This document shows, piece after piece, positions 1 to 64,000 of a DNA stretch of 64,000 nt. The DNA comes from Pedobacter endophyticus. GTDB taxonomy: Bacteria; Bacteroidota; Bacteroidia; Sphingobacteriales; Sphingobacteriaceae. Within the stretch, counting starts at the first letter, position 1. Every line of letters begins with the position of its first letter. The translations under genes and the position numbers were made by a program. The stretch is from NCBI RefSeq assembly GCF_015679185.1, contig NZ_CP064939.1:372001-436000 (forward strand). The letters run 5' to 3'. The notes below the pieces were generated by a model that did not search any database, had not been told where the DNA came from, and saw nothing but the letters and a program-made list of their open reading frames with translations.

Positions 1-701
1 CTTGCCATTATCGAAACATTTGCAGCCAGGTTGCCACCTGCACTTTCGCCAACAACTGCAATCTTTGCCGGATCGCCGTTAATACCGGCCGCATTTTTAA
101 CCGTCCATTCGTACGCCGCAAAAGCATCGTTGTGGGCAGTCGGGAATTTATCTTCAGGTCCTAGTCGGTAAGCCACAGAAACAACGATTGCATTTACCTG
201 CTCGGCCAATGCTTGAGCCGATGCATTGTAAACGTCGATATTTGCAATAACAAAACCGCCTCCATGGTAGTAAACAATGATTGGAAAGGGAGCTTTACCC
301 AACTTTGGCGTGTAAATACGCATATGCATTTTGCCGCCGTTAACCGCAATATCCTTGCCCACCGTATCAACCTGAGGCGCAGGCACGGTAATATTGTTTT
401 GTTTCACCAAATCCATAACGGCATCCGTTGGCGTATGATTTTTCCTGGCATCGACAGCGCTTAAGGTCTCAATCGGTTTATCGCCATAACTTGCCAGCTT
501 TTCGATCACAACCTGCATTTCGGGCTTAATTGTTTTGCCCCATTCAGGCGCTGGGCCCGCGGGCTTTAAGGCTACCACTTTCGGTGAATCTGCCATTACA
601 GAATCGGTAGTGCTGGTGCTTTGATCGCCACTGCTGCACGCCGAAACCATTGCCGCCAGTGCACAGCCTGCCGACATCGATTTTAATAAACTGATTTTCA
701 T
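1..701 (-). CDS. alpha/beta hydrolase (HSL-type esterase) lipoprotein, C-terminus beyond window
   Basis: Truncated by the left window edge: about 233 N-terminal residues are visible. The start at 701 opens with a lipoprotein signal (MKISLLKSMSAGC...VSAC, lipobox V-S-A-C near residue 22), then a Ser/Thr-rich linker. The body shows the HGGGF oxyanion-hole motif and, near the edge, GESAGGN, the nucleophile elbow of the hormone-sensitive-lipase family of alpha/beta hydrolases. The catalytic Asp and His would lie outside the window. It probably hydrolyses short-chain esters or acetylated compounds on the outer face of a membrane. The next gene is divergent. Family assignment is firm; substrate is unknown. 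Confidence 0.85.
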   Translation of the reverse strand, partial: MKISLLKSMSAGCALAAMVSACSSGDQSTSTTDSVMADSPKVVALKPAGPAPEWGKTIKPEMQVVIEKLASYGDKPIETLSAVDARKNHTPTDAVMDLVKQNNITVPAPQVDTVGKDIAVNGGKMHMRIYTPKLGKAPFPIIVYYHGGGFVIANIDVYNASAQALAEQVNAIVVSVAYRLGPEDKFPTAHNDAFAAYEWTVKNAAGINGDPAKIAVVGESAGGNLAANVSIMA

Positions 702-840
702 TGCGTTATTCTTTCTAATTAAATGATCATACTATAACACCAATTACAAACAAGTGTTTTTAATCGTTTACAACTGCTTAGAATTTACAGAACATGCAAA
801 CATCTTACTCCTAATCTTGTTCTGTTCTAAAACAATATTT

Positions 841-1209
841 ATGCTGACAGAAATAACGGGTTTACCCGACAACGTTTTTGGCGTACGCGCAACGGGGCAG
901 GTGACCAGCGATGATTTGAAATCTGTTTTATTAACGGGCCTGAAACGTACCGCCGACCGCTTTGGCGAAATCAGGTATTTGCTGGTGCTGGAAACCGATA
1001 TCAAAAACTTTACTACCGGCGCATGGGTTCAGGATGCAAAAGCGGGTTTGCAAAACTTTACAAAATGGAAAAAAATTGCCGTTGTAAGCAACGAAAAATC
1101 AGTAGAATGGTTTTCGGATATTTTTACTGTAGTTACGCCGGGGACGTCGAAAGGATTTAAGCCCGAAGAAATTGAACAGGCAAAGCAATGGTTAAGTGAA
1201 AATGATTAA
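841..1209 (+). CDS. SpoIIAA-like (STAS-fold, DUF3478-type) protein
   Basis: About 122 aa. The sequence (MLTEITGLPDNVFGVRATGQ..., later W-D-A-K and KIAVVSNEKSVEWF) resembles the SpoIIAA-like family, a STAS-related alpha/beta fold whose members are usually stand-alone and of unknown role. I chose the ATG at 841, not the in-frame ATG at 754, because the extra 29 residues are hydrophobic, unlike the family, and come from AT-rich intergenic DNA. It is followed 14 bp later by a small Lys-rich gene, with which it may be cotranscribed. No catalytic residues are evident. Family call by pattern; function not known. Confidence 0.65.
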   Translation: MLTEITGLPDNVFGVRATGQVTSDDLKSVLLTGLKRTADRFGEIRYLLVLETDIKNFTTGAWVQDAKAGLQNFTKWKKIAVVSNEKSVEWFSDIFTVVTPGTSKGFKPEEIEQAKQWLSEND

Positions 1210-1223
1210 TTAATAGGAAGAAC

Positions 1224-1376
1224 ATGAAAAATTCAAAAACACCGGCAGAAAATAGCAAGGCTACTGCCGCAAAAGAACAAAAAGCAAAGGGAGCAGATGA
1301 AAATATAACATCGGCAAAAGATGCAAAAAAAGTTGATGTAGCTAAAGATGATCAGGTAAAACATAAAAAACCCTAA
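1224..1376 (+). CDS. small Lys/Ala-rich hydrophilic protein (50 aa)
   Basis: A 50-codon frame, MKNSKTPAENSK... ending KHKKP, preceded by the purine-rich stretch taggaag about 4 bp before the ATG, which supports translation. Composition is strongly biased: many Lys, Ala, Asp and Glu, no Cys or Trp, no aromatic residues. It is predicted to be disordered. It sits 14 bp after the SpoIIAA-like gene and 18 bp before the MscS gene, so the three may form one transcript. A second small charged gene of similar style lies at 9492. No function is recognised. Confidence 0.55.
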   Translation: MKNSKTPAENSKATAAKEQKAKGADENITSAKDAKKVDVAKDDQVKHKKP

Positions 1377-1394
1377 CTTACCCTTGCCGTTTTT

Positions 1395-2198
1395 ATGAAA
1401 GTAGATGCTGATAACATTAATCGCTTTTATGATAGGTTTTACAGTTGGATTATTAACAAAGGACCAGCTGTATTATTAGGTTTCGCCGTACTATTTTTAG
1501 GGCTATGGCTTATTAAGTTGTTTAGCCGCTGGATGAAGGGCAAAATGGCACGAAAAGCCATCAACCCTTCGCTCGCCCCATTCCTGCTAAGTGTGGTAAT
1601 AATTGCGCTCAGGGTTGTATTGGTATTAACCGTAATGCAAATTATCGGCATACAGCTTACCTTTTTAACCGTATTAATTGGTGGTATTGGCGTTGCAGCG
1701 GGCCTTGCACTTTCGGGTACGCTTCAAAATTTTGCCAGTGGCGTATTAATCTTATTGCTGAAGCCATTTATAGTGGGCGATAACATTATAGCGCAAGGAC
1801 AGGAGGGCACCGTAACATCGATACAGATGTTTTACACCATTGTAAAAACATTTGATAACCGCACGGTGGTAATCCCGAACGGAAAACTATCTAACGAAGT
1901 AATCATTAACATCAGCCGGGAGGGTAGCCGTAGGCTCGATATTGAAATTAAATTTAGCTACGGTATCGAGTATGATCAAATACTCAAAGTATTTAACAAA
2001 ACCGTTGATGATTTTAAGGACTGCCTGAAAACGCCCGAACGCAGAATAGGGGTATCTACCTTAGAAGATAGCGGATACAAGGTAATTATGAATGTTTGGG
2101 TAAACGCCCACGGTTTTACAGATACAAAACTGTCGTTTCAGCAAGAGTTGATGAAAAATTTCAGGACTAATGGGGTAAACCTGCCGGGAATGACTTAA
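1395..2198 (+). CDS. small-conductance mechanosensitive channel, MscS family
   Basis: 267 aa, close to the E. coli MscS length (286). Three hydrophobic segments at about residues 24-44, 62-84 and 88-118; the third is the Gly/Ala-rich pore helix (IGGIGVAAGLALSG), followed by the conserved LLLKPFIVGD transition and a beta domain (TVVIPNGKLSN). MscS channels open under membrane tension and release solutes on osmotic downshock. The gene end overlaps the convergent response-regulator gene by 4 bp. The trehalose genes at 9.8 kb supply a compatible solute, but a link is only inferred. Confident family call. Confidence 0.93.
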   Translation: MKVDADNINRFYDRFYSWIINKGPAVLLGFAVLFLGLWLIKLFSRWMKGKMARKAINPSLAPFLLSVVIIALRVVLVLTVMQIIGIQLTFLTVLIGGIGVAAGLALSGTLQNFASGVLILLLKPFIVGDNIIAQGQEGTVTSIQMFYTIVKTFDNRTVVIPNGKLSNEVIINISREGSRRLDIEIKFSYGIEYDQILKVFNKTVDDFKDCLKTPERRIGVSTLEDSGYKVIMNVWVNAHGFTDTKLSFQQELMKNFRTNGVNLPGMT

Positions 2199-2569
2199 TT
2201 ATCAGCTTTCAGTAACAGATATATTTTATCCATCAACTCATCAATATTAAATGGCTTTGCCATAAACTCATCTGCCGATACGCCATCGAGCGCATAGTTT
2301 GTAGCATTGTATCGTGCAGAAATCATTAACACGGGAATATGGCTGGTTGACGGGTTTTCTTTAAGATCTTTTAAAAGTACCCGCCCGTCAATATCTGGCA
2401 ACATAATGTCCATAATAATAACGTCAGGTCCGAACTCTTGTACATGGTTAATTAAATCGGCGCCTTTATTTAAGCCAGCTACATTGAAAGCCTCGCTTTC
2501 TAAAATAAGGGTAATAACATCTAAGATCGCATGGTTATCTTCTATAACCAGAATGTTTTTCTTTGCCAA
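2195..2569 (-). CDS. single-domain response regulator (CheY-like receiver)
   Basis: 124 aa comprising only a receiver domain: acidic pair E10-D11, phospho-acceptor D54 (IIMDIMLPDIDG), S84 and K105 (MAKPFN). There is no output domain, so it acts by protein contact or in a phosphorelay. The predicted start is TTG at 2569 (MAKKNILVIED), since no ATG lies in the right place and the family begins this way. It is divergent from the phytochrome gene starting at 2714, sharing a 144-bp intergenic region, so it may belong to the same light-signalling circuit (inference). Confidence 0.88.
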   Translation of the reverse strand: MAKKNILVIEDNHAILDVITLILESEAFNVAGLNKGADLINHVQEFGPDVIIMDIMLPDIDGRVLLKDLKENPSTSHIPVLMISARYNATNYALDGVSADEFMAKPFNIDELMDKIYLLLKADN

Positions 2570-2666
2570 GCTTCAGGTAGTGTTTAAATTTATGCAAATA
2601 TAACAGAAAAAATAAATCCTTGAACTGAATATAGCAAATTAGAGTGATTCTAAAACGGGCGTGATA

Positions 2667-2696
2667 TTTGTTAATTAGAAAAATCTGATATTTTTG
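2667..2696 (+). promoter_or_regulatory. Bacteroidota-type promoter of the phytochrome operon
   Basis: TTTG at 2667-2670, an 18-bp spacer and TATTTTTG at 2689-2696 match the Bacteroidota housekeeping consensus (TTTG, about 19 bp, TAnnTTTG). Transcription would begin near 2703, about 11 bp before the ATG at 2714. Confidence 0.65.
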
Positions 2697-2713
2697 TAAG
2701 ATCTTATCTTATT

Positions 2714-4927
2714 ATGACTAAATTTTCCGTTGACTTAACCAATTGCGACAAAGAGCCCATCCATATTCCGGGGAAAGTTCAATCGCACGGTTTCTTAATT
2801 GCCGTTAACAAATCTAGCTTTAACGTTTCTTACGCGAGCGAAAATATAATCAACTTTCTACAGCTTTCGGCAGCAGATGTTTTGGATAAACCTATTGGTG
2901 TGCTGTCCAGCCACATTAACCAACAAGAGCCCGATTTTAATGTTGCCGATCTCCTCAAACTTGGCCTCGTAAAGAAAAGTTTCGATGCCATAAGCCCTTA
3001 TCCGCTGGAAATTAATGGAAACCCGTTTTACTTGATTATCAACGCGTCGCAAAACGACTGGTTGCTCGAGTTTGAGCCCGTTACCTTGCAGTACGATATA
3101 CAGAGTTTGGTTGGCAGGTCTGCTTCATCCATGTTGCAAGGCAAAAACGTATTGGCCTTACTTAAAGGGGCAGCCAAAGAGGTTAAAAACCTGATCAGTT
3201 ACGATCGAATTATGATTTATAAGTTCCAGGATGATGGACACGGGGAGGTAGTGGCCGAAGAAAAGGAACAAAACCTTGAACCATTTTTCGGTCTTCATTA
3301 TCCTGCATCCGACATTCCGAAACAGGCGAGGGAGTTGTATAAATTAAACCTTACCAGGTTAATTGCCGATGTAAATACCGAGGCTTCGCCCATTTTGACT
3401 TTTAAAGAGGATGAGCCGCTGGATTTAACAAGCGGTGGTTTGCGTGCGGTTTCGCCCATCCATATCCAATACCTCAAAAATATGGGTGTTCGCTCTAGCT
3501 TCAGCATTTCGCTGATTGCGAATGGGGAACTTTGGGGGCTAATTGCCTGCCACAATTACAGTCCAAAATTTATCGACTTTAAAGCCAGGGAAGGGGCCAA
3601 GCTCATTGGCGAAATCCTTTCATCGGCACTGGAGTATCGGCAGGCCGAAGAAGATTCTGAAACGGTTGAACTGTTTAAAGATACCGCAAGCGTGCTTTCC
3701 GAGCATTTAAACAGAGATAAATACTTACTCGATGCACTTACAGGCCACAACAGGTCGCTATTAGAGGTAACAAAGGCTGCTGGTGTGGCTATTATTTTTG
3801 AGGGCACTTTGAGAACGATCGGTATCGTACCCGAAGAAAACGACATTTGGGAGCTTGCCGAATGGATAAAGGCCAATAGCGACGAATCGATCTATTACAC
3901 CCATCGGTTATCAGAAATATTCGGTGCAGCGAAAAAATATAAAGAGGTGGCATCGGGCATACTGGCTTGTTCGGTGAGCAAAAACCCTAATGAGCTCATT
4001 ATCTGGTTTAAGCCAGAACAAATTTCAACTGTAAACTGGGCCGGAAACCCCGAAAAACCTATTGCTACGGCAGAAAATGGCCTGCAAAGCCTATCGCCAC
4101 GAAAATCGTTCGAAATCTGGTCTGAGGTGGTAAATAATACCTCTGAAAAATGGTTGCCCGAAGAGATCACATCGGTGCTCCGCATTCGCGAAATTATCGT
4201 TACACACATTAATAAAAAGGCCAACGAAATCAGGCTGCTCAACGAAAAACTACAGGCTGCCTACGAAGAACTCGATACTTTTAGCTACACCATATCGCAC
4301 GATTTACGAACGCCGCTGACCTCGATAAAAACCTATGCCGAATTAATGTTGAAAAATAAAAGCATTGATGAGAACGGAAGGAAGATGTTAAGTCGTATAT
4401 TAACAGGTGCCGATAAAATGAATTTTCTGATTAAGGAAATCCTGCACCTGGCAAGGGTTGGCCGATCGGAAATCAATTTCGAAACCGTTAACATGCAAGC
4501 CTTGTTAAAAGAAATTGAAACCGAGGTGTGGTCGGCTTTTAAAGCAGACAAGGCCGAACTTATTTTAGGCCAATTACCTGATTTGAGGGGGGATAAAACA
4601 ATGATTAACCAGGTATTTACAAACTTGATCAGCAACGCTGTAAAATACTCATCGATGGTTGCAGCGCCCACAATTGAAGTTTCGGCAACGGTTGATGCCG
4701 GTGAAACGGTATATGCCGTAAAAGATAACGGTATGGGAATTGATAATCGTTATTACGACAGGGTTTTTGAGCTTTTTAAGCGGATGGACAATGCAAGAGA
4801 CATTGAAGGAACAGGAGTGGGGCTGGCTATTGTAAAAAGAATTGTAGAAAGGCACAACGGACGAGTATGGTTTGAGAGTAAACTGAACGGTGGATCTACT
4901 TTTTATGTAGCTTTTAAAAACAGATAA
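2714..4927 (+). CDS. bphP: bacteriophytochrome sensor histidine kinase
   Basis: 737 aa with the classic order PAS (about 15-125), GAF (about 145-310), PHY (about 325-500), HisKA and HATPase. Cys11 in LTNCDKEPIHIPG is the biliverdin-attachment cysteine of bacteriophytochromes. The GAF domain has PASDIP at 197-202 and H280; the PHY tongue has WFKPE and WAGNP. H529 in SHDLRTPL is the phospho-acceptor; the ATPase shows NLISNAVKYS, DNGMGID and GTGVGLAIVKR. It senses red/far-red light through biliverdin. The response regulator follows after 2 bp and heme oxygenase 76 bp further on, a complete light-sensing cluster. Confidence 0.95.
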   Translation: MTKFSVDLTNCDKEPIHIPGKVQSHGFLIAVNKSSFNVSYASENIINFLQLSAADVLDKPIGVLSSHINQQEPDFNVADLLKLGLVKKSFDAISPYPLEINGNPFYLIINASQNDWLLEFEPVTLQYDIQSLVGRSASSMLQGKNVLALLKGAAKEVKNLISYDRIMIYKFQDDGHGEVVAEEKEQNLEPFFGLHYPASDIPKQARELYKLNLTRLIADVNTEASPILTFKEDEPLDLTSGGLRAVSPIHIQYLKNMGVRSSFSISLIANGELWGLIACHNYSPKFIDFKAREGAKLIGEILSSALEYRQAEEDSETVELFKDTASVLSEHLNRDKYLLDALTGHNRSLLEVTKAAGVAIIFEGTLRTIGIVPEENDIWELAEWIKANSDESIYYTHRLSEIFGAAKKYKEVASGILACSVSKNPNELIIWFKPEQISTVNWAGNPEKPIATAENGLQSLSPRKSFEIWSEVVNNTSEKWLPEEITSVLRIREIIVTHINKKANEIRLLNEKLQAAYEELDTFSYTISHDLRTPLTSIKTYAELMLKNKSIDENGRKMLSRILTGADKMNFLIKEILHLARVGRSEINFETVNMQALLKEIETEVWSAFKADKAELILGQLPDLRGDKTMINQVFTNLISNAVKYSSMVAAPTIEVSATVDAGETVYAVKDNGMGIDNRYYDRVFELFKRMDNARDIEGTGVGLAIVKRIVERHNGRVWFESKLNGGSTFYVAFKNR

Positions 4928-4929
4928 AA

Positions 4930-5349
4930 ATGAAAACGCCAGATATATTTTACGTAGAAGATGATATAGACTATGCTTTTTTTATGCAGAGTGCTGTACA
5001 AGAGGTGCGACAAACATTAAATTTAACCATTGTAGAAGATGGGAGAGAGGCTTTATTGAAATTGCAAAATTTTGCAGATACCAAAACGAAGCCTAAACTT
5101 ATTTTGCTCGATTTAAACCTGCCGGGTTTATCCGGTCTTGATTTGCTTAAATTTATTAAAGACATTCCCTACTTAAAGGGGATTCCGGTAATCTTATTCT
5201 CCACTTCCGATAACCCTGATGATGTTAAAGCATCGATAGAATTTGGGGCAAATGCCTATTTAACCAAACCGGACGGTTACGATAATCTGGTTAAATGCAT
5301 CCACTCGGTACACGACTTTTGGTTTAACCAGCACTTGCGATTAAATTAA
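4930..5349 (+). CDS. phytochrome-partner response regulator (Rcp1-like receiver)
   Basis: 139 aa, receiver domain only: acidic E10-D11-D12, phospho-acceptor D61 (LILLDLNLPGLSG), a T/S position in LFSTSDNPDD and the KPDGYDNL loop. This slightly long receiver with a C-terminal aromatic tail (DFWFNQ) resembles the Rcp1 class that partners phytochrome kinases. It starts 2 bp after the kinase stop, so it is almost certainly cotranscribed and probably translationally coupled. It lacks an output domain, so the downstream target is not visible here. Confidence 0.9.
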   Translation: MKTPDIFYVEDDIDYAFFMQSAVQEVRQTLNLTIVEDGREALLKLQNFADTKTKPKLILLDLNLPGLSGLDLLKFIKDIPYLKGIPVILFSTSDNPDDVKASIEFGANAYLTKPDGYDNLVKCIHSVHDFWFNQHLRLN

Positions 5350-5367
5350 AAAGTCTCCACATTTTTT

Positions 5368-5398
5368 AAAAATTCGGATTTTTCAATTCGAATTTTTT
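5368..5398 (+). terminator. AT-rich hairpin between response regulator and heme oxygenase
   Basis: Perfect 9-bp arms AAAAATTCG (5368-5376) and CGAATTTTT (5389-5397) run into more T residues. This could be a weak terminator or attenuator that lowers heme oxygenase expression relative to the kinase. AT-rich, so only moderately convincing. Confidence 0.4.
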
Positions 5399-5425
5399 GT
5401 TTTAAACCTAATTAGAAAAATATAC

Positions 5426-6019
5426 ATGATTGCCAATTTACTGAAAACTGCAACGTCCGAGCGCCACAACGAGCTCGAATCGCTAATGTTTGTTAACAAC
5501 ATTATGAACCACACGTTGAGTGTAGCTGATTATAAGAAACTGTTGACCATTAATTATATTATACATCAAAAACTCGAAAATAACCTCGCCAATATGCTCG
5601 ATGCCGATATTGCTGAACGATTGGAAATGAGCGAACGGTTAAAGCTTGGTGCGCTGGAAAAAGACCTCGATTATTGGCAGATTGATACCCTTACTTTGCC
5701 GGAGCTAAACTTTGATTTGTTCATCCCCAAAAAAAATAATGCAGCGGTGCTTGGCGCCCTTTATGTGCTTGAAGGCGCTACATTGGGTGGTAACGTTATA
5801 AAAAAACATATTCTGGCCAATAAAAATTTTGAAGGCCATGAAGCAGGTTTAAACTATTATGGCGTGTATGGCGAAGCGCTTGGAGCCAAATGGAAAACTT
5901 TTGTTTCCCTACTGAATGAAACGGTTACCGAGGCCGATTATGAAGTGTGCATCGACAGTGCAAACCAAACATTTAACAACCTGATCAGCTTGTCAAAGCA
6001 GCTCGCGGAGGCGGTATAA
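5426..6019 (+). CDS. bphO: biliverdin-producing heme oxygenase
   Basis: 197 aa. LLKTATSERHNELE places His14 as the likely proximal heme ligand, and GALYVLEGATLGGNVI is the distal-helix motif of bacterial heme oxygenases (LYVxEGxxLGG). The enzyme opens heme to biliverdin, CO and iron. Biliverdin is the chromophore that the neighbouring bacteriophytochrome binds at Cys11, so the gene completes a self-sufficient photoreceptor cluster. It starts 76 bp after the response regulator, with a weak hairpin in the gap. Confidence 0.9.
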   Translation: MIANLLKTATSERHNELESLMFVNNIMNHTLSVADYKKLLTINYIIHQKLENNLANMLDADIAERLEMSERLKLGALEKDLDYWQIDTLTLPELNFDLFIPKKNNAAVLGALYVLEGATLGGNVIKKHILANKNFEGHEAGLNYYGVYGEALGAKWKTFVSLLNETVTEADYEVCIDSANQTFNNLISLSKQLAEAV

Positions 6020-6193
6020 ATCGTACAAGAAAAAGACAAAAAATTGTCCTATTCTATCGCCAAGGCATTTTTCGAATGTGAAAATGTGCAAAACTTCTTT
6101 CAAATTAATATTTGCTTTCTGTTGTTAATTCAAGGTAAATATGTATTATTGAAAAAAAATAAATTTTTTAAACCTTAAAAACATCAATTAGCG

Positions 6194-6373
6194 ATGGAAA
6201 AATTCTCAAAAGTTAAAGCTGCTGTTGCTGCAATCGAAGCAGATGTAGAAAAATTTTATAACGCTGGCAATGCAGCTGCTGGTACTCGTGTGCGTAAAGC
6301 AATGCAAGATCTTAAAGTTTTAGCACAAGAAATCCGTGCAGAAGTAACTGACAAGAAAAACTCTGGAAAATAA
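6194..6373 (+). CDS. histone H1-like (Hc1 family) DNA-binding protein
   Basis: 59 aa, MEKFSKVKAAVAAIEADVEK... then RVRKAMQDLKVLAQEIR and a Lys-rich end (TDKKNSGK). This matches the short Hc1/histone-H1-like proteins common in Bacteroidota, which are basic, helical and thought to bind DNA. Codon use is very regular (GCT, GCA, AAA, CGT), as expected for a highly expressed gene. It has its own strong terminator immediately downstream, so it is probably monocistronic. Role in nucleoid structure is inferred from the family. Confidence 0.8.
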   Translation: MEKFSKVKAAVAAIEADVEKFYNAGNAAAGTRVRKAMQDLKVLAQEIRAEVTDKKNSGK

Positions 6374-6393
6374 TAATTTCGCGAGTATGAAAC

Positions 6394-6421
6394 AAAAAGG
6401 CCCCGATATCGGGGCCTTTTT
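6394..6421 (+). terminator. Rho-independent terminator of the Hc1-like gene
   Basis: AAAAAGGCCCCGAT pairs with ATCGGGGCCTTTTT: a continuous GC-rich stem with A/T tails, 20 bp after the stop codon. One of the clearest terminators in the window; may act in both directions. Confidence 0.85.
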
Positions 6422-6488
6422 GCTTTATTAAATTGTTGTTAAACACTCAACATGTAGTAAACAATGTAATTTATACTACCAGCAGGCA

Positions 6489-7004
6489 CTAGTCGTTGCC
6501 CTTTGCATACATTTTAAGGTATTTTTTTAGCATTTCTCTGGCCACATGGATGCGGGTTTTTACTGTACCAAGCGGTATACCAAGCTCATCGGCAATTTCG
6601 TGGTATTTAAAGCCCTCAAAATACTTTATAAAGGGAACACTATAACTATCGGGCAGATGATTTAGTGCCTTTTGGATATCATCGACAATCATTTTGCCAA
6701 CGCTTCCGTTGGTTTGAGCGCTCATCATCAAATTCGCCGACGAAATCTCGTCATCTTGTGTAATCAGCGTTTTCGACTTTGCATTTTTGCGATAATTATT
6801 GATGAAAGTGTTTTTCATTATCACAAACAGCCAACCTTTAAAATTGGTGCCTTCTTGAAAATTTTGGTAAAACCTAATTGCTTTTAGCATGGTATCCTGA
6901 ACCAAATCATTTGCATCCTCCACATCTTTGGTAAAATTTAAAGCATGCATTCGAAGCGATAATGAATGGCTGTTAACCATTTTGTTAAATTCAATTTGCG
7001 TCAT
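6489..7004 (-). CDS. ECF-type RNA polymerase sigma factor
   Basis: 171 aa. Region 2 (DANDLVQDTMLKAIRFYQNF, then GWLFVIMKNTFIN) and region 4 (EGFKYHEIADELGIPLGTVK, then TRIHVAREMLKK with its helix-turn-helix) are both intact, and there is no other domain, which defines an ECF (group 4) sigma factor. No anti-sigma gene is adjacent: downstream is the Hc1 terminator and upstream is repeat DNA. This resembles the widespread Bacteroidota ECF sigmas encoded without a partner. Its regulon cannot be told from this sequence. Confidence 0.92.
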   Translation of the reverse strand: MTQIEFNKMVNSHSLSLRMHALNFTKDVEDANDLVQDTMLKAIRFYQNFQEGTNFKGWLFVIMKNTFINNYRKNAKSKTLITQDDEISSANLMMSAQTNGSVGKMIVDDIQKALNHLPDSYSVPFIKYFEGFKYHEIADELGIPLGTVKTRIHVAREMLKKYLKMYAKGND

Positions 7005-7519
7005 GATGTTCTAGGGTTGATGAATCTATGTTTGAACAAATGTTATACCAAACGAAACGTAAACAAGTACACAATTTTGCTACACAACCCTAAACTGTAC
7101 GATTAAAGGGGCTCAGACTGCCTTTATCGGGTAAACCCGCTATCCTGCGGTTTAATTTCGGGTATAAATACATTCAACGTTACGGGACGTTGATTTCCAG
7201 GCGCTTAAAAAAGCGTACACTTATGTCAAATACGCGAAACGATTTCCCCCTCAAAACGCACGCTGGTCGAGATTTGTAGTCTCGTCTTAGCTAATAGATT
7301 GCTTCGGCACGCACGGTCCCAGCCTCGCAATGACGAGTTATTTTAAGCGCTGGTCGAGATTTAACGCTGGTCGAGGTTTGTAACCTCGACCTAAATAGTG
7401 CTGGATTTAAAATCCAAGGCGAAAGAGATCGGGAAGTGGAACGAAGCAATGCCTTTAGTTAGATTGCTTTGGCTCGCAGAGTCCCAGCCTCGCAATGACG
7501 ATCTCTGTCAAAGCGCTGA

Positions 7520-7589
7520 GCGAGGTTTGTAATTTCATCTTCGCTAATAGATTGCTTCGGCTCGCACAATCCCAGCCTCGCAATGACGA
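7520..7589 (+). repeat. 70-bp direct repeat, left copy flanking the 80-aa gene
   Basis: Begins GCGAGGTTTGTAATTTCATC and ends CCTCGCAATGACGA. It matches 8000-8069 at 69 of 70 positions by my reading, exactly 480 bp away. This variant of the array module (with TTTCATCTTCGCTAATAG) occurs only beside the gene at 7727. Confidence 0.85.
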
Positions 7590-7726
7590 ATATACTAAAT
7601 TCTGACCTTCCTGTTTAATACTGGATTTCAAATCCAGCGCCGGAGCAGTCGGGATCGCAAATCCTGAATACAGGAAGTTAAATAGGCGAAACAATTTTCC
7701 TGTTCAAACGCTTTCTTAATTAGAAA

Positions 7727-7969
7727 ATGAGAAGTATGGAAGAATTAATTAATCAGCTTAAAGCATTTTTAGGCGAACGTGCGCAACGCATCGAAGCCAA
7801 AGGTGCGGCAGAGATCGACATTGTGGTAACCGAAGGCTACAAAATCGATCAGCTAGCGCTCGAACTGGAAGAACAAATTATAAATTTGGTAAGCGAAGAT
7901 ACCCTCGCAAAGATCAATCTATTGGATCAAAGCAAAACCGTAATCCGAAGTTTCTCGCTAAATCAATAG
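7727..7969 (+). CDS. hypothetical 80-aa protein inside the repeat array
   Basis: 80 aa, MRSMEELINQLKAFLGERAQ... The reading frame lies in a non-repetitive island between two 70-bp direct repeats. Unlike neighbouring open frames, it has balanced composition, coding-like codon use and an amphipathic helical N-terminal half (residues 4-25), a beta-like middle (IDIVVTEGYKID) and a short C-terminal half (KTVIRSFSL). No motif known to me. The start could also be the ATG at 7736. Because it is enclosed by repeats, it may be a cassette that can be lost by recombination. Function unknown. Confidence 0.6.
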   Translation: MRSMEELINQLKAFLGERAQRIEAKGAAEIDIVVTEGYKIDQLALELEEQIINLVSEDTLAKINLLDQSKTVIRSFSLNQ

Positions 7970-7999
7970 GTGCTTAAGGTTTTCTCATTGGTAACGTAG

Positions 8000-8069
8000 G
8001 CGAGGTTTGTAATTTCATCTTCGCTAATAGATTGCTTCGGCTCGCACAATCCCGGCCTCGCAATGACGA
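8000..8069 (+). repeat. 70-bp direct repeat, right copy flanking the 80-aa gene
   Basis: Near-identical partner of 7520-7589, in the same orientation, starting 30 bp after the stop of the embedded gene. Confidence 0.85.
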
Positions 8070-9491
8070 TTTATTTCAAGCGCTTGTAGAGATTTAACGC
8101 TGGTCGAGGTTTGTAACCTCGACCTAAATAGTGCTGGATTTAAAATCCGAGGCGAAAAAAGTTGGGAAGTGGAACGAAGCAATTCCTTTAGTTAGATTGC
8201 TTCGGCTCGCACAGTTCAAGCCTCGCAATGACGAGTTTACTAAATTCCGACCTAACTAACACTGGATTTAAAATCCAGGGCTAAACAAGTCAGGATTGCA
8301 AATCCAGACTATAACGCTGGTCGAGGTTTGTAACCTCGACCTAAATAGTACTGGATTTAAAAATCCAAGGCGAAAAAAGTTGGGCAGTGCAACGAATCAA
8401 TGCCTTTAGTTAGATTGCTTCGGCTCGCACAGTCCCAGCCTCGCAATGACGAGTATACTAAATTCCGACCTAAATAGTACTGGATTTAAAATCCAAGGCG
8501 AAAGAGGTCGGGAAGTGGGACGAAGCAATGCCTTTAGTTAGATTGCTTCGGCTCGCACAGTTCCAGCCTCGCAATGACGAGTTTACTAAATTTCGACCTA
8601 ACTAGTGCTGGATTTAAAATCCAGAGCTAAACAAGTCAGGATTGCAAATCCAGACTAACGGATAACGCTGGTCGAGGTTTGTAACCTCGGCCTAACTAGT
8701 GCTGGATTTAAAATCCAAGGCGAAAGAGGTCGGGAAGTGGAACGAAGCAATGCCTTTAGTTAGATTGCTTCGGCTCGCACAGCCCCAGCCTCGCAATGAC
8801 GAGTATACTAAATTCCGACCTAAATAGTACTGGATTAAAAAATCCAAGGCGAAAAAAGTTGGGAAGTGGAACGAAGCAATGCCTTTAGTTAGATTGCTTC
8901 GGCTCGCACAGTTCCAGCCTCGCAATGACGAGTTTACTAAATTTCGGCCTAACTAGTGCTGGATTTAAAATCCAAGGCGAAAGAGGTCGGGAAGTGGAAC
9001 GAAGCAATGCCTTTAGTTAGATTGCTTCGGCTCGCACAATCCCGGCCTCGCAATGACGAGTTTGCTAAATTCCGACCTAACTAACACTGGATTTAAAATC
9101 CAGGGCTAAACAAGTCAGGATTGCAAATCCAGACTAACGGATAACGCTGGTCGAGGTTTGTAACCTCGACCTAAATAGCGCTGGATTTAAAATCCAAGGC
9201 GAAAGAGGTCGGGAAGTGGAACGAAGAAATGCCTTTAGTTAGATTGCTTCGGCTCGCACAGTTCCAGCCTCGCAATGACGAGTTTACTAAATTCCGACCT
9301 AAATAGTACTGGATTTAAAATCCAAGGCGAAAAAAGTTGGGAAGTGGAACGAAGCAATGCCTTTAGTTAGATTGCTTCGGCTCGCACGGTCCCAGCCTCG
9401 CAATGACGGTCTACGATCCCGACCAGCGGAAACTCAAAACCATTCTATTCAATTGCTTGTTTCCTGTACGTATTACCTAAATAGAGAACAT

Positions 9492-9659
9492 ATGATAAAG
9501 GCAGAGATTAAAAAGGGAAGTGACAAAGATAGGGCAATTGCTGCCGTCGGAAATGAAGAAGAAATTAAAACCGACACACCGCTGGCCGAAAAGGATGAGG
9601 AAAAACAAGTTGAGGATGAAATGCGAATCAGAATGGCCAACAAAAAAAAGACTAAATAA
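9492..9659 (+). CDS. small highly charged protein (55 aa)
   Basis: MIKAEIKKGSDKDRAIA... ending ANKKKTK, 55 aa. About half the residues are Lys, Arg, Glu or Asp; there is no Cys, Trp or Phe. An open frame continues upstream to 9357, but that part is repeat-array sequence, so I take the ATG at 9492, which lies just past the end of the array. It resembles in style the 50-aa protein at 1224. Likely disordered. It precedes the trehalose operon by 126 bp on the same strand. Function unknown. Confidence 0.5.
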   Translation: MIKAEIKKGSDKDRAIAAVGNEEEIKTDTPLAEKDEEKQVEDEMRIRMANKKKTK

Positions 9660-9785
9660 GCCACCAACCACAGTGCGCTCTTAAAAACTATAATTGTATA
9701 ATCTGCCAATCCGCTTTCTTACCTCGAAAGCAACCTGCTTGTATCGAGTTTTGTGAGAAGCTTAGCGTTTTAGCCTTAAAAATAT

Positions 9786-11654
9786 ATGGAGATTGATATC
9801 CGCAAAAGAAAAGTTGGATTAAACTTTTTAGAAGACGGCACTGCCGAAATATGGCTCTGGGCGCCATTTGCAACTAATGTATCTGTGCTGATTACCGAAA
9901 GCGAGCTGAGCCTTAAAATGCAAAAAGAATCGCTTGGTTATTGGTATCTTAAAAGTAATGAAATAGCCGAAAACGCCGAATATTGCTTTGCACTCGAAAA
10001 TAAAGAAGCCGAACAGCAAACTACAGATAGCCAGCCTTTACTGAGGTCTGATCCTGCATCTGTATATCAAAAAAACGGGGTTTCTGGAAATTCGACTGCC
10101 TACAACCTCAAATCTTTCAACTGGACTGATTTGGGTTGGCAAGGTGTTAGAACGGAAGACCTGATTATTTACGAATTGCACACAGGCACTTTTACACCGA
10201 CCGGAGATTTTAATTCGATAACAGAGAAGATAGACTATTTATTGGAGCTGGGCATTACTGCAATCGAAATTATGCCAGTTGCACAGTTTCCCGGCAACCG
10301 CAATTGGGGTTACGATGGTGTGTATCCGTTCGCGGTACAGGATAGCTATGGAGGGCCAGAAGCGTTACAACAGCTCATAAACACCTGCCATGAGAAAGGG
10401 CTCGCTGTAATTTTAGATGTTGTTTATAACCATTTTGGACCAGAAGGCAACTACCTGAAAGATTTCGGGCCGTATTTTACGGCGAAATACAATACGCCAT
10501 GGGGCGATGCGATAAATTTCGACGACGCAAATTGTGATGCGGTTCGGGAGTATTTTATTGAGAATTGCTTAATGTGGTTTCGCGATTTCCACATCGATGC
10601 ACTGCGACTGGATGCCGTGCACGCCATAAAGGATTTGAGCACCACACACATTTTAGCCGAAATTAAGCAGTATGTAAATCAGCTTTCAGCACATACAAAA
10701 CGGGAATATTTGCTTTTGGTAGAGCTCGATTTAAACGACAATACATACATAAATCCATTAGCGGATAAAGGCTATGGGATGGATGCCCAATGGATTGACG
10801 AGTTTCATCATGCGTTAAGGGTAACTACCGGAGAAGCGAAAAACGGGTACTATGCCGACTTTAACGGTATTGAGCATCTCGCTAAATCGTACCGAGACGC
10901 TTATGTGTACGACGGGCAATATTCGCCTCACCGGCAAAAGAAGTTCGGCATAAAAGCCGAGAGAAACCAGGGAAATCAGTTTATCGTTTTCTCGCAAAAT
11001 CACGATCATGTTGGCAACCGAATGCTTGGCGAGCGTACATCCACATTGGTAAGCTTCGAAATGTTAAAACTATTGGCAGCAGCAGTGCTTTGCAGCCCAT
11101 ACATACCGCTGATATTTATGGGCGAGGAATATGGCGAAGCAAATCCCTTTCAGTTTTTTATCAGCCACACCGACGAAGACATTATCGAATCGGTGAGAAA
11201 GGGTAGAAGATCAGAATTTGCTGCCTTTCACCATTCAGATGAAACGCCCGACCCGCAAAGCGAAGACACCTTTAACCGTTCTAAACTGAATTGGGAAGCG
11301 CTGAACGAAAACCAGCACAAAACGCTTTTTGCCTATTACAAGGCATTGATCGCGCTTCGAAAATCGAACCCTGTCCTTAATAAGCTCGATCGGACGGGTG
11401 TATTGGCAGAGGCGCTCAAAGATCAAAATTGTTTAATACTTACTCGAAGCAACCAAAACGGAAAGGTTTATTGTTTAATGAATTTCTCCAAAGAAACGCA
11501 AGGTTTTCCAGGTCGCCATGTAGCAAACAGCAAGGTAATTTTTAACTCTGCATCAGTTGAATGGGGCGGAAGCGATGCTGAACAGCCGGCAATTAACGAC
11601 ACCATTAATGTTTCACCAGAATCTATTTTAATTTTAGCAAGCGCAAATGTATAA
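9786..11654 (+). CDS. treZ: malto-oligosyltrehalose trehalohydrolase
   Basis: 622 aa, normal for the family. An N-terminal beta-sandwich (GTAEIWLWAPFATNVSV) is followed by a GH13 barrel: DVVYNHFGPEGNY at 211-223, nucleophile D276 in DALRLDAVHAI, acid E313 in LVELDLND and D407 in SQNHDHVGNR. GYDGVYPFAV and PLIFMGEEYGE are typical of TreZ. The enzyme releases free trehalose from the maltooligosyl-trehalose made by TreY, whose gene overlaps the end of this one by 8 bp, so the two steps are encoded as a tight unit. Confidence 0.95.
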   Translation: MEIDIRKRKVGLNFLEDGTAEIWLWAPFATNVSVLITESELSLKMQKESLGYWYLKSNEIAENAEYCFALENKEAEQQTTDSQPLLRSDPASVYQKNGVSGNSTAYNLKSFNWTDLGWQGVRTEDLIIYELHTGTFTPTGDFNSITEKIDYLLELGITAIEIMPVAQFPGNRNWGYDGVYPFAVQDSYGGPEALQQLINTCHEKGLAVILDVVYNHFGPEGNYLKDFGPYFTAKYNTPWGDAINFDDANCDAVREYFIENCLMWFRDFHIDALRLDAVHAIKDLSTTHILAEIKQYVNQLSAHTKREYLLLVELDLNDNTYINPLADKGYGMDAQWIDEFHHALRVTTGEAKNGYYADFNGIEHLAKSYRDAYVYDGQYSPHRQKKFGIKAERNQGNQFIVFSQNHDHVGNRMLGERTSTLVSFEMLKLLAAAVLCSPYIPLIFMGEEYGEANPFQFFISHTDEDIIESVRKGRRSEFAAFHHSDETPDPQSEDTFNRSKLNWEALNENQHKTLFAYYKALIALRKSNPVLNKLDRTGVLAEALKDQNCLILTRSNQNGKVYCLMNFSKETQGFPGRHVANSKVIFNSASVEWGGSDAEQPAINDTINVSPESILILASANV

Positions 11655-14600
11655 TCCAAACACCACTTATCGCATTCAGTTCAACAAAGACTTTACGTTT
11701 AAATCGCTCAGCAAAATTATTCCATACCTAAAAAAGCTGGGTGTTGATACGATATACGCTTCGCCGATTTTTGAGGCTGTACCGGGGAGTACCCATGGTT
11801 ACGACGTTACCAATCCGCTTAACATTAATCCCGAAATAGGCACCGAAGAAGAACTATTTGCCATTTCAAAAACGCTGAAAGAAGCTGGTATGCAGTGGTT
11901 GCAGGATATTGTTCCCAACCACATGGCTTATCATCCGAACAATGCCTGGCTAATGGATGTGTTGGAAAAGGGTTCAGCTTCTGAATTTGCCACTTTCTTT
12001 GATATCGATTTCTCTGATGATCAGAAACTGATGGTTCCGTTTTTAGGCAGCGATCTGGATGAGGCAATTAACGATTCACTGATTGAGATTAAGGAAATTG
12101 CTGGCCGTTATTACTTAAGTTATGCCGAAAGTAACTGGCCGCTTAACGAATCGTCTAAAGCGGAGTTGGCAGGAAGAAAACTCGAGGAAGTTAACAGTGA
12201 TAAAAGGCTGATAAAGAAAATTGCTGATGAGCAACATTACAGGCTTTGCAATTGGAAAGAGACAGACAGCCAGATCAATTACCGTCGATTTTTTACCGTT
12301 AACGGGCTTATTTGTCTCAACATCCAACATCAGGATGCATTTGATCGTTACCACGAATACATTTTCAAGCTCGTAAAAAAAGGCATTTTTCAGGGCTTAA
12401 GAATTGATCACATTGACGGGCTTTTTGATCCGAAGCAATATCTCGATCGGCTTTATAAAGAAGTAGGCGAAGACGTTTATGTTGTTGTAGAAAAAATTCT
12501 GGAGAGCGATGAGCAAATGCCGCAGAGCTGGCGAACACAGGGCAGCACCGGTTACGATTTTTTAGCCATGATGAACAATCTGTTTACCAACAAGGCAGCC
12601 AAAAGTGCGTTCAACAAAATTTACAAAAAGGTAATTGGTAAAAAGCTCGATCCGACCGCAATGATCCATGAGAAGAAAACGGCAATTTTATTCGATCATA
12701 TGCAGGGCGAACTCGATAATTTGGTAGACTTGTTTACAAACCTCCAACTTGCCGAAGGAACAGTTCCGGATCGTCAGCTCTTGAAAAAGGCCATTGGCGA
12801 GATGATGGTGCAAATGCCCGTTTACCGATACTATAATTACAATTTTCCGTTGAGTGGCGATGCGTTAAAAAACGTAAAATCACTGCTCAAACCCGTAGTC
12901 GAAAACGCCGAGCTTGCGCCTGTTGGTGAGTTGCTATGGCAAATATTCATCGAAAATCCGGTAGCTGCTAACGCAGAATATAACCAGCGTTTAACCCAAT
13001 TTTTTCTGCGCTGCATGCAATTTACCGGCCCGCTAATGGCCAAAGGGGTAGAAGATACGCTCATGTTTACTTACAATCGCTTTGTTGGCCACACCGAAGT
13101 GGGCGATGCGCCGGATGCTTTCGGTTTAACGGTAGCAGAGTTCCATCAAAAAATGGTCGACCGGCAACAACATTGGCCGCTTGCCCTGAATGGGAGCGCA
13201 ACACACGATACAAAAAAAGGGGAAGATGTGCGGGCAAGGCTAAACACGCTAACCGATATTCCGAAAGAATGGGAGCAAATGGTTACCAGGCTGATTGCGC
13301 TTACCAACAAACTTAAATCGAAAGATAAATCGTTTGCGTGGCTTCACGACAACGATGTTTATCTCATATTTCAAACAATTTTGGGCACAATGGCCATGCC
13401 TGGCGAATCGGACGAGGGGCTACAAGACCGTTTGGCGCTGTACATCGAAAAAGCACTTCGCGAGGCTAAAAAAAGATCAGATTGGGCAGAACCGAATGAA
13501 GAATATGAGCTTTTGGTGAAAGATTTTGCCAATGAGTTGTTGGATCAGGAAGCAAAAAGTTATCAGGCGCTGAATAAATTTTCGACGCGAATAGCCGATT
13601 TCGGAATCGTTAACAGCCTGGCACAAGTGCTCTTAAAATTCACTTGCCCGGGCGTACCGGATTTATATCAGGGAGCGGAACTATGGGATTTAAGTTTGGT
13701 TGATCCCGACAACAGGAGGCCGGTTGATTACACGAAACGAGAGGAGTTTCTTTCGCAAATTGAATCAGAAAAATCGTTAAAAAAAATCTGGGGCGAGCGT
13801 TACAACGGCAAAGCCAAGTTATGGCTTACCCACAAGTTATTGGGCGTACGCAAAACGCACGCAACCGTTTTTGAAAAAGGTGAGTACATTCCGTTAAAGG
13901 TTAAGGGAAAATACGCTAAAAATATTTGCGCCTATATCAGAAAGTTCAACGATACCTTTTTATTAATCGCCGTACCGTTGGGCATGGCCGCCATTGCTAA
14001 AAATGAGGAGTTAAATGCGTTCGATTGGCTCGATACTGAGGTTATTTTACCATCGGGCGTTCCTACATCGTGGCAAAATCTGATGGCGGAAAAAGCCGGA
14101 GCGAAGGATTTTTTGAACGATGGAATATTAATTAGCCAAATTTTTAGCGAAATTCCACTGGGCTTGTTGCAACTGAAATCTCCGGAAGATGCCCGCAGTG
14201 CCGGCATATTAATGCATATTAGCTCCTTGCCCTCTGAATATGGCATTGGCGATTTTGGCAAACCGGCTTATCAGTTTATAGATTTTTTAGCGGCGGCAGG
14301 TCAGCAGTATTGGCAAATATTGCCATTAAATCCAACCAAATCTACAAATGGCCATTCGCCGTACTCCAGCAATTCTGCAATGGCAGGCAACTATCTGCTC
14401 ATTTCTCCGGAAGCGCTGCTGCATGACGGCCTCTTAGATGCATCCGACCTTGATCAATTTAAAATTAAAACCACAAGCCGCGTCGACTTTGAAAAGGCAG
14501 AAAAATCGAAGTCGAAGTTGCTCTCAAAAGCCTATAAACGTTTTTCTAAATCGGCTGATCACACTTTAGCTGAAGCTTATAGCACCTTTTGCGAACAGGA

Positions 14601-15696
14601 AAGCCATTGGTTAAATGATTTTGCACTTTATGCGACAATAAAACAGCAGTTAAAAAGCTCTGCCTGGTACCATTGGCCTGCAGAATTAAAAACCCGCAAG
14701 CCCGATATGCTTGCAAAATTTACAAGTGAGCATGCCGAAGAGATCGATGAAATTAAGTGGCAGCAGTTTATTTTTTATCGCCAATGGCTTGCGTTAAAAG
14801 GTTATGCAAACAAAAATAGCGTCAAAATAATCGGCGACCTGCCGTTTTATCTCGATCACGATTCTGTTGAAGTTTGGGCCAACCCTGAACTTTTTAGTCT
14901 TGATAAAGGGCTCAACGTCAAAATGGTAGCGGGGGTTCCGCCCGATTATTTTAATGATAAAGGCCAGCTTTGGGGGATGCCGGTGTTTAACTGGGCAAAT
15001 ATGAAAGCGACTGGCTACGACTGGTGGATCAAGCGACTGAAGAAAAACCTCGAACTTTTCGATCTGCTCCGCTTAGATCACTTTAGGGCTTTTTCGTCAT
15101 ATTGGGCCGTTGCAGCCGCAGAACAGGATGCTGTTAACGGAACCTGGCAGCAAGGACCGGGCGCCGATTTCTTCAATGAAGTAAAAAAACACCTGGGCAA
15201 GCTGCCTTTTATAGCCGAAGATTTGGGAGAAATTACGAGCGATGTGGAAGCGCTGAGAGACGAGTTCGACTTACCCGGAATGAAAGTATTGCAATTTGCC
15301 TTTGGCGAAGATATGCAGTTGTCGCCACACATTCCTTATCGTTACCCTTCAACCAATGCCATTGTTTATTCGGGCACGCACGATAACAATACCGTTGTGG
15401 GCTGGTACAACACCGAAATCGACAAGCGAACAAAACAGCGCATTAAGCTGTATACAGGCATTTCGAGAAATCATAAAAACATCCACGAAGCGATGTTAAC
15501 ACTCGCCTATAGGACCAACGCGTATATCGCAATTTTGCCTATTCAGGATGTTCTGGGTTTGGACGAAAACGCAAGGATGAACGTTCCGGGCAATGCCAAC
15601 GGCAACTGGAACTGGCAAATGGACGATGATGCGATAACCGCCAAAATAACAAAATATCTATCAGCGCAAACTGCCATTTATGGCAGAAGCCGCTGA
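11647..15696 (+). CDS. fusion: malto-oligosyltrehalose synthase (TreY) + 4-alpha-glucanotransferase (MalQ)
   Basis: 1349 aa, one uninterrupted frame. Residues about 1-845 are TreY (GH13): YRIQFNKDFTF start, nucleophile D254 (LRIDHIDGL), acid E282 (VVVEKIL), D521 (GSATHDTKKGEDVRAR). Residues about 852-1345 are a GH77 MalQ: GILMHISSLPSEYGIGDFG, nucleophile D1144 (LLRLDHFRAFSSYW), E1191 (FIAEDLGE), D1246 (SGTHDNNT). Both active sites look complete. TreY turns the reducing end of a maltodextrin into a trehalose unit; MalQ shuffles glucans and could lengthen products too short for TreY. The gene overlaps treZ by 8 bp. No debranching enzyme (TreX) is in the window. Confidence 0.93.
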   Translation: MYNPNTTYRIQFNKDFTFKSLSKIIPYLKKLGVDTIYASPIFEAVPGSTHGYDVTNPLNINPEIGTEEELFAISKTLKEAGMQWLQDIVPNHMAYHPNNAWLMDVLEKGSASEFATFFDIDFSDDQKLMVPFLGSDLDEAINDSLIEIKEIAGRYYLSYAESNWPLNESSKAELAGRKLEEVNSDKRLIKKIADEQHYRLCNWKETDSQINYRRFFTVNGLICLNIQHQDAFDRYHEYIFKLVKKGIFQGLRIDHIDGLFDPKQYLDRLYKEVGEDVYVVVEKILESDEQMPQSWRTQGSTGYDFLAMMNNLFTNKAAKSAFNKIYKKVIGKKLDPTAMIHEKKTAILFDHMQGELDNLVDLFTNLQLAEGTVPDRQLLKKAIGEMMVQMPVYRYYNYNFPLSGDALKNVKSLLKPVVENAELAPVGELLWQIFIENPVAANAEYNQRLTQFFLRCMQFTGPLMAKGVEDTLMFTYNRFVGHTEVGDAPDAFGLTVAEFHQKMVDRQQHWPLALNGSATHDTKKGEDVRARLNTLTDIPKEWEQMVTRLIALTNKLKSKDKSFAWLHDNDVYLIFQTILGTMAMPGESDEGLQDRLALYIEKALREAKKRSDWAEPNEEYELLVKDFANELLDQEAKSYQALNKFSTRIADFGIVNSLAQVLLKFTCPGVPDLYQGAELWDLSLVDPDNRRPVDYTKREEFLSQIESEKSLKKIWGERYNGKAKLWLTHKLLGVRKTHATVFEKGEYIPLKVKGKYAKNICAYIRKFNDTFLLIAVPLGMAAIAKNEELNAFDWLDTEVILPSGVPTSWQNLMAEKAGAKDFLNDGILISQIFSEIPLGLLQLKSPEDARSAGILMHISSLPSEYGIGDFGKPAYQFIDFLAAAGQQYWQILPLNPTKSTNGHSPYSSNSAMAGNYLLISPEALLHDGLLDASDLDQFKIKTTSRVDFEKAEKSKSKLLSKAYKRFSKSADHTLAEAYSTFCEQESHWLNDFALYATIKQQLKSSAWYHWPAELKTRKPDMLAKFTSEHAEEIDEIKWQQFIFYRQWLALKGYANKNSVKIIGDLPFYLDHDSVEVWANPELFSLDKGLNVKMVAGVPPDYFNDKGQLWGMPVFNWANMKATGYDWWIKRLKKNLELFDLLRLDHFRAFSSYWAVAAAEQDAVNGTWQQGPGADFFNEVKKHLGKLPFIAEDLGEITSDVEALRDEFDLPGMKVLQFAFGEDMQLSPHIPYRYPSTNAIVYSGTHDNNTVVGWYNTEIDKRTKQRIKLYTGISRNHKNIHEAMLTLAYRTNAYIAILPIQDVLGLDENARMNVPGNANGNWNWQMDDDAITAKITKYLSAQTAIYGRSR

Positions 15697-15724
15697 TAGC
15701 GCTGTTTAAATTGACAGGCTGAAG

Positions 15725-15967
15725 TTACGCGACCTTTTTATCGCCTATTTTTTCGTTTAAATACGCGGCAATTTGGCTTAAAGTAATACTTTTTGTGGCA
15801 CGCACCGCCGATTTCAGAACCTCATGGCTCACACCAAGTCGATCGCACCAATAGTTTCTATCAGATTCTTCAGATAAAAGGATAATTTCGTCGTTTTGTA
15901 CGTAAAATGAATTCAAATTCATGATCAGGATGTTTAGTTCACTTTGTGAAACAACATTCCCGGACAT
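15725..15967 (-). CDS. DUF3606-like small protein
   Basis: 80 aa. The C-terminal half (ESDRNYWCDRLGVSHEVLKS, AVRATKSITLSQIAAYLNEK) fits the DUF3606 pattern, in which an acidic start, a YW pair and the helical LGVSxExL segment form a small helical domain of unknown function. The N-terminal 30 residues are less conserved-looking. The gene converges with the trehalose fusion gene, 28 bp apart. Its upstream neighbour is a long non-coding stretch. The role is unknown. Confidence 0.6.
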   Translation of the reverse strand: MSGNVVSQSELNILIMNLNSFYVQNDEIILLSEESDRNYWCDRLGVSHEVLKSAVRATKSITLSQIAAYLNEKIGDKKVA

Positions 15968-16503
15968 TTGGTTTTACAAATCGCTATTTATTTGCGATTA
16001 AAAATAGAGTAGGGGTCGCGGTCATGAAGTAAGCATCCGTAAATCGAATTTAAAATGCTGAATTGAGGTCCTGAACTTTCTCTATTGGTTTCATCGATTG
16101 GCTTAACATCAAAGGTCGTCTTGCTGAATTTATTTCAGCATCTTAGATATTGGGCAGTAACGATGTAAAGATCCTGATCCCAAAGCTTCGGGACAGATGA
16201 CGGAATGACCGAGTAATGTGGAACAGAAAGTTGCGACAGGGGAGTGGCATTAAGTCGAATCACTACCGATATCCATCGAATATTTAAATTAATCTATTTT
16301 TTATCTGAGCTTATCTACTTTGCTTCTTTGCCCAATAACATAGCGTTACCTTTGTTTCATTATAGGTTTACGAAAGTTAAACCTTTAACACGGGAACGGT
16401 GTCATATCAGTCAGGATTGAACTATGATGCCAGAATCTTGCGATTGGTGGTCGCAAAATTCATTATCTACTTTACTGTTTAGTAGATAGTCTTAGTTATG
16501 ATT
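15968..16503. other. 536-bp intergenic region with a degenerate dispersed repeat
   Basis: No plausible gene. At 16115-16210 there is a decayed palindromic repeat (GCTGAATTTATTTCAGCATCTT, split as arms GCTGAA and TTCAGC, and later GATCCTGATCCCAAAGCTTC, GGGACAGATGACGGAATGAC) of the type common between Bacteroidota genes. At about 16468-16493 a hairpin TATCTACT...AGTAGATA is visible. The rest is unassigned. Confidence 0.5.
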
Positions 16504-16540
16504 AAAAAAATGCAGAACTGTCAATTCTGCATTTTTTTTT
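16504..16540 (-). terminator. terminator of the PAS histidine kinase gene
   Basis: Arms AAAATGCAGAA (16507-16517) and TTCTGCATTTT (16525-16535) with a 7-nt loop and A/T runs on both sides; abuts the stop codon of the minus-strand kinase. Symmetric, so it may work in both directions. Confidence 0.8.
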
Positions 16541-18365
16541 ATAAAGGTAAACTGAAATAAAATGTGGAGCCTTGTTTCAATTCACTTTCCACCCAAATTT
16601 TTCCACCGTGTTGATTAATGAGTTCGGCGCAGATGTACAGACCGACGCCAAAGCCCGAAATGGTTTTTGTGTCAGGGCTATCAACCCGGTAAAAACGATC
16701 AAACAATTTGTCGAGGTCGCTGGCCTTGATGCCAATTCCTTCATCTTCAATACTAACAATCACTTCGTTGTCATTCGTTTCGCACTTTATTGCAATCAAC
16801 GATTCCTTTTTTGAGTACTTGGCGGCATTTCCGATCAGATTGTTCAATACATTTCCGATTTTTTCCTTATCAGCATTCACCATTACATCACATTCGCCTA
16901 CAACCTGGATAAAATGACTCGGCAAAATAATCCTGTTTTCTTCAGCGATAACCTCAATCAGCTCCATCAGGTTAAATTGCACCTTGTTCAGATAAATCTT
17001 TCCCGCCTCTAACAATGAAACATTGAGGAAGCCATCAATCATTAGCGACATGCGCTTAAGTTGAATGCCAACTTTGTTAAGGGTATCAACAGCATAAGCG
17101 TCCTTTCCGTCTTTGAGTTTGTATTGCAGCAGCTGAATGTAAGCACTTAATGAGGTTAATGGCGTTCGCAGTTCGTGGCTCACCATGCTGATAAAATCGT
17201 TCTTCCTGAGTTCATTTTGCTTAACTGCAGTAATATCCAGTACGGCTCCTGCGATGTAAATTGGTTTTCCGTCGGGATCGTAGTAAGCCTTACCAGTCGA
17301 TCGTAACCACTTGGTATGCCGCGTACCATCAATCCTGATTTCGTACTCAATGTTGAACGAAGTTTGATGGTGCAATGCTTTTCTAATGGACTGACTTACC
17401 GTTTCCATATCTCGTTCCATCACAAGCGACTTTGCTTCGCTTATGCTCAAATTGTTATGGTCGAGCGTATAAATTTCTTGTGCTCTTTCAGATAAAAAAC
17501 ACCGCTTACTGTTCAAATCGACATTCCACGAACCCATGCCCGAAGCATCCATGGCCAGCTTTAAAATATCTTTAGCTTTCAGCAACTCCTTTCTGAAGTT
17601 TACCTGCTCGGTGATGTCGTTGACAATAACGAAGATGCTGGTAACTGTTCCCGTTTCGTCTTTGAGTGGTTGATATATGGCGGTTAGATAGGCGTCGCCT
17701 GCAGAGGTCGAAAACTGTAGTTCGTTTAAGGTTAACTGCTGACCGGTAGAGAAAATGCTCCTCACTTTAGTTAGAATATCTTCCCGGTCAGCCAGTTCTG
17801 CATGAACAATTTCCTGAGGCTTGTTTATGATTTCGTCTCTTGTTTTACCCCACAAATTCAGCATGTTTTCATTGGCATATTCGGTGGTAAGTTCCGTGCC
17901 CTTTAAAACGCACATCCCGACCGGGGCCTGATCAAAAAAGTTTCTGAATTTGGTTTCTCTTTCTAGCAACTCCGAAATTAAATCGTGAATGCGGTCATCT
18001 GTCTTTTTGAACGAGCAAATTACCATCGTAGTCGATTCTGACGCTTCAAAAGCTATCGGCGTCATATCTACTTCCCAATATTCATTTGGCTGAACGCCGT
18101 TTAAGTTGGTTTTGAAAGATGCTTTTTCGTTATCCTTAACGGCTGCCGCTATTTCGAGTTCAAACTTTTGATATTCAATTTGATTGAACAGTCCCAAAAA
18201 AGGCTCATTTTCAACTGATTGCCCGCCAGACAGCCGGTTTAACAGCGCTTTAAACTGCTGATTACACTCCAGCATTTTTAATTTGGGAAAGGTATCAAAA
18301 ACAGCTACAGGATCTTGTATATGTTTGAGAAAAGCGCTTCGTAGGACATTAGATGGATCAAGCAT
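16539..18365 (-). CDS. orphan multi-PAS sensor histidine kinase
   Basis: 608 aa, no transmembrane segment or signal peptide, so probably cytosolic. Three PAS-like domains at about 10-120, 139-255 (FFDQAPVGMCVLKGTEL) and 265-382 (MGSWNVDLNSKRCFLSERAQ, then IAGAVLDITAVKQ). HisKA has H397 in MVSHELRTPL; the ATPase has NLIGNAAKYS, DEGIGIK and GFGVGLYIC. Ends normally without a receiver. No response regulator gene is adjacent, so its partner lies elsewhere. The signal is unknown; multiple PAS domains suggest redox, small-molecule or light input. Confidence 0.92.
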   Translation of the reverse strand: MLDPSNVLRSAFLKHIQDPVAVFDTFPKLKMLECNQQFKALLNRLSGGQSVENEPFLGLFNQIEYQKFELEIAAAVKDNEKASFKTNLNGVQPNEYWEVDMTPIAFEASESTTMVICSFKKTDDRIHDLISELLERETKFRNFFDQAPVGMCVLKGTELTTEYANENMLNLWGKTRDEIINKPQEIVHAELADREDILTKVRSIFSTGQQLTLNELQFSTSAGDAYLTAIYQPLKDETGTVTSIFVIVNDITEQVNFRKELLKAKDILKLAMDASGMGSWNVDLNSKRCFLSERAQEIYTLDHNNLSISEAKSLVMERDMETVSQSIRKALHHQTSFNIEYEIRIDGTRHTKWLRSTGKAYYDPDGKPIYIAGAVLDITAVKQNELRKNDFISMVSHELRTPLTSLSAYIQLLQYKLKDGKDAYAVDTLNKVGIQLKRMSLMIDGFLNVSLLEAGKIYLNKVQFNLMELIEVIAEENRIILPSHFIQVVGECDVMVNADKEKIGNVLNNLIGNAAKYSKKESLIAIKCETNDNEVIVSIEDEGIGIKASDLDKLFDRFYRVDSPDTKTISGFGVGLYICAELINQHGGKIWVESELKQGSTFYFSLPL

Positions 18366-18764
18366 AAATAGGAATAATGGCTTTTCTCAAATATAATCTA
18401 TAAACCTGCAATTATCAACATGTTTCGCATTTCTTCCAAAAGACAGTTTCTGTTTGCCTTTAAAAAAGATCATTCCAGGGACAAATAAATACGAATGAGT
18501 TGACGGACAGCCAGCTTTGCGACTTATTCTTCACAGTGGTTTACAGATTTGAGATTTATATGCTGTTCATCATTTTCTGTCGGTGTTACTGCGCAGGGCA
18601 AACGCAGCTTTTCGCGGAGTGCCGACATAATATTATTATAGCTGACAAACGGTATTCGAAGTTCGTTTCTTTGTGCAGTTCCGTTAACCGTTTTGTCCTA
18701 TAATTAATATTATGTTAAGTTGACTTTTTAAACACCTCGCCTCTCACCAAATTCTCGCTGATTT
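18366..18764. other. 399-bp intergenic region, nothing recognised
   Basis: Contains the upstream region of the PAS kinase (minus) and the downstream end of a TPR gene (minus). A 67-codon open frame at 18500-18703 is Cys/Phe-rich and not gene-like. No terminator, repeat or RNA gene was recognised. Confidence 0.4.
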
Positions 18765-19910
18765 TTACATTTCTCTTAACCGGCGGTTAAGCTCTTCAAT
18801 TTTGTCGGTTTCGTTCTTTTTAGAATAGATATCGATGAGAAGCTGAACGGTTTTCTTGTCGTTTGGATTAATTTCATTTGCACGCTGTAGCGCAAACTGT
18901 GCCTTATCAACCAGGCCGGTAAATTGAACGGCCTTATCAGCTTGATTTTTTCGCAGCGTTTCATTGGCGGTATTTAAGTACGCCAAACTAAGTTGATATA
19001 GTGCATCGAAATAATTCTGATCAGATGCCAGGGCTTTATCATAAGCCAATATTGCCGTTGCATTGTTGCCGCCAGCCTGCTGTATGTAGCCGTACAGAAA
19101 ATACAGAAGCTTGCTGTTTCTTTCTAACTTCAGGTTTTTTTCGATCAATCCCTGTGCTTTCGTGAAATTCTCGGTGTCGAGCAATAAATTGATGTAATCG
19201 TTAGTCAAAAAACGATTGTACGGATTAAGCAGCAAACCATCTTCCAGCGTTTTTATTGCTGCTTCGTTGTCAGATTTAACAATGTACATTTGTGCCATTT
19301 TCTGATAAACTGACGGATTTCTGATTCCATTTTCTTTGGCCCGTTTAAAATAATTCAGTGCTTCATCGTACGATTGAATGTTCAGGGCGCATATTGCAGT
19401 ATTTAAGGCCAAAGCCGTATCGGCCGGAAAACTGTCGCTTACCTCCTTAAGATCAGTAAATGCTTCATTAAAATCGTTCGCAAAATAAGCCTCGTTGCCT
19501 TTGTATTGCTTCTTAATCAAAATGTTATGATTCGACGCCTTGATTAGTCCTGAGTTATCATCGTACTTATCCAGTTTTTTCGCCTGCTTAACCGCATCTA
19601 CTGCCGAATCGTAATATTTGTTTGAATTGTTGGGATCAGTATCTATCAACGAAGCAAAAGATGTTAAATATGCCTTAATAGACCAGGTTTCCGACCATTT
19701 TTTGGTCTTATTATCTTTCTCTGCCGATTCTATCGCCTTTAAGCCTTCGGAAATGAGCTCTAATTGTTTTTTCGGCTCTTCTTTATTGGCAATTGACGCT
19801 TGTAATTTACCAACCGAGTTTCTGGCAATAAGGATCTGGCTTTTTTGGGCCACAGCATTAACAGACAAAAAAACGAGCGTAACAAGTAATATTTTAAAGC
19901 GGTATTGCAT
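18765..19910 (-). CDS. secreted tetratricopeptide-repeat protein (paralogue 2)
   Basis: 381 aa. An N-terminal Sec signal (MQYRFKILLVTLVFLSVNAVAQ) is followed by helical TPR units, most clearly from about residue 165 on (ALALNTAICALNIQSYDEAL, YQKMAQMYIVKSDNEAAIKT, ALYQLSLAYLNTANETLRKN). It resembles its upstream neighbour at 20003 in layout (AQKS start, AKKLDK region, TPRs, final K-rich helix), so the two look like an old duplication. It is separated from that gene by a strong terminator and so has its own promoter. TPRs act as protein-binding scaffolds; the partner is unknown, but placement in the periplasm is likely. Confidence 0.85.
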   Translation of the reverse strand: MQYRFKILLVTLVFLSVNAVAQKSQILIARNSVGKLQASIANKEEPKKQLELISEGLKAIESAEKDNKTKKWSETWSIKAYLTSFASLIDTDPNNSNKYYDSAVDAVKQAKKLDKYDDNSGLIKASNHNILIKKQYKGNEAYFANDFNEAFTDLKEVSDSFPADTALALNTAICALNIQSYDEALNYFKRAKENGIRNPSVYQKMAQMYIVKSDNEAAIKTLEDGLLLNPYNRFLTNDYINLLLDTENFTKAQGLIEKNLKLERNSKLLYFLYGYIQQAGGNNATAILAYDKALASDQNYFDALYQLSLAYLNTANETLRKNQADKAVQFTGLVDKAQFALQRANEINPNDKKTVQLLIDIYSKKNETDKIEELNRRLREM

Positions 19911-19952
19911 AGGAAAGAATTTGGTACAGTTATTAAAACCATAAAATTAAAC

Positions 19953-19992
19953 AAAAAAAAAGAGTCCCGATAAAATCAGGACTCTTTTTTTT
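19953..19992 (-). terminator. terminator after the gyrA-TPR transcription unit
   Basis: AAAAGAGTCC and GGACTCTTTT arms with an 11-nt loop, flanked by A and T runs. It lies just after the stop of the TPR gene at 20003 (minus strand). Confidence 0.85.
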
Positions 19993-20002
19993 AGATCGGT
20001 GT

Positions 20003-21091
20003 TTATTGCTTAGGAAGCGCGTCTAAACGTTTTTTAATGTCTTCGTAATTTTTGGTGTCGTTTCTAAAGGCGTATATGGTTTTTAAAGTTTCCAAAGCAC
20101 CCTGGTTTTTCGAATCTAATTCGAGTGCTTTTTGATAAAAGGGCAAAGCCTTATCCAACATGGCATTCATTTTTGTAGTAACTTCATTAAATTCCTTAAC
20201 TTTTTTAGAGTCGATTTTATTGCGATCTTTTTGCAAAGCAAGTGCCTGCGAAAAATAAATGTTACCTAACAAAACCTGATAATTTGGGTTTGTTGGCTCT
20301 TTTGCAGCTAAAGCAACAAGCATTTGTTCTGATTTTGCAGCATCTCCCCTGTCGATATAAATTTGTGTTTCAGTTTTGATCCAGTCTGTATTGTCAGGAA
20401 ATTTCGCTGTAGCTTCTTTAATAATAGCAAGTGCGGCGGTAGTATCTTTTTGCTTTGCAAGCGCTGTGCTAATAATTTCCGAATACAAATCTTTCGACTG
20501 CGGCGAATTTAACGAAATCACTTTTTTAAATTGGGTAATCATCCCCGGATAATCTTCGATGTTTCTGGCCGCGATACCTGCATTTAAGTACATGGAAGTA
20601 TCTTGTGGATTAATTACAGTAGCTGCAACGAATTTCTCGTAAGCAGTTTTGTAATCTTTCCTGTTATAGGCAAGCACGCCACCGTTTCTAACCGCATTTG
20701 TTACATTAGTTTCGGCTAAAGCGATATTGTCTTTCTCGGCGCCTTTAGTATCCAGCTTTTTTGCTTCCGCTATTGCATCCTGAGCAATTTTTAGGTTGGC
20801 ATTGGCATTGGCCATATTTACGGTATCTAACAGCGCCGCAGTTGATGCGAATAGTGCACGGTAAGACCATGCCTCGGGCATTACTTTCGATTTCTCATCA
20901 GCAATTGCCTTTTCGGTGTGTGCTAAACCAGTGTTAATCGATTCTAACTTTTTCTCTAACGGTCCGGTTTGATTTTGAAGCAAAAACTGCGTCACATTCC
21001 AAACTTTCTTGGCGTCGGCTACCTCGCTTTTCTGAGCAAATGCAGTGCTTGCTGCGCCTGCTAACATTATACCTAGAAATATTTTTTTCAT
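20003..21091 (-). CDS. secreted tetratricopeptide-repeat protein (paralogue 1, gyrA operon)
   Basis: 362 aa, signal peptide MKKIFLGIMLAGAASTAFAQ, then TPR-like helices (GVLAYNRKDYKTAYEKFVAA, DTSMYLNAGIAARNIEDYPG, NPNYQVLLGNIYFSQALALQ). It starts 25 bp after the gyrA stop on the same strand, with no terminator between, so it is likely cotranscribed. A TPR gene directly behind gyrA is an arrangement I recall from other Bacteroidota. The periplasmic signal suggests no direct part in gyrase function. Paralogue of the next gene downstream. Confidence 0.87.
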   Translation of the reverse strand: MKKIFLGIMLAGAASTAFAQKSEVADAKKVWNVTQFLLQNQTGPLEKKLESINTGLAHTEKAIADEKSKVMPEAWSYRALFASTAALLDTVNMANANANLKIAQDAIAEAKKLDTKGAEKDNIALAETNVTNAVRNGGVLAYNRKDYKTAYEKFVAATVINPQDTSMYLNAGIAARNIEDYPGMITQFKKVISLNSPQSKDLYSEIISTALAKQKDTTAALAIIKEATAKFPDNTDWIKTETQIYIDRGDAAKSEQMLVALAAKEPTNPNYQVLLGNIYFSQALALQKDRNKIDSKKVKEFNEVTTKMNAMLDKALPFYQKALELDSKNQGALETLKTIYAFRNDTKNYEDIKKRLDALPKQ

Positions 21092-21116
21092 AATTTTTAT
21101 TCTAATCTTTATTTAA

Positions 21117-23705
21117 TTAATTTTCTTCTTCGGTTTCGTCATCTGTATCAGCTTCGTCATCAGTTTCTTCCGGCTCGGTCGTATCTGCTTCAACCTCTTC
21201 CCCATCTGTAACCAGCACGCCTTCCAAATCTACCGTTTCCTCTTCATCTTCCTCATGATCGATTTTAGTAACCGATGCAATTTCATCATCTCCTTTTAAC
21301 GATATCAATCGAACGCCTTGCGTGGCACGTCCCATTACACGTAAAGCGGCTACCGGAATTCTGATTACAATTCCCGAGCGATTGATGATCATCAAATCTT
21401 CGCTGTCTGTAACGCCTTTTATCGAAACTAATTGTCCTGTTTTTTCAGTAACATTAATAGTTTTTACACCCTTACCGCCACGGTTTGTTACACGATAATC
21501 TTCAATATCGGTACGTTTTCCATATCCTTTTTCTGATACTACTAACACTGTAACTTCAGGATTGTTTACAGCAATCATGCCAACAACTTCATCCTTATCG
21601 TGTGCCAGTCGTACACCCCGCACGCCAGTGGCTGTTCTACCCATCGGGCGAACCGTTTTTTCGTTAAATCGGATGGCCCTGCCCGATTGTAAGGCCATTA
21701 CAATCTCGCTTTCGCCATCAGTTAAGCAGGCTTCCAATAAAACATCGCCTTCATTAATGTTAATTGCATTTATACCATTAACACGGGGACGGGAATAAGC
21801 CTCGAGAGAAGTTTTCTTGATTGTACCTTGTTTAGTACACATAATAATAAAATTGTTCTCCAGATACTCCTGATCTTTAAGGTTCTTCACTTTGATGTAA
21901 GCCTTAATTTTTTCTTCTTTCGGAATATTGATAATGTTCTGAATAGCCCTGCCCTTGCTGGTACGCGAGCCTTCGGGAATTTCGTAAACCCTTAACCAGA
22001 AACATCTTCCGGCCTCGGTAAAGAACAACATATAGTTGTGGTTAGAAGCCACGAGCATGTGCTCGATGAAATCCTCATTACGCGAGGTGCTACCTTTCGA
22101 CCCCTTGCCGCCCCTGCCCTGCGCTCTAAACTCGGTTGCAGGTGTACGTTTCACATAACCTTCGTGCGAGATAGTAATGACTACTTCCTCATCTTCGATG
22201 AAATCTTCCATGCTCATATCTTCCGCAGAATGAACAATGGTAGTTTTACGCTCATCACCAAATTTCTGCTTCACTTCTTCAAGCTCATCTTTGATAATCT
22301 TCATACGCAAACCTTCATCTGCCAAAATAGATTTCAAATAATCGATGGTTTTCATCAGTTCAGCATACTCCTCTTTAATCTTATCACGCTCTAGTCCTGT
22401 TAAACGACGAAGCGTCATATCCAAAATTGCACGTGCCTGAATATCGCTCAGCCCGAATTTCTCCATCAAGCCCATGCGAGCCTCATCTGGTGTTTCAGAA
22501 GCCCTGATTAGTTTAATCACTTCGTCTAAGTGATCTAACGCAATAAGGTAACCTTCTAAAATATGCGCACGCTTTTCGGCTTCGGCAAGTTCATATTTCG
22601 TACGGCGGATAACAACATCATGTCTGTGATCAACAAAATGTACAATTAAATCCTTCAGATTTAGCATTTGCGGCCTGCCTTTTACCAATGCAATGTTGTT
22701 TACACTGAAAGAGGTTTGCAAAGCCGTATATTTATATAGGTTGTTGAGCACGATCGATGCATTGGCATCGCGTTTAATTTCGTACACAATCCGAATACCA
22801 TCTTTGTTCGATTCATCTTTAATGTTAGAAATTCCTTCGAGCTTTTTCTCGCCAACCAGTTCAGCAGTACGCTCAATCATTTGCGCCTTGTTTACCTGGT
22901 AAGGGATTTCGGTAACGATGATTACTTCGCGATCTTTAATGTTTTCGATTTCTGCCTTTGCACGCATTACAATACGGCCACGGCCAGTTTCGAAGGCTTC
23001 TTTAACACCGGTATATCCGTAAATGATACCACCTGTCGGAAAATCGGGCGCCTTAATAAACTTCATTAACTCTTCAATAGTAATCTCTCTATTATCGATG
23101 TAGTTAACAATACCATCAATAACTTCGGTTAAGTTGTGAGGGGCCATGTTGGTAGCCATACCCACCGCAATACCCGATGATCCGTTTACTAAAAGGTTGG
23201 GAATTTTTGATGGTAAAACCGAAGGTTCCTGTAACGTATCATCAAAGTTTAGTTGAAAATCTACCGTATCCTTATTAATATCGGCAAGCATTTCTTCGGC
23301 AATTTTTGCAAAACGTGCCTCGGTGTAACGCATTGCAGCCGGCGAATCGCCATCAATGTGGCCAAAGTTTCCCTGACCATCTACCATTGGGTAGCGTAAG
23401 CTCCAGTCCTGGGCCATACGAACCATGGTAAAATATACCGATGAGTCGCCATGTGGGTGGTACTTTCCTAAAACCTCGCCCACAATACGGGCCGATTTTT
23501 TATGTGGTTTGTTGCTGGTTACACCTAGATCGAGCATACCATACAAAACGCGGCGGTGTACCGGTTTTAATCCATCGCGTACGTCAGGCAAGGCCCTTGA
23601 TACAATTACCGACATTGAATAGTCAATGTAGGCCGATTTCATTTGCTCTTCTATATTAATCTGAATGATTTTGTCGTTCTGCTGATTCTCTAAATCTTCT
23701 GCCAT
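21117..23705 (-). CDS. gyrA: DNA gyrase subunit A
   Basis: 862 aa. Catalytic Tyr127 in [10 protein letters not shown]; quinolone-determining segment [15 protein letters not shown] at 83-97; GyrA box QGRGGKG in the C-terminal beta-pinwheel, marking true GyrA rather than ParC. The last 60 residues are extremely acidic ([13 protein letters not shown] end). GyrA breaks and reseals DNA to introduce negative supercoils with GyrB. The position matching E. coli Asp87 is Phe92 here, while Ser83 is kept as Ser88. A TPR gene follows in the same unit. Very confident. Confidence 0.98.
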
Positions 23706-23771
23706 AAATTATTATCCTCGTTGTTTAAAACGATATTTAAAAAAGGTATTATTATAACCTTGCGAATTTAA

Positions 23772-23779
23772 CAAAAATA
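23772..23779 (-). promoter_or_regulatory. probable -7 element of the gyrA promoter
   Basis: Reads TATTTTTG on the minus strand, a full match to TAnnTTTG, 66 bp before the gyrA ATG. The -33 TTTG is poorly preserved. Confidence 0.45.
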
Positions 23780-24427
23780 TAGCGAATTAAGGCATTGTGG
23801 AAAAGTTTTACGCTTGTGGACAGCGTTTTTAACCTCTTTTTATTTTTAACTGATTGAAGCACAGTTTTAGCGATTTTAACTTTTGTCAATTGTCGTCGTC
23901 ATTAGCGATCCGTTTTAGAAAAACCATAAGGAGCTAGGATGACAGGTTAAACGCTGTCATCCTGAGCAGTAATTCATTGCATAAAAATCAATATGAATGA
24001 CGTTTATATCTTCTTGCCGTCTTTCCCGCGCAGGCGGGAATCACAATGCCAAGTTAAAGTCTTTCTTTCGATTTAGGATTCCCAATTAAATTGGGAATGA
24101 CGACCGTTCGTAGTTGGCGTTCCATTCATTTGGCCAACCTATAATTAAGTAATTGTAATCCAATAAGTTACTAAATAACGTCAATGGTAGTTTTTATTTA
24201 TTACATAACATTAATATGAATGCCGTTTTTTAAGGCGGTCGTCATTGCCCAAAGGGACTACGTTATAGCGAGGTACAGCCTGTCCCGACTTTTCGGGGAA
24301 GCAATCTTCTTGATTAAATAATATCTCCTATGAGATTGCTTCCATCGATGAAAAATTGATTTCGCAAAGACGGAGCGCTCCAAAACGTAAATCGTTTAGG
24401 ATTCAGCCGCTTTACACATTTCGACTA
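23780..24427. repeat. intergenic region made of degenerate dispersed palindromes
   Basis: No gene. Remnants of several Bacteroidota interspersed repeats are visible: GCTGTCATCCTGAGCAG near 23953; CGCAGGCGGGAATCAC near 24029 with GGATTCCCAATTAAATTGGG near 24078; and GTCATTGCCC...GCGAGG... GGGGAAGCAATCTT with a mirrored GAGATTGCTTCC at about 24250-24345, related to module B of the 7-9 kb array. Such sequences often fold as bidirectional hairpins at gene ends. Confidence 0.55.
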
Positions 24428-25660
24428 TTACTCTTCCAAATAATCTAAATCTTTATCAAAACTTTCTTTGAGCTGGCTCAATCCGAACATGGCAATTAAG
24501 GTAAGCACGCCCATTACCAGATATCCGGCGGTGATTAAATCGTACTTACTTGCTAAAAACTCAAAAAAGAAAGTGATTGGAATCAGGGCGCCGCGAACAA
24601 AGTTGGGTGCGGTTGTAGTAACGGTAGCCCTGATGTTGGTTCCGAATTGCTCGGAGGCTATGGTTACAAAGGTGGCCCAATACCCTACCGAGAAACCCAT
24701 AAACAGACAAATCCATATAAATGAGCTGCTACTTAGGCCAAAACTACTTAAGTAAACCACTACGCTGATAACGGAAAGCAAATGGAAGATGAAAACCGTT
24801 TTTTTTCTCGATTTCAAAACCTGAGCCAACAGTCCGGTAACTACATCGCCAATGGCAATGCCAAAGTAAGTAAACATAATTCCGGTACCTGCTTTTAAGG
24901 GCTCGGTTGCACCAAGGGCCTTTCCAAATTCGGGCGCCAGCGTAACCAAAATTCCGACTACGAACCACAAGGGAACGCCTATTAAGATGCAATAGAGGTA
25001 TTTTAGAAACCGCTTCTTGTTATTAAAAAGCATAAAGATGTTTCCTTTGGCTATTTCGGACTTGGCGGCGTGCTTAAACATGCCCGATTCGAAGGTGCCA
25101 ACGCGAAGCAGCAGCAGGGCAAGCCCCATTCCGCCGCCTACAAAATAAGATGTTTGCCAGGTGTAATGCGACGCAACGGTTGCTGCAACTGCGGCCCCCA
25201 AAAGGCCGATAGCGCCAACAATCATCGTTCCATAGCCCCTTTTCTCTTTATCCATGGTTTCGGCTACAAGCGTAATTCCGGCGCCTAGCTCTCCGGCAAG
25301 CCCAATCCCGGCAATAAACCTGATTATTGCATAGCTGTTAACGGTAGTTACAAAACCGTTGGCGATGTTGGCCAAAGAATATAAAAGGATCGATCCGAAA
25401 AGCACTTTTATCCTTCCGAGTTTATCGCCGAGTACGCCCCAAAGTATTCCGCCCAGTAAAAGGCCAAACATTTGTGCATTGATAATGAGAAAACCGTCTG
25501 ATTGCATGTCTTTTGCGGAGACACCGATTTCACCCAAACTTTGGACGCGAACTACCGAAAATAATACAAGATCGTAGATATCTACAAAATAGCCTAGAGC
25601 GGCAACAATAACGAGGAAAATTACATTGCGGTTTTTGGCTTTTAGCTGGGAAGGTTCCAT
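24428..25660 (-). CDS. MFS transporter
   Basis: About 410 aa when started at the ATG at 25660 (MEPSQLKAKNRN); the open frame continues upstream but adds only non-homologous-looking residues. Twelve hydrophobic segments are plausible. The loop 2-3 signature GDKLGRIKVL and the TM4-5 region RFIAGIGLAGELGAGITLVA fit the sugar/metabolite:H+ symporter branch of the major facilitator superfamily. The substrate cannot be told. Single gene; the next upstream gene is a small lipoprotein with its own terminator. Confidence 0.9.
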   Translation of the reverse strand: MEPSQLKAKNRNVIFLVIVAALGYFVDIYDLVLFSVVRVQSLGEIGVSAKDMQSDGFLIINAQMFGLLLGGILWGVLGDKLGRIKVLFGSILLYSLANIANGFVTTVNSYAIIRFIAGIGLAGELGAGITLVAETMDKEKRGYGTMIVGAIGLLGAAVAATVASHYTWQTSYFVGGGMGLALLLLRVGTFESGMFKHAAKSEIAKGNIFMLFNNKKRFLKYLYCILIGVPLWFVVGILVTLAPEFGKALGATEPLKAGTGIMFTYFGIAIGDVVTGLLAQVLKSRKKTVFIFHLLSVISVVVYLSSFGLSSSSFIWICLFMGFSVGYWATFVTIASEQFGTNIRATVTTTAPNFVRGALIPITFFFEFLASKYDLITAGYLVMGVLTLIAMFGLSQLKESFDKDLDYLEE

Positions 25661-25720
25661 TTCAAATATTTGGTTTAAAGTGCTGAAAGTACAAATAAGC
25701 ACAAATAAATAAAATAGAAT

Positions 25721-25757
25721 TTAAAAATAAAAGCCACTCTGGTTCTTGAGTGGCTTT
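25721..25757 (-). terminator. terminator of the small lipoprotein gene
   Basis: Arms AAAGCCACTC (25730-25739) and GAGTGGCTTT (25748-25757) with an 8-nt loop; an A-rich run at 25721-25732 supplies the U-tract on the minus strand. Confidence 0.75.
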
Positions 25758-25763
25758 CGGATC

Positions 25764-25979
25764 CTACATAGGAGGCATTTTCTTTGTTGTATCTGGCGGC
25801 ATCGTTCTCGATGTGTCAGGTGGCGTTGTGGTCGATGTAGTATCCATCGGGGCCGTTGTAGCGGTCGAATCCGTCATTGTACTATCTGAAGAACCAGCCA
25901 TGTTCTTCGACGAATTGCATGCTGATGTGGCAATCATCAATGTGCCAGCAAAAGCAAGACTTAAGATTATTTTTTTCAT
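25764..25979 (-). CDS. small Ser/Thr/Pro-rich lipoprotein (71 aa)
   Basis: 71 aa. Lipoprotein signal MKKIILSLAFAGTLMIATSAC with Cys21, then an almost purely Ser, Thr, Asp, Met and Pro tail containing a PPDT motif repeated three times with variation (TTPPDTSRTMPPDTTKKMPP). It would be anchored to a membrane with a flexible extended tail. Such low-complexity lipoproteins are common in Pedobacter-like genomes and lack known function. A terminator lies 7 bp downstream. Confidence 0.75.
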   Translation of the reverse strand: MKKIILSLAFAGTLMIATSACNSSKNMAGSSDSTMTDSTATTAPMDTTSTTTPPDTSRTMPPDTTKKMPPM

Positions 25980-26092
25980 AGTTTTTTAATGTTATCTCAA
26001 CTCTTAACAACCTCTTAATCATTTGGTTTTAACTTTTTAGGTTAAATCGTAAAAAAGAGTAGTTAAAGCGCTGATTAACAAATAAGAAACTA

Positions 26093-26401
26093 CTATTCAT
26101 GGTGAATCTTCAGCTTGTTGAGCAGCTCGGGCGATACGTTTTCTGCATAAGCGCCATAGGCATCAACAAGTACACCTTTTAAATTGCCCACGTTTGATGA
26201 TATGGCGTACACTACCGAGCTGTCTGCAGGATCGGTCATCCCCTCAAAGCGGTATACTTCGTCGATCTCAAATTCTTCGGGCATCAAAAGTAAATCGATC
26301 TCCTTACATTCCAGCGCATCAGGCGTTAAATTAAAATCGAGGTTATAGCCGCGGCTATCTAAATCGGCCAGGGCAGCCGTAACAGTGTCGAAAATATGCA
26401 T
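26093..26401 (-). CDS. conserved Bacteroidota protein of unknown function (102 aa)
   Basis: 102 aa, MHIFDTVTAALADLDSRGYN..., then LECKEIDLLLMPEEFEIDEV and YRFEGMTDPADSSVVYAISS, ending in VDAYGAYAE. I recall this compact family in many Bacteroidota, sometimes labelled phosphoribosylpyrophosphate synthetase; that label cannot be right, since the protein is a third of the needed size and has no PRPP-binding loop. Acidic, soluble, no signal peptide. It is divergent from the hotdog gene at 26482, sharing an 80-bp intergenic region. Confidence 0.75.
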   Translation of the reverse strand: MHIFDTVTAALADLDSRGYNLDFNLTPDALECKEIDLLLMPEEFEIDEVYRFEGMTDPADSSVVYAISSNVGNLKGVLVDAYGAYAENVSPELLNKLKIHHE

Positions 26402-26481
26402 GCATCTAATTTACTAAAATATTACGGAAACAAGGGCGTTAAAACTTTAAAAGGTGATAAAACTTTCTGATATTAGTCTAT

Positions 26482-26967
26482 ATGATTATTTCTCAAAATA
26501 CCCTTAAATGGGTGATGCGATTTTATCCTCCCTTATTTTTTCAGCGCATCTGGGTTCAGAGATTTGAAGATGATTTTAGAAGCTGCACAGTGAAGCTGAG
26601 CAAGAGTTTCCTGAACAAAAATTATAACGGTTCTATTTTTGGTGGCACCATTTATGCCGCAACAGATCCTTTTTATGCCTTGCTATTTGATCAGCTGATG
26701 CAGCGAAGGGGCTTTAAGGTTCGGGTTTGGCTCAAAAGTGCTTCAATTCAATACTTAAAGCCGGGCCGTACGAACCTTTACTTCACGATTAGGCTTACCG
26801 ACGAAATGATAGCGGAGGCTGAGGAAGCATTAAGAACGGTCGGGAAATTTGTGAAGGCCTACCCCATGGAAATTACCAATACAACGGGCGAACTTTGCGC
26901 CACTGTAATGAACGAAGTATATATCAGAAACCTGCATCAGGGAGAAACACCCAGAGTTGCTTATTAA
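26482..26967 (+). CDS. DUF4442-type hotdog-fold protein (thioesterase-like)
   Basis: 161 aa. NGSIFGGTIYAATDPFYALL is the hotdog-fold central-helix region, and residues near SASIQYLKPGRTNLYFTIRL form the following strands; the pattern matches the DUF4442/PaaI-like group. Such proteins usually bind acyl-CoA or acyl-ACP and may hydrolyse it, but the classical catalytic Asp/Glu is not obvious, with only D near the helix start. The AlbA_2 gene starts 8 bp after its stop, so the two are an operon. Confidence 0.7.
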   Translation: MIISQNTLKWVMRFYPPLFFQRIWVQRFEDDFRSCTVKLSKSFLNKNYNGSIFGGTIYAATDPFYALLFDQLMQRRGFKVRVWLKSASIQYLKPGRTNLYFTIRLTDEMIAEAEEALRTVGKFVKAYPMEITNTTGELCATVMNEVYIRNLHQGETPRVAY

Positions 26968-26975
26968 AATATGTT

Positions 26976-27608
26976 ATGCCAAGTATCAAGAATCTTATTT
27001 TGCAGGGCGAAGGTGTTAACCTCGATTTTAAGAAAACGATTACCAGCACCGAAAAAATTGCCAAAAGCCTGGTGGCCTTTGCCAATAATAAGGGTGGCAA
27101 ATTACTGATTGGTGTTGCGGACGATGGTGCAATTAAGGGCGTAAAATCGGAAGAGGAAGAAAAATACATGATTCTAACCGCTGCCCACCAGTTTTGCAAA
27201 CCTGCGATCGAACCTTCGTTTGAAGAAATTTATGTTGATGATAAGTTGGTGCTGGTGGCAAATATCCCCGAAAGCGATACAAAACCACATTATGCTTTAG
27301 ACGATCAGAAAAAATGGTGGGCTTATATCCGCATTCACGATAAAAGTGTACTGGCAAGCAAAATCATTATTGAGGTTCTAAAAAGTGAGCATAAAGATAA
27401 TGGCGTGCTGATATCGTATTCTGACAATGAGAAAAAGTTATTGGAATTTTTGGCCCAAAACGAAAAGATTACCTTAAAGGGGTTTAGTAAGTTACTTCAT
27501 TGTTCGTACCGCAAGGCGCAGAAGATACTTGTGGGCTTAATTCTGGCCAACGTAATCAGAACACACACCAGCGAAAAGGAGGAGTATTTTACTGCGGTTA
27601 GCTGGTAG
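26976..27608 (+). CDS. AlbA_2 (Schlafen AAA_4-like) domain DNA-binding protein
   Basis: 210 aa. The N-terminal half (GEGVNLDFKKTITSTEKIAK, LVAFANNKGGKLLIGVADDG) is the AlbA_2/divergent AAA_4 domain found in Schlafen-like and transcription-related proteins; the C-terminal part (LLEFLAQNEKITLKGFSKLL...AQKILVGLILANVIR) looks like a winged helix-turn-helix. I start at the ATG at 26976, as upstream in-frame codons overlap the hotdog gene. Likely a DNA-binding regulator. No NTPase motif is seen. Often annotated ATP-binding without proof. Confidence 0.75.
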   Translation: MPSIKNLILQGEGVNLDFKKTITSTEKIAKSLVAFANNKGGKLLIGVADDGAIKGVKSEEEEKYMILTAAHQFCKPAIEPSFEEIYVDDKLVLVANIPESDTKPHYALDDQKKWWAYIRIHDKSVLASKIIIEVLKSEHKDNGVLISYSDNEKKLLEFLAQNEKITLKGFSKLLHCSYRKAQKILVGLILANVIRTHTSEKEEYFTAVSW

Positions 27609-28038
27609 AAGTAGCTTGCCGTTATTGCCCCCCGTCATATCGAATCCCGATTTTTTTATCGGGAGAGATATCTGTTGCCTCCGTCGGGAAGGTGTTTCCT
27701 GTAAGCAATAAAGAAATCACTTTTTTGAAAAAATACAGGCGTTGGGAAGATAGGTTTAACGCTGTCATCCTGAGTGCAACGAAGAATCCCCAAGCTATGG
27801 AACACAGAACGTCAAAACCGCAGTGCCAAACGAGGGCGAGTGAGTGGGCCAGGACGGTAAGAGTAGGTTACAGATACTTTCCCGAAAAATCGGGACAGGC
27901 TGTTCCTCAGCATGACAAAGGATGACGAACGGGCCAAAGGAGATGTGTCCACACGATAGGAAAGTTCGCGACTGGAGCCGAAAGCGAACTGTTTAAAATT
28001 AACTCAATATCGCATCACTTTTTAAGCCTCAAAAAAAC
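27609..28038. repeat. intergenic region with dispersed palindromic repeats
   Basis: 27631-27679 holds CCCGTCATATCGAATCCCGA plus ATCGGGAGAGATATCTG, a repeat that recurs inverted at 55658-55717. Further on, GCTGTCATCCTGAGTGCAAC (27760) and CAGCATGACAAAGGATGAC (about 27908) form the two ends of another imperfect element, with CCCGAAAAATCGGG between. A 77-codon frame here (27692) is repeat sequence and not a gene. Confidence 0.6.
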
Positions 28039-28046
28039 GATCTTTG
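28039..28046 (+). promoter_or_regulatory. -7-like element just before the MATE gene
   Basis: GATCTTTG, one mismatch from TAnnTTTG and followed by CA as in many Bacteroidota promoters. It ends 7 bp before the ATG, so the transcript would have almost no leader. Confidence 0.4.
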
Positions 28047-28053
28047 CACCCCT

Positions 28054-29421
28054 ATGTTTTCCAGAATTTACGCTAAATACAAGCCTTATTATAAAGAAAA
28101 TCTCCATCTGGCGCTACCCATTGTTGGTTCGCAGATTGGCCATACGCTGGTTCAAATGGCCGACAGTGTTATTGTCGGACATTTTACCGATGCTACACAA
28201 CTTGCGGCAGTGTCGTTGGTCAATAGTATTTTTATCCTCGTTTTGGTTATTGGGCTGGGTATTTCTTACGGCCTCACTCCGCTTATTGCGCAAGAAAACG
28301 GTCGGCAGAACTACGAAGAATGCGGAAAACTTTTATCCAACAGTTTAATCATCAACATTTCGGTAGGCTTGTTTCTATACGTGCTTGTTCACTTTGGTGT
28401 TTTACTCGTCATCGATCACCTAAACCAGTCGCCAGCAGTGGTTTTTTATGCCAAGCCTTATTTGGGGCTGCTCTCGGTGTCGATTATCCCATTACTTATT
28501 TTCCAAACCTTTAAGCAATTTGCCGAGGGGCTGGGCTTCACCAAACAGGCTATGTTTATATCCATTTGGGGCAATGTGCTAAATATTATTCTTGGGATTA
28601 TTTTTGTGCGGGGCATGTTCGGCATAAAATCGATGGGCGTTAGCGGCGTGGGCCTGAGCACACTCATCGATAGGATTTTAATGGCCACAGTAATGGCCAT
28701 CTATGTGCTGCGCTCTGAAAATTTCAAAAATTACCTCATTAGTTTCAAGGCCACGTTTATCGACAAAATAAGAACGATTAAAATTGTAAAGATCGGCGCT
28801 CCGGTAGCGCTTCAATATTCGTTCGAAATCAGTGCTTTTAGCGGTGCGGCGGTGCTTATTGGAACCATCGGCGCCATTGAACAGGCGGCGCACCAAATTG
28901 CAATTAGTCTTGCAGCGATGACTTATATGATTGCCAGCGGCGTAGCTTCGGCAGCCACCATTAAAACGGGAAACAATTTAGGCCGCAACCGATTAGACGA
29001 TCTCCGCAAATCGGCAATTGCCAGTTATCATGTTATCCTGGTGTTTATGAGCTGTACTGCCGTTCTGTTTATTGCTGCGCACAATTTGATGCCTTACATT
29101 TATACTTCTGAAACAAAAGTGATTGAAATAGCTGCTCAACTACTGATCATTGCCGGCTTTTTTCAACTCTTTGATGGCACGCAGGTTGTAGGTTTAGGCG
29201 TGTTGCGGGGCCTGGGCGACGTGAATATTCCAACGGTAATCACCTTCCTGGCCTATTGGGTAGTTGGTATTCCGGTGGGCTACGTATTGGGCTTTCATTT
29301 TGGCTTAGGCGCAAACGGAATTTGGTACGGATTAACCTTTGGCCTGCTAACAGCGTCTATCTTATTGTTTTTAAGATTTCAAAATAAAACAAGGGCTCTG
29401 GCGCAGTTACCTAGCGTGTAA
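28054..29421 (+). CDS. MATE family efflux transporter
   Basis: 455 aa, twelve predicted membrane segments in two similar halves. The N-terminal signature (LALPIVGSQIGHTLVQMADS, VIVGHFTDATQLAAVSLVNS) and the paired motif in the second half (GAPVALQYSFEISAFSGAAV, AAHQIAISLAAMTYMIASGV) are typical of the NorM-like MATE branch, which exports cationic drugs and metabolites using Na+ or H+. Single gene with a promoter element very near its ATG; the downstream neighbour is convergent. The natural substrate is unknown. Confidence 0.94.
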   Translation: MFSRIYAKYKPYYKENLHLALPIVGSQIGHTLVQMADSVIVGHFTDATQLAAVSLVNSIFILVLVIGLGISYGLTPLIAQENGRQNYEECGKLLSNSLIINISVGLFLYVLVHFGVLLVIDHLNQSPAVVFYAKPYLGLLSVSIIPLLIFQTFKQFAEGLGFTKQAMFISIWGNVLNIILGIIFVRGMFGIKSMGVSGVGLSTLIDRILMATVMAIYVLRSENFKNYLISFKATFIDKIRTIKIVKIGAPVALQYSFEISAFSGAAVLIGTIGAIEQAAHQIAISLAAMTYMIASGVASAATIKTGNNLGRNRLDDLRKSAIASYHVILVFMSCTAVLFIAAHNLMPYIYTSETKVIEIAAQLLIIAGFFQLFDGTQVVGLGVLRGLGDVNIPTVITFLAYWVVGIPVGYVLGFHFGLGANGIWYGLTFGLLTASILLFLRFQNKTRALAQLPSV

Positions 29422-29557
29422 TGTGGTTACGCTTGTTGTATAGATTTATCGTTTGCCTTAGGTTCTTGAAACTATAACTGTTTTTTGCGTGGAATTTATT
29501 TTGTAATTCTTTATCATCTTCAATAAGCTCAGCAAAATATGCACGTCTTTCTTTCTG

Positions 29558-30019
29558 TCAGTTTTTATTTATAAGCGATGTGGATTTGATTAAATAAAGC
29601 GAATCGCTATCTTTCTTTTGAACATAATAAAAGCATGAAGAACCGCCCATATAGCCGCCTCCACCGGGGCCGCCGGCTGAACCCGCAGTTTGATAACTTA
29701 ATTCGTATAGATTAATTTTACCACGTTCAAGTAAAGCTAAAAACTCCAAATCGCCGTTTGGCAACTTCTTGGAGACAAAAGGCGTTTTGTCTTTCCTAAA
29801 AAAATATTCTTTAACGGCATCGGGGCGAAGCCTGATCGACTCACCTCCGTTTACGGTATATGAAATATTTCCAAAAATAGACCGTGTCATTTTACAGAAT
29901 ACAGTATCCCCCGAATTTAGTATCGCATATTCGCGTTGCTTCTGGGCGTGTAATTGTTTGGCGGTTAGAATTAGCAGCACGCTAGCTAATCCTAAAAGTA
30001 TTGGTTTTGAGAAACGCAT
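29558..30019 (-). CDS. hypothetical secreted protein (153 aa)
   Basis: 153 aa with a Sec signal (MRFSKPILLGLASVLLILTA...HAQ). The mature part contains NSGDTVFCKMTRSIFGNISY and a Gly-rich stretch GSAGGPGGGGYMGGSSC near residue 115. It resembles the generic Bacteroidota proteins that start with a signal peptide and a GYIxxxxGDTVxGxI strand repeat, whose function is unknown. Followed upstream by another envelope gene at 30063 on the same strand, 43 bp away, so they may be cotranscribed. Confidence 0.65.
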   Translation of the reverse strand: MRFSKPILLGLASVLLILTAKQLHAQKQREYAILNSGDTVFCKMTRSIFGNISYTVNGGESIRLRPDAVKEYFFRKDKTPFVSKKLPNGDLEFLALLERGKINLYELSYQTAGSAGGPGGGGYMGGSSCFYYVQKKDSDSLYLIKSTSLINKN

Positions 30020-30062
30020 TTTTTGTTTTTTTCAAAAATAACATTTCATTTCATTCTGCCAA

Positions 30063-30797
30063 TTATTTTCCTCCTACATTAAAAATTATACCGATAGTGA
30101 AAATCGAGTTGCCCGCCGTCATGTAATCCCTGTTTTTTAACCCAATGTTGCTGCTTGTAGTGTACTGGAGCTGAAGGTTTTTATTTAATCCCATTCTGGT
30201 AAAGAAAACCGGTTCGAAGAAAATATTATCTTCCTTGGGCTGCACCACGCCGTTTATGAAGAACCGATCCATTTTTACATGACTGATTCTCAGTGCTGTA
30301 CCATAATTTATCGGAAAATCTTTGCCGAAAAGCCTTAAATTATCTTTCTTTTTCGAACTGTAGTTTACTTGTAAAAAGGCTTTGCGATAATCTACCTCCT
30401 GAAGTTCGCTGCTTAGCAACACGTCGTTTTTGTAATCGCGAAAAGTGATGTCGCTCCACCCCTTTCCAACGCCACCATAAATTTCTATAATCCTGTTATC
30501 ATCAGGGCCGAAGGTGTCGTAGTAACCGCCGCCAATTTCAATCAACTTGTGGCCAAAGTCTTTGCTTTTTCTCTCGCTGCTCATGGTTGAACCGCTAAAC
30601 AAAACGCCGATGTGATTAGATACGGCGTATGCACCATTAATGCTTGCATTGCCTTTTAAAGAAATGTGTCCACCACCACTAAATTCGCCTTGCTGGCTTA
30701 GCATTGGGGTATTTGGAACGTTTGGCATGTAAACTGAAGAACAACTGCTGGCAAAAAGGGCCAACAAAGGGAAAACTAAAGGGATGTATTTATTCAT
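30063..30797 (-). CDS. outer-membrane-type lipoprotein with beta-strand pattern (244 aa)
   Basis: 244 aa. Lipobox LFASSC with Cys19 after a short signal. The body has many alternating hydrophobic strands and Gly/aromatic pairs (GGYYDTFGPDDNRIIEIYGG, FTRMGLNKNLQLQYTTSSN, FTIGIIFNVGGK) ending in a hydrophobic strand, as in small outer-membrane beta-barrels. It could be a barrel with a lipid anchor or a periplasmic beta protein. Function unknown. It lies 43 bp upstream of the 29558 gene on the same strand. Confidence 0.65.
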   Translation of the reverse strand: MNKYIPLVFPLLALFASSCSSVYMPNVPNTPMLSQQGEFSGGGHISLKGNASINGAYAVSNHIGVLFSGSTMSSERKSKDFGHKLIEIGGGYYDTFGPDDNRIIEIYGGVGKGWSDITFRDYKNDVLLSSELQEVDYRKAFLQVNYSSKKKDNLRLFGKDFPINYGTALRISHVKMDRFFINGVVQPKEDNIFFEPVFFTRMGLNKNLQLQYTTSSNIGLKNRDYMTAGNSIFTIGIIFNVGGK

Positions 30798-30836
30798 GGA
30801 TGATTTTATAAACTGATTTTGTTGACAAAAATTGTG

Positions 30837-31520
30837 CTAGAGTTGCATATTCAAAAAACTCATTACCCTTTTAAATTCATCATGTAAATTGGCTTTGAGA
30901 CAAATTCGTTCGGAAGTTTTGGGATGAGTAAAGTGCAGTTCGGAGGCATGCAACAACATGGTCGACATATTCCATTGTGTTAAGAAAAGCTTGTTTTGCT
31001 TGTTGCAACCGTGGGTTCTGTCGCCGATTATAGGATGAAGGATGTGACTAAAGTGCCGCCTTAATTGGTGCATCCGTCCTGTTTTGGGAACGGCCTCAAC
31101 CAGCGAATACCTTGATGTGGAGTGCTTACCAAAAGCTACATCAATTTCTGCTTTCTGCAACGTAGTAAACGAAGTAAATGCATCCTGCAAGGTGCCGTTC
31201 TCCTTAACAAGCGGATAGTCGATATCCATCGCATCGGGGGTAAAGCCCCGCAATACCGCCAGGTATTTTTTATCGGTTTCTGCATTCATAAATTGCTGGT
31301 GCATAGCAATTTCAGACTCCTTATCGAAAGCAAACAATAAAATCCCACTAGTCTTTCTGTCGAGCCGATGCACGGGACTAACATGTTTGCCCACCTGATT
31401 GCGCAACATTTGCAAGGCAAACTCGGTAGCGTCTCTGGCGATAGACGATTGATGCACTAATAAGCCGTGGGGCTTGTTAATTGCAATCAGATGCTCGTCC
31501 TGATAAATAATCTCTAACAT
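30837..31520 (-). CDS. RluA-family pseudouridine synthase (TruC-like)
   Basis: 227 aa, with no S4 domain. HRLDRKTSG at 51-59 carries the catalytic Asp54; GRMHQLRRHFSHILHPIIGD is the second family motif, and the short form resembles E. coli TruC, which modifies tRNA U65. It isomerises uridine to pseudouridine in tRNA or rRNA; the exact site is not predictable. The preceding lipoprotein stop is 39 bp away on the same strand. Upstream is repeat DNA. Confidence 0.9.
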   Translation of the reverse strand: MLEIIYQDEHLIAINKPHGLLVHQSSIARDATEFALQMLRNQVGKHVSPVHRLDRKTSGILLFAFDKESEIAMHQQFMNAETDKKYLAVLRGFTPDAMDIDYPLVKENGTLQDAFTSFTTLQKAEIDVAFGKHSTSRYSLVEAVPKTGRMHQLRRHFSHILHPIIGDRTHGCNKQNKLFLTQWNMSTMLLHASELHFTHPKTSERICLKANLHDEFKRVMSFLNMQL

Positions 31521-31590
31521 GCCGCGAAGATAAGGGATATAGGTTTTTGTTCGAGGCTTTTCTTAAATTTAAAAAATGTATCGATTTTTT

Positions 31591-32115
31591 GGCTAAAGCC
31601 ACCATTGGCATTCTTTTTAGCCGTTGACTGAAGCCAACGGCGATGAACTTCCTGAACCAACTTTGTTTTTAAACCCGATCGAAGCGAGATGCTCCCCAGT
31701 TCATTACCGATCAATCGGCACTGAACAACCCCTGGGAGCAGAAGCGGGAGCGGGACTGCAGTCCGCCATAAGCATTGATCATTCGTTTCCAAAAAAACAC
31801 ATTAAAAAATTCACCACAATAATTAAGGCTGAAGCCCCCATTGGCATTCCTTTTAACCGTTGACTGAAGTCAACGGCAATGGGCTTCCTGAACAAACTTT
31901 GCTTTTAAACCCGATCGAAGCGAGATGCTCCCCAGTTCATTACCGATCAATCAACACTGAACCACCGCTGGGAGCAGAAGCGGGAGCGGGACTGCAGTCC
32001 GCCACAAGCACTGATCATTCGTTTCCAAAAAAACACATTAAAAAATTCACCACAATAATTAAGGCTGAAGCCCCCATTGGCATTCCTTTTAACCGTTGAC
32101 TAAAGTCAACGGCAA
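31591..32115. repeat. 236-bp tandem repeat (2.2 copies)
   Basis: Units start at 31591, 31827 and 32063 (GGCTAAAGCC or GGCTGAAGCC); the third is truncated near 32115. Each contains CCGTTGACT...AGTCAACGG (perfect 9-bp arms in unit 2), GGGAGCAGAAGCGGGAGCGG, ACTGCAGT and a poly-A patch AAAAAAACACATTAAAAAAT. Units 1 and 2 are about 93% identical by eye. The period is not a multiple of 3, and the two 79-codon open frames inside simply reflect the duplication. Confidence 0.85.
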
Positions 32116-32171
32116 TTCAAAAAAAACAGTTCAATCCAGTTTAAACTCAGCACTCCCGCGAAGAAGTATTT

Positions 32172-34295
32172 TTATGCCAAAATTTTATCTGGCGTAATCG
32201 GCAACGTTCTGATTCTTTTTCCCGTAGCATTAAAAACCGCATTGGCAACTGCTGCTGAGAAGCCGATCAACGCAATTTCGCCCATGCCCTTCGCTCCCAT
32301 TGGGTTAATGTACGGGTCGGGCTTGTTGATAAAGTGAACCTCAATTTCCGGAATATCGGCATTTACCGGCACATGGTAATCGGCAAAATTATTATTGATG
32401 TATCTGCCAAAGCGGTGATCGACAACTGCTTCTTCGGTTAGGGCCATGCCCACGCCGCCAACAGCGCCGCCTACCATTTGGCTGCGTGCCGTTTTCGGAC
32501 TCACAATGGTACCCGAATCGCCAACAGAAACAATCTTATCAACCTTAACCACACCCGTTAAGCTGTTTACCTTTACTTTTACAAAATGAATGGAAAATGA
32601 GTAAAGCGAATAATCTTCGCGTTCTTTGCCTGCCTGACTTTGCTTGGTTACTTCGATAGCTGGCAGGTTGTTTTTCTTTAGTACGTCGACAAAATTCGAG
32701 GTGGCGTCCATGTTTGAGTTGGCCGCCAGTTCGGCAACCGTGGCTTTTAATGCAACGCAAACATCATTTACGGCAGAACCGACGGTAGAAAGTGTAGCGG
32801 AGCCGCCCTGGCTTGGCGCCGGAGGCAGCGAGGAATCGCCCAGCTCGAACCTGATTTTATCTCCGGGCATATTTAATATCTTGCTGGCTATCAAAGTCAT
32901 TCCCGTTCCGGTTCCCGGGCCGATATCGCTGGTTGCACTTTGCAGCACCAACGTTCCATCTGCCTTTAAAATTCCCTTTACAGTCGCCCTGCCTCTATTT
33001 GCATTAAAAACACCTACACTTACCCCAAATCCGGTTTTCCACTGGCCATTAGCCAAAGCGCCGGGTTCATTCTTCCGCTCATGCCACCCAATTTTTTGAG
33101 CGCCAACACGATAGGCTTCTTTTATATTCTTATCCGAAAAGGGCTTGTTCCGCTGCTGATCCTTTTCGGGATCGTTCTTTGTCCGAAACTCAAGCGGATC
33201 CATATTAAGCGCATGCGCCATTTCATCAATCGCACTTTCCAGTGCAAACGCACCCGTGGCTTCGCCCGGTCCCCGCATCCAGATCGGCACCCCCAAATCG
33301 ACCGGAACAACAGTATATTGCGTGTTTACATTATCGCACTGGTACATAAACTTAGCCATATTTACCAGGCCTTCGGTAAAGTTTTCATATCTGGATGTTT
33401 CGCCGAAAGCACGGTGCGTAATTCCGGTGAGCGTTCCATCTTTATTAGCGCCCAAACCTACCGTTTGAATTGCTGCCGGTCTGTTGCCCACCATAGTAAA
33501 CATTTGCATGCGGGTAATTACCAGCTTTACCGGCTTACCAATGTGTTTTGAGGCCATAATGGTTGCTATTTCCATCGGCCATGTGCGCAGGCCCATTCCG
33601 AAACCACCGCCTACAAATTCAGAATTAACCTGTATGTTTTCTGTCGGAATTTTAAACACGTTTGCAATTGTGCCTTGCGTTGATTTAACGCCCTGCGTTT
33701 TAGCATAAACCGTTAACTGATCATTGGCACGCCAGTCGGCAATTATACCCGCTAACTCCATTGGGTTATGGGTTTCGATAGGCAGGTGATATTTTGCCTC
33801 TATTTTCACTTCTGCTGTTTGGTACGCGTTCTCAATTCCGCGTTTATAATCGGGCTGGCCCTGCAGCTTCTTTGCCTTCGGGTCGACCACTGCTTTCTCG
33901 AAATTAGTATTAAAGTCTTCCTTGGCATAAGTGGCCTTAACCAACGATGCGGCATGAGTGGCACGCTCAAAGGTATTTGCAACAACAATGGCGATTGGCT
34001 GGCCGTTATAAAAGATTTTATCGGTATAAAAAATCTTCATTGGCGAACCACCTTCTTGCTCATATCCAGGTGTCGATGGTTTATTTAAATGTGAAAGCAC
34101 AGCAATTACACCCGGCGCCTTTTGTGCGGCTTTTGTATCGAGGGCAGTAATTTTGCCCCTGGTGATATTACTTGTAACCAGCGCTGCGTAGGTGATGCCC
34201 GGCAAATCATACTCTGCGAAATATTTTGCCTTTCCGGTAACCTTGTAAACTCCATCTACACGGTCATTTTCATCTTTTAAAACTCTTTTTTCCAT
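32172..34295 (-). CDS. aldehyde oxidoreductase molybdopterin-binding subunit (PaoC-like)
   Basis: 707 aa. Xanthine dehydrogenase family large subunit: LKDENDRVDGVYKVTGKAKY start, GGGFGMGLRTWP molybdopterin contact, and near the C-terminus GAKGMGEIALIG, whose Glu is the catalytic base. It lacks its own signal and is smaller than eukaryotic forms, as in E. coli PaoC. Substrates of this family are aldehydes oxidised to acids. It is the last of three genes in the order iron-sulfur, FAD, molybdenum, as in paoABC, and starts 2 bp after the FAD-subunit stop. Would be carried out by the Tat signal on the small subunit. Confidence 0.9.
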   Translation of the reverse strand: MEKRVLKDENDRVDGVYKVTGKAKYFAEYDLPGITYAALVTSNITRGKITALDTKAAQKAPGVIAVLSHLNKPSTPGYEQEGGSPMKIFYTDKIFYNGQPIAIVVANTFERATHAASLVKATYAKEDFNTNFEKAVVDPKAKKLQGQPDYKRGIENAYQTAEVKIEAKYHLPIETHNPMELAGIIADWRANDQLTVYAKTQGVKSTQGTIANVFKIPTENIQVNSEFVGGGFGMGLRTWPMEIATIMASKHIGKPVKLVITRMQMFTMVGNRPAAIQTVGLGANKDGTLTGITHRAFGETSRYENFTEGLVNMAKFMYQCDNVNTQYTVVPVDLGVPIWMRGPGEATGAFALESAIDEMAHALNMDPLEFRTKNDPEKDQQRNKPFSDKNIKEAYRVGAQKIGWHERKNEPGALANGQWKTGFGVSVGVFNANRGRATVKGILKADGTLVLQSATSDIGPGTGTGMTLIASKILNMPGDKIRFELGDSSLPPAPSQGGSATLSTVGSAVNDVCVALKATVAELAANSNMDATSNFVDVLKKNNLPAIEVTKQSQAGKEREDYSLYSFSIHFVKVKVNSLTGVVKVDKIVSVGDSGTIVSPKTARSQMVGGAVGGVGMALTEEAVVDHRFGRYINNNFADYHVPVNADIPEIEVHFINKPDPYINPMGAKGMGEIALIGFSAAVANAVFNATGKRIRTLPITPDKILA

Positions 34296-34297
34296 GG

Positions 34298-35281
34298 TTA
34301 CACTTTAGCAGTTGCGAGGTTTAGGGCCTCAATAATTGAATTTGGAGACATTGCGAGCTTAAAATCGTTTTCGCCGAAGCCTTTTGCTCCACTCATGGCT
34401 AATGATGCAGCTTGCTCAAAATTTTGGGCATTGGCTTCCTTGCCTTTTAAAAAGTCCTCTGATGCCGTTAGCCGCCAGGGTTTGTGTGCAACTCCGCCCA
34501 TCGCCAAACGAACATCTTTAATTTTGTTATCGCTAATTTCAACCGCCGCGGCTACCGATACCAGCGCAAAGGCGTACGATGCCCGATCTCGCACTTTAAG
34601 ATAATGGGAATGAGCCGCAAGATTATTGGCCGGGATTTCTAACCGGATAATCATTTCATCAGCCTTTAAGTTGTTGTCTAACTGGGGTGTATCGCCGGGT
34701 AAGCGATGAAAATCTTTAAATAGAAGCTTGCGTTCTCCTTTGGCGTTCGCAATTACCACTACAGCATCCAGCGCTGTCAGTGCCACACACATATCGCTCG
34801 GATGAACGGCAATACATTTATCGGATGTTCCAAAAATGGCATGCATTCGGTTAAAGCCACCAATGGCACCACACCCAGAACCCGGCTCACGCTTATTACA
34901 TGGCATTTCTGTATCGTAAAAATAACCACAACGGGTGCGCTGCATCATATTGCCGCCAACGGTGGCCACATTACGCAACTGCGCTGATGCCCCGGCGTTT
35001 AAGGCCATCGCGAGCAGCGGAAGTTTCTCCTTAATCAATTTGTTTTCTGCAACGTTGGTATTAGAGGCCAGTGCGCCAATAATAATGTTGTGGCCCACAA
35101 GTTCAATCTGACGTAAGGGAACATGGTTAATATCTATTAATTTCTCGGGCGAGGTAACGCCCCTTTTCATTAAGTCGATCAGGTTTGTGCCGCCAGCAAT
35201 AAACTTTGCATTTTTATCTTTTTGCAACAAGGCCAGTGCCGATTTGGCGGACGTTGTTCGGAGATATTGGAAGTTGATCAT
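34298..35281 (-). CDS. aldehyde oxidoreductase FAD-binding subunit (PaoB-like)
   Basis: 327 aa. FAD-binding motif FIAGGTNLIDLM at 28-39, NVATVGGN at 104-111. An inserted loop RTRCGYFYDTEMPCNKREPG with further Cys gives C118, C128, C137, C156 and C165; the arrangement resembles the extra [4Fe-4S] site known from E. coli PaoB. The subunit passes electrons between the iron-sulfur and external acceptor sides of the complex. Its start overlaps the small-subunit stop by 4 bp (ATGA), indicating translational coupling. Confidence 0.9.
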   Translation of the reverse strand: MINFQYLRTTSAKSALALLQKDKNAKFIAGGTNLIDLMKRGVTSPEKLIDINHVPLRQIELVGHNIIIGALASNTNVAENKLIKEKLPLLAMALNAGASAQLRNVATVGGNMMQRTRCGYFYDTEMPCNKREPGSGCGAIGGFNRMHAIFGTSDKCIAVHPSDMCVALTALDAVVVIANAKGERKLLFKDFHRLPGDTPQLDNNLKADEMIIRLEIPANNLAAHSHYLKVRDRASYAFALVSVAAAVEISDNKIKDVRLAMGGVAHKPWRLTASEDFLKGKEANAQNFEQAASLAMSGAKGFGENDFKLAMSPNSIIEALNLATAKV

Positions 35282-35901
35282 ACCTTTGCGCCTCCTTTCG
35301 AAACTTCAATAATCGCATCAACTATATTAGGATAAGCACCACATCTACAGATATTTCCGCTCATATATTCGGCAATTTCTGCTCTCGAACCGGTATGCCC
35401 CTCGTTTACGCAGGCAACTGCCGACATAATTTGCCCGGGTGTGCAATAACCACATTGAAAGCCATCGTGTTTAATAAATGCAGCCTGCATGGGGTGTAGT
35501 TCCGCTCCGCTGGCCAAACCCTCAATGGTGGTAATCTTTTTTCCTTCGTTCATTACTGCCAAACTGAGGCACGAATTAATCCGTTCTCCATCGGCATGTA
35601 GCGTACAAGCGCCACACTGGCCATGGTCGCAACCTTTTTTGGTTCCGGTTAAATGGAGTTCTTCGCGTAAATAATCTAATAGTGTAACCCGCGGCTCTAC
35701 CGATGTACTGTAAGCCTTGTTATTTACGGTAATATTTAGCGGAATCTTTTCAAAAAGCTCGGCAAAACGTTCGTCGGCCTGGTTTTCGGCCGCTTTTACT
35801 GCCGCCGCAGGGGTAAGCGCAATGGCAGTAATTACGGAGCTCTTCTTTAAAAAGTCACGCCGCGTATCGCCACGATTTGATTCCTTATCAGATGATTGCA
35901 T
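35278..35901 (-). CDS. aldehyde oxidoreductase [2Fe-2S] subunit with Tat signal (PaoA-like)
   Basis: 207 aa from the ATG at 35901; an in-frame extension to 35961 would place the Tat motif too deep. RRDFLKK at 14-20 plus a hydrophobic segment ending AVKA is a twin-arginine signal, so the whole complex is probably exported folded to the periplasm. The first [2Fe-2S] cluster uses GCDHGQCGACTLH and C later; the second uses CGYCTPGQ and GNICRCGAYPN. This is the first gene of the three-gene operon. Confidence 0.92.
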   Translation of the reverse strand: MQSSDKESNRGDTRRDFLKKSSVITAIALTPAAAVKAAENQADERFAELFEKIPLNITVNNKAYSTSVEPRVTLLDYLREELHLTGTKKGCDHGQCGACTLHADGERINSCLSLAVMNEGKKITTIEGLASGAELHPMQAAFIKHDGFQCGYCTPGQIMSAVACVNEGHTGSRAEIAEYMSGNICRCGAYPNIVDAIIEVSKGGAKV

Positions 35902-36148
35902 AAAAATAGGTTTTGAGGTAATCTTGATTTTAAAGTTCGCTATTCTAAACCTTAAAAACACTTGATTTTATAATTCAGAACAATTCTATCGAGTAACAAT
36001 AATGTAGTTAACTTGCTTCGATGATCATGTTGATTCTTCTGCCGTTTTATTGTTTTAGAATAGTAGAACCGGTTCGCTCAAATACTGTGATCGGTAGTTA
36101 CTGACCAGTTTTTCCCTTGAAAATAAGCGCAAAAAAAGTCAAAAAAAA
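35902..36148. other. divergent promoter region between Pao operon and ATPase
   Basis: Part of a 324-bp intergenic region; the right end holds two dyads described separately and a half-site AAATAAGC at 36121-36128. I see no clear TTTG/TAnnTTTG promoter on either strand. Confidence 0.3.
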
Positions 36149-36179
36149 GCTTATTTCGACATATTTGTACCAAATAAGC
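36149..36179 (+). promoter_or_regulatory. 31-bp dyad, copy 1, upstream of the ATPase gene
   Basis: Outer arms GCTTATTT and AAATAAGC (8 bp, perfect) enclose a nested dyad ATTTG-TAC-CAAAT. It is repeated 43 bp downstream with four differences. Confidence 0.7.
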
Positions 36180-36191
36180 ATGTTTCAATCG

Positions 36192-36222
36192 GCTTATTTT
36201 ACCATATTTGTATCAAATAAGC
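36192..36222 (+). promoter_or_regulatory. 31-bp dyad, copy 2, ending at the ATPase start codon
   Basis: Same arms GCTTATTT / AAATAAGC. It ends 3 bp before the ATG at 36226. A protein bound here would block initiation; as RNA it could hide the start site. Confidence 0.7.
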
Positions 36223-36225
36223 GAA

Positions 36226-37674
36226 ATGATGACCAGTTTAAACCTTATTCCGAGAGAGAAGATTATCGAACGATTGCGGTATGAAAACCCGTGGTGGCTA
36301 AATAAGCAAATACCACAATTGTACAGTGCCATGTCAAGACGCTTATACTTTAACATTTTTTATCCAAATGTAATCGAAAGAGAGGTACACAGGGCAGTTG
36401 TACTTATGGGGCCACGACGTGTGGGCAAAACGGTGATGCTTTTTCATAGTATAGGGCAACTGATTGCTGAAAATGTAGATCCGAAAAAGATCTTTTTTAT
36501 TGGCATAGACAACCCGATCTATATCCACCTTAGTTTAGAAGACATTTTAAGCCTTTGCAATCAATCACTTAATCAAACTAATTTAAATGGCTGTTACGTT
36601 TTCTTCGATGAGATTCAATATCTGAAAGATTGGGAAAGGCATCTAAAAATATTGGTAGACTCATTCCCCGAAACTAAATTTGTGGTGTCGGGTTCGGCTG
36701 CGGCAGCATTAAAATGGCATAGCACTGAAAGCGGTGCAGGAAGGTTCACCGATTTTATGCTCCCCCCACTCACCTTTCAGGAATACATCCATCTTAAAAA
36801 CATGGATCACCTTATTTACGACGGTAGTATCACCTATGGAGAAAAAGAAATACCATATTGTTTAACTCATGATGTAAAAGCACTCAATAAAGAGTTTGTT
36901 CATTATTTAAATTTCGGGGGATACCCAGAAGTAGTTTTGTCTGAAAAGATTCAAAGTGACATGGGTAGATACGTTAAGAACGACATTGTGGACAAAGTGT
37001 TGTTGCGTGATTTACCCAGCTTGTACGGAATTAAAGATGTACAGGAATTGAATCGCTTTTTTACATACATTGCTTATAATACTGGCAACGAATTTTCGTA
37101 TGAAACCATGAGTAGAGAGAGCGGAATACAGAAAGATACGCTCAAAAAATATCTGGAATATTTAGAGGCTGCTTTTTTAATAAAAGTGCTGAATAAAGTC
37201 GATGTAAATGCCAAACGCCTAAAAAGAGTTACCAGTTTTAAGGTGTATTTAACTAACCCATCGTTAAGAACTGCATTGTTTTCGCCTATTTCGGAAACTG
37301 ACAGTGAAATGGGTAATTTGATAGAAACCGCAGTGCTATCGCAATGGATGCACCGCGAAAAGTTAGATTTAACTTACGCACGGTGGAAGGATGGTAAAAA
37401 TGAAGGTGAAGTGGATTTGGTTTTGGTTGACGATAAGAAATATAAGCCCGTGTGGGGTGTAGAGATCAAATGGAGCAATCGTTACTTTGACAAACCTCAC
37501 GAATTGAGGAGCTTGGTCCAGTTTTGCAAGGCCAATTCATTTGACAAGGCTTTGGTAACCTCCATCGATCAATTCGGAATAAAAACAGTAGATAACCTAT
37601 CATTTTCTTTTTTACCTGCCTCAGTATACAGTTATAATGTTGGAGACATCACTTTAAAAATGAAAAACAGCTAA
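36226..37674 (+). CDS. AAA ATPase of the ATP-binding/DUF4143 family
   Basis: 482 aa from the ATG at 36226 (an upstream TTG lies inside the second dyad). Walker A GPRRVGKT at 62-69, Walker B YVFFDEIQYLKDWE near 130, sensor VVSGSAAAAL, and a C-terminal DUF4143-like region ending in a nuclease-like WKDGKNEGEVDLVLVDD, VWGVEIKWSNRYFD with the E...EIK pattern of restriction-endonuclease-like folds. These ATPases are common, often variable, and of unknown role; some resemble mobile or defence-linked genes. Single gene, preceded by two dyads. Confidence 0.87.
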   Translation: MMTSLNLIPREKIIERLRYENPWWLNKQIPQLYSAMSRRLYFNIFYPNVIEREVHRAVVLMGPRRVGKTVMLFHSIGQLIAENVDPKKIFFIGIDNPIYIHLSLEDILSLCNQSLNQTNLNGCYVFFDEIQYLKDWERHLKILVDSFPETKFVVSGSAAAALKWHSTESGAGRFTDFMLPPLTFQEYIHLKNMDHLIYDGSITYGEKEIPYCLTHDVKALNKEFVHYLNFGGYPEVVLSEKIQSDMGRYVKNDIVDKVLLRDLPSLYGIKDVQELNRFFTYIAYNTGNEFSYETMSRESGIQKDTLKKYLEYLEAAFLIKVLNKVDVNAKRLKRVTSFKVYLTNPSLRTALFSPISETDSEMGNLIETAVLSQWMHREKLDLTYARWKDGKNEGEVDLVLVDDKKYKPVWGVEIKWSNRYFDKPHELRSLVQFCKANSFDKALVTSIDQFGIKTVDNLSFSFLPASVYSYNVGDITLKMKNS

Positions 37675-37890
37675 AGTCAAGAAATAAATATTGTGAAAGG
37701 TTTGTATCGACCAGGAAAACCGCCTGTAGAACAGCTTGCTTTTGGGTCAACCACGCGGTAGGGCGATGCGCTATATGCAAATCATCTGCATATGTAATCT
37801 AAATCCCCCAAAGTTTATATTCTGAACCTCCAACCGCAGGTAATAGCAAATTAATTTCGAAAATGTTAAGCCAATTTCTATTTTTATCGA

Positions 37891-38541
37891 ATGGAAGCCA
37901 TCAAACCACTACCCAATTTATCAGCAGAGGAGCAACGCGTGTTAGGCTCGTTGATTGAAAAGAGCCGCACCACTCCAGATTATTACCCGATGACCTTGAA
38001 CAGTTTAACAGCTGCCTGTAACCAAAAAAGCGCTCGCAGTCCGGTAGTTAATTACGACGAGGAAACAGTAACACTTACCTTAAATTCGCTGAAGATAAAA
38101 GGTTTAATTTCAACTGCTACAGGCGGTTCGAGTAGAGTAATTAAATATAAACATAACCTTGGGGTTGTTTATCCGCTTGTGCCCTCTGCCCTATCAGTTA
38201 TTTGTTTGTTGCTTTTACGGGGACCGCTTACACCCGGCGAGATCAATAGCAACTCGGGCCGGCTTTACGAATTTGAGAGCATAGAAGAAGTGGTTGAGCA
38301 ACTGCAGCAACTGGCAAATGAAACACCTCCATTTGTGAAACAGCTACCGAAACGAACGGGGCAAAAAGAAGCTCGGTTTGTCCATTTGCTGGGCGATTAT
38401 ATAGAAAGCCAGGAAGCAGAAACAAGCACCCCGCAAACAACAATTTTCCAACCCAGTGAAGAGTTGGAAAATCGCATTGCAAACCTCGAAAAAGAGGTAG
38501 AAGAACTAAAAGAACTTGTTAACTTACTGATGGACAAGTAA
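37891..38541 (+). CDS. YceH family protein (DUF480)
   Basis: 216 aa. LSAEEQRVLGSLIEKSRTTP, DYYPMTLNSLTAACNQKSAR and SPVVNYDE are the hallmark of YceH/DUF480 proteins, which fold as two winged-helix domains; LLLRGPLTPGEINSNSGRLY is the second. The C-terminus is a coiled coil (NRIANLEKEVEELKELVNLL). Function is unknown despite broad conservation. A TATTTTTA element ends 7 bp before the ATG. The gene converges with fabF, 1 bp apart. Confidence 0.92.
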   Translation: MEAIKPLPNLSAEEQRVLGSLIEKSRTTPDYYPMTLNSLTAACNQKSARSPVVNYDEETVTLTLNSLKIKGLISTATGGSSRVIKYKHNLGVVYPLVPSALSVICLLLLRGPLTPGEINSNSGRLYEFESIEEVVEQLQQLANETPPFVKQLPKRTGQKEARFVHLLGDYIESQEAETSTPQTTIFQPSEELENRIANLEKEVEELKELVNLLMDK

Positions 38542-38542
38542 G

Positions 38543-39793
38543 CTAGCCTTCAAATTTTTTAAAAATAGTGCTGGCCACGTGTCCGCCAAAACCGAAAGTA
38601 TTGTTAAGCACGTAATTGATTTCTTTCTTAATCGGTTTGGATAACACAATGTTGAGGCCCTTTGGAATATTTTCATCGAGCTTTTCGGTGTTTATTGTTG
38701 GCGGCACTATCCCATCTCGTATGGCCAGGATGCTGATCAAACTTTCAACGGCACCTGCCGCACCCAATAAATGGCCCGTCATTGATTTGGATGCACCAAT
38801 TACTACGGGAAGCTCATTAAACACCGTTTTAATGGCATTTAACTCGCTCAAATCGCCTAAACCTGTAGAGGTTGCATGGGCGTTAATGTAATCGATTTTA
38901 TCGGGCGAAATGTTGGCGTCGCTTAGCGCCTTTTTCATGCCGAGCGTTGCGCCAATACCATCAGGCGGAGTTCCGGTGAGGTGATACGCATCGGCAGCCA
39001 TACCGCCACCTACAATTTCGGCATAAATATGCGCACCACGGCTTTGGGCATGTTCCAATTCTTCTAAAATTAGCGCACCCGCTCCTTCGCCCATTACGAA
39101 GCCATCACGCGTTTCATCGAACGGTCTCGATGCCGTTTCGGGGCTGTCGTTCCTTTTGGACAACGCCTGTGCGGCGCTAAAGCCGCCGACTGAGGCTTCG
39201 GTTATTGCAGCTTCTGAGCCACCGGCGATCATTACGTTGGCCTTTCCCAGCCTGATGGTATCGAATGCATTAATAATTGCCGTATTGGATGATGCGCAAG
39301 CGGAAACGGTACAATAATTGGGCCCGCGAAGTTTATGGCGAATACTGATGGCCCCTGCGGCGATATCGACAATCATTTTAGGGATAAAGAACGGACTGAA
39401 CCTGGGCGTTCCATCACCTTGATGAAATTCGGCCAGCTGCTGTTCAAACGTAGAGATGCCTCCATTGCCCGTTGCCCAGATCACGCCTACCTCCGCCAAT
39501 TCATCGTCGTTCATGGTGGTAAAGTCTAAGCCTGCATCTTTAATCGCCTGATCGGTCGACGCAATGGCATATTGGGTAAATGTATCGTACTTTCTGGCCT
39601 CTTTTTTATCGAGGAAAGATTCAGGGTGAAAATCCTTTACTTCAGCCGCGAAATGTGTCTTAAACTTGCTCGTATCAAATTTCGTAATCGGCCCGACGCC
39701 GCTTTTTCCAGCCAAAATATTTCCCCAAAAGGTTTCTACTGTGTTTCCCAGCGGCGTAATAGCGCCCAAACCAGTTACAACTACTCGTTTCAT
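38543..39793 (-). CDS. fabF: beta-ketoacyl-ACP synthase II
   Basis: 416 aa from the ATG at 39793 (MKRVVVTGLGAITPLGN), which matches the family start; the longer open frame adds 41 unrelated residues. Active site C166 (VSACASSN), H306 (NAHATST) and H341 (SMTGHLLGAAG). It elongates acyl-ACP with malonyl-ACP in fatty-acid synthesis. It sits alone rather than beside acpP or rnc, as in many genomes, so it might be an accessory KAS II. Assignment to FabF is firm. Confidence 0.93.
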   Translation of the reverse strand: MKRVVVTGLGAITPLGNTVETFWGNILAGKSGVGPITKFDTSKFKTHFAAEVKDFHPESFLDKKEARKYDTFTQYAIASTDQAIKDAGLDFTTMNDDELAEVGVIWATGNGGISTFEQQLAEFHQGDGTPRFSPFFIPKMIVDIAAGAISIRHKLRGPNYCTVSACASSNTAIINAFDTIRLGKANVMIAGGSEAAITEASVGGFSAAQALSKRNDSPETASRPFDETRDGFVMGEGAGALILEELEHAQSRGAHIYAEIVGGGMAADAYHLTGTPPDGIGATLGMKKALSDANISPDKIDYINAHATSTGLGDLSELNAIKTVFNELPVVIGASKSMTGHLLGAAGAVESLISILAIRDGIVPPTINTEKLDENIPKGLNIVLSKPIKKEINYVLNNTFGFGGHVASTIFKKFEG

Positions 39794-39930
39794 TTTATTA
39801 GTTTTATGTTTTCGTGCGACATTCTCGCCTGTTAATCTTTTGGCCGCAAAGGTGGGCATTCCAGTTGTTAAAATTGCCATGTAAAGGCAAAATTTCCTAG
39901 CCATAATGCTTCGCAACGCGATCTAGGTTC

Positions 39931-40683
39931 TTATTGTACGTTTCTGGTTCCGTTGATTAAGCTCAGCGCTTCTGCAGGTGCCTTGCGAAACAACTGGTAA
40001 ATTTTTTCGGTATCGCCAACCCTAATTTCAAACTCATTTTTGGCCAATGCAGCAATAAACTCGTCGGCAACAACAGCAGGCTTAATTCCATTATGACCGC
40101 CAATTTCTTTCGAGAAGGCTGTATCAACCAATGGTGGCATCAGCTCGAAGACCTTAACCGATGTTTCTTCTAAACTCAGCCTTAACGATGTAGTATAGGA
40201 ATGTAAAGCGGCCTTACTCGCCGCATAGGTAGGTAAATTGATTCCCGGAACAAAAGCAACTACTGACGATACATTTACAATGGCCGATTCGTTTTGCGCT
40301 CTGAGGATGGGCATGAGCTTCTGGTTCAATCTGATGATAGCAAGATAATTGGTCATCATTTCTTCTGCGGCGTTACCAAAAGCATCTTCCGCTTCATCTG
40401 CTAAGTGATAGACAAAGGCACGCCCGGCGTTGTTAATAACCATGTTTAGCTGCGGAAAGTCAACTTCAATCCGTTTCACAAGTGCAGTTACGTCCGATTC
40501 TTTACTTACGTCGAACGCAATCGGCGTAACATTTTGCAATCCTGCCAAAGCAGTTTCCAGGCGTTGCTTATCTCGTCCGGTAACAATAACGTAGTTATTT
40601 AATGCCACAAGTTGCTTAACGATTTCGAGACCAATGCCCGCTGTACCGCCAACAATTAATACGGTGTTGTTTGATGTTTTCAT
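39931..40683 (-). CDS. SDR oxidoreductase (DltE-like), TetR-controlled
   Basis: 250 aa. NAD(P)-binding GGTAGIGLEIV near the start, NNAG at about 90, and catalytic YAASK; these are classical short-chain dehydrogenase motifs. The overall pattern resembles the DltE-like SDR branch. The gene sits 46 bp after tetR on the same strand, with a copy of the TetR operator between them, so it is probably the target that tetR represses. Substrate unknown; it may act on an aldehyde or xenobiotic inducer. Confidence 0.88.
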   Translation of the reverse strand: MKTSNNTVLIVGGTAGIGLEIVKQLVALNNYVIVTGRDKQRLETALAGLQNVTPIAFDVSKESDVTALVKRIEVDFPQLNMVINNAGRAFVYHLADEAEDAFGNAAEEMMTNYLAIIRLNQKLMPILRAQNESAIVNVSSVVAFVPGINLPTYAASKAALHSYTTSLRLSLEETSVKVFELMPPLVDTAFSKEIGGHNGIKPAVVADEFIAALAKNEFEIRVGDTEKIYQLFRKAPAEALSLINGTRNVQ

Positions 40684-40696
40684 TTTTTCGATTTTT

Positions 40697-40712
40697 TATA
40701 CCAATCGGTATA
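40697..40712. promoter_or_regulatory. TetR operator upstream of the SDR gene
   Basis: TATACCAATCGGTATA, a 16-bp imperfect palindrome (TATACC n AT n GGTATA). It ends 17 bp before tetR's stop boundary and lies 14-29 bp ahead of the SDR ATG. It is the exact reverse complement of the site at 41341-41356. Confidence 0.8.
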
Positions 40713-40729
40713 TTTTAGTTTAAAAATTT

Positions 40730-41314
40730 TTAGCTTAATGTATTGATGTATTTTTTTAACGAGTCCATAATTGAATTCCAGTTAGACAATTTGTTTGTTA
40801 AGCGGGCAATCATTATTCCGCCCTCAATCATCGCGATCATTGTTAGCGCAATTTGCTCAGGGTCGCTTCCCTCCTTGATCTCGTTTTGCGAAATTCCCTC
40901 GTTTACTAAATTTATGATGTTTTTTTTCCAGGACAAAACCGCCTGCAGTGCTTTTTTCCTCAAGGCTGGATGCGTATCGTCGGCATCGGTAGCCGTATTC
41001 AATATCGGGCAGCCGCCATTAGATATTGAGCCGATAAGCCCTTGATAAACGTCGATATAAGCCAACAGTTTGCCTTTGGTGGTGGTTTGACAGTTCATTT
41101 CCGCCTCAATCTTAGAAAGATTGCTCTTCAGGTTGAAGTCGAACGCAGCAAGTGCAACTTCGTCCTTATTGGCAAAATTACCATATATGCTGCCCTTTGT
41201 TAAACCAGTTGCAGCCGTAATGTCGTTTAGCGAAGTTCCGGCATAACCTTTCCTATTGAAGATAGGTGCTGTCTTTTCTATAATTAAATTTTTGGTCTTC
41301 TCTGCCTTGGTCAT
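40730..41314 (-). CDS. TetR/AcrR-family repressor
   Basis: 194 aa from the ATG at 41314 (MTKAEKTKN); the frame extends 16 codons upstream, but those would overlap the operator. The N-terminal helix-turn-helix (APIFNRKGYAGTSLNDITAA, TGLTKGSIYGNFANKDEVAL) is a strong TetR match; the C-terminal half is the ligand-binding region. Identical palindromes lie before this gene and before the SDR downstream, which points to autorepression and control of the SDR. The inducer is not known. Confidence 0.93.
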   Translation of the reverse strand: MTKAEKTKNLIIEKTAPIFNRKGYAGTSLNDITAATGLTKGSIYGNFANKDEVALAAFDFNLKSNLSKIEAEMNCQTTTKGKLLAYIDVYQGLIGSISNGGCPILNTATDADDTHPALRKKALQAVLSWKKNIINLVNEGISQNEIKEGSDPEQIALTMIAMIEGGIMIARLTNKLSNWNSIMDSLKKYINTLS

Positions 41315-41340
41315 TTTTACTGGTTTCGACACTGCAAATA

Positions 41341-41356
41341 TATACCGATTGGTATA
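41341..41356. promoter_or_regulatory. TetR operator upstream of tetR
   Basis: TATACCGATTGGTATA, 27-42 bp upstream of the tetR ATG. It is the exact reverse complement of the site before the SDR gene, so one protein should bind both. Confidence 0.8.
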
Positions 41357-41476
41357 TTGCACAAAATTATTTTATCACGCCAGTGTCGTTTTTAACCAGG
41401 CAAGGCGCCAAGGTTATGCGGTTCTTATGTCTCTTGGGATTGAAAATCGGATTGTATTACGGGTGACGTCGGGATA

Positions 41477-41506
41477 TTTGATATTCGTTTGAATTTTGTA
41501 ACTTTG
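41477..41506 (+). promoter_or_regulatory. Bacteroidota-type promoter of the AraC-family gene
   Basis: TTTG (41477-41480), 18-bp spacer, TAACTTTG (41499-41506). It ends 4 bp before the ATG at 41511, so the transcript would be leaderless or nearly so. Confidence 0.55.
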
Positions 41507-41510
41507 AGTT

Positions 41511-42422
41511 ATGAGTACGATTGAAACCTTAGAAGAGTTTTACCAAAACAAGTTTAGCTTTTTACCAGAGAACCTTCAAAATGGCGTCGGCCACTTTAAC
41601 GTTTTCCGCCTGGAAGATTGTTTGCGTGATGACCGCAAGCAAATGAGCTACAACCGGAGAGATTTCTATAAAATTTCGCTCATCCGCGGGCATAACGTTT
41701 ACCATTATGCCGATAAAAGCATTGAGGTAAATGGCACAGCACTTATTTTTTTTAATCCGTTTGTTCCCTACACCTGGGAACTGGCCAGTGGAACAAAAAG
41801 CGAGGTAACAGGTTTCTTTTGCATATTTACCGAGGCTTTTTTCAAGGAAAAGATTCGCGGAAATATTGGGGACCTACCAATGTTTGCTCCAGGTGGGAAC
41901 CCGGCCTATATATTGGATGCCAAGCAAGATGCCTACGTGGTGTCGGTTTTCGATAAGATGCTTGAAGAAATCGATGCCGATTACGTTTACAAATATGATT
42001 TGTTGCGAAATTACATTACAGAAATAACGCACTTCGCTCTGAAAACCCAACCTTCGGAGGTTTTATTTAAGCATACCAATGCCAACACCCGAATTACCTC
42101 GGTATTTACCGAGCTGCTTGAACGCCAGTTCCCGATTGAAACAACATCGCAGCGATTTACCATGCGCTCGGCAAAGGATTACGCCGAACAGCTTTCGGTA
42201 CACGTAAACCACCTTAACCGGGCGATTAAAGAAACAACCGGCAAAACGACAACACACTATATTACCGAACGCTTGCTTACCGAAGCGAAAGCCCTGCTTA
42301 AACATACCGACTGGAACATTTCGGAAATTGGGTACTGTTTGGGCTTTGAGGAACCAACGCATTTTAACAACTTCTTTAAGAAATTAACCAACCATACGCC
42401 CACCGCGTACCGAATTGTTTGA
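41511..42422 (+). CDS. AraC-family transcriptional regulator
   Basis: 303 aa. N-terminal half is a cupin-like sensor domain (VNGTALIFFNPFVPYTWELA); the C-terminal ~100 residues hold two helix-turn-helix units (LSVHVNHLNRAIKETTGKTT, WNISEIGYCLGFEEPTHFNN, FFKKLTNHTPTAYR), the standard AraC DNA-binding domain. It lies 82 bp upstream of two SDR genes on the same strand and probably activates them. Ligand not known. Confidence 0.93.
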   Translation: MSTIETLEEFYQNKFSFLPENLQNGVGHFNVFRLEDCLRDDRKQMSYNRRDFYKISLIRGHNVYHYADKSIEVNGTALIFFNPFVPYTWELASGTKSEVTGFFCIFTEAFFKEKIRGNIGDLPMFAPGGNPAYILDAKQDAYVVSVFDKMLEEIDADYVYKYDLLRNYITEITHFALKTQPSEVLFKHTNANTRITSVFTELLERQFPIETTSQRFTMRSAKDYAEQLSVHVNHLNRAIKETTGKTTTHYITERLLTEAKALLKHTDWNISEIGYCLGFEEPTHFNNFFKKLTNHTPTAYRIV

Positions 42423-42504
42423 TTTTCGTAATCATCAGTTTGATTCACGTAATGCCCGAACTTCGCAATCGCCTTAATTTTGTCTTAACAAAAAGGATAA
42501 AATT

Positions 42505-43338
42505 ATGGGACTTAAAAAAGTTTGGTTTGTAACTGGTGCATCAAAGGGTTTAGGCCTAAGTTTAGTCAACCAGCTATTAAAAGCAGGTCAGTCGGTAGCT
42601 GCTACGTCAAGAAATGTTGACGAGTTAGTTGCCGCCGTGGCTTCGCAATCAGAAAAATTCCTCCCCCTGGCAGTAAATCTTGGCGACGAACAGAGCGTAG
42701 CAACCGCTATCGATGCAACGGTGGCCAGGTTTGGCCGCATCGACGTGGTGATTAATAACGCCGGGTATGGAATTGGTGGAAGCATTGAAGAATTAACGGA
42801 TACGGAAACAAGAAACAGTTTCGACATCAACGTGTTTGGAACTTTGAACGTCATCCGAAAAGCCAGTCCGCAATTAAGGGCGCAACGGTCGGGCCACATC
42901 ATCAACATCGCTTCTATTGCTGGTATTGTTGGCGCCACAGGCTGGGCGATTTATGCTGCAACCAAAGCAGCGGTAATTGCCATGTCGGAGGTTTTAGCTG
43001 AAGATTTAAAGGCTTTTGGTATTAAGGTTACGGCTGTTGCACCGGGAGCCTTTAGAACGAGTTTTCTCACCGAAGAGTCGCTTGTGCTGGCGAGCAATCC
43101 GATAGCTGATTACGAAGATGTTAGAGCGGTACATGAGCGGTATTTAAAAATGAACGGCGCACAAGCAGGCGACCCAGAAAAGGCTGCTGCGGCAATGATT
43201 TCGCTGGTAAGCATGCCAAATCCACCTATTCATTTGCTGCTTGGAAAGGATGCGTTGCAAAGAGCAACCACGAAAACAGAGGCGCTTACAAAAGAATTTC
43301 AAGACTGGAAAGCAATAACCATTTCAACAGATTTTTAA
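42505..43338 (+). CDS. SDR family oxidoreductase (copy 1 of a pair)
   Basis: 277 aa. VTGASKGLGLSLV coenzyme motif, NNAGYG, catalytic YAATK, and an SDR-typical C-terminal region (APGAFRTSFLTEESL). It is a clear paralogue of the gene 87 bp downstream (shared WFVTGASKGLGL, EELTD, NVFGTLNVIRKA). Both follow the AraC regulator. Such paired SDRs are frequent next to AraC regulators in Bacteroidota. Substrate unknown. Confidence 0.92.
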   Translation: MGLKKVWFVTGASKGLGLSLVNQLLKAGQSVAATSRNVDELVAAVASQSEKFLPLAVNLGDEQSVATAIDATVARFGRIDVVINNAGYGIGGSIEELTDTETRNSFDINVFGTLNVIRKASPQLRAQRSGHIINIASIAGIVGATGWAIYAATKAAVIAMSEVLAEDLKAFGIKVTAVAPGAFRTSFLTEESLVLASNPIADYEDVRAVHERYLKMNGAQAGDPEKAAAAMISLVSMPNPPIHLLLGKDALQRATTKTEALTKEFQDWKAITISTDF

Positions 43339-43425
43339 ACTGGCGACGGTTGGCTTAAGGCTGATCAACGTCAAAACAGCTAATTAAAACACGATCAATT
43401 ACGATTAAGCAAAAAAATATATATC

Positions 43426-44277
43426 ATGGAAAACAAAAAAGTATGGTTTGTTACGGGTGCATCTAAAGGCCTCGGACTAACATTGGTAAAAAAATTATTG
43501 AGCAAAGGTTATCAGGTAGCGGCAACTTCAAGAAACTTAAACGACTTATCGACTGCAGTTGGCGAAATGGACAACTTTCTGCCTTTAGCGGTAAACTTGA
43601 TGGATGAGAACAGTGTTGAAGAGGCAATTGGGCAAACGATTACGAAATTTGGGAAACTAGATGTAGTGGTGAACAACGCCGGCTACGGAATGATTGGTGC
43701 GCTTGAAGAATTAACCGATGCGGAATCGCGTGCAAATTTCGACGTGAATGTTTTCGGTTCGCTAAATGTAATCAGAAAAGCGCTGCCGCAAATGAGAAAG
43801 CAACAGTCGGGACATGTTTTCAATATCTCGTCTATCGGCGGTTTCTCCGGAAACTTCCCTGGTTTTGGCATCTATTGCGCTACTAAGTTCGCTGTTGCCG
43901 GCTTTACCGAATCGCTTGCTGCCGAGGTTCAATCGTTCGGCATTAAAGCAACTGTTGTTGAGCCAGGTTATTTTAGAACTGACTTTTTAACTTCTGGTTC
44001 GCTTGCGGTTCCCCAACATCCTATCGATGCTTATCAATCGGTACGCGATACACAGGCTGCCCACCAGCACGATATCAATAACCAACAACCGGGCGATCCG
44101 GCAAAAGCCGCCGATGTAATGATTGCCGCGGCAGAAAGTGACAGCGCTCCGCTACATTTATTTTTGGGCCCGGATGCTTATCAAGTTGCAGATGCAAAAA
44201 TTGCTGATGTACAAAAAGACATGGTCGCTTGGAAAACCCTGGCCACATCGACCAATTTTGATGCAGTTGAAGTGTAG
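43426..44277 (+). CDS. SDR family oxidoreductase (copy 2 of a pair)
   Basis: 283 aa. VTGASKGLGLTLV, NNAGYG, and YCATK in place of the usual YxxxK context (YCATKFAV), a small change that keeps the catalytic Tyr and Lys. VEPGYFRTDFLTSG gives the substrate loop. Paralogue of the upstream SDR. The two share a probable transcript, but an 87-bp gap could hold a second promoter. Confidence 0.92.
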   Translation: MENKKVWFVTGASKGLGLTLVKKLLSKGYQVAATSRNLNDLSTAVGEMDNFLPLAVNLMDENSVEEAIGQTITKFGKLDVVVNNAGYGMIGALEELTDAESRANFDVNVFGSLNVIRKALPQMRKQQSGHVFNISSIGGFSGNFPGFGIYCATKFAVAGFTESLAAEVQSFGIKATVVEPGYFRTDFLTSGSLAVPQHPIDAYQSVRDTQAAHQHDINNQQPGDPAKAADVMIAAAESDSAPLHLFLGPDAYQVADAKIADVQKDMVAWKTLATSTNFDAVEV

Positions 44278-44297
44278 CTAGAGCCGCACTCATTTGC

Positions 44298-44320
44298 CCT
44301 TCGACTTCGCTCAGGGTGAC
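44298..44320. repeat. dispersed repeat: CCTTCGAC(T/C)TCGCTCAG family
   Basis: CCTTCGACTTCGCTCAGGGT, one of several copies in this window (others at 53445, 53778, 53813, 55621 and 63959). Copies occur in both orientations between genes. Confidence 0.7.
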
Positions 44321-44407
44321 ATTCATCATGACGTTCTATCATTACATAACATTGGCACAAGTTGTTGATGCAAATTGAAATATCAAGTTTTCAAAGGGGA
44401 TAAGAAA

Positions 44408-45013
44408 TTATCCCCTTTGCCATTTTATACTGCAGCCAACGGCCTTTGTTGCGGTTACCGCGGGCTTTTTACCAGAATTTAAAGCGTCAATTGCGTTTTC
44501 TACATAGTTTACTTTGGTAGCGTTGCCACCTTCGGGGTCGTTATCTATAGCGCCGATATACTCCACCGTGGTTCCGTTAGCTGTTTTGCTTAATACAAAA
44601 ACATGCGGTGTTTTTAATGCACCGAACTGCTTTGTAACTACTTGATTGGGATCGAACAGGTATGGGTAGTTAAAACTTTTTTCTTTCGCCAAAACCTGCA
44701 TCTTCTCGTAGCTTTCATCGGGTGCGGCTCCGGCGTCATTTGGGTTTATGGCCACCACGGGATAGCCTTTAATGGCAAAAGCAGCGTTTAGGGCGGCCAC
44801 CCGATCTTGGTAACCTTTTGCCACGGGACAGGTGTTGCAGGTAAATACAACGATGTAGCCTTTTGCATCTTTGTAATCGGCCAGCGAAACTGTTTTGCTG
44901 TCGATATTTTTAAGTGCAAAATCTTTAACTACATCTCCTACCTGATAACCTGTGGTTTGACCAAATGCCAAGGTCGAGATCAACAGCAAACCTGTTAGAA
45001 ATAAATTTTTCAT
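44408..45013 (-). CDS. secreted thioredoxin-fold (peroxiredoxin-like) protein
   Basis: 201 aa with a Sec signal (MKNLFLTGLLLISTLAFGQT). The thioredoxin-fold region has FTCNTCPVAKGYQDR, a C-N-T-C pair, and the strand pattern PVVAINPNDAGAAPDESYEK. It belongs to the redoxin/TlpA-like group that transfers electrons or reduces peroxides in the periplasm. It starts 7 bp after the stop of the TlpA-like gene at 45021 on the same strand, so they form an operon. The stop codon sits in a hairpin AAAGGGGATAA / TTATCCCCTTT (44393-44418). Confidence 0.85.
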   Translation of the reverse strand: MKNLFLTGLLLISTLAFGQTTGYQVGDVVKDFALKNIDSKTVSLADYKDAKGYIVVFTCNTCPVAKGYQDRVAALNAAFAIKGYPVVAINPNDAGAAPDESYEKMQVLAKEKSFNYPYLFDPNQVVTKQFGALKTPHVFVLSKTANGTTVEYIGAIDNDPEGGNATKVNYVENAIDALNSGKKPAVTATKAVGCSIKWQRG

Positions 45014-45020
45014 AATCGTG

Positions 45021-45488
45021 TTATTTTAAGTTGAACAAGGTATTTTTCAATTCTGTTTCGGTAAACTCTTTCTCGTAAAAACGCCGCACTTGCTTATTTA
45101 CGAACAGGGTTGCCGGTATTGCGCCAGACCACTTTTTATCTATCCGCTCAATGTATTGTTGCTGATCTGGCTCATCTAAAAGAAAAACTTCCGCCTTAAT
45201 TTTATTTGCTGAAACGAACGGAACGACCTGTTTTTGTAACTTCGATTTAAAATCTAAACTCACCAATAGCACCTTAACGGGTTTTTTGATGTTTTCGGCA
45301 CGCAACTTCTCAAAATGTGGTAGCTCTGCAACACATGGACTACACCACGTGGCCCAAAAGTTAATTACGTAAGTGGTGTCTTTCCCATTTGCAATGCGCT
45401 GATTCAAATCGTCGAGCTTAAGCAGTTTTACCTGTGCATTAACAGAATAAGTAATTAAAGATAAGCAGATTATAACAAATACACGCAT
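45021..45488 (-). CDS. TlpA-like thiol-disulfide oxidoreductase
   Basis: 155 aa with a signal peptide (MRVFVIICLSLITYSVNA). WATWCSPCVAELPHF is the TlpA/ResA CxxC motif (C-S-P-C), and SGAIPATLFVN contains the cis-Pro. It would act in the periplasm, reducing disulfides in c-type cytochrome assembly or similar. First gene of a two-gene unit with the redoxin. Confidence 0.9.
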   Translation of the reverse strand: MRVFVIICLSLITYSVNAQVKLLKLDDLNQRIANGKDTTYVINFWATWCSPCVAELPHFEKLRAENIKKPVKVLLVSLDFKSKLQKQVVPFVSANKIKAEVFLLDEPDQQQYIERIDKKWSGAIPATLFVNKQVRRFYEKEFTETELKNTLFNLK

Positions 45489-45605
45489 AGTTTTATAACG
45501 AAGACTTAAAGGGTTTAGTTTTGGCTTTTATGAGATTGCTATCGGATCTGGATGGAGCCGCAGTCCCGAACTTTCTTGAGGGTGATCAATTAAATATTTT
45601 TACAA

Positions 45606-45653
45606 AGATTTCTCCTCCGTAGGACTCCTATGGAGCGCTTCGTTCGAAATGAC
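45606..45653. repeat. dispersed repeat with GGAG/CTCC arms (copy 1)
   Basis: AGATTTCTCCTCCGTAGGAC followed by TCCTATGGAGCGCTTCGTTC and GAAATGACG. It reappears inverted at 49023-49075. Lies between the TlpA-like and NlpC genes. Confidence 0.6.
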
Positions 45654-45678
45654 GGGGAGCCGATTTTGGGCAAATCGG

Positions 45679-46185
45679 TCAATTTACCGAACCCGATTTA
45701 ACCAACACGTTTTGATAGGCGGGTAAATTCAAATCATCGACAATGACGCCCCGGGTTGTGCTTGCGTGCACAAAGAAGCCATTATTGAGATAAACGCCAA
45801 CATGATCTACGTCATTTCCGCCGAATGAAAAAAATACAAGATCTCCTTCTTGCAAGGCGCCGTAATTTTTTTTCCTGGCAAAATTGGCCTGATCGCGGGA
45901 AATCCGAGGCAGGGTAACACCGTAAATTTCCTTTTCAAGCAGATAAGCAAATCCAGAGCAATCGATGCCGTTTTTATCGAGACCACCGAAGCGATATTTA
46001 ACGCCCGTCCAATCGGTAATGAATTTATAAAGCGGTTTGCTCTTCAGGTTTGCCATCGCATCTGCGGCTTTTGATGCATTTGTATTGCCTTTAACGGTAT
46101 ATTTTCGTGTTCCGCAAGAAGCAACGAATAGCATGATGACGATAAGGCTTGAGGTGTAAAGTACAGGGTTTAACGTTCGTTTCAT
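45679..46185 (-). CDS. NlpC/P60-family lipoprotein peptidase
   Basis: 168 aa. Lipobox LFVASC with Cys24. Catalytic Cys76 in GIDCSGFAYLL, His128 in DVDHVGVYL and His140 in FFVHAS complete the NlpC/P60 Cys-His-His set. Such enzymes cleave D-Glu-meso-DAP bonds in peptidoglycan. The SH3-like part is absent, so this is a short form. Its upstream neighbour is mutS, 65 bp away. Confidence 0.92.
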   Translation of the reverse strand: MKRTLNPVLYTSSLIVIMLFVASCGTRKYTVKGNTNASKAADAMANLKSKPLYKFITDWTGVKYRFGGLDKNGIDCSGFAYLLEKEIYGVTLPRISRDQANFARKKNYGALQEGDLVFFSFGGNDVDHVGVYLNNGFFVHASTTRGVIVDDLNLPAYQNVLVKSGSVN

Positions 46186-46250
46186 CTTCTTCTCGTGTTA
46201 AGTTTAGCGTTTAAAACCTTCATCTTAAACCCGAAACCTTTTAGCGTTTT

Positions 46251-48863
46251 CTAGTTTTTGATCAATCGTTGTATTTCATCCAATTTCAACAGCGCTTCAA
46301 CCGGTGTTAGCGCATTAACGTCTAAATTGTTCAGCGTGTCTCTGATTTTCACCAGCACCGGATCGTCAATGGCAAACATCTGCAATTGGTAAGCCTGGTT
46401 TTGAACTTTTTTTATACTGTCTTTAATGCTTTGCCCCTCTGTCCGGTCGATCTCCAGTTTTTTCAGAATCTCATTTGCTCTGCCAATCAGTTTCGGCGGC
46501 ATGCCGGCCATTTTTGCCACATGGATTCCGAAGCTATGCTCGCTGCCACCGGGAACGAGTTTCCGCAAAAAGATCACTTTATTCGTCATTTCTTTAACAG
46601 AAACGTTAAAATTCTTAATCCGCGGCATGGTATTGGCCAATTCGTTCAACTCGTGATAGTGCGTTGCAAAAAGTGTTTTCGGCCGCGATGTCGGGTGCTG
46701 GTGCAAAAATTCTGCTATGGCCCAGGCAATGGAAATGCCATCGTAAGTACTGGTACCGCGGCCAATCTCATCCAACAAGATCAAACTGTTATCTGATATG
46801 TTGTTCAGGATGCTGGCCGTCTCGTTCATTTCCACCATAAAGGTACTTTCGCCCGATGAAATATTGTCTGACGCACCAACACGGGTAAAGATTTTATCAA
46901 CCAAACCGATATCGGCGGTCTTGGCAGGCACGAAGCTTCCCATTTGGGCCATAAGGACAATCAGGGCAGTTTGCCTCAAAATTGCCGATTTACCGGCCAT
47001 GTTCGGCCCGGTAATCATAATAATCTGCTGGGAATCGGCATCGAGATACACATCGTTTGTAATGTACTCTTCGCCCACGGGTAACTGCTTTTCGATAACC
47101 GGATGCCGTCCGCCTTTAATATCAATTGCCTTATCTTTATTCACTCTGGGCAAAACATAATGGTTTTTTTCGGCGAGCTGCGCAAAGCACAACAGGCAAT
47201 CGAGTTGCGCAATCAAGAACGAATCGAGCTGAATTGGCTTAATATAACTTGCCGTTTCGTACATCAGCTCATTGTAAAGCCGAATTTCGATTGCCTGAAT
47301 CTTTTCCTCAGCGCCCAAAATCTGCTCTTCGTATTCTTTAAGCTCAGGCGTAATGTACCGCTCTGCATTAACCAGTGTCTGCTTCCGAATCCAGCCTTCT
47401 GGAACTTTATCTTTATGCGTGTGGGTGACCTCCAAATAATACCCAAAAACGTTGTTGAAGGAGATTTTGAGCGATGGAATACCTGTGGCCTCCGATTCGC
47501 GTTTTTGAATTTGAACCAAAAAATCCTTGCCTCCAAAAGCAATTTTGCGTAAGCGGTCTAAATCGGCGTCAATTCCGTCGTTGATCACATTACCCTTCAT
47601 TAATACCGCCGGAGGATCGGGCTGAACTTCGCGTTCTATTCTTTCGCGAATAGGTAAACAGGGGTTCAACTGATCGGCAATTTTAATCAGGAACGGATTC
47701 TTAGAATCGGCAGCGAGTTTTTTAACGGCTTCAATATGGGTTAAGGCTCTTTTTAAAGCGACCAATTCCCTCGGACCTACACGTTGTAATCCCACTTTCG
47801 ATATGAGCCGCTCTAAATCGCCTATTTGTTTAATGTTGGCCAGAAACTCATCGGCAAGCGCTTTATTTTTAACAAAAAAATCGACCATGCCGAGCCTTTC
47901 CTGAATGGGCTTGAGTTCTTTAAGCGGCATAATAATCCACTTTTGAAGCAGTCTTGCCCCCATTGGCGTGCAGGTGTGGTCTAAAATATCGAACAAGGTA
48001 ACTGCATTATCGTTTGGAGAGTTTACCAGCTCAAGATTGCGGATGGTAAACCGATCTAACCACATGAAACGGTCTTCCTCTATCCGGCTAATGGAGGTAA
48101 TGTGCTGTAAATTGCGGTGTTCGGTTTCGCCCAAATAATGTAAAACAACGCCAGCAGCTACAATTCCACTTTGCAGGCGCTCAATTCCAAATCCTTTTAA
48201 CGACGTTACATCGAAATGCTTGGTGAGGGTTTCTTCGGCATAATCTGAAGTGTAAGGCCACTCATCTAAACCAAAAGTATAAAACCGATCGCCAAAATGC
48301 TCGGAAAAAACCTGCCGTTTCGATTTTTGAAAAATGACTTCCGTGGGTTTAAACCCCTGCAAAAGCTTATCAATATAATCGCTGTTTCCCTGAGCGATTA
48401 AAAATTCGCCGGTTGAGATATCAAGAAAGGAAACGCCGATAAGCGCTTTATCAAAGAAAACCGACGCGAGGTAATTGTTCGATTTTTGATGTACAATATT
48501 ATCGCCATAGGCCACGCCGGGTGTTACTAATTCGGTTACGCCACGTTTTACAATGGTTTTTGTGGCCTTTGGATCTTCTAATTGATCGCAAATCGCGACG
48601 CGCTGTCCAGCCCTAACTAATTTTGAAAGGTAATTATCGAGGGAATGATGTGGAAAGCCAGCCAGCTCTAAGGCGCCGCCATTAGGGCCAGTGCCGCGAC
48701 GGGTTAACACGATGCCCAGAATCTGAGCGGTTTTAATGGCATCTTCGCCAAAGGTTTCGTAAAAATCGCCAACCCTAAAAAGTAAAAGTGCACCCGGATA
48801 CTTTGCCTTTATGGCATTGTACTGCTGCATTAACGGGGTTTCTTTATTCGTGTTTTTAGCCAA
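46251..48863 (-). CDS. mutS: DNA mismatch repair protein MutS
   Basis: 870 aa, full length. N-terminal mismatch-reading [11 protein letters not shown] motif (Phe-x-Glu), clamp and lever regions, and an ATPase near 616-624 (GPNMAGKS) with [16 protein letters not shown] and [11 protein letters not shown]. Start is TTG at 48863 ([17 protein letters not shown]), which fits family N-termini; the next in-frame ATG at 48830 would remove part of the conserved start. MutS finds base mismatches and recruits MutL. Confidence 0.97.
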
Positions 48864-49218
48864 AACTGAAATTAATTTGCAAAAGCTATAAAGATAACAC
48901 GATTAAGCGTTCTATTGCTGTTTTGTTGAAAAGTTGAAAGATTGTTAGCGTTTAATCGAATTACCAAATCCAAGCACCAATTACCAGGGCCTACGGGATA
49001 ACGATTCGGACCCGGAACCGATCTTCATTTCGACCGTATCGCTCCGCAGGAGCTCCTTTGGGGAGAAATCCTCGAATACAGTGTATCAAATCCGAAGAGT
49101 TTCTCTATCACCATCAAACGGTTCACCATGTGCCACTTGCGATTAAATGCGCTCTTTTTCCAAACGTTTTATTATATTGTGTGTTTAATTTATAAATACT
49201 TAACCTAATATAATTACT
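48864..49218. other. 355-bp divergent intergenic region with one dispersed repeat
   Basis: Contains the upstream regions of mutS (minus) and the HPF-like gene (plus), and at 49023-49075 a repeat (ATTTCGACCGTATCGCTCCG, CAGGAGCTCCTTTGGGGAGA) related to that at 45606. No gene. No clear promoter. Confidence 0.45.
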
Positions 49219-49533
49219 ATGACGATTCAATTGAATACCGACAAAAACTTAACAATCCATCAGGAATACGACGATAAGATCCAAAATCAGATCAAAGATG
49301 CCTTAAACCGTTTTAGCGATTTAATTATGCGTTTGGAAGTACACCTATCTGATGAAAATGGCAGCAAAGAAGGCCTGGAGGATAAGCGCTGTTTGCTTGA
49401 AGCAAGAGTTGCCGGAAAAGAGCCAGTGGCGGTAACCAGTTTTGGAGCCAATTATGATTTAGCGATAGCCGGCGCCTTAACTAAACTGAAAAGCGCAATG
49501 GAAACCATAGCCGGAAAAATGAAAAGTCACTAA
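49219..49533 (+). CDS. HPF/RaiA-family ribosome-associated protein (short form)
   Basis: 104 aa. The alternating beta-alpha pattern (MRLEVHLSDENGSK..., CLLEARVAGKEPVAVTSFGA, NYDLAIAGALTKLKSAMETI) fits HPF/RaiA, which binds the 30S subunit and stops translation in stationary phase. It lacks the long C-terminal dimerisation domain, so it is a short form. Followed by a 14-bp inverted repeat. Single gene. Confidence 0.85.
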   Translation: MTIQLNTDKNLTIHQEYDDKIQNQIKDALNRFSDLIMRLEVHLSDENGSKEGLEDKRCLLEARVAGKEPVAVTSFGANYDLAIAGALTKLKSAMETIAGKMKSH

Positions 49534-49556
49534 ACAGTTGATTTAGAGCACAATAT

Positions 49557-49589
49557 AGAGAAGTCAAGTTTTAAAAACTTGACTTCTCT
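49557..49589. terminator. 14-bp inverted repeat after the HPF-like gene
   Basis: AGAGAAGTCAAGTT and AACTTGACTTCTCT, perfect arms with a 5-nt loop. No T-run follows, so it may be a repeat or a bidirectional terminator for the convergent HPF and Fic genes. Confidence 0.6.
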
Positions 49590-49632
49590 TCGTTATAGGT
49601 AATAGCAAAACTCAATCGGACCAATTTTTTTA

Positions 49633-50409
49633 TCAGAAGGACTGCGGCAACATGACTAAAAAAGGCAATGCTTTGGAATAATCGAGCTCTTCATATTCGA
49701 GCCCTAAAACTCTCAAATTTTCATAGTACTCTTGATGGTTTTGATAGTACATCTTTTCGGACTGTAAAAACCAAGATTTATCTCCCAACTTTTGAGCTAA
49801 AAACCATTTCTCCAGTAGTCTACCCGTGCGACCGTTTCCATCATTAAACGGATGGATTTTCACAAAAACCAGATGAATTATCGCCGCAAAAAAGAAAACC
49901 TCTTTAATATTCAGCGTTACAGATAATAAGATGGCTAAATCATGATTAAGCTTCTCCATTTCTGCTCGAAGATTAAACGGCGAAACCGCCACGTATTCAA
50001 TCCTACCATTAGGTGTAGAAACATACATATTGCTATTTCTCAGCTTTCCCTGATAATTTTTGGCCACAATATGCCTGCTCAGTAGTTCGTGTGCCTTAAC
50101 AACATTTTCTGCATTTAATGGGTTGTTCTTTGCAAAATCGTAAGCAAAATATAAATCGTCGATTTTTTTGGTGTAATCGGGTAAAAACTCTATTCCAAAC
50201 CGCTTATGCTTGATGTAAGAATCCAAGTCAATATCCTCACCCTCAATTTTACTTGAATAAACCGAGGACACAGAGGTATAAAAGTCAAACGATTCCGTCG
50301 AAATCTCTGCATCTTTTAACTTATCGAACTTTTGATCCAGGTCATTATCAACCTGCGAGCAATACGCTTCGAGCAATTCAACAGGTATAATTTTCAGTTC
50401 ATCGAACAT
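49633..50409 (-). CDS. Fic-domain protein with N-terminal inhibitory motif
   Basis: 258 aa. H186-PFNDGNGRTGR is the full Fic motif (HxFxxGNGRxxR), so AMP transfer is expected. An inhibitory helix is seen upstream, S52-S-K-I-E56-G, matching (S/T)xxxE(G/N), so it is a self-inhibited class II Fic protein; Glu56 would block ATP until displaced. No antitoxin gene is next to it. Targets are unknown. Confidence 0.93.
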   Translation of the reverse strand: MFDELKIIPVELLEAYCSQVDNDLDQKFDKLKDAEISTESFDFYTSVSSVYSSKIEGEDIDLDSYIKHKRFGIEFLPDYTKKIDDLYFAYDFAKNNPLNAENVVKAHELLSRHIVAKNYQGKLRNSNMYVSTPNGRIEYVAVSPFNLRAEMEKLNHDLAILLSVTLNIKEVFFFAAIIHLVFVKIHPFNDGNGRTGRLLEKWFLAQKLGDKSWFLQSEKMYYQNHQEYYENLRVLGLEYEELDYSKALPFLVMLPQSF

Positions 50410-50462
50410 GCTGGCGAATAGATTTTAGACTAAGTTAAGATTAGATTTCGTAAAAAGTCTAA

Positions 50463-51188
50463 CTAAAGCTGATCAATATATTCCAAAAATAGTTTTAGCG
50501 CCTTCCTTCTGTCATCCGTAACCTCAAACTGCAGTTTGTTGTACAAGTAGTCTTCCAAATCGAAATTTTCGGTCTGAGGCAGGCTCTTAAGAACTTCTTT
50601 TCTGTGATCGAGGCCAAATTTTAATGCGGCATTAAATTCGTTTTTAAATGCTTGCGAAATCTCTTTATTGGCTACCCAGGCAGCATACATAAACGGCAGC
50701 CCGGTAAAGTTTTTCCATTCCTCGCCCATATCATAGGCAAATGGGTAATCATTCTTTTTACCAAATGTTCGGTCGCCGATCAAAACGATGGCGTCGGTTT
50801 TTGCACTCACATCAGTGGTAAATTCCACTTCCTGCTTCCAAAAGAATTTAAGCAGCACCTTGGCCAAGTTATTCGAGGTGCGGGAATGAGAATCCAAGCG
50901 CAGCGTTCTGATTTCGTTTACAGGAACATCGCTAAAAATGAACACCGAGTTTACGGCGCCATCACTACCGATGCAGTAGTCGGCAATGATGTTTGCATTG
51001 GGCACCAATGGAATAGCCGCCACGGGCATCAAACCTATATCTGCCTGACCGTTAATTACTTTAGCTGCGCAATCCGTCGGAATGTCTAAGCTTAAATCGA
51101 TTTTATTGATGATGTCGGAATGTGCTATTCCGTATATAAAAGCTTTGGTGTTGGTGTAGGCAACAGCCGATATTTTTATTTTATTCAA
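50463..51188 (-). CDS. mqnA: chorismate dehydratase, futalosine menaquinone pathway
   Basis: 241 aa. N-terminus MNKIKISAVAYTNTKAFIYG is the family start, and it uses TTG as start codon (51188). Residues VINGQADIGLMPVAAIPLV, LDSHSRTSNNLAKVLL and PFAYDMGEEW are family blocks. MqnA removes water from chorismate to give 3-enolpyruvyl-benzoate, the first step of the futalosine route to menaquinone. It lies near mqnE (52160), the next enzyme, on the same strand but separated by the histidine phosphatase. Confidence 0.93.
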   Translation of the reverse strand: MNKIKISAVAYTNTKAFIYGIAHSDIINKIDLSLDIPTDCAAKVINGQADIGLMPVAAIPLVPNANIIADYCIGSDGAVNSVFIFSDVPVNEIRTLRLDSHSRTSNNLAKVLLKFFWKQEVEFTTDVSAKTDAIVLIGDRTFGKKNDYPFAYDMGEEWKNFTGLPFMYAAWVANKEISQAFKNEFNAALKFGLDHRKEVLKSLPQTENFDLEDYLYNKLQFEVTDDRRKALKLFLEYIDQL

Positions 51189-51333
51189 GGTGTTATTTTA
51201 TTTCAATTATTTGTCATTCTGGCTGGAGGAAGAATCTGCAAGCGACTGGCAATGAGTATTTAATTTGGGGGTATCTTAACAAAAATGCTGCTAACCAGAA
51301 ACAGGTAATTCGTTCATCAGTACTACATTCACG

Positions 51334-51957
51334 TTAGCCAATTATTAAACCATCTAAATGAATGGCACTATTAAATTCGAGAACAGAAAACTCACCATTT
51401 TCGAAGCCCATTTTGTACAGTACCGTGTTCTGGTGCGGGAATTCGGTCATTTGTTTTAGCGGCATGCCGAGCAGCAGACATAGAAAAACCCGCATTGCCC
51501 TTCCATGCATACACAGAAGCACCGTTTCTTCTTCTGGTCTGTTTGCCAGCAAATTCATCGGTTCTTTCAAGCGATCGTATACATCCTGAACGCTCTCTCC
51601 ACCTTCAAAATGAGCACGGTAATCGCCGTTTTGCCAGGCCTCAAGCATTTGCCGAAAAGCTTCTCTCGATTCTTCGGTATTCGGTTTTCCCTCCCAAACA
51701 CCCCAGGCTAATTCATCCAGTCCAGAAACCTTTTCCCAGGGCAACCCAGAGTCGATAAACTTTTGAACGGTTTGCCAGGTTCGCTTTAAGTCAGACGTAT
51801 AAATTTTATCGAAACCGACATCTTTGTATTTTTGATAAAACGCCTCCGCCTGTGCCCTGCCAGTATCATTTAAATCAGAATTTATACCTCTACCTTGTAC
51901 TATGCCCTGTCTGTTAAGTTCCGTTTCGCCGTGGCGGATGATATAAATTTGCTTCAT
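51334..51957 (-). CDS. histidine phosphatase (phosphoglycerate-mutase-like)
   Basis: 207 aa from the ATG at 51957 (MKQIYIIRHGETELNRQG). RHGE is the phospho-His motif; DLKRTWQTVQKF and LLCMHGRAMRVFLC with the second His complete the active site. An upstream open frame adds 49 residues of a five-residue repeat (SLIQY type) encoded by a 15-bp tandem repeat and beginning with GTG; it looks non-family. It lies between mqnA and mqnE. Substrate unknown (sugar phosphates, cobalamin-type or 2-phosphoglycerate). Confidence 0.88.
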   Translation of the reverse strand: MKQIYIIRHGETELNRQGIVQGRGINSDLNDTGRAQAEAFYQKYKDVGFDKIYTSDLKRTWQTVQKFIDSGLPWEKVSGLDELAWGVWEGKPNTEESREAFRQMLEAWQNGDYRAHFEGGESVQDVYDRLKEPMNLLANRPEEETVLLCMHGRAMRVFLCLLLGMPLKQMTEFPHQNTVLYKMGFENGEFSVLEFNSAIHLDGLIIG

Positions 51958-51962
51958 ATTAA

Positions 51963-52067
51963 GAATGAGTGAATTTTTAATTAGTGAGTTTTGAATGAGT
52001 GAATATTGAATGAGTGAATATTGAATGAGTAAATTTTGAATGAGTGAGTTTTGAATTATTGAATGAA
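51963..52067. repeat. 15-bp tandem repeat, about 7 copies
   Basis: Seven 15-mers of GAATGAGTGAATATT type, starting at 51963, 51978, 51993, 52008, 52023, 52038 and 52053. It is in-frame with, and directly ahead of, the histidine phosphatase gene. At 52099-52157 the opposite-strand motif TTCATTCACTCAATC recurs, so the region could pair as a long hairpin. Confidence 0.85.
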
Positions 52068-52159
52068 GGCATATCAAACGGAAGAGCATCATGTAAACAT
52101 TCACTCAATCTGTCATTCTTTCATTCATTCACTCAATCTCTCATTCCGTCATTCAACAA

Positions 52160-53353
52160 TTAATTCACTACCGGTAGCTTATAATATTGTGGCTTTTGTT
52201 CTTCCTCAAAAACAACATTTTCGAAGTCGGTAACCACATTGTACAACGTATCTCTTTCTATCGCTTTCCTGCCCACTTGCTTAATCAGGTTCACCAGTTC
52301 GCGGGTGCTCATCGCCGGGGTTTGCTCCTCTGCACCAGCCATCGAATAAATTTTTGTAGTATCATCCAAAGTACCGTCTATATCGTCGACACCGTAATTT
52401 AGTGAGAGCTGGGCTGTTTCGCGACTAATCATTGCCCAATAGGCTTTGATGTGGTCGAAGTTATCGAGATAAATGCGGGCAATGGCGTAATTTCTTAAAT
52501 CCTCTACTACAGACGATTCAGGAACATTGCTCATCTGGTTGTGCTGATTTCTGAACTTAAGCGGGATAAATGTTTGAAAACCACCGGTTCTATCTTGCAG
52601 CTTACGGAGTTTCTCCATGTGATCAACACGGTGCCAAAACTTTTCGATATGCCCATAAAGCATGGTAGCGTTACTTCTCATGCCCAGCTTATGCCATTCC
52701 TCGTGTATGGCCAGCCATTGTTCACCTGTACATTTGTCTTTGGCAATCTGATCGCGAATCTCAGCGTGGAAAATTTCAGCACCTCCACCCGGCATCGATT
52801 GTAAGCCTGCCTCTTTCATTAGCTTCATACCCGTGGCGTAATCTACTTTCGCCTTTTTAAATATGTAGTGATATTCAACCGGCGTTAATGCTTTTACATG
52901 CAACTCTGGGCGATGTGTCTTTATTGCGGTAAAAAGTGCCGAATAAAAGGACATATCGTATTGAGGCAACACGCCGCCTACAATATGAACTTCCGTCACC
53001 GGCTCGTTATCATACTTTTTAACAATGTCGAGCATTTGATCCATCGTTAATGCCCAACCTTCTTCTTTTTGCTTGATTAGTCGAGAATAAGAGCAAAATT
53101 TACAGTCGTAAACGCAAAGGTTGGTGGGCTCTAAATGGAAGTTGCGATTGAAATAAGTTTTATCGCCATGTTTTTCTTCGCGGATGAAATTGGCGAGAAC
53201 CCCAAGGTAGCCGAGTTCTGCGTGCTCGTAAAGATAAACGCCCTCATCAAATGTAATTCTTTCTTTTCGGAGGACTTTTTGTGCTATGCTTTGTAGTTCA
53301 GTTGATAATGAGGTATCAGCTAATATTTTTTCAACTTGCTCAGTTGTATTCAT
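52160..53353 (-). CDS. mqnE: aminofutalosine synthase (radical SAM)
   Basis: 397 aa. Radical-SAM cluster C80-VYD-C84-KF-C87, with SMPGGGAEIF further on; length and pattern fit MqnE, the second futalosine-pathway step, which joins the MqnA product with SAM-derived adenosyl radical. The -7-like TATTTTTG at 53370-53377 lies 17 bp before the ATG. Near mqnA on the same strand, supporting a shared role in menaquinone synthesis. Confidence 0.95.
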   Translation of the reverse strand: MNTTEQVEKILADTSLSTELQSIAQKVLRKERITFDEGVYLYEHAELGYLGVLANFIREEKHGDKTYFNRNFHLEPTNLCVYDCKFCSYSRLIKQKEEGWALTMDQMLDIVKKYDNEPVTEVHIVGGVLPQYDMSFYSALFTAIKTHRPELHVKALTPVEYHYIFKKAKVDYATGMKLMKEAGLQSMPGGGAEIFHAEIRDQIAKDKCTGEQWLAIHEEWHKLGMRSNATMLYGHIEKFWHRVDHMEKLRKLQDRTGGFQTFIPLKFRNQHNQMSNVPESSVVEDLRNYAIARIYLDNFDHIKAYWAMISRETAQLSLNYGVDDIDGTLDDTTKIYSMAGAEEQTPAMSTRELVNLIKQVGRKAIERDTLYNVVTDFENVVFEEEQKPQYYKLPVVN

Positions 53354-53369
53354 TCCTGATTATTTTCTA

Positions 53370-53377
53370 CAAAAATA
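53370..53377 (-). promoter_or_regulatory. -7 element of the mqnE promoter
   Basis: Reads TATTTTTG on the minus strand (full TAnnTTTG match), 17-24 bp before the mqnE ATG. No clear -33 TTTG. Confidence 0.45.
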
Positions 53378-53444
53378 CGATATTGAGCGGATTAGAAAAT
53401 CATTTTCTTGTAACAAACAAGGAAAAGGTTTATTGGTTCATTAT

Positions 53445-53469
53445 CCTTCGACTCCGCTCAGGATGACAC
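53445..53469. repeat. dispersed repeat: CCTTCGACTCCGCTCAG family
   Basis: CCTTCGACTCCGCTCAGGAT followed by GACAC. Same family as 44298, 53778, 53813, 55621 and 63959. Confidence 0.75.
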
Positions 53470-53471
53470 TT

Positions 53472-53643
53472 GGTTCATTAGTCATTGGTTCATTAAAGTC
53501 ATCCGATGAATATCGGCATATCGCATATATTCATCGGATGACTTATTGCTATTGGTCATTGGTTCATTAGTCATGGGTTCATCAAAGTCATCCGATGAAT
53601 ATCGGCATATCGCATATATTCATCGGATGACTCAATTGCTAAC
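53472..53643. repeat. two 89-bp tandem units, each with a 17-bp hairpin
   Basis: Units start at 53472 and 53561 (GGTTCATTAGTCAT...). Each holds a hairpin, 53497-53543 and 53586-53632, with perfect 17-bp arms AGTCATCCGATGAATAT / ATATTCATCGGATGACT and a 13-nt loop (CGGCATATCGCAT). A low-complexity stretch of TTGGTCATTGGTTCATT repeats surrounds and follows them. Confidence 0.85.
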
Positions 53644-53698
53644 TGCTAATTGGTCATTGGTAATTGGTCATTGGTTCATTGGTTCATTGGTCATTAAC

Positions 53699-53733
53699 AA
53701 AAAAAACACCTCTTTTCAGAAGTGCTTTTTTTA
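53699..53733 (-). terminator. terminator downstream of the lipocalin-like lipoprotein gene
   Basis: AAAAAACACCTCT and AGAAGTGCTTTTTT arms with one mismatch, one bulge and strong A/T runs, about 130 bp after the stop of the minus-strand gene at 53863. Confidence 0.55.
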
Positions 53734-53777
53734 TCTTTTTGCTAGTGTTATGTCAAACATTCATGTCACGCCGATGG

Positions 53778-53835
53778 TCACCTTGAGCGGAGTCGAAAGG
53801 CCGGTAAATTGGGCTTCGACTCCGCTCAGCCTGAC
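53778..53835. repeat. inverted pair of the CCTTCGACTCCGCTCAG repeat
   Basis: GTCACCTTGAGCGGAGTCGA (53778) and CTTCGACTCCGCTCAGCCTG (from 53814) face each other around AAAGGCCGGTAAATTGGG, making a full palindromic element just downstream of the 53863 gene. Confidence 0.75.
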
Positions 53836-53862
53836 AAAGTATCGTTGATACGACCATAATAA

Positions 53863-54357
53863 TTAGTTTGCAGCGGGAGAAAAAGTTAACACAATATTAG
53901 CTGTTTTTCCGCCGAATTCTATTGGCGATTTCATTACCATACTCCCCTTTGAAAGTTGAGTCAATACCAAACGGTAACCCTCAGTTACGTTCTTCGCCTT
54001 ATCGCCTTCGTATATTTTCTTAAATTGAAAGGTTTCTTCAGCTGGTGTTGCCGACCAAAAGATGGTTTGCATTACCGATCCGCACTCGCTGGATGTAGGC
54101 AAAGTGTACGAACCGTTTCCACTGTTGGTTAATTTCCATGTACTGCCCTCGAAACATTTGTATGATTTTTCGCCAAATAAACCTTGTACCGCCTGATCTG
54201 GCAATCCCTCCAGCGCTATATTGTTTAACACCCAGGTACCGGTGATGGTACCTCTGCCGCCGTTAATGCCTGTTGTTGCATTTTTTGTAGATGAACAACT
54301 CTGTAACATTACTAAAGTAGAGCATGCTATTGCGATAGCTATAAATAATCTTTTCAT
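53863..54357 (-). CDS. lipocalin-like/META-type lipoprotein
   Basis: 164 aa. Lipobox MLQSC with Cys21. GTWVLNNIALEGLPDQA and GSTWKLTNSGNGSYTLP resemble the lipocalin-like beta-barrel used by many Bacteroidota lipoproteins, with a later pair of strands (RLVLTQLSKGSMVMKSPIEF). Exported and membrane anchored. Ligand unknown. Its downstream region has repeats and a probable terminator. Alternatively a META-domain protein; the two are hard to separate by eye. Confidence 0.7.
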   Translation of the reverse strand: MKRLFIAIAIACSTLVMLQSCSSTKNATTGINGGRGTITGTWVLNNIALEGLPDQAVQGLFGEKSYKCFEGSTWKLTNSGNGSYTLPTSSECGSVMQTIFWSATPAEETFQFKKIYEGDKAKNVTEGYRLVLTQLSKGSMVMKSPIEFGGKTANIVLTFSPAAN

Positions 54358-54480
54358 TTCAGTTTAATTTTAATTTCGGGAAACTGATTACATAAATCTT
54401 GCCAAAACAATTACGAAGCTTAAATTAGCGGCGAATTATTAAATTGCCTCGCGAATAATCGATTAAAACAATAAATCATC

Positions 54481-55596
54481 ATGAAACCCGAAACCCTTGC
54501 TATTCACGCCTCTAATCTGGTAAAAAATACCACCGGAGATGTTACTCCCCCAATAAATTTATCGACGACATTTTTTCGCGACGAACATGGCGGTTATCCG
54601 GGCGGGCACATGTACAGCCGTGTAAGTAACCCAAACCGGTCTGCTTTAGAAAACACTGTAGCTAAATTAGAGTACGGTAAAGACGCTGCGGCTTTTGCAT
54701 CGGGCAATAATTGCGGGTTAAGTCTTTTTCAGGCACTGCGGCCCGGTAGCCATATCCTGGCGCCCGATGATATGTACTGGGGAATTAAAAAACAGCTGCT
54801 TACTATTTTTAATGAAATACTTGAATTTGACTTTGTCGATCAAACGGATTTAAACCTGATAAAATCCAGCATTAAGCCCAACACGCAGCTCATTTGGATT
54901 GAAACACCGTCGAACCCACTGTTAAAGATCACTGATATAGCCGAAATTGCGAAAATTGCAAAAGCACATCAAATTACCCTGGCCTGCGATAGCACCTTTG
55001 CCTCACCGATTCTGCAAAACCCAATTCTGCTTGGCGCCGATATTGTAATGCACAGCAGCACAAAATACCTGGGTGGCCACAGCGACATTTTGGGTGGAAT
55101 ATTGGTTACTGCCAGGAAAGATGAACTTTGGGAAAAGATTAAAAATATTCAGCAAACCGGCGGCGCTGTCCCCTCTCCGTTCGATTGTTATTTACTTTGC
55201 CGAAGCATTAAAACATTGGCTTACCGAATGAAGGGGCACTGCGAAAACGGTCGCCTTGTTGCACAGTTCCTCGTTAATCATCCAAAGGTTGAAGCCGTTT
55301 TTTATCCCGGTTTGGAAACTCATCCGCAACACGAAATTGCCAAAAAACAAATGAAAGATTTTGGAGGCATGATGTCTTTTTTAGTTAAAGGCGATGCAGA
55401 AGCAACCAGCAAAGTTGTAAATAAAGTAAAGTTGTTTGCCCAGGCCACCAGTTTAGGGGGCGTAGAAAGCTTAATCGAGCACCGTTATTCGGTTGAAGGG
55501 CCCGACAGTAAAACACCAAAAAACCTGTTGCGGATTTCGGTCGGGCTTGAACATGTAGATGATATAATTGCCGATTTGGAACAGGCTTTGGGTTAA
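54481..55596 (+). CDS. Cys/Met-metabolism PLP enzyme (cystathionine synthase/lyase family)
   Basis: 371 aa. Phosphate-binding MYSRVSNPNR near 44-53, K195 in SSTKYLGGHSD forming the PLP aldimine, and ACDSTFASPILQNP. All match the trans-sulfuration family (MetB/MetC/MetZ-like). Whether it makes or splits cystathionine cannot be settled from motifs. Single gene. The downstream repeat is at 55621. Confidence 0.9.
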   Translation: MKPETLAIHASNLVKNTTGDVTPPINLSTTFFRDEHGGYPGGHMYSRVSNPNRSALENTVAKLEYGKDAAAFASGNNCGLSLFQALRPGSHILAPDDMYWGIKKQLLTIFNEILEFDFVDQTDLNLIKSSIKPNTQLIWIETPSNPLLKITDIAEIAKIAKAHQITLACDSTFASPILQNPILLGADIVMHSSTKYLGGHSDILGGILVTARKDELWEKIKNIQQTGGAVPSPFDCYLLCRSIKTLAYRMKGHCENGRLVAQFLVNHPKVEAVFYPGLETHPQHEIAKKQMKDFGGMMSFLVKGDAEATSKVVNKVKLFAQATSLGGVESLIEHRYSVEGPDSKTPKNLLRISVGLEHVDDIIADLEQALG

Positions 55597-55620
55597 GGGT
55601 CTTGTATTTCTCTCAAACAG

Positions 55621-55717
55621 CTCTTCGACTCCGCTCAGACGGACAATCGCGGCGATCGTCATTCCTAGTGGCGACAGGTATCTCTCCCGATGAAAAATCG
55701 GCATTGGATATGACGGG
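55621..55717. repeat. two dispersed repeats between genes
   Basis: CTCTTCGACTCCGCTCAGAC (55621-55640) and, at 55658-55717, GTCATTCCTAGTGGCGACAG, TATCTCTCCCGATGAAAAAT and ATATGACGGG, the inverted partner of 27631-27679. Confidence 0.7.
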
Positions 55718-55722
55718 TGTCG

Positions 55723-56805
55723 TTACAAAGTAACCACCTGCCCCGTCTTTACCGATTCATCGCAAGCAAACGCAATCTTCAAACTATTTATCGCATCTTC
55801 CGTTGCCTGGTTTAAATCCAAATCTTCGTTCATGGCCTTTAAAAAGAAACGTTGTTCGCGGTTACAAAGTTCCTGATGATCGGGTTCATCTTGCAAATCC
55901 AAATATTCGTCAGGGCTTAAGAAACAGTCGTCATCGTTTAAGGCTGCGTGATGGATTTTAATCGATTCCGTTTTGGTATGCGAATCAATGTCATCAGAAT
56001 TACCGGCTTGTGATGCTTTTTTGGCAACTATGGAAACGGCTCCCTTCGGACCAAAAACATCCTTGATAAAAAAAGCATTATCACTTACCATCGGGCCCCA
56101 GCCGGCTTCGTACCAGCCAATAGAACCATCGGCGAACCGAATTTGCAGCTGGCCGTAATTGTAGTTCCATGCAGGAATATCATCTGTTAGCCTTGCACCG
56201 ATGGCACTTACCTGAACGGGCTTCGAGCGGGTCATCTGGCACATTACATCGATATAATGTACGGCGCAATCTACAATCGGGCTTAAGCTTTTCATTAAAT
56301 TACGGTGAACCGTCCATTTTGCACCCTGACTTTGCTGGTTCAGGTTCATGCGCATAACCAGAGGCTTACCCATTTGTTGTGATAATTCTATAAACTTCTC
56401 CCACGAGGGATGGTAACGCAATATATACCCGACCACCAGCTTTTTATTTGCTTTCGTTGCCGCCTCAGCCACCCGAACGGCACCCTCAACGGTATCAGCC
56501 AAAGGTTTTTCAATAAATACATGACACCCTTTTTCGAATGCCTGCACAGCAAACTCCTCGTGTGTATCAGGGTAAGTAGAAATACAAACCGCATCAGGTT
56601 TGGTGGCCTCCAGTGCTTCATTGTAATCGTTAAAAAGTGTATAGCCGCCACCAAGCCGCTGGTTCAGTACCACCTTGCTGTTGCCGGTTGAGACCAGACC
56701 ACAGATCTCAAAACCGGGCAAAGTGTGATATGCCATCGCGTGAGACGCACCCATATTGCCGCAACCGACAACCAGCACCCGTAAATTTTTATTTGTATTT
56801 AACAT
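55723..56805 (-). CDS. Gfo/Idh/MocA-family oxidoreductase (cytosolic)
   Basis: 360 aa from the ATG at 56805 (MLNTNKNLRVLVVGCGNMG); the open frame begins earlier at a TTG. The Rossmann motif GCGNMGASH, the EKPLAD motif with the conserved Lys and a C-terminal beta domain define the family, which interconverts sugar or sugar-acid hydroxyls with NAD(P). No Tat signal, unlike the two related genes upstream in the cluster, so it would act in the cytosol. It lies 105 bp downstream of the next family member. Confidence 0.92.
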   Translation of the reverse strand: MLNTNKNLRVLVVGCGNMGASHAMAYHTLPGFEICGLVSTGNSKVVLNQRLGGGYTLFNDYNEALEATKPDAVCISTYPDTHEEFAVQAFEKGCHVFIEKPLADTVEGAVRVAEAATKANKKLVVGYILRYHPSWEKFIELSQQMGKPLVMRMNLNQQSQGAKWTVHRNLMKSLSPIVDCAVHYIDVMCQMTRSKPVQVSAIGARLTDDIPAWNYNYGQLQIRFADGSIGWYEAGWGPMVSDNAFFIKDVFGPKGAVSIVAKKASQAGNSDDIDSHTKTESIKIHHAALNDDDCFLSPDEYLDLQDEPDHQELCNREQRFFLKAMNEDLDLNQATEDAINSLKIAFACDESVKTGQVVTL

Positions 56806-56910
56806 GAGGTCAATATCGTTATCATTTTTGTACAAGGCGTTTTAGCCAATTTATAATCATCAATTATATTAAACGCTAATTTAACTTAGCTGCGCAATAC
56901 CCTGTAGCTT

Positions 56911-58362
56911 TTAAACACCCAGACTCCAGCCCGCACGGTATTCGCGTTTTACAAACTGGTTTACCTCGTCGAAGTTGGTTACCCGTAAATTTTGTTTATC
57001 CCATAAAAGCTTGATGTCCCTCCCCGGGTAGGTAAAACCCTTGCCGTCTGCTTTAGGTTTTTGCACATCCGTACCCCGAATAGCCAGGTTCGCAATTAAC
57101 AGCGTTTCAGTAACCGGGCCGGCAATTTCGAAAGGCGAGCTCAGCTGAATTTTTCCATAGCCCGCAATAGCAGCCTCTGCCCATTGCCAATAATGCCCAT
57201 CAACACCACCCTTAACCCGTTCAATTTTTGGTTTAACATGTACCTCGTTCGTTCGCGATAGGGGCAATAATCGTGGGTTTGCACCATAAACGTCGCACAT
57301 CATCTTTCCCTTTGTTCCCTCAAACAACACGCCGTTGGCGCCGAAGCTTTCGTTCGGGCCCAGTTCTTCGGGACGGGCAGGTTTAATTCCTCCGTCCATC
57401 CAATGGATCTGCAAGTTGCCTTTCGTCTTCTTTGTTTTCTCAAAAGTAAGAATGACATGGCTCGATGGCGGACAACTATCAGGAAAATAGCCTCTTTTAA
57501 ATTCGTCTACATAAATGCTTCCAACGCTACACTGCACATCAATCGGTGTGTCCAATCCCAAAACCCGGATAGGTGGTTCGATCAAATGACAACCCATATC
57601 GCCAATGGCGCCTGTTCCGTAATCCCACCAGCCCCTCCAGTTAAATGGAACCAATTTTTCTACGTACGGTTTATAGGGAGCACTACCCAGCCATAAGTCC
57701 CAATCCAGTTCCGGAGGCACATTTCCGCCGGTAGAAGGCCACAAAATGCCTTGCGGCCACGATGGGCGATCAGTCCAGCAGTATACCGTGTGCACCTTGC
57801 CAATGATACCCGCATTGCACCAGTCTTGTAACTGCCTTACGCCATCGCCCGATGAACCCTGGTTTCCCATCTGCGTTACCACCTGGTAGCGGTTAGCGGC
57901 TTCAGTGAGTTTACGTGCTTCGTAAATGTCGTGCGTTAAAGGCTTTTCTACATACACGTGTTTACCCATTTGCATCGCAGCCATGGCAATCATGGCGTGG
58001 TTATGATCGGGAGTTGAAACCACCACGCCATCGATGTTTTTGTGCTCTTTTTCGAGCATCACACGATAATCTTTGTAATATTTTGCCTTTGGGAAGCTCT
58101 TTACCGAGTTGGCCGCCCTCCTATCATCAACATCACACAAAAATGCAATGTCCGATTTACCGCCTTTGTAAATATTGGCCAGGTTGCTTTGTCCCTTGCC
58201 CCCTACGCCCACGCCAGCAACCATTAACCGATCGCTGGGTGCCAAAAACCCCTTGCCTAACACGTGGCGGGGCACAATCATAAATCCTGCGGCTGCAAGG
58301 GCCGTCGCTTTAATAAAGTTTCTTCTTGACTTGGAGTGCAATGATTCTTTTGTCTGTTCCAT
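56911..58362 (-). CDS. Gfo/Idh/MocA-family oxidoreductase with Tat signal (1)
   Basis: 483 aa. RRNFIKA at 13-19 plus a hydrophobic segment (ALAAAGFMIVP) is a twin-arginine signal, so the folded enzyme with its bound NAD(P) would be exported. GVGVGGKGQSN gives the cofactor fold; EKPLTHDIYEAR carries the conserved Lys; GGWWDYG-like and GDMGCHLIEP resemble the metal-free oxidoreductases often found with DUF1080 proteins. Oxidises a sugar at the cell surface or periplasm, by family analogy. Part of the 56-63 kb cluster. Confidence 0.93.
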   Translation of the reverse strand: MEQTKESLHSKSRRNFIKATALAAAGFMIVPRHVLGKGFLAPSDRLMVAGVGVGGKGQSNLANIYKGGKSDIAFLCDVDDRRAANSVKSFPKAKYYKDYRVMLEKEHKNIDGVVVSTPDHNHAMIAMAAMQMGKHVYVEKPLTHDIYEARKLTEAANRYQVVTQMGNQGSSGDGVRQLQDWCNAGIIGKVHTVYCWTDRPSWPQGILWPSTGGNVPPELDWDLWLGSAPYKPYVEKLVPFNWRGWWDYGTGAIGDMGCHLIEPPIRVLGLDTPIDVQCSVGSIYVDEFKRGYFPDSCPPSSHVILTFEKTKKTKGNLQIHWMDGGIKPARPEELGPNESFGANGVLFEGTKGKMMCDVYGANPRLLPLSRTNEVHVKPKIERVKGGVDGHYWQWAEAAIAGYGKIQLSSPFEIAGPVTETLLIANLAIRGTDVQKPKADGKGFTYPGRDIKLLWDKQNLRVTNFDEVNQFVKREYRAGWSLGV

Positions 58363-58630
58363 TTTATCTGATTGTGTGATAATAATCTAATTTAACATTG
58401 AATGTATGATAAGGGCTTTTTGTTGCCGTTAACTAAATTACAGCCTTTTTTTTCTGAAAATGAGCATTTAGCGCAAGTTGGCTGCCTTAGTTTTGTTGTT
58501 GTCATTCTGACGAAGGAAGAATCTCTGACCTACCAGTCACCAAAACTTGCCTTACTGCTGCCGCCCCTGGCCATTTTGGTTTGTACTTAAATTGAAGCCA
58601 GCTTCCCTGCGCTCAGGATGACAGCAGTTA
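58363..58630. other. 268-bp intergenic region with degenerate repeats
   Basis: TTGTCATTCTGACGAAGGAA with GAATCTCTGACC (near 58498) and CCTGCGCTCAGGATGACAGC (58604-58623) are the ends of a dispersed element. No gene. Confidence 0.5.
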
Positions 58631-61600
58631 CTACTTCTTCTTGCTCAAATCCTTAATGCGGATATTCCTAAACTGTACAAAAGAGCCGTGTCCTAAAAAG
58701 CCGATATGCCCACTGTTGCGTAATAGGCCCGGATGTTCCTTTCCATCTGCTGCCCCGTTTTTACGAGCTTCGGTAATATCGCCATCTAAAATGACCTCGC
58801 CATTTAAAATCACCTTAATTTTCGGCCCTTTAACAATTACTTCCTGGTAGTTCCATTCGCCCACTGGCTTAAGAAAACCCCTTTTTGCAGGCAGCGTACC
58901 ATACACTGAGCCATGATATTGATACACATGCAGGTTTTTATAAATTGGTGCATCGTTATCCAAAATCTGTAGTTCCATTCCCGTATAAGCGGCATCGCCC
59001 GCTAACGGTGCACGAATGCCCAAACCATTGTTTGCGCCGGGGGTGAGCTGAAATTCAAACCGGAAGATAAAATCACTAAATTCATCTTTGGTAAATAAAT
59101 TGCCACCAGAGCCCTTGTCGGGCTTCGGTCGAATGGCGATGTTGCCGTCTTCAATCGAATAATCGACCGTGTTCCCGGTCCATTGATGCATATTGGTGCC
59201 GTCGAAAAGGACTTTATAACCCTCTTTCTTTTCGGTTGCACTCAATTGGAAGGGTTTAACCCGCGGCAGTTCACGAATGTAAATATCGCGGTAAACCACC
59301 GGCGAACCGTGTGCCTGCAGTTCAATCTGCTCTTCGGCAAAAATCGGTAAATTTCTGTCCCAGTAGTTCTCTAAGATGATATTGTCTGTTACCAGTTCGC
59401 CGTTAAGGTAGACGGTCACCCGATCGCCTTTCATCAGTATTCTAAAGGTATTCCATTCGTCAATTTTGTTGTCAGCTACCTTTAACGGTTTGCTTTCGTT
59501 CACTTTATTATTGTATAAACCGCCCGAGCCTACCTGGGCGCCAACGTTGGTGCGGGCATTGTCCCAAATTTGTACCTGCGGTGTCCCGCGAAGGTATATT
59601 CCCGCGTCTCCCTCACCTTTTTTGTCGTCAACAATTTTCCAATCAACCAACATCTCAAAGTCGCCATATTTTTTCACCGTTGCCAGGTTGTTTCCTTTGC
59701 CCACGAAATGAAGCTCGCCATTAATGGGTTTCCAGCTTTGCTGCGCCTCGGCATCTGCCTTTTCTTGTTCGGCAGCAAGGGTTTTTGCATCCATTTTCGA
59801 GCGCTTAATCGGGTCGGCCACTAAACCCTTCCATCCCGTTAGGTCGGTACCATTAAAAATGGATACGAACCCTTCTCCCGGGTTCATTTCGTTGATGTAT
59901 TTGCGCATGCCTTCTTTTTGGTAGCCGCTATCAGGCCCTGTTATTACGGCAATGGCTTTGTTTAACAGGTTTTTAACCAAATCGCCATTATACGTTCCGG
60001 AAAGGGTAATATTCATCACAGACTGTGCTGCGGCTTGCTGCAGCGCAGGATCATCGAGGTATTTGCCGGAAAAAACGAGCGAATTGAAACACTTGGCTTG
60101 CGCTAAATCAGTTAAGATTTGCTGCTTTTGTCCGTCCGTCTGCGCCACGTCCATCGCATTGCGAAGCATCAGGAACTTTTGTTCTGCAGTTGCATTGCTT
60201 GTTCGGATCTGTTTTAGATATCCCTCAATCGCCATCGCTAAAAAAGACGGATTCTTTGTCTGTCTTGCAATCGCGATCAACGCCGCGGATGCTGTGGCAT
60301 CTTTCCATGCTGCAAGGGCTTCAATAGCTGCTTTCTGCGTAGTTTCGTTTCCTGCTTTATAAGCATCGGTCACTGCGGTGAGCGACTGGTTGCCGCCCAG
60401 ACTCGCCAAAACTTTGTAAAAAAGCGCCTTCTTTTTTTCAGGAGCCGTGTTCATCTGCGCCAATACAATTTCAACGGTTTTTGTACTGTCGCCGCTATTT
60501 ACAGCAGCAACCAGCGCCTTTTGAACGGCAAGTTCATCGGCGCCGGTACTCTCATTCAGCAGATTGAACAGCTGTGGAAGATTATCGCTTATGGCCACCG
60601 AACTCAGTGCTGCGTAGGCCGCTGTTCTCACTTCGGGATGCGTATTTTTTAATTGTGCATAAACGGCTTCCAACTGTACGTTTGCAGCCCGAGACGCCAG
60701 CAAATTCAGCAATACAATTTGAGTACTGGGCTTCGATGACGGAATGGCGGCGGCAATTGGTGCGGTAATGTCGGTGCCTTTCATGCGTTTTATGGCATCT
60801 GAACTGGCCTGAAGCGTCGTAGAGTCAGCATTTTTCATTAATTTCAGTAACTTGCTCAATACTTTATCCTGACCGATGCTTACGGCTGCATCAATTGCAG
60901 CAAGTTTTACTTTGGGATTTTTGTTGTTGAAGTGTTTAACTATTGCATCGAGCGCCTGCCCGGCCGGTACTTTACCGAGGGTGTTTATGATATCGGCTTT
61001 TACCTCATTGCCGGCCTTGTTCATGGTATTAACCCAGGCAGCGGTATTGCCACCTTTAATATAGGGTATTGCAAAAGCCAAAGCAGCCTTGCGGTAACGG
61101 GGGTTGGCATCGGTAGCGGCGGTTAACAACAACTGCTGATTATCATCGGTGGCCTCAACCAACAATTTTAATGCAGCGATATGAACATTGATCATTTCTG
61201 CGGCATTCGTTCTTGTCCAAACGTCTTTTGCAATTTTTGAGGCAAGTTCTTTATTTCCGTTCTTAAGTTGTTGGTTCGCAAAAACGAGGTAGCTGCCTAC
61301 GGCGTTGGTGTTTTCGAATTTGTAGCCGGCTTTTTCTGTGGCTGCGGCCAGTGTTTTTTCCGAAGCGGGATCGGCTATGTAGGCCAAACTGTAGAGGGCC
61401 ATTTTAGCCAAGGCCGGATCTGCATCAGTGGCTAACGGGATTAATTTCTCTGCGGCTTTTTGATAACGGATGTCGCCCAAAGCTTCTACAATTGCAATGC
61501 GGGCATTTCCCTTTGCATTGCTTAATCCGTTTAAAAGTGTAACCTTGGCGTTTTCTGTGTTGATTTTTACCAAAGCCCGGGCTGCTACATCTGCAAGGAA

Positions 61601-62038
61601 ATCGTTGGCCAGGTAAGGCGCCAAGCAAGAAACGGCGTCGTCTTTTCCTACCAAATCGAACTGGCTGATTACAAATGCCCTGTTTTGAGGGTCTGTCAAC
61701 TTTTGTAGTGCTTTGCAATAGGCATTCACACTCATTTTACGGAGGCTCTCCTGGCCGGACTGACTTACATAGGCAGAAAAACCGCCAATTGCATATTCGA
61801 GCTGCGCATTGTTGCCTTTGCCGGCGGTTAAGCCCGTAATCAGTTGTACATAACCAGCTTCGCCAAGCGCTGCAATATCATCAATATTGTTTTTTAGCAG
61901 TTTAGCATCTTTGGCGGGCATCTGCGCAAGCAAATCGGCAATTCGCGTGGTTATCGTTCGTTGGTCTGCCTGCTCCTGGCTATAGGCCATGTGTTGAAGT
62001 GCGAACACCACGAGCAGGGCTAAAAATATTTTTTTCAT
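58631..62038 (-). CDS. secreted HEAT-repeat protein with two DUF1080 domains
   Basis: 1135 aa. Sec signal (MKKIFLALLVVFALQHMAYS). Residues about 25-715 are many helix pairs of HEAT/armadillo type (ALGDIRYQKAAEKLIPLATD, AALAFAIPYIKGGNTAAWVN, TAAYAALSSVAISDNLPQLF). Two DUF1080 (3-keto-disaccharide hydrolase/glycoside-binding, concanavalin-like) domains follow at about 721-925 (FVSIFNGTDLTGWKGLV) and 941-1135 (YKVLFDGTNMHQWTG). DUF1080 proteins in Bacteroidota cleave 3-keto-glycosides or bind sugars. It sits between two Tat-exported oxidoreductases on the same strand. Function inferred. Confidence 0.87.
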   Translation of the reverse strand: MKKIFLALLVVFALQHMAYSQEQADQRTITTRIADLLAQMPAKDAKLLKNNIDDIAALGEAGYVQLITGLTAGKGNNAQLEYAIGGFSAYVSQSGQESLRKMSVNAYCKALQKLTDPQNRAFVISQFDLVGKDDAVSCLAPYLANDFLADVAARALVKINTENAKVTLLNGLSNAKGNARIAIVEALGDIRYQKAAEKLIPLATDADPALAKMALYSLAYIADPASEKTLAAATEKAGYKFENTNAVGSYLVFANQQLKNGNKELASKIAKDVWTRTNAAEMINVHIAALKLLVEATDDNQQLLLTAATDANPRYRKAALAFAIPYIKGGNTAAWVNTMNKAGNEVKADIINTLGKVPAGQALDAIVKHFNNKNPKVKLAAIDAAVSIGQDKVLSKLLKLMKNADSTTLQASSDAIKRMKGTDITAPIAAAIPSSKPSTQIVLLNLLASRAANVQLEAVYAQLKNTHPEVRTAAYAALSSVAISDNLPQLFNLLNESTGADELAVQKALVAAVNSGDSTKTVEIVLAQMNTAPEKKKALFYKVLASLGGNQSLTAVTDAYKAGNETTQKAAIEALAAWKDATASAALIAIARQTKNPSFLAMAIEGYLKQIRTSNATAEQKFLMLRNAMDVAQTDGQKQQILTDLAQAKCFNSLVFSGKYLDDPALQQAAAQSVMNITLSGTYNGDLVKNLLNKAIAVITGPDSGYQKEGMRKYINEMNPGEGFVSIFNGTDLTGWKGLVADPIKRSKMDAKTLAAEQEKADAEAQQSWKPINGELHFVGKGNNLATVKKYGDFEMLVDWKIVDDKKGEGDAGIYLRGTPQVQIWDNARTNVGAQVGSGGLYNNKVNESKPLKVADNKIDEWNTFRILMKGDRVTVYLNGELVTDNIILENYWDRNLPIFAEEQIELQAHGSPVVYRDIYIRELPRVKPFQLSATEKKEGYKVLFDGTNMHQWTGNTVDYSIEDGNIAIRPKPDKGSGGNLFTKDEFSDFIFRFEFQLTPGANNGLGIRAPLAGDAAYTGMELQILDNDAPIYKNLHVYQYHGSVYGTLPAKRGFLKPVGEWNYQEVIVKGPKIKVILNGEVILDGDITEARKNGAADGKEHPGLLRNSGHIGFLGHGSFVQFRNIRIKDLSKKK

Positions 62039-62077
62039 TTGGTTATGCAGTCGGTTGAAATGGTTGTTGAGAAATTG

Positions 62078-63358
62078 TTAAATAGAAAAAGGTGCCCGCA
62101 TTACGGGATTAATTAATCTGTTGGCACCATCATCATCGATAAATTCTTGTTTTACCGGATCAAACTTCAACGAGCGCCCGAGTTTGAGTGCGATTAACCC
62201 CATGTTTACAATGTTGCACGATCGATGCCCGTTTTCTTCGTTCAGCGCAAATTTTTGGCGGGTCTTAACTGATTGCGTGAAATCGGTGATTTGCAGGGCC
62301 GGATCGGGAAAGGCCGCCAGTTTACGCTCCAAATCCGGAATATCCGACTTAAAACCGGGATATAGCTTTCCTTTTGGCCCTTCAATATAGGGTACGTTGG
62401 TGTCTTTGCCTTCGCCATCTAAAATAATTTGGCAACCATCTGCATAAGTGTAGGTAATTCTCCGCCAGGTACCTACGGCATCGGTGTGCTGCTGCGGCGC
62501 ATCTATTTCAACCGAAACCGGGCTGGTATCGTCTTTGCCCAAAAAGTATTGTATGGGGTCGATATAATGCTGGCCCATATCACTCAAACCGCCTCCGTCG
62601 TAATCCCAATAGCCTCTAAACGTGGTGTGAACGCGATGCGGGTTGTAAGGTTTGTATTGTGCGGGGCCGAGCCACATGTTGTAATCGAGTTCTGCCGGAA
62701 CGGGCTGCGGCGTGAGGTCGTCCTTTCCTACCCAATAAAACTTCCAGTCGTAGCCCGTGTGTTTGCCAACGGTTACTTTTAAAGGCCAGCCCAAAAGCCC
62801 GCTATCTACCAGTTTCTTAATCGGTTTTACGGTGGTGCCCATTCCATAAAAAGTATCTTTAAAGCGGAACCAGGTGTTTAATCGAAACATGGTGCCGTGC
62901 TTTTGTACAGCTTCTACTACCCTTTTACCTTCGCCAATGGTATGCGTCATGGGCTTTTCGCACCAAACATCTTTCCCTGCATTGGCGGCTTCTACGGCCA
63001 TAATGCCATGCCAATGCGGCGGAGTTGCGATGTGTACAATATCAACTTCGGGCAGTTTGAGCAATTCGCGGTAATCGCCAAAAGTTTTTACGCCTTTATC
63101 GAGCATCGCACTGGCTTGGGCCAAATGTCTGGTATCAACATCGCAAATGGCCACTACCTGGGTCCCGTCATAGCCGAAATGTCCTCTACCCATCGATCCG
63201 ACACCAATTACGGCCTTGGTTAGTTTATCACTCGGGGCAATAAAACCGGTGCCGCCCAGCACGTATCGCGGTACAATGGTAAATGCAGACAATGCAATTG
63301 CCGATTTCTTAATAAAATCCCGACGAGAACCGGAGTTTTCGGTTTGTTTAGTTTTCAT
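62078..63358 (-). CDS. Gfo/Idh/MocA-family oxidoreductase with Tat signal (2)
   Basis: 426 aa. RRDFIKK at 12-18 with AIALSAFTIVPRYVLGG is a Tat signal. GVGSMGRGHFG gives the NAD(P) fold, EKPMTHTIGEGK the conserved Lys; YWDYDGGGLSDMGQHYIDP resembles the second Gfo of the cluster. First gene of the 56-63 kb unit on the minus strand, 39 bp ahead of the HEAT-DUF1080 gene, so likely cotranscribed with it. Confidence 0.93.
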   Translation of the reverse strand: MKTKQTENSGSRRDFIKKSAIALSAFTIVPRYVLGGTGFIAPSDKLTKAVIGVGSMGRGHFGYDGTQVVAICDVDTRHLAQASAMLDKGVKTFGDYRELLKLPEVDIVHIATPPHWHGIMAVEAANAGKDVWCEKPMTHTIGEGKRVVEAVQKHGTMFRLNTWFRFKDTFYGMGTTVKPIKKLVDSGLLGWPLKVTVGKHTGYDWKFYWVGKDDLTPQPVPAELDYNMWLGPAQYKPYNPHRVHTTFRGYWDYDGGGLSDMGQHYIDPIQYFLGKDDTSPVSVEIDAPQQHTDAVGTWRRITYTYADGCQIILDGEGKDTNVPYIEGPKGKLYPGFKSDIPDLERKLAAFPDPALQITDFTQSVKTRQKFALNEENGHRSCNIVNMGLIALKLGRSLKFDPVKQEFIDDDGANRLINPVMRAPFSI

Positions 63359-63393
63359 GTAGCGTAGGATATATTTGGTTTCCTTAAGGTTAC

Positions 63394-63425
63394 TAAAAAT
63401 AAGGTCGAAAGCCTACGAAAACAAA
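63394..63425 (-). promoter_or_regulatory. promoter of the Gfo/HEAT-DUF1080 cluster
   Basis: On the minus strand TTTG (63422-63425), a 20-bp spacer and TATTTTTA (63394-63401), one base off the -7 consensus. Transcription would start about 29 bp before the ATG at 63358. Confidence 0.5.
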
Positions 63426-63439
63426 TAAAAAAATCTACG

Positions 63440-63449
63440 CAAACGTTTG
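63440..63449. promoter_or_regulatory. LacI-type palindrome upstream of the cluster
   Basis: CAAACGTTTG, a perfect 10-bp dyad centred on CG within ACGCAAACGTTTGAC, close to the general LacI-family core (AAACGTTT). It lies 14 bp upstream of the putative -33 box. No LacI gene is in the window. Confidence 0.5.
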
Positions 63450-64000
63450 ACTAAGTATTTTGTTACAAAAGATCCTCTCCCTTTGAAAGTTTGTGAGGCG
63501 TGTTCTGGGGTGCAAGTCCCTCTCCGGGAGAGAGGGAAATAAAGGTCAGTGGCTTGAAGCCTCTCCCTATCAGTGTCTGTGGTTTGTTTTTCTTTTAGTA
63601 AATCCCGTCGGGTGAAAGGGGTTCATCCTCTAGAATTGAAGCTTTATTACGGCACTTTACGATTAATACAATACTAAAACGTTGCTCTTGAATACAATAC
63701 AATGTCGTAGTGCGACGCTACGACGAGATAGTCTCACTTCCCCTTTTGGGCAGTGGGTTGTTGTCCTTTGGCATGCCATATTGATTTTTTTCCGAGAAAT
63801 TAAAACTCAGATGACAGCATCAAAAAAAAAATAATCAACTCCCTTGTTTTTGCAGAAAACTGGCTTCTGAGAATGAACGTTCACATTAACGCCCGATACG
63901 CCCAATCAAAAAAAAGGTTGCGAGTTTCCTCACAACCTTTTTTTATTGAATTATTTAACCTTCGACTCCGCTCAGAATGACACCGAACGGGACCTTTCGC
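63450..64000. repeat. terminal intergenic region with several repeats
   Basis: Holds CCCTCTCCGGGAGAGAGGG (about 63520-63538), a 63908-63944 hairpin AAAAAAGGTTG / CAACCTTTTTTT resembling a terminator, and CCTTCGACTCCGCTCAGAAT (63959). No gene seen to the right edge. Confidence 0.55.

Follow-up and report, generated by a model that had tools for sequence, protein, structure and literature searches.

The window (the whole 64,000-nt stretch of DNA analysed here) encodes a HEAT-DUF1080-DUF1080 protein whose architecture recurs in many Bacteroidota and whose gene is nearly always preceded by that of a Gfo/Idh/MocA oxidoreductase (hereinafter GfoA), a gene pairing that is new in the present analysis. 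We regard the protein as a probable periplasmic 3-keto-glycoside eliminase/hydratase that is paired with GfoA and whose HEAT part serves as a tether or docking platform. Together the two look like an unstudied scaffolded version of the known oxidise-then-cleave sugar pathway, pointing to an uncharacterised branch of the 3-keto-glycoside route in Bacteroidota.

Architecture and distribution of the HEAT-DUF1080 protein

The gene is a single unbroken frame with an ATG start in the ORF listing (Table 1). About 690 residues of helical repeats followed by two DUF1080 domains had been proposed in the first-pass annotation, and domain search and structure prediction bear this out. HEAT_2 (PF13646) matches in four stretches (91.8 bits against a gathering score of 27.7), and PF06439 (DUF1080, the 3-keto-disaccharide hydrolase domain) in two (E=6.7e-82), both copies being full-length and above the gathering score of 26.8 bits. 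The AlphaFold2 model consists of a solenoid of helical pairs from about residue 29 to 717, followed by two beta domains (mean pLDDT 83.5, pTM 0.57).

Table 1 Features of the HEAT-DUF1080 gene and its neighbours. Residue ranges of DUF1 and DUF2 are converted from genome coordinates.
Feature	Position	Strand	Basis
HEAT-DUF1080-DUF1080 protein, 1135 aa	58631..62038	(-)	ORF, Pfam, AlphaFold2
Signal peptide, residues about 1-20, Sec type, no lipobox	61979..62038	(-)	Translation read by eye; homologue N-termini
HEAT solenoid, residues ~29-717	59888..61954	(-)	HEAT_2 E=3.4e-26; helices mostly pLDDT ~90
DUF1, first PF06439 domain, residues ~723-922	59273..59872	(-)	135 bits, 1-187/187
DUF1 Gln821, at Glu position	59576-59578	(-)	
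DUF1 His910	59309-59311	(-)	
DUF2, second PF06439 domain, residues ~940-1129	58652..59221	(-)	149 bits, 1-187/187
DUF2 Glu1022	58973-58975	(-)	
DUF2 His1117	58688-58690	(-)	
GfoA, Gfo/Idh/MocA oxidoreductase, TAT-type signal, first cluster gene	62078..63358	(-)	PF01408 75 bits, PF19051 488 bits
GfoB, Gfo/Idh/MocA oxidoreductase, TAT-type signal, BT2158-like, downstream gene	56911..58362	(-)	NF058561 461 bits
GfoC, Gfo/Idh/MocA oxidoreductase, last cluster gene	55723..56835	(-)	PF01408 E=1.3e-25

Read by eye, the N-terminus, MKKIFLALLVVFALQHMAYSQ, is a Sec-like signal peptide without a lipobox, and the NCBIfam matches of the protein include no T9SS tail; the surface attachment that had been suggested is thus not supported. 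A lipobox pattern occurs in 4 of the 46 homologues (L016, L017, L025 and L064; L024 is without an N-terminus), and in the three from Chitinophaga we judge it to sit within the hydrophobic core, which leaves L064. Two relatives that lack DUF1 (L109 and L110) resemble lipoproteins by eye.

Conservation of the architecture in 46 aligned homologues bearing both DUF1080 domains rules out chance. The suggestion of a new architecture therefore fails at the level of sequence, public genomes holding many homologues, but stands for the open-access literature, in which our searches found no paper describing it. PMC10434189 was considered as a prior description and set aside: in its table, HEAT repeat, DUF1080 and MocA belong to separate genes. 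The first-pass annotation described DUF1080 proteins as usually short, single-domain enzymes, which holds only in part: the open frames with the other PF06439 matches of the same genome measure 256 to 850 aa, one of them (465) has two PF06439 copies, and a crystal structure is available for the tandem DUF1080 protein BT3469 (4jqt). A 16.8 kb record labelled 'Bacteriophage sp.' also encodes a full-length homologue, with 33.6% identity.

Residues and fold of the two DUF1080 domains

Across the 47 aligned sequences, E1022 of DUF2 is always Glu (47/47) and the equivalent Q821 of DUF1 always Gln (47/47), giving the strand motifs E-x-Q-x-x-D and Q-x-Q-x-x-D, respectively. Gln1024, Asp1027 and His1117 of DUF2 are kept in 47/47 as well, and so is His910 of DUF1. 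DUF2 thus has both the conserved Glu and the conserved His, and DUF1 has the His with Gln in place of Glu, which suggests that the two copies are probably not equivalent. A multi-substrate role for them, as the first-pass annotation proposed, is possible.

In the tandem model, DUF2 superimposes on 9fbe, 8rr2 and 8tda with Z-scores of 22.7-23.7 (rmsd 2.8, 209-210 residues) and on BT2157 of Bacteroides thetaiotaomicron (PDB 3osd) with a Z-score of 22.7 (rmsd 5.0 over 217), the identities of these entries being taken from their PDB titles (8tda hydratase; 8rr2 and 9fbe eliminase/hydratase). As modelled, DUF2 shares the domain fold of the BT2157-type 3-keto-glycoside eliminase/hydratase. In the 8rr2 alignment, the Q-x-H-G His lies 14 residues ahead of the aligned end (chain position 264), and residue 290 is the partner of model residue 1132, one beyond the aligned Leu1131, which gives an offset of 25; by our own count this His is residue 275. 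According to the accessible text of PMC13273386, a 3-keto-O-glycoside lyase of B. thetaiotaomicron, which we infer to be BT2157, is hydration-deficient when it carries H275N.

BT2157 and the window protein have in common the PF06439 fold, the His275 equivalent, the Glu (in DUF2) and Gfo/Idh/MocA neighbours (BT2158 in the former), but BT2157 is a single domain, whereas the window protein carries two probably non-equivalent copies on about 690 residues of HEAT repeats. BT3469 (crystal structure 4jqt) likewise has two DUF1080 domains per chain, the first of which, in our reading of the alignment, carries Gln instead of the conserved Glu, as DUF1 does; its crystal chain of 431 residues, however, is without a HEAT stretch. 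The best PDB sequence match of DUF1 is BDI_3914 (4qhz, 43 bits), which aligns structurally to DUF1 in the full model (Z 17.2) and to DUF2 in the tandem model (Z 21.3), but which is a single domain with Glu where DUF1 has Gln.

The same structural matches bear on whether the DUF1080 pair is instead a non-catalytic module that, carried by a long HEAT stalk, serves for adhesion or glycan binding, with GfoA acting alone. Next after the DUF1080 entries, the tandem model matches CBM66 (Z 16.6), with lectins lower in the list (Z ~14-15); these matches would suit such a module, as would the absence of the Glu from DUF1 and a HEAT length that differs by hundreds of residues among forms. The eliminase/hydratases nevertheless fit DUF2 better than the listed binding modules, DUF2 retains all four residues named above, and a near-constant dehydrogenase partner suits a pathway better; we consider an adhesion role unlikely.

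GH16 enzymes carry the strand motif E-x-D-x(x)-E, from which the motifs of both DUF copies differ. We rejected membership of that family, no GH16 Pfam match being listed at E<=1, and a GH16-like endo-hydrolase, which would moreover sit oddly with a dehydrogenase partner, is very improbable. What speaks for one is a structural match to an engineered 1,3-1,4-beta-glucanase (Z 14.7, 9% identity), the product name 'family 16 glycoside hydrolase' of the Parabacteroides distasonis homologue WP_009275971.1, and the DUF1080 endo-xanthanase THTE_1561, which according to the accessible text of PMC10881899 hydrolyses xanthan and several beta-glucans. The GH16 name in at least this one HEAT-DUF1080 record is misleading.

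Pairing with GfoA and the neighbouring genes

GfoA combines a Rossmann domain match with EKP and D-x-x-x-H, which we take to be the motifs of Gfo/Idh/MocA oxidoreductases, and its EKP and DMGQH are kept in 53/53 aligned rows. The gene lies immediately upstream in 45/46 homologues, the remaining one being without upstream DNA, a count that is uncorrected for relatedness and comes from loci retrieved by searching with the HEAT protein. With GfoA as bait in a sample of 395, the gene adjoins a HEAT-DUF1080 gene in 14 of the 15 genomes that have it (our own included), G181 being the exception. This near-constant partner had been missed by the first-pass annotation.

Against NF058561, the equivalog model of the BT_2158 glycoside 3-dehydrogenase (cut-off 750 bits), GfoA, the near-constant partner here where BT2157 has BT2158 as neighbour, scores 158 bits, far below that cut-off, and GfoB also remains under it (Table 1), so that neither is a certified 3-dehydrogenase. 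The best PDB sequence matches of GfoA and GfoB are the dehydrogenases 8tdf and 8tdh (GfoB against 8tdf, 321 bits), entry codes close to 8tda/8tde. Close relatives of GfoB (>400 bits) were seen next to the homologues only at Pedobacter and same-genus loci. GfoC, which by eye has no evident signal peptide and is probably cytoplasmic, follows GfoB in L013, L014, L015, L031, L113 and L114. WP_009275971.1, a full-length homologue (44% identity, 100% query coverage), has GfoA upstream (140 bits against the BT_2158 model), but GfoB and GfoC do not adjoin it; upstream are a SusD-type gene, an arylsulfatase and another Gfo/Idh gene.

The HEAT solenoid and the proposed pathway

The part of the protein ahead of the first DUF1080 domain spans about 300 to 740 residues across forms, which range from 499 aa (L074), 554 aa (L108) and 705 aa (L088) up to 1171 aa. 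DUF1 is optional, and DUF2 is present in every form seen beside GfoA; this absence of DUF1 with HEAT, DUF2 and GfoA retained was likewise overlooked in the first-pass annotation. Genome G012 carries both kinds, one with and one without DUF1. Only 21/689 HEAT columns are conserved at >=95% (47 sequences), and median identity is 42% in HEAT versus 73% and 78% in the DUF domains and 76% in GfoA; so poorly conserved a solenoid speaks against docking through a tight and specific surface. Among the listed structural matches the HEAT part finds only generic helical repeats (Z 13.6-16.6, rmsd 5.3-16), none of them giving a functional lead.

The varying length and the few conserved columns would be expected if the solenoid were a passive spacer, leaving a DUF1080 enzyme of the ordinary kind whose N-terminus is long and which forms no complex with GfoA. 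However, every variant adjoining GfoA (L074, L088, L089, L090 and L107-L110) has a HEAT_2 match, although those of L074 (E=0.0023) and L088 (E=0.009) fall below the cut-off, and the stand-alone DUF2-like proteins L075, L076 and L077 (219-222 aa) are encoded beside a GfoB-like gene, the 12 kb read containing no close GfoA. We rate a spacer as a serious possibility, somewhat short of even, and one that can be compatible with the chemistry proposed below.

In the eliminase/hydratase pathway that we favour, GfoA would take a glycoside and oxidise its non-reducing sugar at C3, giving a ketone; DUF1 may be a non-equivalent accessory copy for sugar binding or mainly for hydration, and the HEAT solenoid may tether or dock the two-enzyme pair. 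In Pedobacter, GfoB would add another dehydrogenase in the periplasm, and GfoC would act in the cytoplasm as the reductase returning the 3-keto sugar to its parent. This reading draws on the fold matches of DUF2, its His275 equivalent and Glu1022, the pairing with GfoA, the PDB matches of GfoA and GfoB, and the precedent of levoglucosan. There LgdA-B1-B2-C establishes 3-dehydrogenation, then elimination, hydration and reduction, with four separate enzymes and, in the abstract, no mention of a DUF1080/HEAT protein (PMC7676230); oxidise-eliminate-hydrate-reduce cleavage of glycosides is already known from separate enzymes. Against our reading we count the NF058561 scores, the GfoA of G181, the poor HEAT conservation and L113, a shortened form outside the 46-homologue set with GfoB and GfoC downstream and no GfoA upstream. 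We also count against it that, in the accessible text of PMC9007349, no lactose phenotype came from any of the ten DUF1080 genes of another Pedobacter strain.

A more specific version is doubtful: HEAT would physically dock GfoA beside the DUF1080 domains in a periplasmic two-enzyme machine, the unstable 3-keto intermediate would pass unreleased from dehydrogenase to lyase, and DUF2 would carry out elimination, while hydration would be divided between the two domains or shifted to DUF1. If true, glycans would here be cleaved non-hydrolytically by a scaffolded system with channelling. The gene pair makes testable both complex formation and the reason for the constant presence of one DUF1080 copy and the optional presence of the other.

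No RNA family reaches its gathering score within the window. Between 55400 and 64000, promoter-like sites are at chance level (14 versus 12.1 expected), and terminator-like sites are slightly above expectation (17 versus 11.5, sd 3.3).

A HEAT-DUF1080 protein and its oxidoreductase neighbours

A domain search confirms the first-pass proposal that helical repeats and two DUF1080 domains lie in one protein: a single frame, starting (by eye) with a Sec-type signal peptide, carries HEAT repeats reaching residue ~717 and, at the C-terminal end, two PF06439 domains (Pfam), DUF1 (residues ~723-922) and DUF2 (residues ~940-1129). Three Gfo/Idh/MocA oxidoreductases, GfoA, GfoB and GfoC, are encoded alongside. 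By eye, GfoA and GfoB start with twin-arginine signals, and none is evident at the N-terminus of GfoC. Two same-strand genes, 642 bases upstream of GfoA, have N-termini that, by eye, resemble those of glutamate synthase subunits.

Features of the HEAT-DUF1080 cluster in the window
Feature	Coordinates	Strand	Description
GfoC	55723-56835	-	Gfo/Idh/MocA oxidoreductase; 75 bases after GfoB
GfoB	56911-58362	-	Gfo/Idh/MocA oxidoreductase; 268-base gap after HEAT protein gene
HEAT protein	58631-62038	-	1135 residues
DUF1 loop	59489-59578	-	residues 821-850
GfoA	62078-63358	-	Gfo/Idh/MocA oxidoreductase; 39 bases from HEAT protein gene

AlphaFold2 models the full protein with a mean pLDDT of 83.5 and a pTM of 0.57 (alignment of 21 sequences), and the DUF1-DUF2 tandem alone with 82.4 and 0.77 (20 sequences). 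The HEAT solenoid stays at a pLDDT of ~90 over most of its length. The longest internal run with pLDDT below 50 in the full model is the DUF1 loop (QVQIWD...GSGGLYNN), which despite this low confidence is one of the best-conserved stretches of the protein. A partner or ligand might impose order on the loop, or its low pLDDT could be an effect of the shallow alignment. In the tandem model, too, the loop coincides in part with the region of lowest confidence.

Pairing with GfoA and variation in DUF1

A GfoA relative lies directly upstream on the same strand in 45 of 46 homologues, the remaining one (L024) sitting on a contig with no DNA upstream; as the HEAT protein served as bait and many loci are related, these are not 45 independent events. 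At L035, among the 45, the GfoA frame is split in two. Another two-piece GfoA frame, beside an intact HEAT-DUF1080 frame, occurs at L114:7785-9085 in the same genus (G002), and is either a pseudogene or a sequencing error.

With GfoA as bait, GfoA was found at E<=1e-130 in 15 of 395 genomes, own included. It adjoins HEAT-DUF1-DUF2 in nine, HEAT and only one DUF1080 domain, a DUF2-like one, in five (G205, G258, G226, G391 and G174) and no HEAT-DUF1080 protein in G181; HEAT was assigned here by Pfam, L074 and L088 scoring below its cut-off. The same-genus genome G012 carries both the full form (L038) and a second copy, L111:3798-8099, in which DUF1 is absent and HEAT, encoded after GfoA, is joined straight to DUF2. 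L113 encodes a shortened HEAT-DUF1-DUF2 with GfoB and GfoC downstream and no GfoA upstream; at L112 there is no DNA upstream. For the stand-alone DUF2-like proteins of 219-222 aa (L075, L076 and L077), the neighbour is GfoB-like, and the 12 kb read at these loci contains no close GfoA. Taken together, both bait tests, the later loci and the stand-alone proteins give one pattern: HEAT and GfoA nearly always occur together, all the forms observed next to GfoA include DUF2, and DUF1 is variable.

Conserved residues and proposed chemistry

The aligned set comprised 46 homologues and the window protein (duplicate, partial and DUF1-less loci excluded). Columns at least 95% identical number 21/689 in HEAT, 92/211 in DUF1 and 74/203 in DUF2 (n=47), and median identities to the window protein are 42% (45 rows), 73% (46 rows) and 78% (46 rows), respectively; by both measures DUF1, though optional, is well kept where present. 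Median identity for GfoA is 76% (n=52 proteins).

DUF2 carries the strand motif E1022-L-Q1024-I-L-D1027 and a C-terminal H1117-G, and DUF1 carries Q821-V-Q823-I-W-D826 and Q908-A-H910-G; the motif Glu, Gln, Asp and His are invariant (47/47). The putative catalytic residues are only partly shared by the two copies: the His stands in both, and the Glu of DUF2 is Gln in DUF1 in all 47. Glu also occupies this position in 4qhz, the PDB relative nearest DUF1, and in 5/5 other DUF1080 proteins of the genome matching the motif pattern; L008, L010, L011 and the first copy of the genome's tandem protein did not match this pattern. By our own count from alignments, the conserved His is residue 275 of BT2157, a single-domain DUF1080 protein. 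An H275N variant of a B. thetaiotaomicron 3-keto-O-glycoside lyase, which we infer to be BT2157, is reported to be hydration-deficient (PMC13273386).

In the simplest reading, GfoA would oxidise a glycoside and DUF2 would then carry out elimination and hydration, with HEAT as a tether. This chemistry is proposed by analogy with eliminase/hydratase structures and the four-step scheme demonstrated for levoglucosan (PMC7676230). In related work, BT2158, the neighbour of BT2157, is a periplasmic glycoside 3-dehydrogenase required for disaccharide use (PMC11300592), a DUF1080 gene is important for Caulobacter lactose use and BT2157 is named a 3-ketotrehalose hydrolase (both PMC9007349), and other, Mn-dependent 3-keto-glycoside beta-eliminases are described (PMC10628242), which we read as unrelated to DUF1080. 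GfoA and GfoB score under the cut-off of the BT_2158 model, so their reaction is one we infer. Work might be divided between DUF1 and DUF2. HEAT might also contact GfoA, although its poor conservation disfavours a specific contact.

Distribution and naming

Of 20 loci from the genome scan, 18 match the query over essentially its whole length, and contig ends interrupt the other two (L024 and L032). A near-full-length homologue occurs in 19 of 35 other same-genus genomes, shortened versions in two more (G015 and G028), and none in the 24 genomes of other genera compared alongside. L034, from the genus-mate G010, has scores identical to those of L015 from Pedobacter rhizosphaerae, hence the description of the window's genome as Pedobacter-like. 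HEAT with two DUF1080 domains occurs in 9/395 phylum genomes, own genome counted.

The component parts, the chemistry and the tandem DUF1080 form (4jqt) are already known; in the open-access literature searched, we found no description of a HEAT-DUF1080 fusion as GfoA partner. In one homologue's record the protein is named a family 16 glycoside hydrolase; the domain scan run on the window protein lends that name no support.

MT835835.1, a 16.8 kb record from human faeces labelled 'Bacteriophage sp.', encodes a full-length homologue at 2653-5991 (33.6% identity, 100% coverage) and is perhaps a mislabelled bacterial contig. L012 (NZ_OY725779.1) is entered as a Parabacteroides 'plasmid' of 375 kb; besides the HEAT-DUF1080 cluster it has upp, murB and HU genes, and it may be a chromosome piece. 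A different large DUF1080 architecture appears at L082:5806-9582, where PD40 repeats and an amidohydrolase domain share a 1258-aa frame with a DUF1080 at the C-terminus.
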